Shown here: positions 1 to 41,006 of the stretch, piece by piece
How the letters are laid out: each line of letters starts with the position of its first letter
Position numbering within the stretch: the stretch's first letter is position 1
NCBI GenBank assembly: GCA_017437005.1
Contig: JAFSBZ010000009.1
Location: forward strand, 1-41,006
From: Clostridia bacterium
Lineage (GTDB): Bacteria > Bacillota > Clostridia > Oscillospirales > Acutalibacteraceae
Length of the DNA: 41,006 bases
Direction: 5' to 3'
Translations under genes and position numbers: made by a program
The notes under the pieces: generated by a model
Databases searched by the model: none
What the model saw: the letters and a program-made list of their open reading frames with translations, nothing else
What the model was told of the DNA's origin: nothing

Positions 1-102
1 AATGATAAACTCTTTGTCCTTGATTTCAAGATTAAAATCAGAAACAGCTGTTACGCCGCCCGGATATCTTTTGTAAACGTTGCGCAAAGATAAACTTGCC
101 AT
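1..102 (-). CDS. msmX: Sugar ABC importer ATPase, MsmX/UgpC type (5' end only)
   Basis: Only the first 34 codons are inside the window; the rest lies beyond base 1. The N-terminus MASLSLRNVYKRYPGGVTAV is the typical opening of MsmX/UgpC/MalK ATPases, which energise several carbohydrate ABC importers from one shared gene. Walker A and later motifs are off the edge and cannot be checked. The ATG at 102 follows an AGGAGG ribosome binding site. The minus-strand -10 TATAAT at 146-151 has only a weak -35 near 169-175. The family assignment is strong for such a short piece; the sugar is unknown. The orphan permease at 6512 is a possible client. Confidence 0.8.
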   Translation of the reverse strand, partial: MASLSLRNVYKRYPGGVTAVSDFNLEIKDKEFII

Positions 103-145
103 ATTGCAGCCTCCTAAAAATGCTATGAATACTTTTAACGTAGTT

Positions 146-175
146 ATTATAACAAAGTCTGCCGAAAAATGCTAT
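146..175 (-). promoter_or_regulatory. Probable promoter of the MsmX-type gene
   Basis: On the minus strand a perfect -10 TATAAT (146-151) sits 44 bases upstream of the ATG. The expected -35 position reads about TAGCAT, a poor match, so this promoter is weak or activator-dependent. The call rests on the -10 alone. Confidence 0.4.
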
Positions 176-222
176 ACTAAATATCACCAATCATATATTT
201 AATGTTTTGGCAAATATGCATA

Positions 223-927
223 CTAATTACTAAAAATTTGCTCAAGTTCGGGTTTTGTGAGTTCTCGGCACTGTCCGATTCCAAGATTTTCCGGTAAACG
301 TAGCTTGCCTATTGCACGTCTTTCAAGACCGTCAACCCCAAGTCCTGCTGTTCCGAACATTCTTTTAATCTGATGATATTTTCCTTCGCTTATTTTTATT
401 TCTGCCACCTTGTCTTCCAGAATATTAAGCTCGGCAGGGCGACATTTTGTTCCGTCCGCCAAAGTGATTCCTTCCGCGAATTTCTCGCACATTTCTTCGG
501 TCACTTCACCGTCCAGCCAGACCTTATATGTTTTTACCACATTCTTTTTAGGCGAAATTACTCTGTGAGCAAAATCACCGTCATCGGTTAAAATCAGCAG
601 ACCTGTGGTATCCTTGTCCAACCGACCCACCGGGGCAATGTTCGGTCTTCTGAGTGTTTCAGGGATCAAATCGACCACTGTTTCACGCTTTTTATCCTCG
701 GAAGCTGAAAGCACACCCTTTGGCTTATTAAGAAGAATATAAACATACTCTTTATAGCCTACCGGTTGTCCGCAATGCTTTATAAAGGCTTTTTCGGGGT
801 TGGTTTGAAAAGAAGGGTCACGCACAAGCTGACCGTCCACAAAAACCTTGCCAATCCTTATATCATTGCGTGCAATACTTCGGGAAATATTTAACTGTGA
901 TGATATTATTTTATCAAGTCTTTGCAA
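223..927 (-). CDS. RsuA/RluB-family rRNA pseudouridine synthase
   Basis: This 234-residue protein should isomerise a uridine in ribosomal RNA to pseudouridine; RsuA itself modifies the 16S rRNA. An N-terminal S4 RNA-binding domain (about 1-60) is followed by the catalytic domain, with the signature GRLDKDTTGLLILTDDG near residues 101-117 containing the catalytic Asp. The KYHQIKRMF motif near 182-190 is also typical. The start is a TTG at 927, supported by AAAGGATG seven bases upstream. It is the fifth gene of a leftward series behind ispD, ispF and a DUF4830 gene. The 16S-specific function (RsuA) rather than 23S (RluB) is suggested by length only. Confidence 0.9.
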   Translation of the reverse strand: MQRLDKIISSQLNISRSIARNDIRIGKVFVDGQLVRDPSFQTNPEKAFIKHCGQPVGYKEYVYILLNKPKGVLSASEDKKRETVVDLIPETLRRPNIAPVGRLDKDTTGLLILTDDGDFAHRVISPKKNVVKTYKVWLDGEVTEEMCEKFAEGITLADGTKCRPAELNILEDKVAEIKISEGKYHQIKRMFGTAGLGVDGLERRAIGKLRLPENLGIGQCRELTKPELEQIFSN

Positions 928-958
928 ATTAATACATCCTTTTTAGTATATAAACAAT

Positions 959-1384
959 TTATTTAATTATCGGTGAAATACTACCGTCAAGTCTTATTTC
1001 TGCCACATCGCCGCCGATTATATAGCCTTTGCATACAATAAGGTGTGCCTGCCGTGTATCATCCCCCGAAATGGGATATGTGTAAACCGTGGCATTTTCA
1101 CCTTTGAAGTGGCTCAGGTCAAAGCCCGATTTTTTCTGTATGGTGTTATATTCATTATAAACCTTACTGAATTTCTGCGGTATAACGATTTCCTTTGAGG
1201 TTGCTTCAGAATCGTCAACCTCAATACCGTGACTATTAAGAAATAATATCCTTTCAGCATTGGTAGAACCGTTTATTTTGCCCGACTCGGCAGAAAAATA
1301 CTGCCCAGCGACCACAAGGGCTATAATAATTACTCCAATTATAACAGCAAGAGTCTTTTTTGATAACGTAACATAAAGCTTCAT
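959..1384 (-). CDS. DUF4830 domain membrane-anchored protein
   Basis: This 141-residue protein has a short basic N-terminus, one hydrophobic segment at about residues 11-27, and a soluble domain outside the membrane. The pattern of AERILFLNSHGIEV, then EIVIPQKF, then a QKKSGFDL stretch and a closing GGDVAEIRLDG matches my recollection of DUF4830, a family of unknown function common in gut Clostridia. The ATG is preceded by AGGTGA. It lies between ispF (64 bases upstream) and the pseudouridine synthase. No catalytic residues are recognisable, so no function is proposed. Confidence 0.7.
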   Translation of the reverse strand: MKLYVTLSKKTLAVIIGVIIIALVVAGQYFSAESGKINGSTNAERILFLNSHGIEVDDSEATSKEIVIPQKFSKVYNEYNTIQKKSGFDLSHFKGENATVYTYPISGDDTRQAHLIVCKGYIIGGDVAEIRLDGSISPIIK

Positions 1385-1448
1385 AAAATCACCTATTAAT
1401 ATAGGTATGAAAAATCAGCTCTTTATATTACCTATTATATATAGTTAA

Positions 1449-1925
1449 TTACTCTGCTTTTTCTATCAGGCAGACAGCGTGTGCGGCAATTCCCGAAAGA
1501 TCACCTGTAAACCCGAGTCCCTCTTCGGTTGTTGCCTTAACATTAACGCAATCCTCTTCAATTCCGCAGATTTTTGCAATATTCTTCTTCATTTGCGGAA
1601 TATATCCCGCCAGCTTCGGTTTCTGGGCAAGAATGGTCGAATCAATATTAACCGGCTTAAAGCCCTTACTCTTTAAAAGCTCAATTACGCGGCCTAAAAG
1701 GATTCCACTGTCAATATTCTTGAAATTCTGGTCATTATCGGGGAAATGCTTTCCTATATCCCCAAGGGCAGCCGCTCCTAAAAGAGCATCGCAAACCGCA
1801 TGGTAAAGCACGTCCGCATCAGAATGACCTAAAAGTCCCAATTCGTATGGTATTTCCACACCGCCCAGAATTAATTTTCGGTCAGTAACCAGACGGTGAA
1901 CATCGTATCCGTGTCCTATTCTCAT
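1449..1925 (-). CDS. ispF: 2-C-methyl-D-erythritol 2,4-cyclodiphosphate synthase
   Basis: IspF catalyses the fifth step of the MEP isoprenoid pathway, turning CDP-methylerythritol 2-phosphate into the cyclic diphosphate with release of CMP. The 158-residue length is normal. The metal ligands of the GYDVHRL motif (Asp8, His10) and the [10 protein letters not shown] motif (His at about 34 and 42) are present, as is the family signature DIGKHFPD. The C-terminal [12 protein letters not shown] binds the cytidine nucleotide. Its ribosome binding site (AGGAGA) overlaps the stop codon of ispD, so the two are translationally close-coupled. This is the usual ispD-ispF pairing. Confidence 0.97.
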
Positions 1926-1934
1926 AGTTTTCTC

Positions 1935-2666
1935 CTAAAATTCATCTTCCGCAAAAGCAGTTGCTGTTTTAACATCTTCGGGAGTGGTGATTTTAATGTT
2001 TTTATAGTTTCCCTCAACCGTAAAAACGTCAAAGCCTGCTGCTTCCATTATAGACATATCATCGGTAAATCCTGTAACATCGCCTATCTTTTCAACCGCG
2101 CCGAGGTATTCCTTTTTTCTGACACCCTGAGGGGTTTGCACCGCAACCAAGGAATCACGCACAAGGGTTTTAATAACCTTGCCCTCTGCATCCACTTCCT
2201 TGATAGTATCCTTAACCTTTACCGCGCAGGTAACTGCAAAGCAACTTTCCAGAGCCTTTGCCACAGAACAGATTACTTCATTTGTAACAAAAGGTCTTGC
2301 ACCGTCGTGTATAAGAACGTATTCTTCATCTTCTGCAACCCTTGCAAAACCGTTAAGCACCGATTCCGGACGGGTTTCGCCGCCGCAGACGATGTCCGTT
2401 AATTTATTTATGGAATACTCCTCTGCCAATTGCTGCAGTTTAAAAACATCATCAGCCTTTGCCACAAGAATTATATTTTTTATTGCATCACAGTTTTCAA
2501 AGCAAAGCAGGGTTTTAACAATAACAGGGATTCCGTTCAAATTAAGGAATTGCTTATTTTTGCCCTGCATTCTGGACGAAGAACCTGCCGCAACTATTAT
2601 TACCGACAAACCCTGATTTTTTTCCTCGCAAACATCATATTGCAGTTTTATTTCGGTTTTATTCAA
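1935..2666 (-). CDS. ispD: 2-C-methyl-D-erythritol 4-phosphate cytidylyltransferase
   Basis: IspD joins CTP and methylerythritol 4-phosphate in the third step of the MEP pathway. The nucleotide-binding signature VIVAAGSSSRMQGKNKQF is at about residues 24-41, and HDGARPF near 141-147 is the metal- and substrate-binding motif. The 243-residue length is about 15 residues longer than typical because of an N-terminal extension of roughly 19 residues (MNKTEIKLQYDVCEEKNQG). A downstream start is not obvious, so the extension may be real. It is followed ten bases later by ispF. The gene lies 82 bases downstream of the CD1247-type gene. Confidence 0.95.
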   Translation of the reverse strand: MNKTEIKLQYDVCEEKNQGLSVIIVAAGSSSRMQGKNKQFLNLNGIPVIVKTLLCFENCDAIKNIILVAKADDVFKLQQLAEEYSINKLTDIVCGGETRPESVLNGFARVAEDEEYVLIHDGARPFVTNEVICSVAKALESCFAVTCAVKVKDTIKEVDAEGKVIKTLVRDSLVAVQTPQGVRKKEYLGAVEKIGDVTGFTDDMSIMEAAGFDVFTVEGNYKNIKITTPEDVKTATAFAEDEF

Positions 2667-2706
2667 AAAAACACCGCCTGATTAATATATATCTTAATAT
2701 GAAATA

Positions 2707-2728
2707 TAGGGGCCGTTACCGACCCCTA
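2707..2728. other. GC-rich imperfect inverted repeat between ispD and the CD1247-type gene
   Basis: TAGGGGCCG and CGACCCCTA form a stem with one mismatch and a four-base loop in an otherwise AT-rich gap. It is not followed by a clear U-run on either strand, so it is more likely an RNA processing or stabilising hairpin, or a dispersed palindromic unit, than a rho-independent terminator. Confidence 0.45.
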
Positions 2729-2748
2729 CAACTTTAGATTTAATGAAA

Positions 2749-3204
2749 TTATTCTTCGGTTTCTTCTTCACAGTCACAACCGCAATCGCAGCAGCAGTCA
2801 CCGTCAAAATCGAACTCAAGCTCTGTTCCGCAATTGGGGCAGGTCATACCGTCTTCCTCAAGCATATCTGCATCGAGATAAATCACGTCGTTGCATGCGG
2901 GACACTCAATTTCGTAAACCTCATCGTCACAATCGCAGTCACAGTCACAATCATCACAATCGCAGTCGCAATCGTCATCATCGTCGCCGTAAATCACTTC
3001 TTCTACATAAGAAAGATCTTCGTCAACAGCATCAATCTGCTCCATGAGCTCGTCGCAACCGTCTTCAATATCACAGATTTCCTCTGTTATATCGCCCAAA
3101 AGGTCGATAATAGCAGCAAGAATCTTGCCTTCTTTTGTAGCCTCGTCAAGACCGAGACCTTCTGCTAAGCCTTTAATATAAGCAATCTTTTCACAAATAT
3201 CCAT
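2749..3204 (-). CDS. CD1247-type zinc-ribbon protein with Asp/Cys tract
   Basis: This 151-residue, very acidic protein has a helical N-terminal domain (about 1-72) as in the CD1247 N-terminal family of Clostridia. It is followed by an alternating Asp/Cys tract at residues 74-94, a zinc ribbon with CPAC (101-104) and CPNC (122-125), and a Cys-rich acidic tail at 137-145. Two or more metal-binding regions are therefore visible, but the metal and function are unknown. The start has GGAGG ten bases upstream. It follows efp by 40 bases and is probably co-transcribed, a pairing I recall from other Clostridia. The tract is encoded by a GA(Y)TG(Y) hexamer array. Confidence 0.85.
   Translation of the reverse strand: MDICEKIAYIKGLAEGLGLDEATKEGKILAAIIDLLGDITEEICDIEDGCDELMEQIDAVDEDLSYVEEVIYGDDDDDCDCDCDDCDCDCDCDDEVYEIECPACNDVIYLDADMLEEDGMTCPNCGTELEFDFDGDCCCDCGCDCEEETEE
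2923..2985 (-). repeat. Asp/Cys-encoding short tandem repeat
   Basis: The minus strand here reads as imperfect tandem GAC/GAT-TGT/TGC hexamers, flanked by a run of Asp codons. Synonymous third-base changes break up the repeat, which suggests selection to keep the protein sequence while limiting slippage. It encodes residues 74-94 of the CD1247-type protein. Confidence 0.85.
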
Positions 3205-3244
3205 TACAAAAACCTCCGTTCACAAAGTATAAACCCAATAGGAT

Positions 3245-3802
3245 TTATGCACGCTCCATATATTCACCGGTACGTGTATCGATTCTTACCATGTCACCCT
3301 CGTTAATGAAAAGAGGAACACGAATTTCTGCACCTGTTTCAACAGTAGCAGGTTTGGTAGCGTTGGTAGCAGTGTTGCCTGCAAAACCGGGGTCGGTCTG
3401 GGTAATCTGAAGCTCAACAAATGTTGGGGGCTCAACACCGAAAACGTTGCCCTTATAAGAAAGAATCTTACAAACCATGTTTTCCTTAACAAACTTGAAG
3501 TTATCGCCAAGCTCGCTTGCATTGATCGGAACCATATCATAGGTTTCCTGATCCATGAAGTAATAAAGGTCACCGTCACTATAAGAATATTCCATATCCT
3601 TACGTTCAACATAAGCGGTAGGGAATTTAGCGGTGGGGTTATAGCTCTTTTCAATAACCGAACCTGTAATTACATTCTTAATTTTTGTTCTTACGAAAGC
3701 AGCACCTTTACCGGGTTTAACGTGTTGGAATTCAACAACCTGAAGAACGTTACCGTCTTCCTCAAAGGTTACGCCGTTTCTGAAATCGCCTGCACTAATC
3801 AT
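3245..3802 (-). CDS. efp: Translation elongation factor P
   Basis: EF-P enters the ribosomal E site and rescues stalling at polyproline stretches. The 185-residue length is normal, with an N-terminal KOW-like domain followed by two OB-fold domains. The loop [10 protein letters not shown] places a lysine at position 32, the residue that is post-translationally modified in many bacteria. The C-terminal [17 protein letters not shown] is a classic EF-P ending. No modification enzyme gene is in the window. A consensus promoter and GGAGG ribosome binding site lie upstream. It is the first gene of a leftward series with the CD1247-type gene. Confidence 0.98.
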
Positions 3803-3871
3803 TTTAACAAATCCTCCAAAACGCAGCTCTGCTTAAAGGCAGAATACCGCAATTATTTTACATACAAAAGT

Positions 3872-3900
3872 ATTATAAAGCTTTTCTTAGGATTTGTCAA
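3872..3900 (-). promoter_or_regulatory. Sigma-A promoter of efp
   Basis: On the minus strand TTGACA (3895-3900) and TATAAT (3872-3877) are both perfect consensus hexamers separated by 17 bases. The efp ATG is about 70 bases downstream, leaving a leader of roughly 62 bases. Confidence 0.92.
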
Positions 3901-4298
3901 GTTTTTATGATATACAAAGAAAAACTTATCTTTAAATTATACTTTCGCGGAGTACCTCCGCAGGTATGCCACATTTACTCTGTTCTAATTTGCTACTATG
4001 TACCCCGATGGTGAGGATATATAGTAAATGGGTCAAAGGTGAAACCCTTGTCGTTGAGGGGAAATGTCACGTAGTGACAAAGGAGGACGGGCTGTCAGCC
4101 TGATAGTTGAAGATTTGTTTTTTCAAGTAATCGTTTAATAATTCTAAAAACAATCTAAAGGAAGCTTTATTCTTTTAACAACCTTCATAACCCTAATTAC
4201 TCTATGTTAAAGACAACGACTCATAATGCTTATATAATCATGATGATTAATAAAGAGTCTTATATAAAAGAAAAAGAGTCATAAGGATTGTAAAAACA
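3901..4298. other. Non-coding gap with a hairpin-rich segment (about 3945-4110)
   Basis: No convincing gene lies in this gap. Several short perfect hairpins cluster in the first half: GCGGAG/CTCCGC (3947-3961, loop TAC), TGTCAC/GTGACA (4065-4079, loop GTA), and weaker GGGT/ACCC and GGCT/AGCC pairs around 4030-4110. This half is GC-richer than its surroundings. The second half is AT-rich, with repeats of the words CTTATATA and AGAGTC. The first half could be a remnant of a dispersed palindromic repeat or a structured RNA; I do not recognise a named family. Confidence 0.5.
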
Positions 4299-4327
4299 TT
4301 GCAATTCTAAATAAATTACGGTATAAT
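4299..4327 (+). promoter_or_regulatory. Sigma-A promoter of the LRR-like gene
   Basis: TTGCAA (4299-4304) and TATAAT (4322-4327) are separated by 17 bases, 36 bases before the ATG at 4364. The gene therefore has its own transcript. Confidence 0.8.
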
Positions 4328-4363
4328 TTCTTTGCGAAAAAGTTCTTACTTATGAGGTGAAGA

Positions 4364-5275
4364 ATGAATAACAAGTTTTACGATATTGCATTTAAGGAAT
4401 CTCTAACTTTTTATACTTACGAACTATATTGTTCTCCCGAAGATAGAGAAACCGTTAATTGCACAGAAGATTTTTTTAATCAAGGTTTTTTAAAAGATTC
4501 TGTATGGGACAAATATGCAGAGTACTTATACAGATGTAAAGATTGTCCCTATTTTAAACACGATATAGGTTTTTATTTTGGGGATAACCACTTTACCAAT
4601 GATTTTTCAAACAAAGAAATTTTTGTAATAAATGTTAAGAATACAGAAGAATTAAATCTTGTTGTGGATAATTTACCTATCAACACCAAAGCAATTTGGA
4701 TAGGTAGTATTAAACCAATAAATTATTCCGCACTTGAAAAACTAACCGAATTGCAAACGGTATGCATAAACCTCACGGCAAAGGATATTCTTTGGGACGT
4801 GGAAAAAACACCTAATCTTGATGTTTTAGAAATTGAATTAGGTGCTAATGCTCCTGAAATAACAAAAATTAAAAAAGCAAAAAACTTACGACATTTATGT
4901 CTAAATATTCACATTTCCCAAACTAACAATACCGTTATTCCTACATTTTCGTTTTTAAAAGAAATGCCTAACCTCGATAGTTTGGTCATATCGGGAGTCA
5001 CCGCACAAGACAATAACATTGACGATTTGATTAATATACCAAATCTAAAGCGATTGTGGATTTCGCCCGATATTTATTCAACCGAAGATTATGCAAAATT
5101 TGAATCTTTAAAGTTTAAAATATTTGATGAATACGGAATTTATGAATATGACAAAGAAGAAGTTACTATAGAAGATATTAGACCTCTTGGAAAAGGCAAA
5201 CGCTACTTTAAATGCGAAAAAGCAAAGGGAAAATTTATTGCACAGTACGAAAATATTATGAAAAAATACAAATGA
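4364..5275 (+). CDS. LRR-like hypothetical protein
   Basis: I do not recognise this 303-residue protein as a named family. It has no signal peptide or membrane segment. The middle (about 88-240) shows irregular repeats of the kind L..L..L..L.I, for example ALEKLTELQTVCINL, TPNLDVLEIELG, AKNLRHLCLNI, MPNLDSLVISG and IPNLKRLWISP, which is the look of a leucine-rich repeat fold. The N-terminus has a CKDC motif that might bind metal. The ATG follows GAGGTGA. It sits alone between leftward housekeeping genes, with its own promoter and terminator, and its base composition is AT-richer than its neighbours, so lateral acquisition is possible. Confidence 0.75.
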   Translation: MNNKFYDIAFKESLTFYTYELYCSPEDRETVNCTEDFFNQGFLKDSVWDKYAEYLYRCKDCPYFKHDIGFYFGDNHFTNDFSNKEIFVINVKNTEELNLVVDNLPINTKAIWIGSIKPINYSALEKLTELQTVCINLTAKDILWDVEKTPNLDVLEIELGANAPEITKIKKAKNLRHLCLNIHISQTNNTVIPTFSFLKEMPNLDSLVISGVTAQDNNIDDLINIPNLKRLWISPDIYSTEDYAKFESLKFKIFDEYGIYEYDKEEVTIEDIRPLGKGKRYFKCEKAKGKFIAQYENIMKKYK

Positions 5276-5278
5276 AGC

Positions 5279-5313
5279 AAGGACTATGACATTTTGTGTG
5301 TCATAGTCCTTTT
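5279..5313 (+). terminator. Rho-independent terminator of the LRR-like gene
   Basis: A 13-bp perfect stem (AAGGACTATGACA with its complement, loop TTTTGTG) is followed by TTTT, immediately after the stop codon. Confidence 0.9.
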
Positions 5314-5352
5314 AAAATAATTTGCACCAAATCAAAAATGAGTGAAAAAAAG

Positions 5353-5387
5353 AAACCCCCGAAAACCGTGATGGTTTCGGGGGTTTT
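5353..5387 (-). terminator. Rho-independent terminator of rplM-rpsI
   Basis: A GC-rich stem (AACCCCCGAAACC on the minus strand, loop ATCAC) is followed on the minus strand by TTTCTTTTTTT. It lies 24 bases past the rpsI stop codon and can also act on plus-strand transcripts. Confidence 0.92.
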
Positions 5388-5410
5388 TGTAAACATTGAA
5401 ATAATACAGA

Positions 5411-5809
5411 TTATCTCTTTGAGAACTGTGGAGCACGACGAGCGCCTTTGAGACCGTATTTCTTTCTTTCCTTCATACGTGGGTCACGTGTGAGGAAACC
5501 AGCCTTCTTAAGCTCTGGACGAAGCTCAGCGTCTGCCTGCAAGAGTGCACGAGCGATACCGTGGCGGATAGCACCAGCCTGACCGGTAACACCGCCGCCT
5601 GCTACGCGGCATACAATGTCAAACTTGTCAGCATTCTCGGTAAGAACGAGTGGCTGACGAACGATAACCTTTAAGGTTTCAAGGCCAAAGTAATCATCAA
5701 TATCTCTTTCGTTGATAGTGATTTTACCTGTACCCTGGTATACTCTAACACGGGCAACAGAACTCTTTCTTCTGCCGGTGCCGTAAAAATATGGCTTTCC
5801 TTCAAACAT
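5411..5809 (-). CDS. rpsI: 30S ribosomal protein uS9
   Basis: The 132-residue protein carries the uS9 hallmarks: an early [12 protein letters not shown] segment, [19 protein letters not shown] in the middle, and the basic C-terminal tail ending RRAPQFSKR, which reaches toward the P-site tRNA. Length is normal. A GGGAG ribosome binding site precedes the ATG. It lies 17 bases downstream of rplM in the universal rplM-rpsI order and ends the operon at a strong terminator. Confidence 0.98.
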
Positions 5810-5826
5810 CTTTTCTGTCTCCCTTC

Positions 5827-6258
5827 TTAGAATTCATACTTTTCAGGCTTTTGTGCTACCTGAACATAGTTTTCGCCTGCATAAATGTGAAGACGAGTAA
5901 GTGCCTTACGACCGATTGTAGTATCGGGAACCATGCCCTTTACTGCAAGCTCCATAGCAAGCTCAGGACGGGTGTTCATAAGGGTTGAATATTTAACCTC
6001 TTTAAGACCGCCAATCCAGCCTGTATGACGACGATAGTATTTGTTTTCTAACTTCTTGCCTGTTAAAACTGCCTTGTCAGCATTGATAACGATAACGTGG
6101 TCACCACAGTCAACGTGTGGAGTAAAGCTTGGCTTTACCTTACCACGAAGCAAATCAGCAACCTTAGCAGCGGTGCGGCCAAGTGGACGATTTGCAGCGT
6201 CAACGATGTACCATTTGCGCTGAACTTCGGCAGGTTTTGCCATAAATGTTTTTGACAT
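5827..6258 (-). CDS. rplM: 50S ribosomal protein uL13
   Basis: The 143-residue protein matches uL13, with [19 protein letters not shown], the [16 protein letters not shown] core and RHTGWIGG as conserved blocks. The reading frame is open further upstream to 6411, but I choose the ATG at 6258 because GGAGG lies eight bases before it, the length then fits the family, and the mapped promoter lies between 6301 and 6329. A second Met five codons in is a less likely start. No room exists for the L13 leader RNA known in some Bacillota: the leader is only about 35 bases. Confidence 0.97.
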
Positions 6259-6300
6259 AACCAAAACCTCCAAATTAAGTTTCATTTTTTGTGCCCGAAT

Positions 6301-6329
6301 ATAATACCACAGCCAAATTGCTTTGTCAA
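6301..6329 (-). promoter_or_regulatory. Sigma-A promoter of rplM-rpsI
   Basis: On the minus strand TTGACA (6324-6329) and TATTAT (6301-6306) are separated by 17 bases. This fits a highly expressed ribosomal-protein operon. Confidence 0.92.
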
Positions 6330-6446
6330 CACTAATTTTCAAAAAAATTAATTTAAAAAACAAAATCTTTAATTTGCTCGTTTTTTCTCGTTTTTTCTTC
6401 CAAATGCTCACTTGTGATTTTTAAAAATACAGTAAATAATCAATGC

Positions 6447-6474
6447 TTGCATATAAAAAATAATGTGTTATAAT
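6447..6474 (+). promoter_or_regulatory. Sigma-A promoter of the orphan sugar permease
   Basis: TTGCAT (6447-6452) and a perfect TATAAT (6469-6474) are 16 bases apart, about 38 bases before the GTG start. It shows that the permease begins its own transcript rather than continuing an importer operon. Confidence 0.75.
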
Positions 6475-6511
6475 TAAATAGTGCATACTTAAAGTTTTGG
6501 AGGTGTGGCTT

Positions 6512-7546
6512 GTGCGAAATGTTTTTGGAACAATTAAAAATCCATCGGAAGCCGATAAACTAAAAGTTTTGCGTTATGCCGAAAAAGGCACTAACGTTTT
6601 ATATTCAACAATAAGATATGCGTTACTTATTTCAATAGGGTTTATAATTTTATATCCACTTCTTTATATGGTAGTAACATCCATTATGAGCCCGCTGGCA
6701 TTTGCCAACTCAACACGTGTGTGGATTCCTACATCTTTAAACATAAAAGATAACTACGCTAAAACTATAGAGGCATTATCATACTGGCCGTCGTTGCTTA
6801 ATACATTAAAAATAGAGGTTGTAAGCGCGCTGCTTGAGGTTGTGTCTTGTGCGATTGCCGGCTACGGTTTTGCAAGATTTGATTTCAAGGGCAAAAAAAT
6901 ATTAACGGGAATACTTTTTGCAACTATTCTTGTTCCTGATATGATGGTTCTTATTCCTCGTATGGTAAATTATTCTAATCTTGACTTTTTGTTTATAGGC
7001 AAGGGTATAGAGGTGTTGGTTCACGGCATAGGCAATATTTTTGGCGCTGATTGGACCATCGACATTACCCCTAATATTGTAAATAATCCTCTTACGATGT
7101 GGCTACCGTCGTTATTTGGCGTGGGGCTTCGTTCGGGAGTGCTTATTTACATATATATTCAGTTTTTCTCGGGCCTTCCTCGCGAGCTTGAAGAGGCGGC
7201 TTGGGTAGATGGTGCGGGGCCATTTAAAACATTTCTTAAAATTGCGGTTCCGTCATCAAGCGTAGTGTTTATTACAGTATTGGTATTTTCACTTATTTGG
7301 CATTGGAACGATTCGCTGCTTTCGGGTATGTACTTAACAAGTGATTTTCCGCTTGCGAGCGCCCTAAGTGCTGTTGAGCCATACATAGGCGCAAAGTGGG
7401 GACTTTACGGCGGCGCGTCTACTCCTCAACAGGCGTCAATAGTTATGGCTTCTTGCCTTTTGTTTATAGCACCTATGCTTATATTTTATATGTTTATACA
7501 GCGCGGCTTTATCGAAAGTATTGACCGCGTGGGAATTACAGGATAA
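6512..7546 (+). CDS. Carbohydrate ABC transporter permease, MalG/GanQ type (orphan)
   Basis: A 344-residue inner-membrane subunit of a carbohydrate uptake ABC transporter. It has about six membrane segments, the first at roughly 31-55. The EAA loop that docks the ATPase is present as EEAAWVDGAGPFKTFLKIAVP around residues 225-245. I choose the GTG at 6512 because GGAGGTG ends seven bases before it; a TTG 15 bases upstream is inside that ribosome binding site. The usual partner permease and sugar-binding lipoprotein are missing on both sides. With its own promoter and a strong terminator it is a true single-gene unit. An MsmX-type ATPase starts 6.4 kb away. Confidence 0.9.
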   Translation: MRNVFGTIKNPSEADKLKVLRYAEKGTNVLYSTIRYALLISIGFIILYPLLYMVVTSIMSPLAFANSTRVWIPTSLNIKDNYAKTIEALSYWPSLLNTLKIEVVSALLEVVSCAIAGYGFARFDFKGKKILTGILFATILVPDMMVLIPRMVNYSNLDFLFIGKGIEVLVHGIGNIFGADWTIDITPNIVNNPLTMWLPSLFGVGLRSGVLIYIYIQFFSGLPRELEEAAWVDGAGPFKTFLKIAVPSSSVVFITVLVFSLIWHWNDSLLSGMYLTSDFPLASALSAVEPYIGAKWGLYGGASTPQQASIVMASCLLFIAPMLIFYMFIQRGFIESIDRVGITG

Positions 7547-7574
7547 AAAAGAGTCGGCATGCCGACTCTTTTTT
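7545..7574. terminator. Bidirectional terminator after the orphan permease
   Basis: A 30-base perfect palindrome with the stem GAGTCGGC/GCCGACTC is flanked by A6 and T6, starting at the permease stop codon. Confidence 0.93.
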
Positions 7575-7608
7575 AAATTGAAAGTTGAAAATTGAAAATG
7601 GAAAGTTA

Positions 7609-7637
7609 TTGAATTATATAGAGTTCTATGTTAATAT
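7609..7637 (+). promoter_or_regulatory. Sigma-A promoter of the ymdB-type gene
   Basis: TTGAAT (7609-7614) and TAATAT (7632-7637) are separated by 17 bases and lie 40 bases before the ATG at 7678. It may drive the whole series through the ABC exporter at 14219, since no terminator is seen before 15937. Confidence 0.65.
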
Positions 7638-7677
7638 AAATATGTATAGCAATTCTTAAATTAGAAAGTGGATTAAA

Positions 7678-8481
7678 ATGAAAATTTTGGCGGTGGGCGA
7701 TGTTTGCGCGCCTGATGGAAGCGCTTTTGCGCTTAAAGTAATACCACATATCAAACAAAAAGAAAAAATTGATTTTATAATCGTAAATGGCGAAAACTCT
7801 GCCGCAGGCAATGGCATAACACGTGAGAGCGCCGATATACTTTTTGCGGCGGGAGCCGATGTTATAACGGGCGGTAATCACACCCTGCGTCGCAAAGAAT
7901 TTTATGACACGCTTGACACCAATCCTTTCGTTTTGCGTCCCCATAATTTAAAGGATGCTCAATCGGGTAGCGGGTATTGTCTTTTTGATATGGGCAGATG
8001 CACCGCGGCGGTTATAAATATTTCGGGACAGATATATCTTGAAAGAGTAAATGCCGACAATCCGTTTAAATGTGTTGACGAATTAATAAACAAGGCAAAA
8101 TCGGATGGTGCAAAATATATATTTGTAGATTTTCACGCCGAAGCAACCAGCGAAAAACGAGCTATGGGATTTTATCTTGACGGTAAAGTCAGCGCAGTTT
8201 TTGGCACTCACACCCACGTGCAAACAGCCGATGCTCAGGTTTTGCCGCAAGGCACGGGTTATATTACCGACCTTGGAATGACAGGTGTTATAAATTCGGT
8301 TTTAGGTGTAAAAAATGATATTATAATAAATCGTTTAAGAGATAACGATATGTCGCGTTTTGAACAGGCAAGCGGCCGCTGTATGCTAAACGGCTGTATT
8401 TTTGACATTGACGAGCATACAGGCAAAACCAAAAACGCGCAAAGCATATATATTACCGATACAGTTTACAAGGTAGTTTAA
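7678..8481 (+). CDS. ymdB: YmdB-family metallophosphoesterase (cyclic nucleotide phosphodiesterase)
   Basis: The 267-residue length and motif order match the TIGR00282/YmdB family, whose Bacillus member hydrolyses 2',3'-cAMP and affects biofilm and motility choice. Metal-binding motifs visible are ILAVGDV (Asp8), VNGENSAAGNG (about 37-47), TGGNHT (about 64-69), DFHAEATSEK (about 151-160) and GTHTHVQTAD (about 178-187). The ATG has AGAAAGTGG upstream. The next gene, an unrelated lipoprotein, begins 38 bases later. The activity on cyclic nucleotides is inferred from the family only. Confidence 0.88.
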   Translation: MKILAVGDVCAPDGSAFALKVIPHIKQKEKIDFIIVNGENSAAGNGITRESADILFAAGADVITGGNHTLRRKEFYDTLDTNPFVLRPHNLKDAQSGSGYCLFDMGRCTAAVINISGQIYLERVNADNPFKCVDELINKAKSDGAKYIFVDFHAEATSEKRAMGFYLDGKVSAVFGTHTHVQTADAQVLPQGTGYITDLGMTGVINSVLGVKNDIIINRLRDNDMSRFEQASGRCMLNGCIFDIDEHTGKTKNAQSIYITDTVYKVV

Positions 8482-8519
8482 AGTTTTAAATTTTGTTTTA
8501 AAGGGTAGGTGACAGCGCG

Positions 8520-10091
8520 TTGAAAAAGGTAATTTGTGTGATTGTTTCTATTGTTTTAATAATCGGTCTTTGCGGTTGCAGACAAAATGTAACCGAATTT
8601 AGCAGTAATGAACCGGTTGTGGAATCTACACAATCGCAAGGCTACGAGGAAATGAGCTTGCTTTATTCATACACCGATAGCTTTAATCCATACACCGCAA
8701 AGACTGCGGCTAACCGTCGGTTATCTACGCTTTTGTATGATAGTCTTGTAAAAACCGATAATAACTTTGAGCCTATATATAATCTTGCATCCGATATCGT
8801 AATACAAGATAATAAATGTACCGTTTATTTAAAAGATGCGCGATTTACCGACGGCAGTACAGTTACTGCTGATGACGTAGTTTATTCATATAAAATTGCA
8901 AAAGAAAGCAGCGCATACGCTCATAATTTTTATGAGGTTGTGTCGCTTGCGGCTGTTGATTCAAAAACGGTTGTTTTTACACTTTCGCAAAGTGATCCGT
9001 TTTTTGCAAATTTGCTTACATTTCCTATAATTAAAACGGGAAGTTCGGGTGTGCTTGACAGCGACGGAAAAGAAATTGCTCCCGTAGGTAGCGGTAGATA
9101 TAAAATCGCGCAGGATGGCACAGGATTTGTTAGAAATGATGACCACTATGCTGAAAAGGGAATTATAAAAAACATAAAACTAATAAATTCGCCTGATGCG
9201 ATATCTACTACCCATTATGTCGAGGTAGGCGCCGTAGGAATGTACTACAACGATACCAACAACATTGTGCGTATGAGTGCAAAAAAAGCCGAGGTTAACT
9301 TAAACCGTCTTGTGTATATAGGTGTAAATGACAGTTACGGTTCGCTTGCAACCCGCGAAATGCGGTATGCTATATCTTCGGCGCTAAACCGTGACGATAT
9401 TTGCCAAACTGCTTATTATAACAATGCTATATCTGCAACGGGCTTTTTTAATCCGTATTTTAAAGCAACAAAAGCGCTTCAAACCATCGAAAGCACCCCC
9501 AATTCTAAAATAACGGTTGAAAATTTATCCAAAATAGGATATAATAAAATGAATTCTAATGGTTTTTATGCAAATTCATCGGGTAATAATCCGGTGTTTA
9601 CATTGCTTGTGAATTTAGAAAACGGCTCGCGTGTTGCGGCGGCAAACCTTATTGCCGCACAATGTAAAACAGCGGGCATACAAATAAATGTTATTACATG
9701 CAGCTACGAGCAGTATCTTGAAAGATTATCAAACGGTAGTTTTCAGCTTTATTTAGGCGAAGTACAGTTGCTTGATAATATGGATATGACTCAACTGGTA
9801 GTATCGGGTGGCACAGCCGCTTTTGGCGTAAGCGATAAAACTGCAACCCAAAGCGCAGAGCAACAAGCCGAGCAAAATGCTCCGCAAATTTCTCCATGCA
9901 AGGCAATACTCGACAGCTATCACGCTTCGCAGTGTGGTATTGCTGATGTGGCAGGTACACTGCTTACCGAAATGCCTCAAATACCTGTGTGTTTTTTGGA
10001 AGGCGTGCTGTTTTATGATTCGGCCGTAAAAGGCGGTGTCAAAGCCAGTAGCAGTGACATTTATTTAAATTTTGAAAATTATGAATTTTAG
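8520..10091 (+). CDS. Extracellular solute-binding lipoprotein, family 5 (orphan)
   Basis: A 523-residue binding protein of the OppA/DppA (SBP_bac_5) type, which delivers peptides or similar ligands to ABC importers. A lipoprotein signal with the lipobox LCGC places the modified Cys at about position 20. The domain begins with a segment SLLYSYTDSFNPYTAKTAAN, typical of the family, and contains FTDGSTVTADDVVYSYKIA. The start is a TTG at 8520, nine bases after AGGTG. No permease or ATPase genes are adjacent. It sits 12 bases upstream of the Asp23 gene. A Gln/Ala/Ser-rich insert (about 440-460) is unusual. The ligand is unknown. Confidence 0.88.
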   Translation: MKKVICVIVSIVLIIGLCGCRQNVTEFSSNEPVVESTQSQGYEEMSLLYSYTDSFNPYTAKTAANRRLSTLLYDSLVKTDNNFEPIYNLASDIVIQDNKCTVYLKDARFTDGSTVTADDVVYSYKIAKESSAYAHNFYEVVSLAAVDSKTVVFTLSQSDPFFANLLTFPIIKTGSSGVLDSDGKEIAPVGSGRYKIAQDGTGFVRNDDHYAEKGIIKNIKLINSPDAISTTHYVEVGAVGMYYNDTNNIVRMSAKKAEVNLNRLVYIGVNDSYGSLATREMRYAISSALNRDDICQTAYYNNAISATGFFNPYFKATKALQTIESTPNSKITVENLSKIGYNKMNSNGFYANSSGNNPVFTLLVNLENGSRVAAANLIAAQCKTAGIQINVITCSYEQYLERLSNGSFQLYLGEVQLLDNMDMTQLVVSGGTAAFGVSDKTATQSAEQQAEQNAPQISPCKAILDSYHASQCGIADVAGTLLTEMPQIPVCFLEGVLFYDSAVKGGVKASSSDIYLNFENYEF

Positions 10092-10103
10092 GAGGATTTA
10101 TTT

Positions 10104-10454
10104 ATGATATCTTACGAAACAAGAACAGGTTCTATTAGTTTTACCGAAAACTTTTTAAGCAAGCTTATCGGTCATACTGTTACCTCTTGCTTTGGTGTGG
10201 TAGGTATGATGCCTTCATCACATCGTCAACGCTTGTTTGGCCTTGTTACAAAAGAACAGTCACTTGATACAGGTATCAAGGTGACAGGCAATGCCGATCA
10301 GATTGATGTTGAAATTCATATAATGGTGACCTATGGTATGAACATTGCGGCTATTGCGGCAAGCATTACCGAAAAGGTTAAATATATTGTATTGGATTCT
10401 ACCGGTATTACCGTAAACAAGGTAAATGTAAAGGTAGACGGTATTAAAGAATAA
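10104..10454 (+). CDS. Asp23/Gls24 family envelope stress protein (YloU-like)
   Basis: The 116-residue protein has the Asp23 pattern: an N-terminal GSISFTENFLSKLIGHTVTS and the central DVEIHIMVTYGMNIAAIA, ending in VNKVNVKVDGIKE. Members are small and often abundant, found at the membrane or in the cytoplasm and linked to cell-envelope stress. Its place directly before a FakA gene and recG matches the yloU-yloV-recG order of Bacillus. A GGAGGA site precedes the ATG. Exact function is unknown for the family. Confidence 0.92.
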   Translation: MISYETRTGSISFTENFLSKLIGHTVTSCFGVVGMMPSSHRQRLFGLVTKEQSLDTGIKVTGNADQIDVEIHIMVTYGMNIAAIAASITEKVKYIVLDSTGITVNKVNVKVDGIKE

Positions 10455-10492
10455 GCGATTATTCTTTTAAGTAGTAGAAGGAGTGTTTATTT

Positions 10493-12172
10493 TTGTTTAA
10501 CGGTAATATTTTACGCAATGCTATTATTTCTGCCGCTAACAATCTTGCCAACAATAGAAAACCGGTAGATGACCTTAATGTATTTCCTGTTCCTGATGGT
10601 GATACCGGAACAAATATGTCTATGACATTATCTAACGCTGTACGCGAGCTTGAAAAGGTAAGCGGTGAAACAGCAGGCAAGGTGGCTCAGATTAATGCAT
10701 CGGCATTACTTCGTGGCGCACGCGGTAACTCGGGCGTTATTACATCGCTTTTGTTCCGTGGCTTTGCAAAAGGTATAGGTAACGATGAAAATGTTACTGC
10801 CGAAAATTTGGCGGCGGCATTTAAGCTTGGTGTAGAAGCGGCTTACAAAGCCGTAATGAAGCCTACCGAGGGTACTATTCTTACCGTTGCTCGCATAGCA
10901 AGCGAACACGCTACAGCGGCATATGAATCGGGTAAGGATGCATTAGGCGTTTTTGCCGATGCTATCGAGGGTGCAAAGCAGGCTCTTGCCGAAACACCCG
11001 AGCTTTTACCAATGCTTAAAAAAGCAGGTGTTGTTGACGCAGGCGGTCAGGGCTTTGTAATTATACTTGAGGGTATGATGTCGGTATTCCGCGATGGTGT
11101 TATTATTGCATCTAACAGCGGAAGCACTGAAATTGTAGAAGATGATGACAACGAAACCGCACGTAATGCGGCAGGTGAGTTTGAAACCGAAATTACATTT
11201 ACCTATTGTACAGAGTTTATTGTAAAGCGTGACAGCGAATGCGCTAAAGAACCATCCGAGTTGCGCGCATACTTAGAAACAATAGGCGACTGTGTTGTTG
11301 TGGTTGATGATGAAGAGATAATTAAGGTTCACGTTCATACAGATCACCCAGGTAACGCTTTTGAAGAAGGTCTTACCTTTGGTCAGCTTACAAGTATGAA
11401 GGTTGAAAATATGCGTGACCAGCACGAGCGCGCTAAGCACGATGCTGCCAACGCTAAAAAGGCTCCGGCAAAAACTGTTGAAAACGAAAAAATAGAATCG
11501 GTAGAAATTACAAAACCTGTAGGCTTTGTGTCGGTTTGCGCAGGCGACGGTATTGCGGCGCTGTTCCAGGATTTAGGTGTAGATACAATTGTGTCGGGCG
11601 GTCAAACAATGAACCCCAGCACCGATAATATTTTGCGTGCAATTGAAAGCACCCCTGCCGAAACCGTATATGTACTTCCTAATAATAAAAATATTATTAT
11701 GGCGGCAGAGCAGGCTATTCCGATAAGCACACGTAAGGTAATTGTTCTTCATACAAGAACAATTCCACAGGGTATTACCGCTATGCTTAACTTTGATGAA
11801 AGCGCCAATACCGAGGCAAACGCCATTGCTATGCAAAAAGCGGCAGAAGCAATTGCCACAGGTCAGGTTACCTTTGCTGCGCGTGATTCTGATTTTGACG
11901 GTCACAAGATTAAGCAGGGCGAAATTATGGCCATGACGGGCGGTAAAATTTCTTTTGTTGACACCGATATCGAGAAGGCTACCTATAAGCTTGTTAAATC
12001 TATGCTTAAGCGTGACAGTCAATTTGTAACCGTAATTTACGGTGAAGATATTACTGATGAACAGGCGGCAGCACTTGAAAATCTTCTTAACGAAAAGTTT
12101 GGTAGCAAGGTAGAAATTACATTTATAAGCGGCGGTCAACCCGTATATTATTATATTATTTCTGTAGAGTGA
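10493..12172 (+). CDS. fakA: Fatty acid kinase catalytic subunit FakA (DhaL + DegV-like, YloV)
   Basis: FakA phosphorylates fatty acids bound to a FakB carrier so that they can enter phospholipid synthesis. The 559-residue protein has an N-terminal DhaL-type kinase domain with VFPVPDGDTGTNMSMT (about 29-44) binding ATP and magnesium and GARGNSGVI (about 74-82). A middle domain and a C-terminal FakB/DegV-like region follow. The start is TTG at 10493, with GAAGGAGTG upstream. No FakB is in the window. The stop overlaps the first start of recG (GTGA). The Asp23-FakA-RecG order supports the assignment. Confidence 0.93.
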   Translation: MFNGNILRNAIISAANNLANNRKPVDDLNVFPVPDGDTGTNMSMTLSNAVRELEKVSGETAGKVAQINASALLRGARGNSGVITSLLFRGFAKGIGNDENVTAENLAAAFKLGVEAAYKAVMKPTEGTILTVARIASEHATAAYESGKDALGVFADAIEGAKQALAETPELLPMLKKAGVVDAGGQGFVIILEGMMSVFRDGVIIASNSGSTEIVEDDDNETARNAAGEFETEITFTYCTEFIVKRDSECAKEPSELRAYLETIGDCVVVVDDEEIIKVHVHTDHPGNAFEEGLTFGQLTSMKVENMRDQHERAKHDAANAKKAPAKTVENEKIESVEITKPVGFVSVCAGDGIAALFQDLGVDTIVSGGQTMNPSTDNILRAIESTPAETVYVLPNNKNIIMAAEQAIPISTRKVIVLHTRTIPQGITAMLNFDESANTEANAIAMQKAAEAIATGQVTFAARDSDFDGHKIKQGEIMAMTGGKISFVDTDIEKATYKLVKSMLKRDSQFVTVIYGEDITDEQAAALENLLNEKFGSKVEITFISGGQPVYYYIISVE

Positions 12173-14205
12173 TAAACCAAATGTCTAATTTTCAAACTGA
12201 CATAAGATTTTTAAAGGGCGTTGGCGAAAAACGCGCCCAGCATTTGTACTCACTGGGCATCGATACAATCGGTGCCCTTTTGCGTTATTTTCCGCGTGGG
12301 TATGAGGATTTTGGCAACATAAAGCAAATTTTCGACTGTAGTGTGGATGAAAAGGTGTGCATAAAAGCGCGCCTTATTACCCCTGTCACCGAATACAAAA
12401 TACGCAGTAATATGACACTTTATAAATTTAAAGTAAGTGATGGTACTGCGCATATGCAGGTGACGATTTTTAATAATAAATATCTTGCGGCAAGGCTGCA
12501 CGAGGGCAGCGAGTATCTTTTTGCGGGCAAAATACAAGAGGGTAGATTTGAACTTCAAATGTCCTCGCCCGAAATACGCGAGGTAGGGGACACGGGCATA
12601 TTGCCAATATATCCCGCATCAAAAAACATGACATCGTCAGCGATAACAAAGTTTGTTAAAACGGCTTTACAAAATTGCGAGATAGAAGATGTTTTGCCCG
12701 AGAATATACGTACGGCATATAAGCTTTGCGATTTGCGCACGGCTATACATAATATCCATTTTCCAAAAAGCCCCGAGGCTTTAGAAACGGCTAAAAAACA
12801 CCTTGTTTTTGAGGAACTTTTTGTGCTTCGTACGGGATTGATGCTTCTTAAAAATAAGCGCAAAGTAAAATCACAGTTCATATTTAACATCGATTATACA
12901 AAAGAATATATAAACTCTTTGCCCTTTGAAATGACAAGCGCACAAAAACGCGTTATAAATGACTGTGTGCGAGATATGGCATCAGGCAAGGTTATGAACC
13001 GTCTTATTCAAGGTGACGTTGGTTGTGGCAAAACGGCCGTTGCGGCGGCGCTTATGTATCATACGGCAAAAAACGGATATCAATCGGCAATTATGGCACC
13101 TACCGAAATCCTTGCCGAACAACACTATAAAAACCTTTGTGATAGCCTTAAAAATACGGGTGTAGAGTGTGTGTTGCTTACAGGCTCTCTTAAAAAAAGT
13201 GAAAAGCAAAAAGCAAAAGAAATGCTTAGTAGCGGTAAGGCTAAAATTGCTGTTGGCACGCACGCGCTTATAAGCGGTGATGTTGAATTTTCCGATTTAG
13301 CGCTTGTAATTACCGATGAGCAACACCGATTTGGCGTGGTGCAACGAGGTGACCTGTCGGCAAAGGGAATTAATCCTCACACATTGGTTATGTCAGCAAC
13401 GCCTATACCAAGAACCTTGGGACTTATTATCTACGGAGACCTTGACATCAGCATTATAGATGAATACCCACGCGGTCGTTTGCAAATAGAAAACTACTGT
13501 GTTGAGTCTGCTTTACGTCCACGAGTTTTTGGTTATATTAAAAAGCATCTTGATGAGGGCAGACAGGGGTATATCGTATGCCCAATGGTTGAGGAAAATG
13601 AGGAAATAGATATAAAAAGCGCCGAGCAATATTTTGCGGAAATAAACGACGGCGAATTCAAAAATTATAGTGTTGGGCTACTTCACGGTAAAATGAAACC
13701 CAAGGATAAAGACGCTGTTATGCGAGCCTTTAAAAATGGCGAAATACAGTTACTGGTCTGTACCACGGTAATAGAGGTAGGCATTGACGTACCTAATGCG
13801 GCAATTATGGTTATTGAAAATGCCGAGCGATTTGGACTTTCTCAACTTCATCAGTTGCGCGGCAGAATAGGGCGCGGACAGTATAAATCCACCTGTATAT
13901 TCATTTCGGATTACAAGTCGGGCACTACGGCAGAACGACTTAATGTTATTAAATCTAATACCGACGGCTTTAAAATTGCGGATGAAGATTTGCGTCTTCG
14001 CGGCCCTGGCGATTTTTTGGGCTCGCGTCAGCACGGATTACCTCAACTTAAAATCGCTGATATCTATGCTGATAATGATATAATGAGATTGGCATCTATG
14101 GCGGCGGCTACTTTGCTTGAGCGTGATCCAAAGCTTACTGAGCCGAATAATGCAAATTTACGTAAAGAAATTATTTTAATGTATAAAAAACTCCACGAGA
14201 ATTAG
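12169..14205 (+). CDS. recG: ATP-dependent DNA helicase RecG
   Basis: RecG remodels stalled replication forks and Holliday junctions. The 678-residue protein has an N-terminal wedge/OB domain beginning with FLKGVGEKRAQ, then a superfamily 2 motor. Walker A is GDVGCGKT near residue 283, the DEQH box is ITDEQHRFGV near 381-390, motif III is MSATPIPRTLG, and motif VI QLRGRIGRG is near 563-571. The C-terminal GDFLGSRQHGLP is the RecG signature. Two starts are possible: GTG at 12169, overlapping the fakA stop, and ATG at 12181. I cannot decide between them. Confidence 0.97.
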   Translation: MINQMSNFQTDIRFLKGVGEKRAQHLYSLGIDTIGALLRYFPRGYEDFGNIKQIFDCSVDEKVCIKARLITPVTEYKIRSNMTLYKFKVSDGTAHMQVTIFNNKYLAARLHEGSEYLFAGKIQEGRFELQMSSPEIREVGDTGILPIYPASKNMTSSAITKFVKTALQNCEIEDVLPENIRTAYKLCDLRTAIHNIHFPKSPEALETAKKHLVFEELFVLRTGLMLLKNKRKVKSQFIFNIDYTKEYINSLPFEMTSAQKRVINDCVRDMASGKVMNRLIQGDVGCGKTAVAAALMYHTAKNGYQSAIMAPTEILAEQHYKNLCDSLKNTGVECVLLTGSLKKSEKQKAKEMLSSGKAKIAVGTHALISGDVEFSDLALVITDEQHRFGVVQRGDLSAKGINPHTLVMSATPIPRTLGLIIYGDLDISIIDEYPRGRLQIENYCVESALRPRVFGYIKKHLDEGRQGYIVCPMVEENEEIDIKSAEQYFAEINDGEFKNYSVGLLHGKMKPKDKDAVMRAFKNGEIQLLVCTTVIEVGIDVPNAAIMVIENAERFGLSQLHQLRGRIGRGQYKSTCIFISDYKSGTTAERLNVIKSNTDGFKIADEDLRLRGPGDFLGSRQHGLPQLKIADIYADNDIMRLASMAAATLLERDPKLTEPNNANLRKEIILMYKKLHEN

Positions 14206-14218
14206 AAGGGCGAAATAA

Positions 14219-15934
14219 ATGTTAAAAAGATTTTTAAGCTATTACAAACCACATAAAAAAATCTTCATACTTGATATGCTGGCTGCGCTCGCAATGTCGG
14301 TTATAGGTATTTTTTATCCTATTATAACGCGCGAGCTGTTAAATAATTTTATGCCCAACAAAAAATACACCGAAATTATTATCTGCGGCAGTCTGCTTTT
14401 AATTGTTTACTTAATGCGAATGGGGCTTTCGTATTTTGTACAGTATCAAGGTCATATGATGGGCGTTAAAATGCAGGAGCAAATGCGTAGCGATTTGTTT
14501 TCACATATAGAAAAACTGCCTGTATCTTTCTTTGATAATAATGAAACCGGTAAAATTATGACACGTATGACAAGCGACCTGTTTGATATAGTAGAGCTTG
14601 CTCATCATGGCCCCGAAAACGTTCTTATTACAAGCTCTTCGATAATTATTTCTTTTGCATATTTAATGTCTATAAATATACCGCTTTCGCTTATATTACT
14701 TGCGTGCGTGCCGATACTTGTGCTCATATCGTCTATTCTACGCAAAAAAATGCGTGACGCATTTAAGCGCCGTCGTGAGTCAAATGCTGTTATAAATGCG
14801 GCGCTTGAGAGCAGTATTACGGGTATTCGTGTTACAAAGGCATTTACAAATCAAGAAAAAGAAATTGAAAAATTTGCCGTCGGCAATGTACAGTTTGTAG
14901 AAAACAGCCGCAAGGCATATAAGGCTATGGGTCAATTTCATTCGAGCACAACCTTTGTAACCGATGTGTTTAATGTTATTTTGCTTATCGGCGGTGGATT
15001 TTTACTGCTTACCGATTTAAACCGTTTTGGCGACTATTCGGCATTTTTGGCGGCAATTAACCTATTTATAAATCCTGTAAATACACTTATTCGTTTTATG
15101 GAGTCCTTCCAAAACGGTGTTACAGGCTTTGAGCGTTTTACCGAAATCCTTGATACACCTATCGAGGAGGATAAGCCTGATGCTATAGATATTCCGACAA
15201 TTGATGGTGTCATAGAATTTAAAAATGTTACATACGGTTATGGCGACGGCGATAACGTGCTTAAAAATGTATCGCTTAAAATAGACAAGGGTCAAACCTT
15301 CGCTCTTGTGGGTCCTTCGGGCGGCGGTAAAACCACCATTTGTCACCTTATTCCCCATTTTTACGATGTTCGCGAGGGCGAAATATTAATTGACGGAGTA
15401 AATATAAATAACATTACACGTGAGTCACTTCGTAAAAATATTGGTATAGTGCAACAGGACGTATATCTTTTTAACTCAAGTATTAAAGATAACATACTCT
15501 ATGGTCGTCTTGATGCTACCGATGAAGAGGTGATTGAGGCGGCAAAACGTGCTAATATACACGATTACGTTATGACGCTTCCCGACGGTTATGATACAGT
15601 TATCGGCGAGCGTGGTGTAAAGCTTTCGGGCGGACAAAAGCAGCGCCTTAGCATTGCGCGAGTATTTCTTAAAAATCCACCTATACTTATTCTTGACGAG
15701 GCAACCAGCGCGCTTGACAATGCTACAGAGATTATGATTCAGCAAGCGCTTGACGAGCTGTGTAAAGGCAGAACAACACTTGTGGTAGCCCACAGACTTT
15801 CTACCATAAAGAACGCAAACGAAATCGCGGTTGTATCGGGCGGTGAAATTTGCGAGCAGGGCACACATACCGAGCTTGTAGCACAAGGCGGCATTTATGC
15901 AATGCTACATAAACAACAATTTAGAGAAGAATAA
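14219..15934 (+). CDS. ABC exporter half-transporter (MsbA/BmrA-like)
   Basis: A 571-residue exporter with an N-terminal transmembrane domain of six segments (about 1-310) fused to an ATPase domain. Walker A is GPSGGGKTT near 366, the signature LSGGQKQR is near 470, Walker B ILILDEATSALD is near 490, and the switch His is in AHRLS. All catalytic residues are intact, so a homodimer is expected. It follows recG by 14 bases with an AGAAGGG site and ends at a strong terminator, so it is probably the last gene of the operon. The substrate (lipid, peptide or drug) cannot be told from sequence. Confidence 0.92.
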   Translation: MLKRFLSYYKPHKKIFILDMLAALAMSVIGIFYPIITRELLNNFMPNKKYTEIIICGSLLLIVYLMRMGLSYFVQYQGHMMGVKMQEQMRSDLFSHIEKLPVSFFDNNETGKIMTRMTSDLFDIVELAHHGPENVLITSSSIIISFAYLMSINIPLSLILLACVPILVLISSILRKKMRDAFKRRRESNAVINAALESSITGIRVTKAFTNQEKEIEKFAVGNVQFVENSRKAYKAMGQFHSSTTFVTDVFNVILLIGGGFLLLTDLNRFGDYSAFLAAINLFINPVNTLIRFMESFQNGVTGFERFTEILDTPIEEDKPDAIDIPTIDGVIEFKNVTYGYGDGDNVLKNVSLKIDKGQTFALVGPSGGGKTTICHLIPHFYDVREGEILIDGVNINNITRESLRKNIGIVQQDVYLFNSSIKDNILYGRLDATDEEVIEAAKRANIHDYVMTLPDGYDTVIGERGVKLSGGQKQRLSIARVFLKNPPILILDEATSALDNATEIMIQQALDELCKGRTTLVVAHRLSTIKNANEIAVVSGGEICEQGTHTELVAQGGIYAMLHKQQFREE

Positions 15935-15936
15935 AT

Positions 15937-15970
15937 AAAAAGTCAGAGCAAAACTTGCTCTGACTTTTTT
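15937..15970. terminator. Bidirectional terminator between the ABC exporter and the XRE gene
   Basis: An 11-bp perfect stem (AGTCAGAGCAA, loop AAC) is flanked by A-run and T-run, so it serves both convergent transcripts. Its last T overlaps the stop codon of the XRE gene. Confidence 0.94.
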
Positions 15971-16172
15971 ATGGATTATTGGTTCTTCCTAAAATATAAT
16001 CGGTGGTTGTTTTATAATAATCGGCAAGGGCAATAACAAAACGCGTTGGTATTTCCCGCTTTCCTGTTTCATAGTTACTGTATATTCTTTGGTCTATGCC
16101 AAGATATGCCGCAACCTCTTTTTGCCCTAAATCTTTATCTTGACGTAAATCTTTTAATCTTGGATAATACAT
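15969..16172 (-). CDS. XRE-family HTH regulator (putative repressor of the divergent exporter)
   Basis: A 67-residue protein that is nearly all helix-turn-helix: LKDLRQDKDLGQKEVAAYLGI, with the recognition helix around DQRIYSNYETGKREIP, then a dimer-forming tail. No ligand domain is present. It is transcribed divergently from the two-gene ABC exporter. The intergenic region has two near-identical palindromes, one in each promoter, so autoregulation and repression of the exporter are inferred. The ATG has GGTGAT upstream. A second, related XRE protein lies at 23041. The signal it responds to is unknown. Confidence 0.88.
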   Translation of the reverse strand: MYYPRLKDLRQDKDLGQKEVAAYLGIDQRIYSNYETGKREIPTRFVIALADYYKTTTDYILGRTNNP

Positions 16173-16199
16173 TTTTCATCACCAAAACAAGTATATTTT

Positions 16200-16240
16200 A
16201 CTATCAAATAATAGTATTGACATTACTATCAAACGATAGT
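16200..16240. promoter_or_regulatory. Two operator palindromes for the XRE regulator
   Basis: ACTATCAAATAATAGT (16200-16215) and ACTATCAAACGATAGT (16225-16240) are 16-base inverted repeats that differ at two positions, with centres 25 bp apart. The second is a perfect 6-bp dyad. The second lies between -35 and -10 of the rightward promoter. The first lies between the weaker leftward -35 ATGTCA (16218-16223) and -10 TAAAAT (16195-16200) of the XRE gene. Binding by the XRE protein is inferred from position. Confidence 0.82.
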
Positions 16241-16245
16241 AAAAT
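16217..16245 (+). promoter_or_regulatory. Promoter of the two-gene ABC exporter
   Basis: A perfect TTGACA (16217-16222) and TAAAAT (16240-16245) are separated by 17 bases, with the second operator filling the spacer. The leader to the ATG at 16357 is about 105 bases. Confidence 0.88.
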
Positions 16246-16356
16246 AGTGGTGTGGTTATTATATGTCGCTATATCATAAATACTATTTCTTTTCAAGCCT
16301 TGTATTGAATTATTTTATAGTATAAAATATAAATGAAAAACTTAAGGGGGATTATA

Positions 16357-18180
16357 ATGGACAAGAAAAAAACATCTACCGTAAAAAACTCATTGTATTT
16401 TTTACGGATTATATGGGAAACGTGCCCAAGCAGTATTTTTATACATTTAATTGTTTTTATTGAATACGGAATGTGGGTTTTTAACTCTGTAATATTTATG
16501 CAGTATTTATTTGGCGCAAATACCGAGAATCGCAGTTTTGGCGAGATATTAGCATTTATCTGGTTTGCTACAATTCTTAGTATAGTTGTAAACATCTTTT
16601 ATTCTTGGCGTTGGAAAAATGCGTTTCCCAAAATGCTTGCTAACTTAACTTACGGACTCAGCAATAAACTTTTTAAAAAAGCACAGAGCGTTGATATTTC
16701 TTGCTATGAAAACCCCGATTTTTATAATACATATACGCGTGCTGTTGGAGTAGTAAGTCGAAACGCACGAGAGTTTCTTAACCACTTTTCAGTGTTTTTT
16801 GCTTCGCTCATTGCGGCTATTTATGTTATTGTTGTAATGATAAAAATTACCCCGTGGTCACTTTTATTTATTGCATTTCCTATGGTTGGAAATGTTGTAT
16901 TTGGTAAAAAAATCGGAAAGATAAATTACAACATAAATCAAGAAAACACATCGGCCAATCGAAAAGCTGATTATGTTAATCGTGTTGCATTTTTAAGAAA
17001 CTATGCAGGAGAACTCCGCGTTACAAATATTTTTTCGGTATTAAAAAACACTTATATAAAAGCTGTCGATGAAAGTGTAGCAAACGACAGAAAACACGCT
17101 ACAAAAAGATTTTGCTTTGATATGCTTCGCAGTGTATCACAATTTGTTATCGGTTATGAAGGAATGTGGCTTTGCGCCGCAATACTTGCTATAAACGGCA
17201 AAATAAATTTAAGCGAATTGGTTGTACTGCTCAATTCCATTGGTGCGGTTAGCTGGATGCTTCGTAATTTTGAAAGCTCTCTTACAGGACTTTATACTGA
17301 TTCTTTATTTATAGAAAATTTAAAAACCTTTTTGAATTTTGAACCCAAAATTGATGAATCAAAGGGCGGTATTACTCCACCCGAAAGAATTGAAACAATT
17401 GAACTTAAAAACGTATCTTTTAAATATGACGAAAAAAAGGATTATGTAATTAAAAACGTGTCTTTTACACTATGCGCAGGTGTTCGCCATGCATTTGTTG
17501 GTGTTAACGGTAGCGGTAAATCAACCCTTATAAAATTATTGCTTAGATTTTATGATCCACAAGAAGGTCAGATACTGCTTAACGGCATAAATATTAAGGA
17601 GTTTGATATCAAGAAATATCGCGAGCTTATCGGTGCCGCTTTTCAGGATTTTGCAATATTTTCGGCATCGGTTGCCGAAAATGTTATGCTAAAGCCAATA
17701 TATACCGATGATGAAAAAGCAATCGCCATTGAGGCACTTAAAGACAGTGACGCTTACAAAAAGATTGAATCACTACCAAACAAAGAAGATTCCATTCTTA
17801 CACGCGAGTTTGATAATGATGGTATCGAACTTTCCGGTGGTGAGCGACAAAAGATTGCTATTGCACGTGCTTTTGCAAAAGGTAGTCCTGTAGCTATTTT
17901 AGACGAGCCGTCGAGTGCACTAGACCCTATTGCCGAGCATCAGATGTTTGAAACAATTTTACGCCTTTGTAAGAAAGATAAAAAACTCTCGGTTATAGTT
18001 TCTCATCGTATGTCGTCTGCTGCGGTTTGTGAAAAGATATTTGTTTTTGAAAACGGTTCTTTGGTAGAAGAGGGTTCCCACAAGGAATTATTACAAAATA
18101 ATGGCGTTTATGCACTGCTCTTCAATAAGCAGGCAAAAAATTATCAAACGGAGGTGTACGATGCTTATGAAGGATTATAA
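16357..18180 (+). CDS. ABC exporter subunit A (membrane + ATPase)
   Basis: A 607-residue half-transporter with a divergent six-segment membrane domain (about 1-320) and a canonical ATPase domain. Walker A GVNGSGKST is near 381, the Q-loop FQDF is near 431, the signature LSGGERQK is near 491, and the catalytic Glu is in ILDEPSSALD. I choose the ATG at 16357 because AAGGGGG lies six bases before it; an in-frame ATG at 16333 lacks such a site. The next gene overlaps its end by 20 bases, so the two probably make a heterodimer. Both ATP sites look intact. RiPP or bacteriocin exporters have this look, but no precursor peptide was found. Confidence 0.9.
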   Translation: MDKKKTSTVKNSLYFLRIIWETCPSSIFIHLIVFIEYGMWVFNSVIFMQYLFGANTENRSFGEILAFIWFATILSIVVNIFYSWRWKNAFPKMLANLTYGLSNKLFKKAQSVDISCYENPDFYNTYTRAVGVVSRNAREFLNHFSVFFASLIAAIYVIVVMIKITPWSLLFIAFPMVGNVVFGKKIGKINYNINQENTSANRKADYVNRVAFLRNYAGELRVTNIFSVLKNTYIKAVDESVANDRKHATKRFCFDMLRSVSQFVIGYEGMWLCAAILAINGKINLSELVVLLNSIGAVSWMLRNFESSLTGLYTDSLFIENLKTFLNFEPKIDESKGGITPPERIETIELKNVSFKYDEKKDYVIKNVSFTLCAGVRHAFVGVNGSGKSTLIKLLLRFYDPQEGQILLNGINIKEFDIKKYRELIGAAFQDFAIFSASVAENVMLKPIYTDDEKAIAIEALKDSDAYKKIESLPNKEDSILTREFDNDGIELSGGERQKIAIARAFAKGSPVAILDEPSSALDPIAEHQMFETILRLCKKDKKLSVIVSHRMSSAAVCEKIFVFENGSLVEEGSHKELLQNNGVYALLFNKQAKNYQTEVYDAYEGL

Positions 18181-19954
18181 GCCGCAACATAATACGTTTT
18201 CTAACCTGTGGTTTGCATTTTTGTGCCATTTTAAAGCGGCGCCGTGCTATTCTGTTTATCTTCTTTTGCAATCAGTGCTCGGCGATTTAATAACGCTATT
18301 CGAACATGTATTCTTACCGGCACATATAATAAGCTGCGTAGAGCGAAAAGCACCTATTAGTGAGGTTTTAATCTTTTTATTTCCTATCGCCTCGGCAGTT
18401 ATTTTAAAGGTTTCTTTAACACATATAGTAGGTAACTACATTGCACCTAAATCAAACATGAAAATCAATAAATATATACACCTCGCGTTATATGAAAAAG
18501 CAGTTTCAATGGATATTGCCAAGTATGACGATTCAAAGTATTACAATGATTATGTTTGGGCAATGGAATATTCCCCTTGGCATCTCGACCAAGCGGTAAA
18601 TCAATCACGCCAATTTATAAGTAATATAATTGTAGCGCTTGTTTCAGGATCGTATGTAGTGTCGGTAGATATAAAGGCGTTAATCGCGTTATTGGCTGTT
18701 GCTGCAATAAACCTTACTGCTAATATAATTTTAAACAAAATAGATATGAAGCAGTGGGAAGAATTAATGCCTGTCTGGCGCAAACGCAATTATTCTAACC
18801 GTGTTTTTTATCTCTCGTATTTTGTAAAAGACTTGCGAATGGGCAAGATGAACGAGCGATTAGAAAAAGATTTTAGTGAATGTAGAGATGTAATTAACGG
18901 CACGTCGGATAGATACTTTAAAAAGTTTCTTCCATTTGAATTGCTTAACTATCCACTACACGATATTGTTTTAAAGGGTGTTTACTTAAGTTATCTTTTC
19001 TATCAAGCGTTTGTTAAAAAATTATATGGATTTGGTATGCTTTATGGTATTTATAATGCAGTAAGAAATATTAACGATAAAATTAATAATTCTATGCGCA
19101 TTTTTCCGGATTTGCAGTGGAATAGCAAGAATATAGATAAAATCCGTGTTTTCTTAGATGCAAAAAATAAGATTTTAGATAACGGCACAAGCGAAATTTC
19201 AAATAGTGGCGATATTGAACTTGAAAACGTTCACTTTACTTATCCAGGAAATGATACTCCTACTATCAACGGTATTTCAATGAATATAAAACAGGGCGAG
19301 AAGATTGCGCTTGTAGGATTTAATGGCGCCGGTAAATCAACGCTTATTAAGTTGATTTTACGTCTTTATGATGTTAGCGACGGTGTTATAAAATTCGACG
19401 GCAAACCGATTGATGATTATCCACTACAAAAATATCGCAATGTGTATAGCACACTATTTCAAGACTTTCAAACAATTGCCGCTACAGTTGGTCAAAATAT
19501 CACTATGGATAACAGTGAGCTTGATGCACAAAAAGCGCACAAATCGCTTGAAATGGCCGATTTTAAGCAAAAGTTTGACACATTGCCAAAGGGATTTGAA
19601 ACTCAACTCACAAAAGAGTTTGATAATGACGGCGTAAACCTTTCGGGTGGTGAAGCGCAAAAGTTGGCGCTTGCACGTGTGCTTTATGCCAACAAAAATA
19701 TTATCATACTTGATGAACCGTCAAGCGCGCTTGACCCGTTAGCTGAATACCAGCTTAACAAAACTGTAACTGAGCTTGCAGTTGAAAAGACAGTAATAAT
19801 CATCTCTCACCGTCTTTCTACGACACGTTTTGTTGACAAAATTTATATGCTAGAAAACGGACGGGTTGTTGAAAGCGGTAATCACGACGCGCTACTTAAA
19901 CAAAACGGCAAGTATGCCGAAATGTTTAAATTGCAAGCGGAAAAATATAGATGA
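18161..19954 (+). CDS. ABC exporter subunit B (membrane + ATPase)
   Basis: A 597-residue partner of the preceding gene with the same plan: membrane segments to about residue 320, then an ATPase with VGFNGAGKST (near 385), FQDF, LSGGEAQK (near 493), ILDEPSSALD (near 516) and ISHRLS. The start at 18161 has GGAGGTG six bases upstream; the frame is open further up but lies inside the previous gene. Overlap with subunit A implies translational coupling. No peptidase C39 domain is present, so leader cleavage, if the cargo is a peptide, must happen elsewhere. The transcript ends at a good terminator. Confidence 0.9.
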   Translation: MLMKDYKPQHNTFSNLWFAFLCHFKAAPCYSVYLLLQSVLGDLITLFEHVFLPAHIISCVERKAPISEVLIFLFPIASAVILKVSLTHIVGNYIAPKSNMKINKYIHLALYEKAVSMDIAKYDDSKYYNDYVWAMEYSPWHLDQAVNQSRQFISNIIVALVSGSYVVSVDIKALIALLAVAAINLTANIILNKIDMKQWEELMPVWRKRNYSNRVFYLSYFVKDLRMGKMNERLEKDFSECRDVINGTSDRYFKKFLPFELLNYPLHDIVLKGVYLSYLFYQAFVKKLYGFGMLYGIYNAVRNINDKINNSMRIFPDLQWNSKNIDKIRVFLDAKNKILDNGTSEISNSGDIELENVHFTYPGNDTPTINGISMNIKQGEKIALVGFNGAGKSTLIKLILRLYDVSDGVIKFDGKPIDDYPLQKYRNVYSTLFQDFQTIAATVGQNITMDNSELDAQKAHKSLEMADFKQKFDTLPKGFETQLTKEFDNDGVNLSGGEAQKLALARVLYANKNIIILDEPSSALDPLAEYQLNKTVTELAVEKTVIIISHRLSTTRFVDKIYMLENGRVVESGNHDALLKQNGKYAEMFKLQAEKYR

Positions 19955-19960
19955 TGATTT

Positions 19961-19991
19961 TCAACCCCGTAAATGCGGGGTTGATTTTTTG
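19961..19991 (+). terminator. Rho-independent terminator of the ABC exporter pair
   Basis: The stem TCAACCCCG/CGGGGTTGA with a six-base loop is followed by T6, six bases past the stop codon. Confidence 0.94.
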
Positions 19992-20089
19992 TTTGTTTTT
20001 TGAGATAATAAGTTTTGCTAAATAAAATTGATTTTTATATTAAATATTTTTGGCTTTCTTTATGTTAAAATCAAGATGAGGTAATTTAT

Positions 20090-20959
20090 ATGGCTGATTT
20101 TGTTAAATTTCATTTTGATAATGTTTTTTTGAATAAGCCGATGATGTTTTTGCCATATAGCTTGGTGCAAGTAGGCGATATCGACACCTATTCGGGTTAT
20201 AGATGTAACCAACATACGCAATGGTCTCACGAACTCACCTACATTGTGCGCGGTAGTGTAAATATTCTTTGCGGTGATAAAACCTATCTATGCAAAGCAG
20301 GGGACATCGTTTTTAACCCAAAGGGCACCGAGCACGCTATAGTTAGCGCAGACGGTCACTCGGCACGTTATTACTATATTGCCTTTGATATTGTTGAATG
20401 TGAAGATGAGTGTGAGCAAAAGCTTGCTGACTTTTTTAACAAAGCGCAGCCAACCTTTGCTGTTGCCGATCGTAGCATTACACACACTTTTCACGATATA
20501 TTTTTAAATCTTTACGGTAATGATGAATTTTCAAGCGCCATTGTTTCTGACGGAATACGCAAGCTTTTAATTTATGCGTTACGTTCTCTTAAAGGCGAGG
20601 CAAACAGGGTTTACGTGCCTGACCTGCGTTTTGGTAAAAAGCGTACTGTTGCGCAAATTTGTTCGTTTATTGATTCCAATGTTGAGGATATTAACGTGCT
20701 AAAAAAATTACCGCAAAGGTTTGATTACAGTTATTCACATATATCGTCTTTCTTCTCAAAATCGATGGGACTTTCCCTTAAAGAATATTTTTTAATGAGT
20801 CGTCACCGCCGAGCTTGCGAGTTGCTTCGTAGCGGTATGAGTGTTACTGCTGTTTCCGAGCGTATGGGATATAGTAGCATTCACGTTTTTAGTAAGGCAT
20901 TTTCAAGTAGAGAAAACATAAGCCCAAGTGTTTATGCTCAAAAATATAAAACAAGATAA
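20090..20959 (+). CDS. AraC-family transcriptional regulator
   Basis: A 289-residue regulator with an N-terminal cupin ligand domain (HTQWSHELTYIVRG, then KAGDIVFNPKGTEHAI, about 40-85) and a C-terminal double helix-turn-helix. The HTH ends in the typical MSRHRRACELLRSG and the second helix pair AVSERMGYSSIHVFSKAFS. Such proteins usually sense a sugar and activate nearby genes. It begins a unit with two Gfo/Idh/MocA oxidoreductases, the first 15 bases downstream, so it probably controls them. GAGGTAA precedes the ATG. The ligand is unknown. Confidence 0.92.
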   Translation: MADFVKFHFDNVFLNKPMMFLPYSLVQVGDIDTYSGYRCNQHTQWSHELTYIVRGSVNILCGDKTYLCKAGDIVFNPKGTEHAIVSADGHSARYYYIAFDIVECEDECEQKLADFFNKAQPTFAVADRSITHTFHDIFLNLYGNDEFSSAIVSDGIRKLLIYALRSLKGEANRVYVPDLRFGKKRTVAQICSFIDSNVEDINVLKKLPQRFDYSYSHISSFFSKSMGLSLKEYFLMSRHRRACELLRSGMSVTAVSERMGYSSIHVFSKAFSSRENISPSVYAQKYKTR

Positions 20960-20974
20960 AGCGAGGTCTTTAAA

Positions 20975-22030
20975 ATGAAGGTTGCAGTTATTGGTTGCGG
21001 TACCATTGCAAATAATGCACATATTCCCGCATATATGGAAAACGAAAAGGCAGAAATTAAATATTTTTGCGACATTATTCCCGAGCGTGCCGAAGCCGCT
21101 GTAGAAAAATACGGTTGCGGTATTGCTATCACCGATTACAAGGTGGCACTTGCCGACCCTGAAATCGAGGCTATTTCGGTTTGCACACCAAACAATGTTC
21201 ATCCTCTTATTTCAATCGATGCTTTACGCGCAGGCAAAAACGTTCTTTGTGAAAAGCCTGCTGCTCGTACATACGAAGAAGCTCTTACAATGCAGGCGGC
21301 TCAGCACGAAACAGGCAAGGTGCTTAATATCGGCGTTTGTAACCGTTTTCACAACGGTGTAAGAGTACTAAAAAAATTAATTGACGATGGTATGTTTGGC
21401 GAAATTTTTCACGTTTATGTCAGCTTCCGTGCGTTTCGTTCAATACCCGGTCTTGGCGGCGCATTTACTACCAAGGCAATCGCAGGTGGCGGCGCACTTA
21501 TCGACTGGGGCGTACATTTTCTTGACATAGTTATGTATGCTTGCGGTGACCCAAAACCTCTTACCGTTACGGGCGAAGCGTTTTGTAAGCTTGGTAAAAA
21601 TATTCCCGAATACGTGTATCCCGGTAAAATGTGGGCAGGCCCACCAATACTTGACGGTACATACGATGTTGATGATTCTATCACGGCTCTTATCCGTACA
21701 GAAGGTCCTACTATTACCGTTAACGGCGCTTGGGCACAAAACGTAAAGCGCGACGAAATGTTTATCGACTTTATGGGTGACAAGGGCGGTTGCCGTATAG
21801 ACTACTATACAAAGGAATTTACCGTTTACACTACCAAAGACGGCGAGCTTTATGAATACACACCCGAATTTGAACAAAATGTTCAAATCGCAAGCGAAAT
21901 TGACGAATTTCTTGATTGCATTAAATCTGGCGAGAAGCTTGCAAACCATATTGATACTAATATTATTACCGCAAAGATGATGCAGGCAATTTATGATTCT
22001 GCAGAAGCTCATAAGGAGATACAGTTATGA
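20975..22030 (+). CDS. Gfo/Idh/MocA-family oxidoreductase
   Basis: A 351-residue NAD(P)-dependent sugar or cyclitol dehydrogenase. The Rossmann motif is AVIGCGTIANNAH at the N-terminus, the cofactor-site EKP motif is LCEKPAA near 92-98, and the catalytic Asp/His region is GGGALIDWGVHFLD (about 170-183). Length is normal. Its stop overlaps the start of the next gene (ATGA), showing coupling. Paired with a second family member behind an AraC regulator, it probably works in oxidising or epimerising an uncommon sugar; the substrate cannot be read from the sequence. Confidence 0.9.
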   Translation: MKVAVIGCGTIANNAHIPAYMENEKAEIKYFCDIIPERAEAAVEKYGCGIAITDYKVALADPEIEAISVCTPNNVHPLISIDALRAGKNVLCEKPAARTYEEALTMQAAQHETGKVLNIGVCNRFHNGVRVLKKLIDDGMFGEIFHVYVSFRAFRSIPGLGGAFTTKAIAGGGALIDWGVHFLDIVMYACGDPKPLTVTGEAFCKLGKNIPEYVYPGKMWAGPPILDGTYDVDDSITALIRTEGPTITVNGAWAQNVKRDEMFIDFMGDKGGCRIDYYTKEFTVYTTKDGELYEYTPEFEQNVQIASEIDEFLDCIKSGEKLANHIDTNIITAKMMQAIYDSAEAHKEIQL

Positions 22031-22875
22031 TTAAAGTTGGTTTTATAGATTATTTTCTTGACGAATGGCATGCCAATACCGCTCCAAAACATTTAGAGGA
22101 GCAGTCAAACGGCGAAGTGAAGGTTTGTTATGCCTATGGCGAAATACCAAGCCCAAAAGGTGTTACAAGCGAACAGTGGTGCGAAAAAATGGGCGTAGAG
22201 CACTGCGCTACTATTGCCGAAGTTATTGAAAAATCTGACGTTATTATAGTTTTAGCGCCCGATAACTGTGAAAGAAAAGAGGACCTATGTCGCGAGGCTC
22301 TTGCCAGCGGTAAGCCTTGCTTTGTTGATAAGCCTTTTGGTACCGATTTAGCATCGGCAAAAAGAATGTTTGATATAGCTGAAAAAAGCGGCACACCTTG
22401 CTACACCTGTTCATCGCTTCGCTACGCGCAAGAGTATTACACAGTAGACCGTGCGGCTATAAAGTCACTTGTGGCAATGTGCCCACAAAACTCTTACGAC
22501 AATTATATTCTTCACGCGCTTGAGCCCGCTATGATGCTGATGAGCGAGCCTGCCAAACGTGTTAGTGCTGTAAGCACAGAAGATGCGTTTTATTCGGTAA
22601 CAATTGAAATGCAAAGCGGTAGACACATTGTTATAAGCAGCCTTAACTACGACAGCCCTTATATGATGAATATATCTATTCCAACAAGCAACAAGCTAAT
22701 TGATTGCAGTTATGATTTTTGGATTTATCATTACAAGGCAATGGTAGAGTTCTTTAAAACAGGTAAAGAGCCCGTATCACACAAAGAGACTCTTATGATT
22801 GCCGCCGCTCGCGAGGCAGGTAAAAAGAGCCTTGCCGCTAATGGCGAATGGATTACCGTTGACAACAATTATTAA
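22027..22875 (+). CDS. Short Gfo/Idh/MocA-family oxidoreductase
   Basis: A 282-residue member, about 60-70 residues shorter than usual. The N-terminus VGFIDYFLDEWHANTAPKHL lacks the classic Gly-x-Gly-x-x-Gly loop, and the cofactor motif reads FVDKPFGT near 98-105 (DKP instead of EKP). A possible catalytic His is in NYILHALEPAMML. This kind of opening recurs in a subgroup I recall from Bacillota. It may use the cofactor differently, or be a non-catalytic or regulatory partner of the first oxidoreductase, with which it overlaps by 4 bases. Confidence 0.82.
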   Translation: MIKVGFIDYFLDEWHANTAPKHLEEQSNGEVKVCYAYGEIPSPKGVTSEQWCEKMGVEHCATIAEVIEKSDVIIVLAPDNCERKEDLCREALASGKPCFVDKPFGTDLASAKRMFDIAEKSGTPCYTCSSLRYAQEYYTVDRAAIKSLVAMCPQNSYDNYILHALEPAMMLMSEPAKRVSAVSTEDAFYSVTIEMQSGRHIVISSLNYDSPYMMNISIPTSNKLIDCSYDFWIYHYKAMVEFFKTGKEPVSHKETLMIAAAREAGKKSLAANGEWITVDNNY

Positions 22876-22880
22876 TTAAT

Positions 22881-22920
22881 AACAAAACCGCTACAGAAAA
22901 ACTGTAGTGGTTTTGTTATT
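22881..22920 (+). terminator. Terminator of the AraC-oxidoreductase unit
   Basis: A 16-bp stem (22881-22896 with 22902-22917, one G-T pair, loop of five A) contains a T-rich 3' arm and is followed by TATT. It starts five bases past the stop codon. Confidence 0.85.
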
Positions 22921-22973
22921 CAGGTGTTATAAGTGCAATCTCAAAGAAAGGAACCTGAATTTATTTCGATTAT

Positions 22974-22988
22974 AGTCCATAATGGACT
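22974..22988. promoter_or_regulatory. Perfect palindrome upstream of the second XRE gene
   Basis: AGTCCATAATGGACT has two 7-bp arms around one A. It lies 52 bases before the GTG of the XRE gene and is followed by TTGCCA (22991-22996), a possible -35. It is a likely operator for self-regulation, but no convincing -10 at standard spacing was found. Confidence 0.55.
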
Positions 22989-23040
22989 TTTTGCCAATAG
23001 TCTGTTTTAGAATACGTACAATAAAAACGAGGTGTTGTAT

Positions 23041-23262
23041 GTGGACTATGTTGAAAGACTAACCAATTTAAGAAATGATAAAGACCTAGGTCAAGAAGAT
23101 ATTGCTAAAATACTTGATTGCAAGCAATCCGCAATATCAAAATACGAGTTGCGTCGCAGCAAATACAAAATAGAGGATTTAATTAAACTGTGTCTGTTTT
23201 ATAACGTTTCGGCAGATTATATTTTGGGTTTGCCCGAAGATTTACCGTATCCTAAAAGGTAG
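23041..23262 (+). CDS. XRE-family HTH regulator (second copy)
   Basis: A 73-residue protein consisting of one helix-turn-helix: LRNDKDLGQEDIAKILDCKQ with recognition helix QSAISKYELRR, then a tail ending NVSADYILGLPEDLPYPKR. It resembles the XRE protein at 15969 in design (both have the words DKDLGQ and DYILG), but the recognition helices differ. The GTG at 23041 has CGAGGTG seven bases upstream; the frame opens at 23032 in the ribosome binding site itself. It is a single-gene unit closed by a terminator. No partner gene is evident, so its targets are unknown. Confidence 0.82.
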   Translation: MDYVERLTNLRNDKDLGQEDIAKILDCKQSAISKYELRRSKYKIEDLIKLCLFYNVSADYILGLPEDLPYPKR

Positions 23263-23282
23263 TCAAAATATACTGATAAATA

Positions 23283-23312
23283 TTGACAATAGTAATACAT
23301 AAGATGTAAAAT
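23283..23312 (+). promoter_or_regulatory. Promoter of the HD-domain hydrolase gene
   Basis: A perfect TTGACA (23283-23288) and TAAAAT (23307-23312) are 18 bases apart. The -10 overlaps the 5' arm of the terminator that follows the XRE gene, so transcripts starting here (about 23319) would lack most of that arm and escape termination. Confidence 0.65.
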
Positions 23313-23346
23313 AGTAGCGTGAAAATCACGCTACTATTTTTATTTT
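23308..23346 (+). terminator. Terminator of the second XRE gene
   Basis: A 15-bp perfect stem (AAAATAGTAGCGTGA, loop AAA) is followed by TATTTT. Confidence 0.92.
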
Positions 23347-23360
23347 AAAAGGGAAAATCT

Positions 23361-24017
23361 ATGACTTATAATGAAATTAAGAAAAACAAGGCTATAAAGG
23401 ATTATATAACCGCGGCTGATGCTTCGCTTGCGGCGCTTGGGTTTACCGAGCACAGCTTTGCTCACGTAACAGCTGTTGCCCAAAAGGCAGGTTATATTCT
23501 TGAAACATTGGGTTACGATAATCGTACTGTAGAGCTTGTAAAAATTGCAGGGTATTTGCACGATATAGGCAATCTTGTAAATCGTATTGAACATAGCCAA
23601 AGCGGTGCCGTTATGGCATTTAGAATTTTAGATAATTTAGGCTTTGATTCGGAAGAAATAGCCGATATTGTAACAGCAATAGGCAATCACGATGAGGGAA
23701 CCGGTGTGCCTGTAAGTGAGTTTGCTGCGGCGCTCATTCTTGCCGATAAATCAGATGTTCGCCGCAACCGTGTACGTAATATCGAAGAAAAAAATTTCGA
23801 CATTCACGATAGAGTAAACTATTCGGTAACAAGCGCCGACCTTAATATTGGCGAAGATAAAAAGGCGATTACATTAACTCTCGCCATTGATACAAAATAC
23901 GGTTCGGTTATGGATTATTTTGAAATTTTTATGGCTCGTATGTTGCTATGTCGTAAAGCGGCAGAAAAATTAGGTTTACAGTTTAAGCTTGTAATTAATA
24001 ATCAAATACTCTTATAA
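23361..24017 (+). CDS. HD-domain metal-dependent phosphohydrolase
   Basis: A 218-residue protein of the HD superfamily, which hydrolyses phosphate esters or nucleotides with bound metal. The residues are in order: His35, the HD pair His67-Asp68 in GYLHDIGN, His110 in GNHDEG, and Asp129 in ADKSDV. The C-terminal part (about 150-218) is a small beta-rich extension without a known name. AAAGGGA precedes the ATG. It is followed 13 bases later by an AEC-family permease. A precise substrate cannot be assigned. Confidence 0.87.
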   Translation: MTYNEIKKNKAIKDYITAADASLAALGFTEHSFAHVTAVAQKAGYILETLGYDNRTVELVKIAGYLHDIGNLVNRIEHSQSGAVMAFRILDNLGFDSEEIADIVTAIGNHDEGTGVPVSEFAAALILADKSDVRRNRVRNIEEKNFDIHDRVNYSVTSADLNIGEDKKAITLTLAIDTKYGSVMDYFEIFMARMLLCRKAAEKLGLQFKLVINNQILL

Positions 24018-24030
24018 GGATGGAATTAAA

Positions 24031-24966
24031 ATGGTTGTTGCTTTTAGCAATGTTTTGCTGACTTTGTTATATATAATACCCGGCTTTTTATGCTGTAAAA
24101 CAAAAATTGCAAAGGCCGAGCATTTATCTACCCTTTCGGCAATACTTGTGTATGTGTGTTCACCGTGTATGGTGGTTGCATCTTTTATGGAGACCGAGCG
24201 TTCGTGGCGTATGATAGGGCAAATATTATTGTTTTTTGTAGTGTCGCTTGCTATTCAAACGGTGTTAACCTTTGTTTTATACGGTATATTCCGCAAAAAA
24301 TTTGATAATGTAAAATACAGAATGTTAACGGTAAGCTTTGGCCTTGGTAATGCAGGATTTTTTGGTATTCCGATTATAAAGGCTTTATTGCCCGGTCACC
24401 CCGAGGTTGCTTGCTTTGCTTGTGTTTACATTGTGGGTATGAATATGCTTACATTTACAATAGGCGCCTATTGTCTTACAGGTGATAAAAAACGGATGAC
24501 ACTAAAAAAAGCATTTTTAAATCCTCCGTTTATCAGTCTTATTGTAGCGCTTATTTTATACGGTCTTAACGTGCAAAGCATAATGCCAACACTACTTTCC
24601 GATGCATTAATACTTTTAAACCGAACAACAACCCCTCTTTGTATGATAATTTTGGGTATCAGACTCGCATCGGTTTCGTTTAAAAAATTGTTTTCGCGAG
24701 TATATGTATATGTAATATGTGCTTGTAAATTGTTGATTTTTCCGTTTGCGTGTCTTGGCATTGTGTATTTTTTACCGCTTGACCCTGTGTTTAAAGCCGC
24801 GATGTTTATTTTGGGCGGAACACCCTGTGCTGCAGTAATGCTTAACATTGCCGAAATGTATGATGGCGAAACCGAGCTTGCGGCAAATTGTGTACTGCTT
24901 AGTACATTGCTTTGTGTGTTTACAATACCAATATTAAACGTAGTATCAACTGCATTATTCACTTGA
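24031..24966 (+). CDS. AEC-family permease (auxin efflux carrier-like)
   Basis: A 311-residue membrane protein with about ten hydrophobic segments in the two-bundle plan of the AEC/PIN-like family. Recognisable blocks are FGLGNAGFFGIPIIKALLPG near 104-123 and the corresponding GGTPCAAVMLNIAEMY near 264-279, the crossover regions of the two bundles. Bacterial members often move malate, lactate or other organic acids; some export. It shares a transcript with the HD hydrolase upstream and ends at a bidirectional terminator. The substrate is unknown. Confidence 0.9.
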   Translation: MVVAFSNVLLTLLYIIPGFLCCKTKIAKAEHLSTLSAILVYVCSPCMVVASFMETERSWRMIGQILLFFVVSLAIQTVLTFVLYGIFRKKFDNVKYRMLTVSFGLGNAGFFGIPIIKALLPGHPEVACFACVYIVGMNMLTFTIGAYCLTGDKKRMTLKKAFLNPPFISLIVALILYGLNVQSIMPTLLSDALILLNRTTTPLCMIILGIRLASVSFKKLFSRVYVYVICACKLLIFPFACLGIVYFLPLDPVFKAAMFILGGTPCAAVMLNIAEMYDGETELAANCVLLSTLLCVFTIPILNVVSTALFT

Positions 24967-24975
24967 TAAAAAACT

Positions 24976-25003
24976 AAAAGCCGTACATTTGTACGGCTTT
25001 TAA
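24976..25003. terminator. Bidirectional terminator between the AEC permease and the NSS transporter
   Basis: The stem AAAAGCCGTAC/GTACGGCTTTT with loop ATTT serves the rightward AEC gene and the leftward NSS gene; on the minus strand it is followed by AGTTTTTTA. Confidence 0.92.
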
Positions 25004-25004
25004 A

Positions 25005-26405
25005 TTATTTAATTAATCCTTTTATCCAATTAAGTATCGTAAAGTTATCGGCAAACTCATAACCTATAATACCCATTACAAACACAAATACTATGATAAG
25101 CGGTAGCACATAGGTAAAATATGGTCTAAGGCAACGCGCAACCTTTGGACCGTTGCCGGTGTTTGCTTCGTTAAGGAAATTGTCAAATCCCCAACCTTTT
25201 TTACTTGTGCAGAAAATAATATACACCAGTGAGCCCAACGGCAACAAGCAGTTGCTTACAAGAAAATCTTCAAGGTCAAGTATTGCAGAGCTTGAGTTAA
25301 AAGGATGAAAATCCTTTAAAACATTGTATCCAAGTGCGCAGGGAAGCGAAAGTATAAGCATTGCAGCGCAACAAATTATACACGCTTTTACTCGCTTCCA
25401 GCCTGTGATTTCACGCACACAGGCAAGTATGTTTTCAAACACGGCAAGTACGGTGGACATTGCGGCAAAGAACATAAATAGGAAGAAAAGAGACCCCCAT
25501 ATTCTACCGCCCGCCATATTATTAAACACCTTTGCCATAGCAACAAATAAAAGACTGGGTCCGGCACCTGCTTCTACATCAAATGTAAAGCAAGCAGGGA
25601 ATATAATAAGACCTGCCATAAGCGCCACTGATGTGTCAAGCACTAAAATGTTTATTGACTCACCGATAAGTGTGCGGTCTTTACCAATGTAACTTCCAAA
25701 AATTGCCATAGAACCAATACCAAGGCTTAAAGTAAAGAATGATTGATTCATAGCACCAACGATAACGTTGCCGTTTATTTCTCTAAAATCGGGTTTAAGG
25801 TAGAATATTAAACCTTCTTTTGCACCTTCAAGCCAAAAACCTCGCACGGCAAGAACTATCATCAATATAAGCATTAATATCATCATATATTTGGTGATTC
25901 TTTCAAGTCCTTTTTGTAGGCTAAAGCACAAAATGGCAAATCCTAACACTACAACTATTGCCATAAAACCAACCATAACAGGCACATTTGAAAGCATACT
26001 GCCAAACAATGCTTCTGATTGGGTATTGGTAATACCTGTCATATCGCCCTTTAAAAAGCTTACAAAATAATAGAGTATCCAACCTGCAACCGAGGTATAA
26101 AACATCATCAGTAAAACATTGCCCATAAAGGCGGCAATGCCGTGATAATGCCATTTTTGGTTTGGTTTTTCAAGATTTTGATAACATTTTATAACGCTTG
26201 CCTGACTGGCACGTCCTACTGAAAATTCCATTATCATAACAGGCAAACCAATTATAAGCAAAAACAACAAATAAATAAGAACAAACGCTCCGCCACCGTA
26301 TTGACCACACATCCACGGAAATTTCCACACGTTGCCGCAACCAATGGCACAACCTGCGCTAAGCAGTATAAAGCCTAAACGGCTTCCTAATTTTTCTCTT
26401 TCCAT
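25005..26405 (-). CDS. NSS-family sodium-dependent transporter
   Basis: A 466-residue symporter of the neurotransmitter:sodium symporter (LeuT/TnaT-like) family, which moves amino acids with sodium. The diagnostic first helix LGFILLSAGCAIGCGNVWKF is near residues 10-29 and is followed by YGGGAFVLIYL. About 11-12 hydrophobic segments are visible, the usual number in bacterial members. The ATG has GGAGATA upstream and the gene is alone, with its own promoter. The bound amino acid cannot be predicted. Confidence 0.95.
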   Translation of the reverse strand: MEREKLGSRLGFILLSAGCAIGCGNVWKFPWMCGQYGGGAFVLIYLLFLLIIGLPVMIMEFSVGRASQASVIKCYQNLEKPNQKWHYHGIAAFMGNVLLMMFYTSVAGWILYYFVSFLKGDMTGITNTQSEALFGSMLSNVPVMVGFMAIVVVLGFAILCFSLQKGLERITKYMMILMLILMIVLAVRGFWLEGAKEGLIFYLKPDFREINGNVIVGAMNQSFFTLSLGIGSMAIFGSYIGKDRTLIGESINILVLDTSVALMAGLIIFPACFTFDVEAGAGPSLLFVAMAKVFNNMAGGRIWGSLFFLFMFFAAMSTVLAVFENILACVREITGWKRVKACIICCAAMLILSLPCALGYNVLKDFHPFNSSSAILDLEDFLVSNCLLPLGSLVYIIFCTSKKGWGFDNFLNEANTGNGPKVARCLRPYFTYVLPLIIVFVFVMGIIGYEFADNFTILNWIKGLIK

Positions 26406-26437
26406 AACTATCTCCTAAAAATACAAATTGCCAAAAC

Positions 26438-26466
26438 ATTTTATCAAATATATTTATTTTAGTCAA
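26438..26466 (-). promoter_or_regulatory. Sigma-A promoter of the NSS transporter gene
   Basis: On the minus strand TTGACT (26461-26466) and TAAAAT (26438-26443) are separated by 17 bases. Confidence 0.85.
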
Positions 26467-26481
26467 GTAAAGTATTTATCA

Positions 26482-26510
26482 TTGATTTTATTATTAAAAT
26501 ATGATAACAT
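26482..26510 (+). promoter_or_regulatory. Sigma-A promoter of ppa
   Basis: TTGATT (26482-26487) and TAACAT (26505-26510) are separated by 17 bases, 28 bases before the ATG. The -35 elements of this and the divergent NSS promoter are only 15 bases apart. Confidence 0.75.
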
Positions 26511-26537
26511 AAAAACAAAACGAAAGGTGAGAGTAAT

Positions 26538-27071
26538 ATGAATAATATCTGGCACGATGTATCTCCCGAAAGAATAAAACCCAACGATTTTTTATGTGTA
26601 ATAGAAATACCAAAGGGCAGTCGTAAAAAATATGAGCTTGATAAAGAGACGGGTTATATAATACTTGACCGTGTACTTTATACCTCCACACACTATCCTG
26701 CAAACTATGGATTTATTCCTCGTACCTATGGCGATGACAACGACCCGCTTGATGTGTTGCTTATCTGTGCCGAGGATTTAGAGCCACTAACCTTGGTGCG
26801 CGCTTATCCCATAGGTGTTATTGCAATGGTAGACGGTGGTTCGCGTGATGAAAAGATTATTGCTATTCCTTGTAACGATCCAAATTACAATATGTATAAG
26901 TCAATCGACGAACTGCCTCGACATTTGTTTGATGAAATGCGTCACTTCTTTGCGGTGTATAAAAATCTTGAGGAAAAAGAAACCGCTGTAGAAGAGGTTG
27001 CTAATGCCGATGCTGCAATAGAAATAATAAAGGAGTCAATTGCTCGTTATAACGAGGTATTCTTGAAATAG
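26538..27071 (+). CDS. ppa: Inorganic pyrophosphatase, family I
   Basis: A cytoplasmic enzyme that hydrolyses pyrophosphate to two phosphates, pulling biosynthetic reactions forward. The 177-residue length fits family I. The signature YGDDNDPLDVLL with its metal-binding Asp residues (66, 69, 72) is present, as are EIPKGSRKKYELD near 23-35 and YPANYGFIPRT near 53-63. Family I is less common in Clostridia, where family II or membrane enzymes often occur. GAAAGGTGA precedes the ATG. An esterase gene follows nine bases later and is probably co-transcribed. Confidence 0.95.
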   Translation: MNNIWHDVSPERIKPNDFLCVIEIPKGSRKKYELDKETGYIILDRVLYTSTHYPANYGFIPRTYGDDNDPLDVLLICAEDLEPLTLVRAYPIGVIAMVDGGSRDEKIIAIPCNDPNYNMYKSIDELPRHLFDEMRHFFAVYKNLEEKETAVEEVANADAAIEIIKESIARYNEVFLK

Positions 27072-27079
27072 GTGCTACT

Positions 27080-27913
27080 ATGAAAATTTTTGATATTAAA
27101 TTAAAAGAAAAATATGAATTTTTAGGTGATGAGGGCCGCAACCCAACCCTTACATGCTATTTGCCATATAACTTGGTTGAGATGGGTAGAGCAGATGAAA
27201 TGCGACCATGTATGGTAGTGTGTCCGGGCGGAGGATATGCTTATTGCTCTGAGCGAGAGGCAGAGCCGATTGCGCTTAAATTTTTGAATTGGGGATTTAA
27301 CGTTTTTGTGCTTAATTATTCCTGCGCGCCACATCGCTACCCTGTGCAGTTACGCGAAGTTGCTGCAACTTTTGAGGAAATCTATAAAAACGCAAACGAG
27401 TGGCATTGCGATACCACCAAAATAGGAATTATCGGTTTTTCGGCAGGTGGACATCTCGCGGCTAACTATAGCAACGCATATAATTGCGGCGTTGTACGTG
27501 AAGTGTTCCCAGACAGCAAAAAACCAAGCTTTAGCGTGCTTAGCTACCCTGTAATTTCTGCTAATGAAACCAATGCTCATAAGGGCAGCTTTATCAATTT
27601 ACTCGGTACATACCCCGAAGGTGATGACGTAGAAAAATATTCCTGCGACAAGTTAGTTAGTTTTGACACACCGCCTACGTTTATTTGGCATACCACAGAG
27701 GATCAAGTGGTGCCTGTTCAAAATAGTCTTGTGTATGCTACTGCACTTGCTGATAATAATGTACCGTTTAGCTTGCGTATTTACCCTTATGGTGTTCACG
27801 GTCTTTCAACGGTTGACTATCTTACACTCGATGATGATAGGCTTGATGTTAAAACCGCTTTGGCACATCAATGGCTCCAAGATCTTAAAGCGTGGATGGA
27901 TAAAACGATATAG
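27080..27913 (+). CDS. Alpha/beta hydrolase, acetyl-esterase type (BD-FAE/AXE-like)
   Basis: A 277-residue cytoplasmic esterase of the alpha/beta fold. The catalytic triad is readable: Ser121 in GFSAGGH, Asp208 in HTTEDQVVP, and His240 in YGVHGL. The oxyanion-hole motif reads CPGGGYAYC (about 48-56). This pattern matches esterases that remove acetyl or feruloyl groups from plant polysaccharide pieces. There is no signal peptide, so it acts on imported oligosaccharides. It is downstream of ppa without a clear functional link. Confidence 0.86.
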   Translation: MKIFDIKLKEKYEFLGDEGRNPTLTCYLPYNLVEMGRADEMRPCMVVCPGGGYAYCSEREAEPIALKFLNWGFNVFVLNYSCAPHRYPVQLREVAATFEEIYKNANEWHCDTTKIGIIGFSAGGHLAANYSNAYNCGVVREVFPDSKKPSFSVLSYPVISANETNAHKGSFINLLGTYPEGDDVEKYSCDKLVSFDTPPTFIWHTTEDQVVPVQNSLVYATALADNNVPFSLRIYPYGVHGLSTVDYLTLDDDRLDVKTALAHQWLQDLKAWMDKTI

Positions 27914-27942
27914 TTGAGTTTGAAAAAGTTGAATTTTAGTGA

Positions 27943-27974
27943 AAACCTCCCCTTAACCTAAGGGGAGGTTTTTT
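27943..27974. terminator. Terminator between the esterase and the CDF gene
   Basis: An AAAACCTCCCCTT/AAGGGGAGGTTTT stem is followed by T6 on the plus strand. It abuts the stop codon of the leftward CDF gene and could also act on that transcript. Confidence 0.9.
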
Positions 27975-28863
27975 AATGATGGTGGTGATGACAATGATGT
28001 TCACCACTATGCTCTATGTGGCAATGCTTGTGGTGGCAATGCTCGGTTGAGGTTTCGAGCTCAAGCGTTGAGTGTGTTATACCGTGTTCGCTAAGCTCTT
28101 TTCGAACCTTTTCCTTTATTTCGTGGGGTTCGCTATCGGTTACAATATGCATTGTAGCGTAAATGTTGTGCCCGTCAAGTGTTCGCAGGTGTATGTGATG
28201 AACATCCTTTACACCTTCAATTTCACAGATATGTTCTGTAATTTCTTTTACCGAAATACCGTCCGGTATCTTTTCAAGAAAAATATCAAGCACAGCTTTT
28301 AAATTTTTAACAGCGTTTATAAATATAAAAATTGCAACGCCTATAGACATTACAGGGTCAAGTAGCGACCAATCGGTAAAGCGCATAACTATGGCGCCTA
28401 TAAGCACTACCGCCCAACCAAGCACGTCCTCAAGCATATGCAAATTAACCGCTTTTTGATTTATAGATTCTCCACCGTGAGTAAAGTATGCAGCCAAAAA
28501 GTTGACAACTACGCCCACAACACCAAACAAGATCATTCCGTTATAGTTAATAGGTGTGGGGTTAATAATTTTTGCTATCGCATTTATAATAACTGCGGCA
28601 GAGCCAAACAACAAAATAAAGGTGGTAATTACACCGCCCAATACCGAATAACGAGCATAACCGTAGGTGTGCGTGTGATCAGGTTGTTTTTGTGCTCTTT
28701 TTTCAAGAAAATACGATAGGCCTATGCTTGCGGCATCGCCTATATCGTGTACAGCATCAGACATAATGGCGACACTGCCGGTAATTATTCCGCCGAAAAA
28801 TTCAAAAATGGAAAAACATAGATTTAATATAAATGCAATTAAAATATTTTTTTCGCTTTTCAT
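27973..28863 (-). CDS. Cation diffusion facilitator (CDF) metal exporter with His-rich tail
   Basis: A 296-residue membrane protein exchanging Zn, Fe, Mn or similar divalent metals for protons. It has six membrane segments. The metal site is Asp36/Asp40 in SDAVHDIGDA and His/Asp in HMLEDVLGW of helix 5. A cytoplasmic domain (about 200-265) follows. The C-terminus is exceptionally rich in His and Cys (EHCHHKHCHIEHSGEHHCHH plus a run of His), a likely metal buffer. I choose the ATG at 28863 because AGGGTGA precedes it; the frame opens further up to 28923. It diverges from a TetR regulator over a palindrome. Confidence 0.92.
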   Translation of the reverse strand: MKSEKNILIAFILNLCFSIFEFFGGIITGSVAIMSDAVHDIGDAASIGLSYFLEKRAQKQPDHTHTYGYARYSVLGGVITTFILLFGSAAVIINAIAKIINPTPINYNGMILFGVVGVVVNFLAAYFTHGGESINQKAVNLHMLEDVLGWAVVLIGAIVMRFTDWSLLDPVMSIGVAIFIFINAVKNLKAVLDIFLEKIPDGISVKEITEHICEIEGVKDVHHIHLRTLDGHNIYATMHIVTDSEPHEIKEKVRKELSEHGITHSTLELETSTEHCHHKHCHIEHSGEHHCHHHHH

Positions 28864-28913
28864 AGCAATCACCCTGTTGACAAATTTGATTGTATCACAT
28901 ACAATATGTTTAA

Positions 28914-28934
28914 TATAGAACAAAATGTTCTATA
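28914..28934. promoter_or_regulatory. Palindromic operator between the CDF and TetR genes
   Basis: TATAGAACA and TGTTCTATA form a perfect 9-bp inverted repeat around AAA. The site overlaps the expected -35 region of the leftward CDF promoter (TACAAT -10 at about 28890-28895) and of a weak rightward promoter. Its length and symmetry fit a TetR dimer. Confidence 0.8.
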
Positions 28935-28989
28935 ACGCAATATATGATTTATACGTTTTGTAAATTACCGAACAAAAAGGAGCATTTGT

Positions 28990-29538
28990 ATGGATAGACG
29001 ACAGCGAAAAACACGTGAGGCAATTTTTAAAGCCTTTATAGATTTGTTATCGCATAAAAATTTTAGTCTAATTACCGTTGGTGAAATTATAGATAAAGCC
29101 GACGTGGGTAGGGCGACATTTTATGCTCATTTTGAAACAAAGGATTTTTTGCTTAAAGAATTATGCGGTGAGCTTTTTTGTCACCTGACAGATGCCGCGC
29201 ATGGTGAGAGGGAACATAAACATATTTTTGAGTGCGATGCTACTGACTCGGTATTTATGCATTTATTTAAGCATTTAGAAAAAAACGATAATCAGATACT
29301 TGAATTACTGCAATGCGAAAACAATGAACTGTTTTTAAAGTATTTTAAATCCGAGCTTTTAACATTGGTTGACAGTCAGCTTGACGATATAATAAAAGAA
29401 AATCACAAAAATTTACCACGCGAGTTTTTGGTGAATCATATAGCATCAACGTTTGTAGAAACAGCAAAATGGTGGGCAGGAAACAAATGTCAGCCATCGG
29501 CCGAAAAAATCACAAATTATTTTTTATCTGTAATATAA
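28990..29538 (+). CDS. TetR/AcrR-family regulator (DhaS-like C-terminal domain)
   Basis: A 182-residue regulator with an N-terminal HTH (TRE AIFKAF, then ITVGEIIDKADVGRATFYAHF, about 8-50) and a C-terminal ligand-binding domain. Residues 70-82 include several His and Cys (EREHKHIFECDATD), which might bind a metal. It is divergent from the metal exporter and adjacent to the palindrome, so it probably represses both until a metal or other ligand binds. GGAG precedes the ATG. It ends at a good terminator. The ligand is not known. Confidence 0.88.
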   Translation: MDRRQRKTREAIFKAFIDLLSHKNFSLITVGEIIDKADVGRATFYAHFETKDFLLKELCGELFCHLTDAAHGEREHKHIFECDATDSVFMHLFKHLEKNDNQILELLQCENNELFLKYFKSELLTLVDSQLDDIIKENHKNLPREFLVNHIASTFVETAKWWAGNKCQPSAEKITNYFLSVI

Positions 29539-29543
29539 ATTTT

Positions 29544-29577
29544 AAAGACGAAAGTTTACCGCTTTCGTCTTTTTTTG
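29544..29577 (+). terminator. Terminator of the TetR gene
   Basis: The stem AAAGACGAAAG/CTTTCGTCTTT is followed by a T7 run, five bases after the stop codon. Confidence 0.93.
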
Positions 29578-29587
29578 CGTTTGTTAA

Positions 29588-29620
29588 TTGACATAATATT
29601 TACTAAATTGAATATATAAT
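29588..29620 (+). promoter_or_regulatory. spoIIG-type promoter with a 21-bp spacer
   Basis: Perfect hexamers TTGACA (29588-29593) and TATAAT (29615-29620) are separated by 21 bases, too far for ordinary sigma-A use. In B. subtilis the spoIIG promoter has consensus hexamers 22 bases apart and needs Spo0A~P. Possible 0A boxes are TATGTCAAT on the minus strand (29587-29595) and TTTGTTAAT (29580-29588), each matching 7 of 9 consensus positions. Spo0A dependence is inferred. Confidence 0.75.
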
Positions 29621-29640
29621 ATTAGTACGAGGTGGGGTAT

Positions 29641-30453
29641 ATGACAGTATACGCCGATATTTTAATGCTTGTAAATTTTATAATAGACTATTTTTTAATT
29701 CTACTTACAGGTAAATTTCTACATATTAAAATAAAGCTTGCGCGACTGATTGTGGCATCAGTATTGGGCAGCATATTTTCACTTTATATTCTTGTTCCTC
29801 AGACAAGTTTTATAATACAGGTCGGTGTTCAAATTTTTATGTGCGCAATTTTATGCGCTGTTTCGTTTGGTATTAAAAATATCAAGCAATTTATACGATG
29901 TGTACTAACACTTTTTTGTGTTAATTTTGCTTATAGTGGAGCAATGATTGCCGTGTGGATTATTTTTAAACCTCGCGGTATGGTAATAAATAATTCGGTT
30001 GTTTATTTTGATATATCTCCTTTGTTTTTAATAGCATTTTCGGTTATTGGATATTTTATTGCCATTTTAGCAAGAAAAATTTTAAAAAAGCCGTTTTTGC
30101 AAAATACATATTGCGAGGCAACGCTTTTATGCGGTGACAAAAAAATAACTCTTGGCGGAATTGCAGATACGGGAAACAGCCTTCAAGACGTATTTGGTAC
30201 ATCGCAAATTTTTATAACTGACAATGATACGGTGAATATACTTTTAGGCAAACAGCTACACGATACAACTCGTTTTCGCAAAATACCGTGCGGCACCGTA
30301 ACGGGAGAAAGCTTGCTCGACGGCTATCGTATCGACCGCGCGCAAATAACGTTTAACAATAAAAAGTACGATTTTGTAAACCCAATTTTAGCCGTGTCAA
30401 AAACACCGCTTTATGATACAAAAATAATAGTAAATCCTGAAAACTTAAACTGA
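29641..30453 (+). CDS. spoIIGA: Sporulation sigma-E processing peptidase SpoIIGA
   Basis: This 270-residue aspartic protease sits in the mother-cell side of the sporulation septum and cleaves pro-sigma-E after a signal from the forespore. The N-terminal half has five hydrophobic segments; the C-terminal half contains the catalytic motif DTGNSL near 182-187. I choose the ATG at 29641, with CGAGGTGG upstream; a GTG nine bases earlier overlaps that site. It is directly followed by sigE, the standard arrangement. It shows the organism has the endospore developmental programme. Confidence 0.95.
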   Translation: MTVYADILMLVNFIIDYFLILLTGKFLHIKIKLARLIVASVLGSIFSLYILVPQTSFIIQVGVQIFMCAILCAVSFGIKNIKQFIRCVLTLFCVNFAYSGAMIAVWIIFKPRGMVINNSVVYFDISPLFLIAFSVIGYFIAILARKILKKPFLQNTYCEATLLCGDKKITLGGIADTGNSLQDVFGTSQIFITDNDTVNILLGKQLHDTTRFRKIPCGTVTGESLLDGYRIDRAQITFNNKKYDFVNPILAVSKTPLYDTKIIVNPENLN

Positions 30454-30465
30454 CTGTGGGGAAAT

Positions 30466-31161
30466 ATGATGAGAATTATAACCTTTATTAAAAAAATATT
30501 TGAAAAGTTGTTTGCACAAAAAGCAGTTTATTACATAAACGGGCCCGAAACACTTCCCGAGCCGCTTAGTGCCGAGGAAGAAAACCAGCTTTTAAGCAAT
30601 AAGAATGAGCAGGCAAAAGAAAAACTTATAGTACATAATTTGCGTCTTGTAGTGTATATAGCCCGTAAATTTGATACAGCGCCAACAGGCATAGAAGATT
30701 TGATTTCTATAGGTACAATAGGACTTATAAAGGCGGTTAATACTTTTTGTCCTGACCGCAATATCAAGCTTGCTACATACGCTTCAAGGTGCATAGAAAA
30801 TGAAATACTTATGCATTTGCGTAAGATATCTTCAAGAAGAAATGAAATTTCTATTGATGAACCACTCAATACCGATTGGGACGGAAACGAGCTTTTACTG
30901 TCAGATGTTTTAGGCAGCGAGCCCGATGAGGTTGGCAGAGAAATCGAGCAAGAGGACGAGCGGCATCAATTAAATGATTTTGTGCGTTCATTACCGCCGC
31001 GCGAACGACAAATAATGGAAATGCGATTTGGTATGAACGGTTATCCCGAATATACTCAAAAACAGGTGGCCGATACGCTGGGTATTTCACAATCATATAT
31101 ATCCCGACTTGAAAAAAGAATTATAAGTAAACTAAAAAAACAGATTGAAAAGGTTGTGTAA
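30466..31161 (+). CDS. sigE: RNA polymerase sporulation sigma factor E (pro-sigma-E)
   Basis: The early mother-cell sigma factor, made as an inactive precursor. The 231-residue protein starts with a basic amphipathic pro-region (about 1-22) followed by [14 protein letters not shown], where cleavage in the family occurs near the YYI motif. Region 2 ([16 protein letters not shown] and [14 protein letters not shown]) and region 4 ([14 protein letters not shown] and the [25 protein letters not shown]) are intact. Two start codons in tandem (30466, 30469) are possible. It begins 12 bases after spoIIGA. sigG, next in many Bacilli and Clostridia, is absent here. Confidence 0.97.
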
Positions 31162-31188
31162 ATGATGTAAAATATCGTCGGAGATGAA

Positions 31189-31467
31189 ATGAAAATGATT
31201 TTATACTGGCTTATTGTAATAAATTTGTCATCGGCGGTAATATGTATTTTTGATAAGCTTCAGGCAAAACGCGGTGCTATGCGAATACCTGAAAGATATC
31301 TTTTTGGGTTTAGTATTTTTGGAGGTTCGATCGGTACGTATATCACAATGCTACTTATCCGTCACAAGACAAAACACAAACGATTTATGATAGGTTTGCC
31401 GATTATAATTTTTATTCAGTGTTTAGTTTTAATTTGGTTTTTACATGTAATGCGCACAACCGCTTGA
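31189..31467 (+). CDS. DUF1294 small membrane protein
   Basis: A 92-residue integral membrane protein with hydrophobic segments at about 3-20, 39-58 and 69-88. The motif DKLQAKRGAMRIPERYLFG near residues 22-40 followed by GGSIGTY and HKTKHKRF is characteristic of DUF1294. Function of the family is not known. It follows sigE by 27 bases with CGGAGATGA upstream and may ride on that transcript. The last codon and stop overlap the -35 of the FMN riboswitch promoter. Confidence 0.9.
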   Translation: MKMILYWLIVINLSSAVICIFDKLQAKRGAMRIPERYLFGFSIFGGSIGTYITMLLIRHKTKHKRFMIGLPIIIFIQCLVLIWFLHVMRTTA

Positions 31468-31492
31468 CAAAGCATATAATATGATATAAAAT
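31464..31492 (+). promoter_or_regulatory. Promoter of the FMN riboswitch-ribU transcript
   Basis: TTGACA (31464-31469) and TAAAAT (31487-31492) are separated by 17 bases. The stop codon TGA of the DUF1294 gene lies inside TTGACA. Confidence 0.88.
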
Positions 31493-31512
31493 AAACTAAA
31501 CTAAACTCAATA

Positions 31513-31622
31513 TTCTTCGGGGCGGGGTGTAATTCCCCACCGGCAGTTAAAGCCTGCGAGCCTTTTTAGGTTGATTTGGTGAAATTCCAAAGCCGACGGT
31601 ATAGTCCGGATGGTAGAAGAAA
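31513..31622 (+). promoter_or_regulatory. FMN riboswitch (RFN element)
   Basis: The conserved RFN blocks appear in order: TTCTTCGGGGCGGGGTGTAA, CCCCACCGGCAGT, AGCCTGCGAGC, a GATTTGGTGAAATTCCAAAG block, and GCCGACGGTATAGTCCGGATG ending in GTAGAAGA, which closes stem P1. FMN binding should favour the terminator at 31645-31678 and switch off the riboflavin transporter gene ribU. Confidence 0.97.
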
Positions 31623-31644
31623 AGGATTTATTATACATAATTTT

Positions 31645-31678
31645 ACGCCCCACATTATTGTGGGGCGTTTTCTTTTTT
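31645..31678 (+). terminator. FMN riboswitch-controlled terminator
   Basis: ACGCCCCAC/GTGGGGCGT with a six-base loop is followed by TTTTCTTTTTT, immediately before the ribosome binding site of ribU. It is the off-state attenuator. Confidence 0.94.
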
Positions 31679-31691
31679 GGAGGTTTTTTAT

Positions 31692-32282
31692 ATGCAAAAA
31701 CAAAACATTCGCAACATAGCGGTCACGGCAATTATGGGTGCCATCGGCTTTGTACTTATGATGTTGGAGTTTCCCATATCTTTTTTAATTCCGTCGTTTA
31801 TTAAGTTTGATTTTTCGGAATTGCCTGCTCTTATAACGGCGTTTTCATTAGGCCCTTGGTGGGGAGTGCTTGTGTGTTTTATAAAAAATGCGTTGCACCT
31901 TTTTGTTGGTACCACGGCAGGTGTGGGTGAGCTTTCTAATTTTGTTTTGGGAGCAATATTTGTGTATGCGGCAGGTGTTGTGTACAAAAAGAATAAAACT
32001 CGTCGCGGCGCGCTCATAGGCGCGCTTGTAGGCGCTGCTTTAATGGCGGTAATAAGTGTCGCAACAAATTATTTCTTTGTGTATCCAATTTACGCTAAAA
32101 TGCTTATTCCTATGGATGCAATAGTTGGTATGTATTCAACTATACTACCTTTTGTTGATAACCTATTAGAAGCGCTACTTATATTTAATCTGCCCTTTAA
32201 CCTCGCAAAAGGGTTGATTGATGCCGCGGTATGCTTTTTGATTTATAAAAAATTATCTCCAATTCTAAAAAGCAAAAAATAA
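31692..32282 (+). CDS. ribU: Riboflavin ECF transporter S component RibU
   Basis: The substrate-binding membrane subunit of an energy-coupling-factor importer for riboflavin. The 196-residue protein has six hydrophobic segments and the ECF S-component opening IAVTAIMGAIGFVLMMLEFPI. The motif FIKFDFSELPALI near 40-52 is typical of RibU. I choose the ATG at 31692, eight bases after GGAGG; a TTG 15 bases upstream is within the terminator. The shared ECF ATPases and T component are not in the window. Control by the FMN riboswitch supports the vitamin assignment. Confidence 0.95.
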   Translation: MQKQNIRNIAVTAIMGAIGFVLMMLEFPISFLIPSFIKFDFSELPALITAFSLGPWWGVLVCFIKNALHLFVGTTAGVGELSNFVLGAIFVYAAGVVYKKNKTRRGALIGALVGAALMAVISVATNYFFVYPIYAKMLIPMDAIVGMYSTILPFVDNLLEALLIFNLPFNLAKGLIDAAVCFLIYKKLSPILKSKK

Positions 32283-32285
32283 CAG

Positions 32286-32314
32286 TTGACAAATTGCACT
32301 TACAGTAGTAAAAT
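32286..32314 (+). promoter_or_regulatory. Promoter of the SAM riboswitch-met operon
   Basis: TTGACA (32286-32291) and TAAAAT (32309-32314) are separated by 17 bases and start four bases after the ribU stop codon. Confidence 0.9.
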
Positions 32315-32338
32315 ACTACACGAAAAATGAATATAGTC

Positions 32339-32431
32339 CTTATCAAGAGTGACGGAGGGTACAGGCCCTATGAAGTCCGGCAACCTGAATTTTTCAAGGT
32401 GCCAAATCCTGCGGATTATCCGAAAGATAAG
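32339..32431 (+). promoter_or_regulatory. SAM-I (S-box) riboswitch
   Basis: The S-box core is clear: CTTATCAAGAGTGACGGAGGG, ACAGGCCCTATGAAGTCCGG, CAACCTGAATTTTTCAAGGTG, CCAAATCCTGCGG, and the P1 closing GATAAG pairing with CTTATC. SAM binding should promote the terminator at 32439-32474 and shut off metK-metY-metA. Confidence 0.97.
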
Positions 32432-32438
32432 ATTTTGT

Positions 32439-32474
32439 AAGCCGTTTATCTTTTGGTAAGCGGCTTTGTTTTTT
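32439..32474 (+). terminator. SAM riboswitch-controlled terminator
   Basis: AAGCCG(T)TTA pairs with TAA(G)CGGCTT around a loop of TCTTTTGG, followed by TTTGTTTTTT, right before the metK ribosome binding site. The upstream GATAAGATTTTGTAAG overlaps P1, as expected for mutually exclusive folds. Confidence 0.9.
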
Positions 32475-32487
32475 GGAGGATATGAAT

Positions 32488-33675
32488 ATGTATAAAAAAT
32501 TGTTTACTTCTGAATCAGTAAATGAAGGTCATCCCGATAAGGTTTGTGACCAAATTTCTGACGCAATACTTGACGCAATGCTCGCTCAGGACAAGTACTC
32601 ACGTGTAGCGTGCGAAAGTTTTTGCACTACCGATATTGTAAACGTAATGGGCGAGATTACAACAAATGCCAACGTTGATATTGAGGCGGTTGTTCGCGAG
32701 GTTTTGTGCGATATTGGTTACAACAGCAAGGAAGAAGCTTGCTTTGACGGCAAAACCTGTAAGGTAATCGTAAATTTGGACAAGCAGTCACCTGACATTG
32801 CAATGGGTGTTGACAATTCACTTGAGCTTAAAGACGGTGAGGACGATAAATACAATCAGCACGGTGCAGGCGACCAGGGTATGATGTTTGGCTATGCTTG
32901 TGACGAAACACCTGAGCTTATGCCACTTGCTATTTCTTTGGCGCACAAAATGTCATACAAGCTGACTTGTGTTCGTAAATCGGGCGAGCTTTCGTACCTA
33001 CGTCCCGACGGCAAAACTCAGGTTACTATCGAGTATAATGAGGACGGCACACCAAAGCGTGTTGACGCGGTTGTTGTATCTACACAGCACAGCGCAGATA
33101 TTGATTTAGAAACATTACGTAAAGATGTTTTTGAAAAGATTATTAAACCTATTATTCCAGAATCTCTTATAGACGATGACACCAAAATATTTATCAATCC
33201 TACAGGCCGTTTTGTAATAGGCGGACCTCAGGGTGACACAGGTCTTACAGGCCGTAAAATTATTGTTGATACATACGGCGGTGCGGCTCGTCACGGTGGC
33301 GGCGCATTCTCGGGCAAAGATCCTACAAAGGTTGACCGCTCGGCTGCTTACGCTGCGCGTTACGTTGCAAAAAATATTGTAGCGGCAGGCATTGCTTCTA
33401 AATGTGAAGTGCAATTAGCCTATGCTATCGGTGTGGCGCGTCCTGTATCAATTATGGTTGATACATTTGGCACAGGAAAGCACGATGACGTAGTTATTGC
33501 CGATGCAGTCGAGAAGGTATTTGACCTTCGCCCCGCCGCAATTATTGATAAGCTCCAATTGCGTAGACCTATCTATCGCAAAACCTCAAACTACGGTCAC
33601 CTTGGTCGCGAGGACGCAGACTTTACTTGGGAAAAAACCGATAAGGTAGACGAATTAAAGGCAATTCTTGGCTAA
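32488..33675 (+). CDS. metK: S-adenosylmethionine synthetase
   Basis: MetK makes SAM from methionine and ATP. The 395-residue protein has the opening [21 protein letters not shown], the ATP motif [12 protein letters not shown] near 117-128, and the P-loop-like [19 protein letters not shown] near 271-289. I choose the ATG at 32488, eight bases after GGAGG; the ATG at 32482 is only two bases from it. It is the first gene behind the SAM-I riboswitch, so its product feeds back on its own transcript. The stop codon at 33675 is 25 bases before the metY start. Confidence 0.97.
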
Positions 33676-33700
33676 TACAATATATAAAGGAGAAATTAAA

Positions 33701-34984
33701 ATGAGTAATTATAATATAGAAACAAAATGTGTTCAGGGTGGCTATACACCGGGTAACGGCGAGCCTCGTCAAATACCCATTGTACAAAGTACAACCTTTA
33801 AATACGCTACCAGCGAAGATATGGGTAAGCTGTTTGATTTGGAAGCATCAGGCTATTTTTATACTCGCCTTCAAAATCCAACCAACGATTCGGTAGCCGC
33901 AAAAATTTGTGAGATGGAGGGCGGCACCGCCGCTATGCTTACTTCAAGCGGTCAGGCAGCATCCTTCTATTCAGTATTTAACATTGCTTCTTGTGGTGAT
34001 CACGTTGTATCAAGCTCTACCATTTACGGCGGCACTTATAATCTTTTTGCGGTAACAATGAAACGTATGGGTATTGACTTTACATTTGTAAGCCCAGACT
34101 GCTCTGACGAAGAATTAGAAGCGGCATTCCGCCCAAACACAAAGGCTGTTTTTGGTGAAACTATTGCAAATCCTGCTCTTACTGTGCTTGATATCGAGCG
34201 TTTTGCAAATGCGGCTCACGCACACGGTGTACCGCTAATTATTGACAACACCTTTGCTACCCCTGTAAACTGCCGCCCATTTGAGTGGGGTGCAGATATT
34301 GTAACCCATTCCACTACAAAGTATATGGACGGTCACGGCGCAGGCGTTGGCGGTTGTATAGTAGACAGCGGTAAATTTGATTGGACAAAGTACCCCGATA
34401 AATTCCCGGGCCTTTGCACACCCGACGACAGCTACCACGGTGTAACATATACTGAAAGATTTGGCCTTGAGGGCGCATATATTACCAAGGCTACCGCACA
34501 ACTTATGCGTGACTTTGGTTCTATTCAGTCACCGCAAAACGCATTTTTACTTAACCTTGGACTCGAGAGCTTGCACCTTCGCATTAAAAAGCATTGTGAA
34601 AACGGCTTGGCAGTAGCAAAATTTCTTAAAAACGATGACCGTATTGCTTGGGTAACATACCCAAATCTTGAAGGCGACAAGTATTATGACTTGGCTCAAA
34701 AATACCTACCAAATGGTGGTTGTGGTGTTGTTAGCTTTGGTGTAAAGGGTGGCAGAAAGGCTGCAGAAAGCTTTATGAAAAATTTGAAGCTTGCCGCTAT
34801 TGAAACCCACGTTGCCGATGCGCGAAGCTGTTGCTTGCACCCTGCAAGTGCAACTCACCGTCAAATGAATGATGCCGAGCTTGAAGCTGCGGGAATTTCA
34901 GCCGACCTTGTTCGTTTTTCTTGCGGAATTGAAAGTGCCGACGACCTTATCGCCGATATTAAACAGGCACTCGATAATATTTAG
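33701..34984 (+). CDS. metY: O-acetylhomoserine sulfhydrylase
   Basis: A PLP enzyme that joins O-acetylhomoserine and sulfide to make homocysteine. The 427-residue length fits MetY rather than the shorter cystathionine gamma-synthases. The opening IETKCVQGGYTPGNGEPRQ, the TRLQNPTND motif, and the lysine that binds PLP in HSTTKYMDGHG (about 212-222) are visible. AAGGAGAAA precedes the ATG. It is in the SAM-regulated operon with metK and metA; the MetA specificity residue supports O-acetylhomoserine as its substrate. The frame is open upstream but there it overlaps metK. Confidence 0.95.
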   Translation: MSNYNIETKCVQGGYTPGNGEPRQIPIVQSTTFKYATSEDMGKLFDLEASGYFYTRLQNPTNDSVAAKICEMEGGTAAMLTSSGQAASFYSVFNIASCGDHVVSSSTIYGGTYNLFAVTMKRMGIDFTFVSPDCSDEELEAAFRPNTKAVFGETIANPALTVLDIERFANAAHAHGVPLIIDNTFATPVNCRPFEWGADIVTHSTTKYMDGHGAGVGGCIVDSGKFDWTKYPDKFPGLCTPDDSYHGVTYTERFGLEGAYITKATAQLMRDFGSIQSPQNAFLLNLGLESLHLRIKKHCENGLAVAKFLKNDDRIAWVTYPNLEGDKYYDLAQKYLPNGGCGVVSFGVKGGRKAAESFMKNLKLAAIETHVADARSCCLHPASATHRQMNDAELEAAGISADLVRFSCGIESADDLIADIKQALDNI

Positions 34985-35014
34985 TTTTAATTTGTTGGAA
35001 GTAAGGGGAATTGA

Positions 35015-35773
35015 ATGAAAAAATATCGTCAATATACTGTTCGGGAAAGTTCTGCGATTTACGGTGTGTATACTTGTTCAAAGTGTCAGAATAAAGTTTT
35101 GTTTGAGAGCAAAGTATCTAAAAGTGCGGTAGCAATGAAAAGAATTTATTGGAACACTAAAGTTGAAGAGTTGGATGAAATTGTCGAGAATGATTTATCA
35201 AAACAAGTTCATTCTCCACTGATCAAAAAAATACAAACTATTATTAAAGAGTCTAAGAAACACAATTATAGAGAACATAAAATAGATTGTAAATGTCCAA
35301 AATGCGGAAATGTTGAGTTGTGGACAAAGGTGAACCATGATAAAGGTGACATATGGTTGAGGACGGTTGCTTTGTTGGCAATTTCGCCTACCTGTTTGAT
35401 GATTGCGATGGCACTTTTGTGTGAGAATATTTATGTTTTCTTTTGTGCTTTGGGATTTTGGTTAGTGTTTTTGACTACTTGTATAGTGAGAAAAATATAT
35501 CTAAATTTTGATGTAAAAAACAAGGAATTAGAAATTGAAAAATTACCTGAAGAAACTTTCCCAGAAATATTTGCTTTAAAAAAAGATTGTATTGAATACA
35601 TAGAAAAAAATAATTATATAGTAAGTGGATATAATGATATCGAAACATTAAAAGAAAAAGCACAAATTGATATTTTCAATGAGGAATTATTGTCAAGCGA
35701 AGAGTGTAAAAAATGTGGTGCAATGTTAAAACAAAATCAAACAATATGCCATGTGTGCGGAGAAATATTATAA
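35015..35773 (+). CDS. Zinc-ribbon membrane protein inserted in the met operon
   Basis: I do not recognise this 252-residue protein. Three zinc-ribbon-like pieces are visible: CSKC (about 22-25), CKCPKCG (about 93-99) and the closing pair CKKC/CHVC near the C-terminus. Two hydrophobic segments at roughly 117-134 and 137-155 suggest a membrane anchor. The stretches between are Lys/Glu-rich helices. AAGGGG precedes the ATG. It separates metY (30 bases upstream) from metA (23 bases downstream), with no terminator in the gaps, so it should be SAM-regulated. It is AT-richer than its neighbours, suggesting late insertion. Confidence 0.75.
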   Translation: MKKYRQYTVRESSAIYGVYTCSKCQNKVLFESKVSKSAVAMKRIYWNTKVEELDEIVENDLSKQVHSPLIKKIQTIIKESKKHNYREHKIDCKCPKCGNVELWTKVNHDKGDIWLRTVALLAISPTCLMIAMALLCENIYVFFCALGFWLVFLTTCIVRKIYLNFDVKNKELEIEKLPEETFPEIFALKKDCIEYIEKNNYIVSGYNDIETLKEKAQIDIFNEELLSSEECKKCGAMLKQNQTICHVCGEIL

Positions 35774-35796
35774 ATTAGTTTCAAGGAGATTGTATA

Positions 35797-36717
35797 ATGC
35801 CCATTAAAATACCTAACGATTTACCCGCAGTAAAGATTTTGAATGATGAAAATATATTTGTAATGACCGAAACTCGTGCCATTACGCAGGATATACGTCC
35901 ACTTAAAATTTTATTGCTTAATCTTATGCCTAAAAAGATTGAAACCGAAACCCAGCTTTCACGTCTTCTTGGTAACTCACCACTTCAGGTGGATTTTGAG
36001 TTTATTCACACCAAGAGTCACGTGTCAAAAAATACGTCAGCAGAGCATTTGTTTACCTTTTATAAAACATTTGATGATGTAAAGGACAAAACCTTTGACG
36101 GTATGATTATTACGGGCGCACCCGTAGAGCAAATGCCCTTTGAAGAGGTTGAGTATTGGGATGAGCTTTGCGAGATAATGGAATGGACCAAATCCCATGT
36201 TCACAGTACATTCCATATTTGCTGGGGTGCACAGGCGGGTCTTTATTATCACTATGGTGTAAATAAATATCCGCTGCCTGAAAAGCTTTTTGGTATATTC
36301 CCACACAAAGCCGATTATAAAAAGTCAATACTTTTGCGCGGCTTTGACGATGTTTTTATGGTGCCACAGTCACGACACACCACCATTAAAACCGAGGATG
36401 TTATGGCGGTGCCCGAGCTTAAGATTTTGGCATCTAACGAGCAGTGTGGTATTTATGCCATAGCAACCGAGGGCGGTAAACAGATATTTATAACGGGGCA
36501 CAGCGAGTACGATGCCGATACCCTTAAAAACGAGTATCTTCGCGACGTTGCGGCAGGACTGCCAATACACGTGCCCGAAAATTATTTTCCCGATGATAAT
36601 CCCGAAAACGAGCCATTGGTTACCTGGCGTTCACACGCCAATTTGCTTTATAGCAACTGGCTTAACTATTTTGTATATCAGACAACCCCATATGATATTG
36701 AGCAGATAAACAAATAA
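35797..36717 (+). CDS. metA: Homoserine O-acetyltransferase (MetA family)
   Basis: The first committed step of methionine synthesis, acylating homoserine. The 306-residue protein has the catalytic Cys142 in HICWGAQAG, His235 and Glu237 in TGHSEYD, and the MetA signature [18 protein letters not shown]. Residue 111 is Glu in TGAPVEQM. Work on MetA enzymes has shown that Glu here favours acetyl-CoA and Gly (as in E. coli) favours succinyl-CoA, so acetyl is expected. This agrees with the O-acetylhomoserine-using metY two genes upstream. A good terminator follows. Confidence 0.95.
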
Positions 36718-36719
36718 AA

Positions 36720-36755
36720 CAAACGCCTTGAGAAATCTCAAGGCGTTTGTAATTT
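36720..36755. terminator. Bidirectional terminator after metA
   Basis: AAACGCCTTGAGA and its complement form a nearly loop-less 13-bp stem. It is T-rich on both sides, serving metA and the convergent secreted-protein gene. Confidence 0.9.
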
Positions 36756-36775
36756 TAGTTGGTAGTATACATTTT

Positions 36776-37273
36776 TTATGAAAGCACACCGTTTTTATCG
36801 CAAGAGAGGGAAATAGGAACTTCCATAGTTTGTGTGGTTATGAATAAAGTCTTTTTCTTAAACACACCTACAGCGCTTGCGGTATTACCCGATTTACTTG
36901 TGGTTGATGAATCTAATGACCAGCCATTTGAACAATCACTGGCGCTACAGCTAACCGCAGTACAGGTGGCACTAACACCTTCATTTACACTAAATGTTCC
37001 GTTGATTTTAAACTTATACATAACTTCGCCAGAACTATTTTTAGCTGTGTGTGTTTTACTGCCACTTACTGTTCTTGTTGCGCGTGTTTGTTTTTGATTT
37101 AGATATTGTGTTATGGTTGTTGTTATTGAACTGCCGTCTTCGAGATATTCGGTTGTTTCGCTTATTACTATTTCGTTATCTGCTAATCCTTGGTCTGTTG
37201 TTGCAAAAACATTAAAGTTAAATAAACAGCTTAAAATAATTAACGATAAAACTATAAGTAAAAATTTTTTCAT
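36776..37273 (-). CDS. Small secreted protein of unknown function
   Basis: A 165-residue protein with a clear signal peptide (basic start, hydrophobic 4-17, likely cleavage after FNVFA near 24). The mature part is Ser/Thr-rich, predicted beta-strands, with four Cys close together (CTAVSCSASDCSNGW and a final CDKNG) that could form disulfides. I do not recognise the family. It begins two bases after the HAAS-like membrane gene ends, and the PadR gene is first in this leftward set, so the three are co-transcribed. Its control by PadR suggests a role in envelope or signal response. Confidence 0.75.
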   Translation of the reverse strand: MKKFLLIVLSLIILSCLFNFNVFATTDQGLADNEIVISETTEYLEDGSSITTTITQYLNQKQTRATRTVSGSKTHTAKNSSGEVMYKFKINGTFSVNEGVSATCTAVSCSASDCSNGWSLDSSTTSKSGNTASAVGVFKKKTLFITTQTMEVPISLSCDKNGVLS

Positions 37274-37275
37274 TT

Positions 37276-37653
37276 TTATTTATCCCTTTCATATGTAATT
37301 TCGTTATTATAATAAACAGGAATATTTTTTTCGTTTTCAATATAAATATATATCGCTAGTGAAGCAGTAATTACTAAAATTGCTACAAGTATAGAGATTA
37401 CAATCGCAGTAATACGTTTTTTAAATTTGTAAGATTTTACAAAAGAATTGTCAATGCCTACGGCAAATTCTTTTGCAATGTTTTCCGCTGTGCCAAAATG
37501 CTGTTCAATTTGGGTAAAGTCGGTAATGTTGTTTTCGTCTATAAAAGTATTTACCGATACTTTTAAATCATTAAGCATTTTGCGCATGGCTGAGTTTAAA
37601 CAGGGCAAATTTTTCTTTATGTCTTTAAAATAGCTTTGTAATTGTTTTTGCAT
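37276..37653 (-). CDS. HAAS/DUF1700-like membrane protein paired with PadR
   Basis: A 125-residue protein with an N-terminal cytoplasmic helical domain (1-80) whose pattern of small helices, ending with EQHFGTAENIAKEFA, is that of HAAS/DUF1700-type proteins that pair with PadR. A single membrane segment follows (about 82-106), then a short outside tail. The name DUF6120 may also fit; I cannot search. Its start overlaps the PadR stop at 37653, so translation is coupled. In known cases the membrane partner modulates the PadR regulator; that is inferred here. Confidence 0.72.
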   Translation of the reverse strand: MQKQLQSYFKDIKKNLPCLNSAMRKMLNDLKVSVNTFIDENNITDFTQIEQHFGTAENIAKEFAVGIDNSFVKSYKFKKRITAIVISILVAILVITASLAIYIYIENEKNIPVYYNNEITYERDK

Positions 37654-37997
37654 TAGTTTTTGCCCTCCTCGTTTTCGCCTAACACAAGCAAAATACCGTT
37701 GTGCATTGAAAAATATTCTTGTTTAATTTCATTTAGGTAGTCGATACCCGCCTGCTCTATGTGATAGTAAACTCGTGTTCGACGTTTACCAACTAATTCG
37801 CTACGGTCGGTAATACAACCTTTTTCTATCAAACGGTAAAGCACAGGGTAAAGCGAGCCCTCGGTTACAACGTACATACCGTGACTAAGTTCCTTTAATT
37901 GTTGGCATATTTCATAACCGTACATATCCTTTTTGCTTAAAAGCGACAACAGTGCCAGCTCTATTGTGCCGCGTTTAAGACCTTCGGCAATACCCAT
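37653..37997 (-). CDS. PadR-family transcriptional regulator
   Basis: A 114-residue PadR regulator with the winged helix motif IELALLSLLSKKDMYGYEICQQL (in two parts, about 12-34), the recognition part GSLYPVLYRLIEKG near 47-60, and the wing GKRRTRVYYHI. The coiled dimerisation helix (about 85-105) is short. PadR proteins repress exporters or stress genes until a ligand binds. It begins a leftward three-gene unit and is divergent from the caspase-like unit, sharing a 9-bp inverted repeat over both -35 boxes. Confidence 0.93.
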   Translation of the reverse strand: MGIAEGLKRGTIELALLSLLSKKDMYGYEICQQLKELSHGMYVVTEGSLYPVLYRLIEKGCITDRSELVGKRRTRVYYHIEQAGIDYLNEIKQEYFSMHNGILLVLGENEEGKN

Positions 37998-38027
37998 TGG
38001 ACTTACCTCTTTATATTTGTTATTCTT

Positions 38028-38056
38028 AAATTACCATAATTATTTTGGCTTGTCAA
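38028..38056 (-). promoter_or_regulatory. Promoter of the PadR unit
   Basis: On the minus strand TTGACA (38051-38056) and TAATTT (38028-38033) are separated by 17 bases. The ATG at 37997 is 31 bases downstream. Confidence 0.85.
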
Positions 38057-38085
38057 TACTTTATGACACAAAATATTATTGACAA
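38050..38085. promoter_or_regulatory. Inverted repeat over both -35 boxes (candidate PadR operator)
   Basis: TTGTCAATA (38050-38058) and TATTGACAA (38077-38085) are perfect 9-bp arms around an 18-base centre, so the two divergent -35 elements are symmetric. A single regulator bound here could control both units. PadR is the natural candidate, although the arms do not obviously match the ATGT-N8-ACAT pattern known for PadR. Confidence 0.6.
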
Positions 38086-38107
38086 ATTTATATTTTTGTG
38101 CTATTGT
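38079..38107 (+). promoter_or_regulatory. Promoter of the caspase-like peptidase unit
   Basis: TTGACA (38079-38084) and TATTGT (38102-38107) are separated by 17 bases. A hairpin GGTATA/TATACC (38119-38141) lies near the 5' end of the expected transcript. Confidence 0.82.
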
Positions 38108-38162
38108 GTTAATAGAAAGGTATACAAGGGAATATTATACCATAAGAAAGGGAGTGATACCG

Positions 38163-38279
38163 ATGCACGAGTTTAATGAAACACACTATTTATCATTAAA
38201 ACGAGGAGAAAGGAAAAATGATAAGAAAAATTATATCGGTATTGCTATGTGTTGCAATATTGCTGACGTTGTCGTTTAA
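38163..38279 (+). CDS. Short leader ORF overlapping the peptidase gene
   Basis: ATG at 38163 has a strong ribosome binding site GGGAGTG six bases upstream and encodes 38 residues, MHEFNETHYLSLKRGERK..., ending at 38279. It overlaps the start of the next gene (38218) by 62 bases in another frame. The ribosome binding site of the next gene lies inside it, so translation of the leader may control access to it. No similarity is recognised. It may be only a regulatory leader and not a stable peptide. Confidence 0.5.
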   Translation: MHEFNETHYLSLKRGERKNDKKNYIGIAMCCNIADVVV

Positions 38280-39804
38280 TATATCGGCAGAAGAACAATC
38301 ACAAACAAAAAATATTCCAATTACAAGTGAAATTACAGTAAATGTTGAAGAAAACAATGATATTGTTATAACTGAACCTATAATGCCCGTTGATGATGGT
38401 GTATCACTTGTCGCAACAGGCGCTACACCTATAGGACATTTAGATACTGTAAACTCTTCGATTATAGGTGGTTGGGCATATCAGAGTGATGTACCAAACA
38501 CGCCACTTGATGTTCACATTTATATTACAAACAATTCAACAGGAGAGCGAGTGGGTTTTGCAACAATCGCAAATGGTTATCGCGCCGATTTGGCTGCAGC
38601 GGGCTATGGTAACGGTTATCACGCTTTCCAGCATAATATTAGCTGGATGGCATATAAACCGGGAACATATACCGTGCGGGCTTATGCTATAGGTGTGAAC
38701 AGCAATAATCCGGAATTGTATAGTTCACCTAAAACCTTTACGGTAAGGGATATGCAGGGTAACGTGGAAAGAGCAACGGACGAAATTATAGGCTGGGCTT
38801 GGAAACCCGATGCACCTAACGATGCGGTAGAGGCTCACATTCACATTGTTCAGGGTGGTACCGTGCTGGATATAATAACCACTTCCGCTAATCGCTATCG
38901 TGAGGATTTAGATAATTTAGGGTATGGCAATGGTTATCACGGTTTTAAAACTGCAATCGACTGGAGCCAGTATCCCGAAGAAAATTTACGCCTTATAGTA
39001 TATATGTATGACGGCAGTGGTTACTCACCTGTACTTTATGATGGATATTATGAGAATAGAATGCCGATAACATTGTTGGGTATGATTGATGGAAAAGGAA
39101 TAGACCATTCAACATGGATATGGGAAAGCAATACTACAACTTATTGCGAAAATATAGGCTGTTCTCAATTGAATCGATATAATTATGCAGATGCAACGAA
39201 CGTAAATTATTCGTATAGTAGATTTATAAAAGAATCGTCTTTTTGTGCGATAGCTACGCATGGAAACAAATATGGCATACAGTGGAGTATGAGAAATATT
39301 TACAACGGACATGACGATTGTGATGATACTTGCACTACTTGTTTTGGTAGCTATAATACAACGTTTTTAAACACAATGTCTGATGATTATTTTGCTGACA
39401 CAAGGTGCGTGGTTTCGATTGCATGCGAGACCGCGAAAGGCGGAGGAGCAGACTCAACCAATTTTGTGAACGTGTTACAAAGCAAGGGCGTTAAAACTGT
39501 TGTGGGATTTGAGGAAAAAACTTGGTTTTTTTATAACACGGAAACACTGCAAACAATAACTACAAAAGGTTCTTTTAAGTGGATGAACGAATTTGTAAGG
39601 TTATTAAGCGAAGGTTACACTGTAGATTATTCCGTCGCCAAAGCGTACGAAGAAACACTGCTCATTAATCTTGCTGCCGCTGGCTATACAGAGGAACAAT
39701 ATGAAAGTGGAGATATTCCAGAAGATGTTTTAATTAAAGAAGTAATTTGTGGATTAGATAGTTATTGCGTAGTAGGCGACGGTAGTCAGGTTATTAAACA
39801 TTAA
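38218..39804 (+). CDS. Secreted caspase-like (clan CD) protein with two tandem repeats
   Basis: A 528-residue secreted protein with a signal peptide (hydrophobic 5-20, likely cleavage after NISA at 24). Two related domains follow (about 72-176 and 178-281), sharing the words IIGGWAY/IIGWAW, then YRADLAAAGYGNGYHAF / YREDLDNLGYGNGYHGF. The last third (about 285-528) has the features of a caspase/gingipain-like fold: a hydrophobic strand ending in His348-Gly (AIATHGNKYG) and a second ending in Ala-Cys403 (VVSIACETA). These would be the catalytic dyad. Three Cys cluster at 368-375. The ATG has GAGGAGAAAGG upstream. A membrane-anchored partner follows 19 bases later. Confidence 0.75.
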   Translation: MIRKIISVLLCVAILLTLSFNISAEEQSQTKNIPITSEITVNVEENNDIVITEPIMPVDDGVSLVATGATPIGHLDTVNSSIIGGWAYQSDVPNTPLDVHIYITNNSTGERVGFATIANGYRADLAAAGYGNGYHAFQHNISWMAYKPGTYTVRAYAIGVNSNNPELYSSPKTFTVRDMQGNVERATDEIIGWAWKPDAPNDAVEAHIHIVQGGTVLDIITTSANRYREDLDNLGYGNGYHGFKTAIDWSQYPEENLRLIVYMYDGSGYSPVLYDGYYENRMPITLLGMIDGKGIDHSTWIWESNTTTYCENIGCSQLNRYNYADATNVNYSYSRFIKESSFCAIATHGNKYGIQWSMRNIYNGHDDCDDTCTTCFGSYNTTFLNTMSDDYFADTRCVVSIACETAKGGGADSTNFVNVLQSKGVKTVVGFEEKTWFFYNTETLQTITTKGSFKWMNEFVRLLSEGYTVDYSVAKAYEETLLINLAAAGYTEEQYESGDIPEDVLIKEVICGLDSYCVVGDGSQVIKH

Positions 39805-39823
39805 TTAGAAGGAGAGGATATAA

Positions 39824-40765
39824 ATGAACAAAAGGAAAATTTTATTATTTGGAGTAATAGTATCGTTGTGCGTTGCAGTTGGTTTTACGACCAACGTAAA
39901 AAGGGAAACGCCAATCCAAAAAGCGTATGAAAATACAAACGAAAGTTCAATCCTTGTTGAAGATGGTGAAATTGAAATTTTAAATCAAAATAAAGATAAT
40001 GTAACGCAGAACGAAACTGCTCAAATTAATTCACAAGAAAACGCTGAAAAAACAACTGATATTGTACAACAAAGCGAAACATCATTTTCAACAGAAGTTT
40101 CAACTGGAGATTTTATATCCGCGGAAGACAAAGCGGTAAAATCCGAAATATCGAAATATGTTGATACAAAGGTGGATTTTAGATTAAATAGACAGGAAAA
40201 AATTAACCAAAAAACGTTTAATCTCACTTTTTTTGAAATGGAAAACATTATAGAAAATAATGAAAAGGTAGTGTATAAAAACGAATCGGAAGATATTTTT
40301 AAATATGACGCAAAAAGCGGAAAACTGCGCGAAGCAATAATCAATTCGGTTGTTACACAAAAAACAAATGAAAGCATCGATGAAAATACAGCGCAAAAAA
40401 TCGCCATAGAATACGCGAAAACAAAATATGAAACAGATGCATACAAGCTATATTCGTGCAAAGAAACAACCAAAGGGCATAATTATATTTATACAAGATA
40501 TATTGGTGGATATCCCAGCAGTGACAAATTTTCTATTAAAGTAGGATATGATGGTAATATAGTTTACGTTAGCGATTTCACGGATACGTTTGACAGCAAA
40601 GAATTGAATTACAGCAAAGAATTTATAGATTCAAAAATAAAGGAATATTCTGATGAAACAAAGGTTGATTGGAATAGTATAACAATTTGTATTCACGAAG
40701 GAAAAGTAGCTGTAAAATATACAGAACCTGAACAGTGTGCAATAGCAATACTTCCTCTTGAATAG
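39824..40765 (+). CDS. Membrane-anchored PepSY/YcdB-like partner protein
   Basis: A 313-residue protein with a single N-terminal hydrophobic segment (6-23) serving as an anchor or signal. A long Asn/Gln/Glu/Thr-rich linker (about 30-100) leads to a domain at roughly 105-310. The part around 190-260 (ENTAQKIAIEYAKTKY, then YIYTRYIGGYPSSDKFSIKV, GYDGNIVYVSD) resembles YcdB/PepSY-type modules, some of which sit in peptidase propeptides and may inhibit. The resemblance is by eye only. GAAGGAGAGG precedes the ATG. Coupling to the upstream caspase-like protein suggests an inhibitor, chaperone or surface partner. Confidence 0.6.
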   Translation: MNKRKILLFGVIVSLCVAVGFTTNVKRETPIQKAYENTNESSILVEDGEIEILNQNKDNVTQNETAQINSQENAEKTTDIVQQSETSFSTEVSTGDFISAEDKAVKSEISKYVDTKVDFRLNRQEKINQKTFNLTFFEMENIIENNEKVVYKNESEDIFKYDAKSGKLREAIINSVVTQKTNESIDENTAQKIAIEYAKTKYETDAYKLYSCKETTKGHNYIYTRYIGGYPSSDKFSIKVGYDGNIVYVSDFTDTFDSKELNYSKEFIDSKIKEYSDETKVDWNSITICIHEGKVAVKYTEPEQCAIAILPLE

Positions 40766-41006
40766 CAAGACATTCAACAAATAACACATTTAATACAGGA
40801 GACGGTTCTGTTGTGTAGGTAAATAATTAAAATAAAAAAACGGTGAACAGGTTAATTATCTGGGAAAGACAGGGGACGGTTAGCGTGAAACCAAAAAGCA
40901 GAAAAAGAGCAAAAAGGACACACTAAACCAAGCCGAGAGTTATCTCGACCTAAAATACAGTATTGTATTAAAAAAACAACTTACTCGTTTAAACAAGGTG
41001 AAAGAT
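40766..41006. other. Non-coding end of the window with REP/TnpA-like repeats
   Basis: No gene is supported here. The word ACAGGAGACGGTT (40795-40807) recurs as ACAGGGGACGGTT (40869-40881); this GGGGACGGTT core resembles sequences I recall flanking Y1 (TnpA-REP) transposase genes in Clostridia. No terminator for the preceding gene was identified. A possible transposase gene would lie beyond base 41006. Confidence 0.5.
40795..40887 (+). repeat. Two degenerate direct repeats with GGRGACGGTT core
   Basis: The copies at 40795-40816 and 40869-40887 share 12 of the first 13 bases (ACAGGRGACGGTT). They lie directly downstream of the PepSY-like gene. Assignment to a REP-type element rests on memory of the core sequence only. 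Confidence 0.5.

Follow-up and report, generated by a model that had tools for sequence, protein, structure and literature searches.

The window, by which we mean the whole stretch of 41,006 nucleotides that was analysed (contig JAFSBZ010000009.1 of a Clostridia bacterium), contains a pair of genes, here called ORF A and ORF B, that lie beside a divergently transcribed operon encoding a PadR-family regulator. The features of this region are listed below in the coordinates of the window.

36776..37273, minus strand: small secreted protein of 165 aa, whose gene is third in the PadR operon and marks the site in relatives
37276..37653, minus strand: DUF6120 membrane protein, a possible HAAS-type partner of PadR (PF19615, E 1.3e-6, 28.8 bits, cut-off 27)
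37653..37997, minus strand: PadR-family regulator, divergent from ORF A (PF03551, E 3.7e-20, 72.1 bits, cut-off 27)
38050..38085, no strand: operator-like palindrome TTGTCAATACTTTATGACACAAAATATTATTGACAA, lying between the PadR gene and ORF A
38079..38107, plus strand: promoter-like TTGACA-17-TATTGT for ORF A, overlapping the operator-like site
38218..39804, plus strand: ORF A, 528 aa, secreted protein with a signal peptide, two tandem modules and a C-terminal CHAT-like domain
38218..38289, plus strand: predicted signal peptide of ORF A, residues 1-24
38434..38721, plus strand: module 1 of ORF A, residues 73-168, GYGNGYHAF type
38758..39039, plus strand: module 2 of ORF A, residues 181-274, GYGNGYHGF type
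39058..39801, plus strand: CHAT-like C-terminal domain of ORF A, residues 281-528
39259..39261, plus strand: His348 codon; this residue of the His-Gly motif is the predicted catalytic His
39424..39426, plus strand: Cys403 codon; this residue of the Ala-Cys motif is the predicted nucleophile
39824..40765, plus strand: ORF B, 313 aa, membrane-anchored DUF4901/YcdB-like partner
40268..40567, plus strand: DUF4901 match in ORF B, residues 149-248 (PF16244, E 2.4e-6)

ORF B follows ORF A on the same strand after a gap of 19 bp, and purine-rich DNA precedes both starts (gaggagaaaggaaaa-ATG for ORF A, aaggagaggatataa-ATG for ORF B). The N-terminus of ORF A is hydrophobic and resembles a signal peptide (hydropathy 3.12 over the best 14 residues), with a cleavage site that was placed by eye at ...NISA/EE, following the usual rule for such sites. 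The two modules share 35 of 94 residues (37%) and align with a score of 161, against 47 for the best of 300 shuffles. The first-pass annotation was right to describe an exported protein with two tandem repeats. In relatives, modules of this type are also paired with the wall hydrolases GH25 and Amidase_3. ORF B has a hydrophobic N-terminal anchor without a lipobox Cys, and its DUF4901 match reaches 28.1 bits (Pfam cut-off 27).

The linkage to PadR proposed earlier for this pair is upheld by the PadR gene itself and by a conserved palindrome between it and ORF A, to which PadR would bind. Promoter-like sites as a class are not enriched in the region, with 15 found against a mean of 13.2 in shuffles. 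The neighbouring DUF6120 protein is possibly a HAAS-type partner of PadR; by eye, it carries G-T-A/P where HAAS has GxP. Near the end of the window a motif of the GGGGACGGTT type has three matches, a number reached in 6 of 100 shuffles and thus not above chance.

The C-terminal domain of ORF A is, to judge from profile comparisons, a divergent CHAT domain of the caspase/separase superfamily. In profile-profile comparison its domain family matches CHAT (PF12770) with a probability of 90.5% (E 1.3e-6) and with both motifs aligned, while five close sequences alone reach 67.5% and a negative control against the alignment of partner proteins gave 0.3%. Pfam finds CHAT at E <= 0.01 in 8 of 21 family members, and the model's cut-off of 24 bits was passed by two of ten individually scored proteins (L048, 25.2 bits; L056, 26.6 bits); for the domain of the window itself, Pfam gives nothing up to E 0.5. 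The consensus of the domain's C-terminal part also resembles CHAT (KGAxTVxGF ... W..xF ... G.T..xA). When the domain profile was compared with the PDB no match was significant, and those returned were two CHAT proteins and a separase only (E 0.024-0.76). An AlphaFold2 model of the window's C-terminal domain from its single sequence was unusable (mean pLDDT 35.1, pTM 0.23). The first-pass annotation had assigned the domain to clan CD from its strand-His-Gly and Ala-Cys motifs; the residues are where it placed them (H348, G349, A402, C403), and the assignment can be refined to CHAT-like.

Relatives of ORF B lie within 250 bp downstream of the protease-like gene at 31 of 38 loci. Twenty of these pairs were used to build the partner profile, and among the other 18 loci 11 match it, which answers an earlier suggestion that the two genes be checked for adjacency across genomes. 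In a leave-one-out analysis of the mature partners 19 of 20 were recovered at E <= 2e-4, the exception being G400. Matches to the partner profile at E ~1e-5 in many relatives cover the signal region only and were set aside. In 11 of 20 pairs the domain and its partner agree on their nearest relative, and their distances are correlated (Mantel r 0.60, a value that 0 of 2000 permutations reach). We infer that ORF B is probably cognate to ORF A. Orphan or tandem partner genes are found at two loci (L127, 7215-7637; L079, 10176-12311). DUF4901 is detected in 5 of the 20 partners at E <= 0.01 and in 9 at E <= 1. ORF B had been called an anchored PepSY/YcdB-like partner. Its anchor, its orientation and its YcdB/YcdC-type DUF4901 domain all stand. 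The PepSY label finds no support in Pfam, whose PepSY models go unmatched except for PepSY_like in a single partner of 20, at E 0.84.

In related species different secreted hydrolases, accompanied by different anchored neighbours, occupy the PadR-linked site behind the conserved palindrome, which is kept in five species with differing cargo. Of 70 congeneric genomes, 7 contain the palindrome pattern derived from those five species, each of them once (the same five and two more at 3 mismatches), and a reversed-pattern control gave 0. From this comparison of genomes, the PadR-linked site is a slot whose secreted effector and anchored neighbour vary by species. One swapped site retains a truncated orphan partner, with a transposase-like gene next to it; extra partners in an array are also seen. 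At a finer scale, two lectin-bearing proteins (G011 and G009:C43) are 73% identical in their N-termini and 27% in their C-termini; a third, G032, is 66% identical to both in the N-terminus and has an unrelated C-terminus. The contrast is absent between the window and G072 (46% and 37%). For the G072 pair, the stretch read contains no PadR gene, the contig of G009:C70 excludes the upstream side, and in G034 the operator and PadR are present with no recognised secreted effector.

The first-pass annotation had made no mention of varying cargo at this site.

PADLOC has no match for ORF A or ORF B, leaving a defence-system reading without support. No ORF A match was found in phage records, and the viral contigs and genome contigs that were scanned hold no confirmed relative. 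Nine plasmid records match ORF A, only within residues 32-274, that is, in its N-terminal part.

Our preferred reading, which we hold at slightly better than even confidence, is that ORF A is a secreted CHAT protease resembling a polymorphic toxin and ORF B its cognate anchored inhibitor or immunity protein, the two forming an exchangeable cassette behind a PadR switch. ORF A would leave the cell by the general export pathway, its N-terminal modules would attach to glycan or the cell wall, and its C-terminus would act as a cysteine endopeptidase of the CHAT type (clan CD), using His348 and Cys403 as its dyad. Tethered to the outward side of the producer's membrane, ORF B would most likely bind and block the protease, or else shield its targets. 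The producer itself would be spared when neighbours, or other surface proteins, are cleaved, and the pair, which may serve antagonism between bacteria, would be one of several interchangeable effector/partner cassettes in the PadR-switched slot. A broader form of this idea seems to us plausible at somewhat short of even confidence: that each strain keeps in the PadR-gated slot, as exchangeable cargo, one secreted hydrolase and a dedicated membrane-anchored guard. An extracellular CHAT protease would then be one such cargo, DUF4901 proteins would form the immunity family that goes with it, and the whole would amount to a polymorphic toxin system whose proteases are exported by Sec and bind wall or glycan. 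Passages of one survey report that caspase-like C-terminal toxin domains and RicinB domains occur on polymorphic toxins (PMC3482391). If our reading is right, CHAT proteases also operate outside the cell, and anchored proteins of the DUF4901/YcdB type gain a testable function. A single-operator site with species-specific effector and guard genes in one genus would moreover be a handle for finding more pairs.

An unlikely alternative that still deserves weight is that the secreted CHAT-type protease remodels the surface or digests host or diet glycoproteins, with ORF B as a chaperone, activator or inhibitor of the kind seen in PepSY propeptides or in YpeB, the partner of SleB, rather than an immunity protein. 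The DUF4901 domain of ORF B would fit such a role, as would the lectin, Ig-like and CBM domains of relatives and a weak match of the partner profile to a PepSY-M4 propeptide (9vy3, E 0.028, not the top match). A protease with an inhibitor would be expected to show conserved pairing too, and passages of PMC2954215 propose PepSY relatives as inhibitors of co-encoded hydrolases. However, a single operator that precedes effectors with no relation to one another, and anchored neighbours equally unrelated, suits a toxin and its immunity protein better, as do the orphan and tandem partner genes.

It is improbable that the CHAT-like domain lacks proteolytic activity and serves instead in binding or signalling. 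The resemblance of the window's protein to CHAT is remote, and the Cys is missing from three of 38 aligned domains, in L055 and L087 together with the His and in L081 alone, which means that some relatives cannot be proteases. Against this, His is kept in 34 of 38 aligned rows and Cys in 35 of 38 (the window included), and the loss in most homologues that had been set beforehand as a check is not the case. Conservation of the His-Gly and Cys positions is beyond chance, because H348, G349, C403 and G424 are the only invariant columns in a full-length alignment of 21 sequences. A caspase (C14), clostripain (C11) or gingipain (C25) shares the His-Gly and Ala-Cys motifs, and passages of PMC12445089 give the clostripain motif in the same form, but we consider these assignments very improbable: C14 reached 18.1% and C11 0.2% in the comparison that gave CHAT 90.5%, the PDB search returned CHAT and separase alone, and none of the three had a match at E <= 0.01 among 21 members, C25 being judged by Pfam alone. 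Chance adjacency of two unrelated exported proteins, in favour of which nothing was found, can be set aside almost entirely, given pairing at 31/38 loci, at 11/18 outside the partner profile, and in 19/20 leave-one-out trials.

The preferred toxin-and-immunity reading can be placed beside several known systems. CHAT proteases are known mainly as intracellular death, separase-like and CRISPR-associated enzymes, and canonical CHAT proteins are cytoplasmic and TPR-linked. The domain of ORF A is like CHAT proteases (PF12770, clan CD) in its order of His-Gly followed by Ala/Ser-Cys. Unlike canonical CHAT proteins, it is exported and joined to lectin or wall-type modules, and the window's protein diverges too far for the Pfam model.

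In HAAS-PadR dyads (PMC11237479) a small membrane protein of similar kind is likewise encoded after the PadR gene; there the families are DUF1700, DUF1129 and DUF1048, whereas Pfam gives DUF6120 here and no known sensor domain is seen. SleB with YpmB, in passages of PMC2954215, and PepSY-propeptide pairs are similar in that an exported hydrolase adjoins the gene for a small-domain partner, but the enzyme fold differs here and the partner is DUF4901, not PepSY, by Pfam.

Polymorphic toxins, as described in passages of PMC3482391, share with this system a Sec-exported carrier, lectin domains, a variable C-terminal domain, a downstream partner and orphan partners. The traits of that class seen here are a constant N-terminus with a variable C-terminus (G011, G009:C43 and G032), a downstream gene, and orphan or tandem partners, the last at two loci only. 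The word CHAT has no mention in the first 300,000 of the 357,715 characters of that survey, and its passages describe neither an anchored DUF4901 partner nor a PadR-controlled slot.

A gene pair encoding an exported protein and an anchored partner is conserved across genomes. In the window the pair lies close to the contig end, opposite a divergent operon:

36776-37273: third gene in the PadR operon, encoding a small secreted protein without a known family
divergent, upstream side, with PadR: DUF6120 gene (Pfam E 1.3e-6)
divergent, upstream of ORF A: PadR gene (Pfam E 3.7e-20)
38218-39804, + strand: ORF A, 528 aa
39824-40765, + strand: ORF B, 313 aa

This arrangement supports the PadR linkage proposed in the first-pass annotation. 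ORF A begins with a signal peptide, followed by two tandem modules and, at the C-terminus, a domain that contains His348-Gly and Ala-Cys403. The modules are identical to each other at 35/94 residues (alignment score 161 against a best shuffle of 47, n=300), which upholds the earlier description of an exported protein with tandem repeats. For the whole ORF, Pfam yields only Y_Y_Y (E 0.14) and NCBIfam no match. After a gap of 19 bp, on the same strand, comes ORF B, which starts with a hydrophobic anchor lacking a lipobox and matches DUF4901 (YcdB/YcdC) in Pfam (E 2.4e-6, 28.1 bits, cut-off 27), so the anchored YcdB-like protein was also correctly recognized. The source genome is 1.97 Mb in 49 contigs and the window is one entire contig, hence the view downstream of ORF B ends after 241 bp.

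Pairing was counted when a profile of ORF B-type proteins matched an ORF that began at most 250 bp past the end of the domain ORF and shared its strand. This was the case for 31 of 38 domain-bearing ORFs; 20 of those partners had built the profile, and among ORFs outside it the proportion is 11/18. The two genes thus stay adjacent across genomes, a question that the first-pass annotation had raised. The unpaired loci are L051 (5 kb without a partner, domain cut short), L055 (dyad lost as well), L081 (contig ends 250 bp on), L083 and L084 (interrupted frames, with L084 showing a partner match some 0.6 kb further along), and L088 and L089 (without a signal peptide). L034 and L090 had no domain ORF in this tally, hence they lie outside the 38; the former has a strong partner match (E 2.4e-33), and that of the latter is weak and limited to the signal region. 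Matches near E 1e-5 in many relatives, likewise confined to the signal region, were left uncounted. With the first 45 residues stripped, leave-one-out profiles recovered 19/20 partners at E <= 2e-4 (the failure is G400, 0.59), and no non-partner ORF scored under 0.002.

Domain and partner agree on the nearest relative in 11/20 pairs, and their distances are correlated (Mantel r 0.60; 0/2000 permutations as high). Two genomes, G110 and G382, host three pairs each, and in three of these six (G110a, G382a and G382c) both genes are nearest to one single pair of another genus. This co-variation is consistent with cognate specificity, and common descent alone could yield much of it.

A four-sequence profile, built from the window plus three relatives, finds the domain in 4/70 genomes of the genus and 17/394 of the order (E <= 1e-3), and a 21-member profile in 11/391 of the class (E <= 1e-4), the window's genome being counted each time. 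The only invariant columns in the 21-member alignments are H348, G349, C403 and G424. Across 38 aligned rows, which take in the window as well as L088 and L089, both probably CHAT-like proteins of the ordinary kind, His is present in 34 and Cys in 35, so the predicted dyad has not been lost in most homologues. Both residues are gone in L055 and L087, Cys in L081, and L031 and L088 have a gap at the His position. The partner is also absent at L055:3401-4105, and is kept at L087:3297-4469.

By profile-profile comparison, the 21 members match four canonical CHAT domains at 90.5% (E 1.3e-6), twelve C14 sequences at 18.1% and nine C11 sequences at 0.2%. As a yardstick, CHAT and C14 match each other at 50.4%; the partner alignment, a negative control, gives 0.3%, and a narrower five-member profile matches CHAT at 67.5%. 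The alignment places the His-Gly and Ala-Cys of the domain on the same motifs of CHAT. In a review (PMC12445089), clostripain has His-Gly ... Ala-Cys at its active site, and separase is listed in clan CD. A PDB search at E <= 10 with the 21-member profile returned only three matches, each individually non-significant and all from the caspase/separase superfamily: the CHAT proteins 8tl0 (E 0.024) and 8rot (E 0.061), and the separase 5u1s (E 0.76). With the four-member profile, the matches were designed proteins and an ESX protein (E 0.035 and above). Pfam CHAT is matched by 8/21 members at E <= 0.01, and its cut-off is passed by two of ten members listed singly. The window's own domain has no Pfam CHAT match and the CHAT model by itself finds 0/60 relatives at E <= 0.001, which places this CHAT-like domain, as judged from profiles, on a divergent branch. 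Within the broad clan CD proposal of the first-pass annotation, the profiles favour CHAT over caspase. One CHAT-like ORF, L042:4815-8057, opens with sequence resembling an ABC transporter membrane protein, either through fusion or as an artefact of assembly; PF00664 is matched by 1/21 members, assigned to this locus by eye.

The PadR-linked site hosts different genes in different genomes.

Genes found at the PadR-linked site
Window: CHAT-like protein and DUF4901-type partner, beside PadR
G011: CHAT-like protein and DUF4901-type partner, beside PadR
G009:C43: CHAT-like protein and DUF4901-type partner, placed by a PadR gene at the contig end
G032: ricin-type lectin and module protein with a different C-terminal domain; SurA-like neighbour (E 6.4e-5, under cut-off)
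G075 (L134:4574-6137): secreted C39-type (C39/C70) papain-like protease (E 1.9e-10); 327 aa neighbour, anchored-looking by eye
G012: 2268 aa RHS-dockerin-ricin protein with a C-terminal cell-wall hydrolase domain (E 8.9e-7); neighbour lipoprotein-like by eye, running past the end of the stretch read

The small secreted protein occurs in 6/70 genus genomes, including the window's (in G020 as a fragment at a contig end), and that of G075 is nearest to the window's (82%). An intergenic block, TTGTCAATRCTTTNNNNNACAAAAYATYRTTGACAA, is common to five species despite their differing downstream genes. Allowing up to 3 mismatches, the pattern occurs in 7 of the 70 genomes, one copy each (control 0); five of these are the species that supplied it, and the new carriers, G012 and G034, have 3 mismatches each and lie beside PadR. 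In G034 (L164:305-2355) the operator-like block accompanies PadR, a DUF6120-like gene (by eye) and a short ORF, with a membrane protein in the effector place and no recognized secreted effector. Taken together, these loci identify the site as a predicted cargo slot. The pair in G072 has no PadR gene within the stretch read, and the G009:C70 contig starts within ORF A, leaving the upstream side off the contig; the pair is accordingly not confined to the slot.

Some cargo bears signs of exchange. The N-terminal parts (ricin-type lectin and module) of G011 and G009:C43 are 73% identical, and that of G032 is 66% identical to either. The C-terminal parts of the first two, both CHAT-like, are 27% identical, and that of G032 is unrelated to them (alignment scores of 28 and 45, where the best shuffles reached 53 and 48). 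This contrast is not general: the window and G072 are 46% identical in front and 37% at the back. In G032, a 140 aa ORF B-type remnant (L127:7215-7637, E 8.8e-21) lies 3 kb past the swapped non-CHAT effector, adjoining what we take to be a transposase-like gene (L127:6264-7016). In G706 (L079:2866-12311), two CHAT-like/partner pairs, the second with an apparently interrupted effector frame, are followed by at least two tandem partner-like genes (E 1.9e-16 and 1.7e-5). The modules are also found with GH25 lysozyme and amidase domains, a co-occurrence that points to wall or glycan binding. Secreted M14-carboxypeptidase-like proteins in G044 (L003, L009 and L013; E about 1e-3, under the Pfam cut-off) host the same two modules with a different C-terminal domain, alongside small anchored neighbours arranged in tandem, plus a shortened C-terminal copy; these loci are perhaps a second effector/partner array.

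In the mechanism that we consider most likely, a PadR switch, presumably by binding, would open the divergent promoter, ORF A would be exported, and its modules would hold it close to glycan or wall. The CHAT domain, if catalytic, would cut surface proteins, making ORF A a putative toxin, and ORF B, as a candidate inhibitor, would neutralize it on the producer's own membrane. The main rival is that ORF A is a remodelling or feeding protease encoded with its own inhibitor or chaperone.

Our literature search covered secreted CHAT proteins, CHAT in polymorphic toxins and immunity, YcdB/DUF4901, HAAS-PadR, clan CD in Clostridia and PadR in polymorphic toxins (best matches only for the last four), and among the matches listed in the open-access literature no title or abstract opening described such a pair. 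In polymorphic toxins, Sec-exported ones included, caspase-like domains serve as C-terminal toxin domains according to a 2012 survey, which also places RicinB domains on such toxins (PMC3482391). Strings of immunity genes are known from type VII systems (PMC9484751), inhibition of co-encoded hydrolases has been proposed for PepSY-type proteins (PMC2954215), and PadR with HAAS membrane proteins has been proposed as an alternative to two-component systems (PMC11237479, PMC12419801).

What the first reader, a model, noticed from the sequence alone, without database searches (positions are those of the whole stretch)
38218..40765. Secreted caspase-like protein with a membrane-anchored PepSY/YcdB-like partner
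Seen: an exported protein with two tandem repeats, then a C-terminal domain with strand-His-Gly (His348) and strand-Ala-Cys (Cys403), the two motifs that define caspase/gingipain/CHAT-type (clan CD) peptidases. A co-transcribed anchored protein with a possible inhibitor-like module follows. Known: clan CD enzymes use a His/Cys dyad in this order. Inferred: a secreted protease and its inhibitor or surface partner, under PadR-linked control. I do not know of a described system with this architecture.
Basis: partly seen in the sequence, partly recalled or inferred. Interest (0 to 1): 0.72.

Follow-up and report, generated by a model that had tools for sequence, protein, structure and literature searches.

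The report
Secreted caspase-like protease with surface partner
A gut bacterium carries an exported caspase-like enzyme paired with a membrane-anchored partner protein, probably its restraint, and the pair looks like one exchangeable payload of a regulated secreted-enzyme system, possibly used against rival microbes.

The parts
38218..39804 (+). Exported caspase-fold protein, 528 aa (effector)
   Evidence: ORF; AlphaFold2 model pLDDT 87.8; VIA-align rows RgpB, SAVED-CHAT, Kgp, Csx29, caspase-11
38422..38745 (+). Ig-like repeat 1 (residues 69-176)
   Evidence: Profile cross-match of repeats; FN3/Ig-like folds matched over residues 68-283
38746..39060 (+). Ig-like repeat 2 (residues 177-281)
   Evidence: As repeat 1
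39061..39801 (+). CHAT/gingipain-like catalytic domain (residues 282-528)
   Evidence: Alignment A3; weak Pfam CHAT hits in 9 of 18 members, none in the window's own; fold
39259..39261 (+). Predicted catalytic His348 codon
   Evidence: His in 63 of 63 rows of A1; 30 of 31 genomic frames aligned there
39424..39426 (+). Predicted catalytic Cys403 codon
   Evidence: Cys in 63 of 63 rows of A1; 33 of 34 genomic frames
39824..40765 (+). Membrane-anchored DUF4901 (PepSY-like) partner, 313 aa
40112..40762 (+). Folded part of partner (residues 97-313)
   Evidence: pLDDT above 80 in every 10-residue block from residue 101
37653..37997 (-). PadR-family regulator, divergent
   Evidence: PF03551 E 3.7e-20; 84-97% identical among window, G012, G025:C43 and G023
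37276..37653 (-). DUF6120 protein with one predicted membrane segment
   Evidence: PF19615 28.8 bits against cut-off 27; membrane segment read from the sequence
36776..37273 (-). Small secreted protein ('sec'), unknown family
   Evidence: No Pfam hit; PadR and DUF6120 both nearby in 23 of 26 sec loci examined
37998..38217 (.). Divergent intergenic region, candidate dyad arms at 38049-38058 and 38077-38086
   Evidence: Four loci 68-77% identical, dyad at the same place with 1 mismatch in each; such a repeat arises in 19-24 of 200 shuffles, so only its conservation speaks for it

Best explanation
The effector is exported by its signal peptide and presents a clan CD (CHAT/gingipain-type) cysteine peptidase on Ig-like surface-binding repeats. 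Its His348/Cys403 dyad cleaves surface or extracellular proteins. The downstream gene makes the cognate partner: a PepSY-like domain tethered outside the producer's membrane by an N-terminal helix and a flexible linker. The partner binds the peptidase to hold it inactive or stable and so protects the producer, much as anchored YpeB is thought to hold SleB. PadR, acting on a shared divergent promoter region with DUF6120 and the small secreted protein, controls the pair. Because other exported hydrolases, several with other small anchored neighbours, occupy the same place in relatives, I read the locus as a polymorphic secreted-effector/immunity-like system, most likely for competition. Shown by computation: fold, dyad conservation, bicistron conservation, payload exchange. 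Predicted from sequence: export and anchoring. Inferred: proteolysis, binding, inhibition, competitive role, PadR binding.
For: Fold and dyad. Partner fold. Bicistron in 29 of 33 loci. Effector and partner distance matrices correlate (27 of the 29 pairs used, r 0.56; maximum of 2000 permutations 0.23); genome G025 carries two systems, one with CHAT and partner nearest the window's, the other with both nearest those of G079. The one homologue that lost both His and Cys (L069, n=1) also lacks the partner. Payload exchange beside a conserved PadR (96-97% identity beside a C39 or a non-CHAT payload). Other payloads in sec loci. Shared N-part 67-74% but C-part 22-27% identical. YpeB-SleB precedent: passages of PMC6660665 and PMC13393411.
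Against: No activity, binding or toxicity data. In YpeB the N-terminal domain was the most effective inhibitor of SleB in vitro (PMC6660665 passage), so PepSY resemblance does not by itself mean inhibition. Dockerin, CBM96 and lectin modules on some payloads fit digestion as well as competition. No exported payload adjoins the cassette in 9 of 20 sec loci (one at a contig end), and my signal-like criterion is also met by 35 of 127 other ORFs there. CHAT pairs also occur without the cassette's PadR (G024) or away from it (G025:C70). Two loci with both dyad residues show no recognisable partner (L047, L075). Two of the three exchanged C-parts are both CHAT-type, so divergence rather than swapping could explain that pair.
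Confidence: 0.5

Rival explanations
1. Digestive or host-matrix protease: the enzyme, like the other exported hydrolases at PadR-cassette loci, degrades dietary or host proteins and cell walls in the gut. The anchored partner is a local safety inhibitor or foldase, with no role in competition.
For: Payloads carry lectin, CBM96, dockerin and Ig-like modules. Best VIA-align row is gingipain RgpB; gingipains are described as cleaving host proteins (PMC3482391 section 11).
Against: Payload change behind a conserved regulator and N-part and RHS proteins in the same place are more typical of conflict systems. A dedicated partner in most loci is unusual for a scavenging enzyme (recalled).
Confidence: 0.28
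2. Processing or signalling pair: the anchored partner is the substrate. The peptidase cuts its linker or PepSY domain to pass a signal or release a product, as Csx29 cuts Csx30 (recalled).
For: Partner has a long low-confidence linker between anchor and fold. Csx29 is a structural neighbour, in an entry that also holds Csx30 (8eey); RNA-activated protein cleavage by a CRISPR-associated endopeptidase is the subject of PMC10028731 (search listing and start of abstract only).
Against: The folded part of the partner, not the linker, is what is conserved. Only about five residues precede its N-terminal helix, so there is no cytoplasmic signalling domain.
Confidence: 0.14
3. Catalytically idle scaffold: the caspase fold is a binding module, and the pair is a surface-adhesion complex.
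For: One family member (L069) has lost both dyad residues. Repeats and lectin modules suggest adhesion.
Against: Dyad kept in the other members where it could be aligned, down to about 23-30% identity, and the one dyad-less member lacks the partner.
Confidence: 0.06

Closest known systems
Gingipain R/K (peptidase family C25), Porphyromonas gingivalis
   Different: C25 is not among the 25 of 40 Pfam families shown for 63 members; here the Ig-like repeats precede the catalytic domain; a downstream anchored partner in most loci
CHAT-domain peptidases (Csx29/TPR-CHAT, SAVED-CHAT)
   Different: Signal-like N-terminus and surface-type modules; no TPR or SAVED domain found. CHAT bit scores, where shown, are below the cut-off (5 of 10 proteins hit, best 20.2 against 24)
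SleB-YpeB of Bacillus spores
   Same: Exported hydrolase plus membrane-anchored PepSY-fold partner from one operon; partner thought to hold the enzyme (passages of PMC6660665 and PMC13393411)
   Different: SleB is a lytic enzyme of cortex peptidoglycan, not a peptidase; YpeB has an N-terminal region (residues 21-202) that the partner lacks
Polymorphic toxin systems with a caspase-like C-terminal domain (PMC3482391 section 11)
   Same: C-terminal caspase-like domain on variable exported N-terminal modules, adjacent candidate immunity gene, domain exchange; RHS proteins in the same locus type
   Different: That section names Bacteroidetes, Gammaproteobacteria and Actinobacteria; 'CHAT' and 'PepSY' do not occur in the held text (first 300,000 of 357,715 characters). 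I saw passages and section 11 only, so a PadR link elsewhere in it is not excluded

Membership tests
Clan CD caspase-fold peptidases | Caspase-type fold | tested here: met
Clan CD caspase-fold peptidases | His then Cys dyad at the ends of strands | tested here: met
   Conserved in 63 of 63, strands end at 346 and 401; distance not measured
Clan CD caspase-fold peptidases | Peptidase activity | not testable with these tools
   Needs an assay
Pfam CHAT (PF12770) | Score above the curated cut-off | tested here: not met
   Window protein and its domain: no CHAT hit at E up to 1. Relatives: best 20.2 bits against 24 among ten; best E 2.9e-5, bits not shown there
Gingipain C25 | Family-level sequence match | tested here: inconclusive
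   Not among the 25 of 40 families shown for 63 members; top fold match is RgpB
DUF4901 (PF16244) | Score above the curated cut-off | tested here: met
   28.1 bits against 27; 24 of 30 members of A2 match at E up to 0.1
YpeB | C-terminal PepSY fold | tested here: met
YpeB | N-terminal domain of about 180 residues | tested here: not met
   Residues 19-96 are unstructured in the model
Polymorphic toxin system | Shared exported N-terminus with exchangeable C-terminal domains | tested here: met
   G012, G025:C43, G023: N-part 67-74%, C-part 22-27% identical; two of the C-parts are both CHAT-type
Polymorphic toxin system | Candidate immunity gene directly downstream | tested here: met
   29 of 33 loci; position only, protection not tested
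Polymorphic toxin system | Toxicity to kin and protection by the partner | not testable with these tools
   Needs expression and co-culture tests

The most novel reading that the evidence does not exclude
A PadR-DUF6120-small-secreted-protein cassette marks a previously undescribed polymorphic system of gut Clostridia. It deploys exchangeable exported hydrolases (caspase-like, papain-like, metallo-, serine, amidase, M23, RHS-borne) against rival bacteria, with surface-anchored neighbours as immunity proteins. The extracellular caspase with a PepSY-type inhibitor is one payload pair, which also travels on its own across the order.
Probability: 0.38. Interest if true: 0.82.

Novelty: new variant of a known kind. 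Interest (0 to 1): 0.64.

Why it matters
If right, it links the caspase fold to an extracellular weapon or tool of gut Clostridia. It gives DUF4901 a testable role as cognate restraint of secreted peptidases, and it offers a regulatory marker (PadR-DUF6120-sec) for finding new secreted enzymes and candidate immunity proteins, some with no known domain. It would also extend the PepSY-partner principle (YpeB-SleB) to cysteine peptidases.

Tried and rejected
Chance motif match: rejected by dyad conservation and fold. Ordinary annotated protease: no Pfam (above cut-off), NCBIfam, PADLOC or PDB sequence hit identifies gene 1. Defence CHAT: PADLOC gave three isolated weak hits, one member each of 18. 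Plasmid or phage cargo: no tblastn match of the catalytic domain at E up to 1e-3 in 72,556 plasmid or 50,697 phage records. PDB searches with profiles gave only weak, chance-like hits (best E 0.71, 0.049). Foldseek on the whole model showed 50 of 1983 rows, mainly fibronectin/Ig-type and glycosidase hits and no caspase-type one; the caspase matches appear in the VIA-align second look. Cys397 as a second catalytic residue: invariant in A1 (63 of 63) but not Cys in 22 of 34 genomic frames, so rejected.

Controls and limits. A1 used 62 of the 100 hits; the 38 left out had no C-terminal match. The adjacency count took same-strand hits at E up to 0.01 within -150 to 500 nt (weakest L070, 0.0036). 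The diversified profile (part2) was partly built from family-level partners chosen by adjacency, so only the 19 order-level loci are an independent test (16 of 19). The profile made without adjacency (A2) hits the downstream gene in 13 of 33 overall and 3 of the 19. Fifteen further partner-profile hits lie elsewhere among 4602 frames, several beside other partner copies. The mirror-tree test left out 2 of 29 pairs and does not remove shared phylogeny. Hydrophobic N-termini were found in 27 of 27 partners, lipobox-like in 13, but the same loose hydrophobicity test passes 90 of 158 ORFs of 200-400 aa in these loci (partners included), so it proves little. Signal-like N-termini: 11 of 11 payload genes counted, by selection, against 35 of 127 control ORFs. 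The dyad occurs in 10-12% of shuffles. Sec loci: 20 of the 37 places were fetched, chosen by E-value with one passed over; payload status was judged by eye.

Papers. Searches (DUF4901) found 0 papers. Searches were seen as capped listings (20 of 5,790, 15 of 5,095, 15 of 44, 15 of 92). Searches (7; 2; 13; 4) were listed whole. I opened only PMC3482391 (passages and section 11), PMC13393411 and PMC6660665 (passages).

Full report
What is there. Gene 1 (38218-39804, +) encodes 528 aa: a signal-like N-terminus, a low-confidence stretch to about residue 66, two Ig-like repeats (69-176, 177-281) and a C-terminal domain (282-528). Gene 2 (39824-40765) follows after 19 nt with an N-terminal hydrophobic helix, an unstructured stretch (19-96) and a folded part with a DUF4901 match. 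Divergently upstream lie PadR, a DUF6120 protein and a small secreted protein I call sec.

The pair is conserved. In the genus, CHAT matches occur in 4 of 70 genomes and the partner in 5 of 70; all four CHAT genomes have a partner just downstream. The fifth partner genome, G023, has a truncated copy. In the family CHAT occurs in 12 of 398 and in the order set in 17 of 394 genomes. Over the fetched neighbourhoods there are 34 CHAT frames; one ends at a contig edge. Of the other 33, 29 have a partner-profile hit directly downstream on the same strand. For the 19 order-level frames, in other families and searched with a profile built only from family f1 and database relatives, it is 16 of 19. With the stricter A2 profile it is 13 of 33, and 3 of the 19. 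The exceptions are L069 (His to Tyr, Cys to Asn; followed by genes that look like a two-component system), L076 (match crosses two stops), L047 and L075. The two distance matrices correlate over 27 pairs (r 0.56; maximum of 2000 permutations 0.23). In genome G025 one system has CHAT and partner nearest the window's, while the other matches genome G079 in both CHAT (55%) and partner (51%). In the protein database at least 8 of 29 partner homologues have the same longest-contig length as a CHAT homologue, a further sign of linkage.

A payload of a PadR cassette. The five-gene arrangement recurs in G012, and with PadR at a contig edge in G025:C43. The padR-effector gap is 68-77% identical in four loci and carries an inverted repeat around TTGTCAAT/ATTGACAA with one mismatch per locus; shuffles give such a repeat in 19-24 of 200, so its weight rests on conservation. 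PadR is 84-97% identical, DUF6120 62-74% and sec 64-71%, but whole effectors only 26-56% and partners 20-33%. G012, G025:C43 and G023 share effector N-parts at 67-74% while their C-parts are 22-27% identical. The first two C-parts are both CHAT-type; that of G023 is not CHAT and has no Pfam match, and its truncated partner remains about 3 kb downstream, beyond an ORF that looks like a transposase (recalled look). PadR at E up to 1e-30 occurs in 8 of 70 genus genomes. Beside it, G032 (PadR 96% identical) has a papain-like C39 peptidase (41.9 bits against 24) with a neighbour that looks membrane-anchored, and G056 (PadR 64%) has a 2268-aa RHS protein with a cell-wall hydrolase domain near its end (29.9 against 27). 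G060 and G054, also PadR hits, show no such payload that I recognised in the fetched stretch.

Survey from sec. Sec matches occur in 32 of 398 family genomes, at 37 places. I fetched 20 of these places. In 17 of 20 both DUF6120 and PadR lie beside sec; the order of the three genes varies (for example L138; also L047 from the earlier set). In 11 of 20 a signal-bearing or lipoprotein-type gene lies divergently next to the cassette (judged by eye); 35 of 127 other ORFs in these loci pass the same signal test. Pfam in ten proteins from these loci: Amidase_6 twice (in L134 it is the second gene), matrixin M10, trypsin-like just below cut-off (20.5 against 20.6), subtilase with dockerin, M23 with SH3, RHS repeats, a CBM96/BACON protein; two had no match at E up to 0.01. 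At least nine payload loci have a small anchored or exported neighbour by the look of its N-terminus (L040, L096, L097, L134, L135, L139, L145, L152, L153). Nine of 20 show no such payload, one of them at a contig end.

Mechanism. The YpeB-SleB pair gives the model: an exported hydrolase with a tethered PepSY partner from one operon, thought to hold the enzyme (passages of PMC13393411). The same literature warns that the YpeB N-terminal domain inhibits best in vitro and that a region of the C-terminal domain is needed for stabilisation (PMC6660665 passages). Caspase-like C-terminal toxin domains in polymorphic toxins were proposed in PMC3482391 (section 11 read). I therefore commit to a secreted clan CD peptidase with a cognate surface-anchored holder or inhibitor, organised like a toxin-immunity payload (confidence 0.5). 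The digestive-enzyme reading stays the main rival (0.28). The checking pass added controls but did not change these odds.

Novelty. The enzyme fold and the toxin-immunity idea are known kinds. The exported CHAT-DUF4901 bicistron and the PadR-DUF6120-sec cassette with exchangeable hydrolases were not seen described in ten searches of the held open-licence papers, four of which I saw only as capped listings. Subscription papers are mostly not in that library.

Host. The window's assembly has 1.97 Mb and is 85% complete. A same-genus contig carrying the pair has the same length and match position as JAFTTE010000079.1, titled a Clostridia bacterium MAG from roe deer colon.

Noticed in passing
window 38163-38279 (+): A short ORF (38 codons) with a ribosome-binding-site-like stretch starts ahead of the effector and overlaps its start in another frame. 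Its start and leader sequence are kept in four loci; the overlap itself may explain the peptide similarity.
   Followed up: partly
window 36776-37273 (-): The small secreted protein beside PadR/DUF6120 is found in more family genomes than CHAT (32 against 12 of 398) and has no Pfam family; its role in the cassette is unknown.
   Followed up: partly
L069:5401-6120 (-): A signal-bearing CHAT-fold protein with Tyr and Asn in place of the dyad, no partner, followed by genes that look like a two-component system: a possible pseudo-protease sensor.
   Followed up: partly
L035:2-1729 (+): In G025 the pair sits directly upstream of a gene run (ymdB-like to recG-like, names recalled, matched by eye) that in the window lies about 30 kb from the pair, so the pair occupies different chromosomal sites within one genus.
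   Followed up: partly
window 39319-39342 (+), residues 368-375: A Cys-x3-Cys-x2-Cys loop between the catalytic His and Cys; only 17 of 63 rows have a residue at position 368, all Cys. Possibly a metal-binding or disulfide loop of close relatives.
   Followed up: no
window 38422-39060 (+): Homologues that match only outside the catalytic domain carry M23, NlpC/P60 (name recalled), trypsin-like, SH3 or RicinB domains, so the repeats look like a shared surface module of this lineage.
   Followed up: no
window 2749-3204 (-): A 151-aa ORF rich in Asp and Cys runs, with a zinc-ribbon-like pair of CPxC motifs.
   Followed up: no
L153:10581-11591 (-) and L136:2970-3806 (+): Signal-bearing payloads without a Pfam match at E up to 0.01 next to the PadR cassette; candidates for undescribed effector domains.
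   Followed up: no
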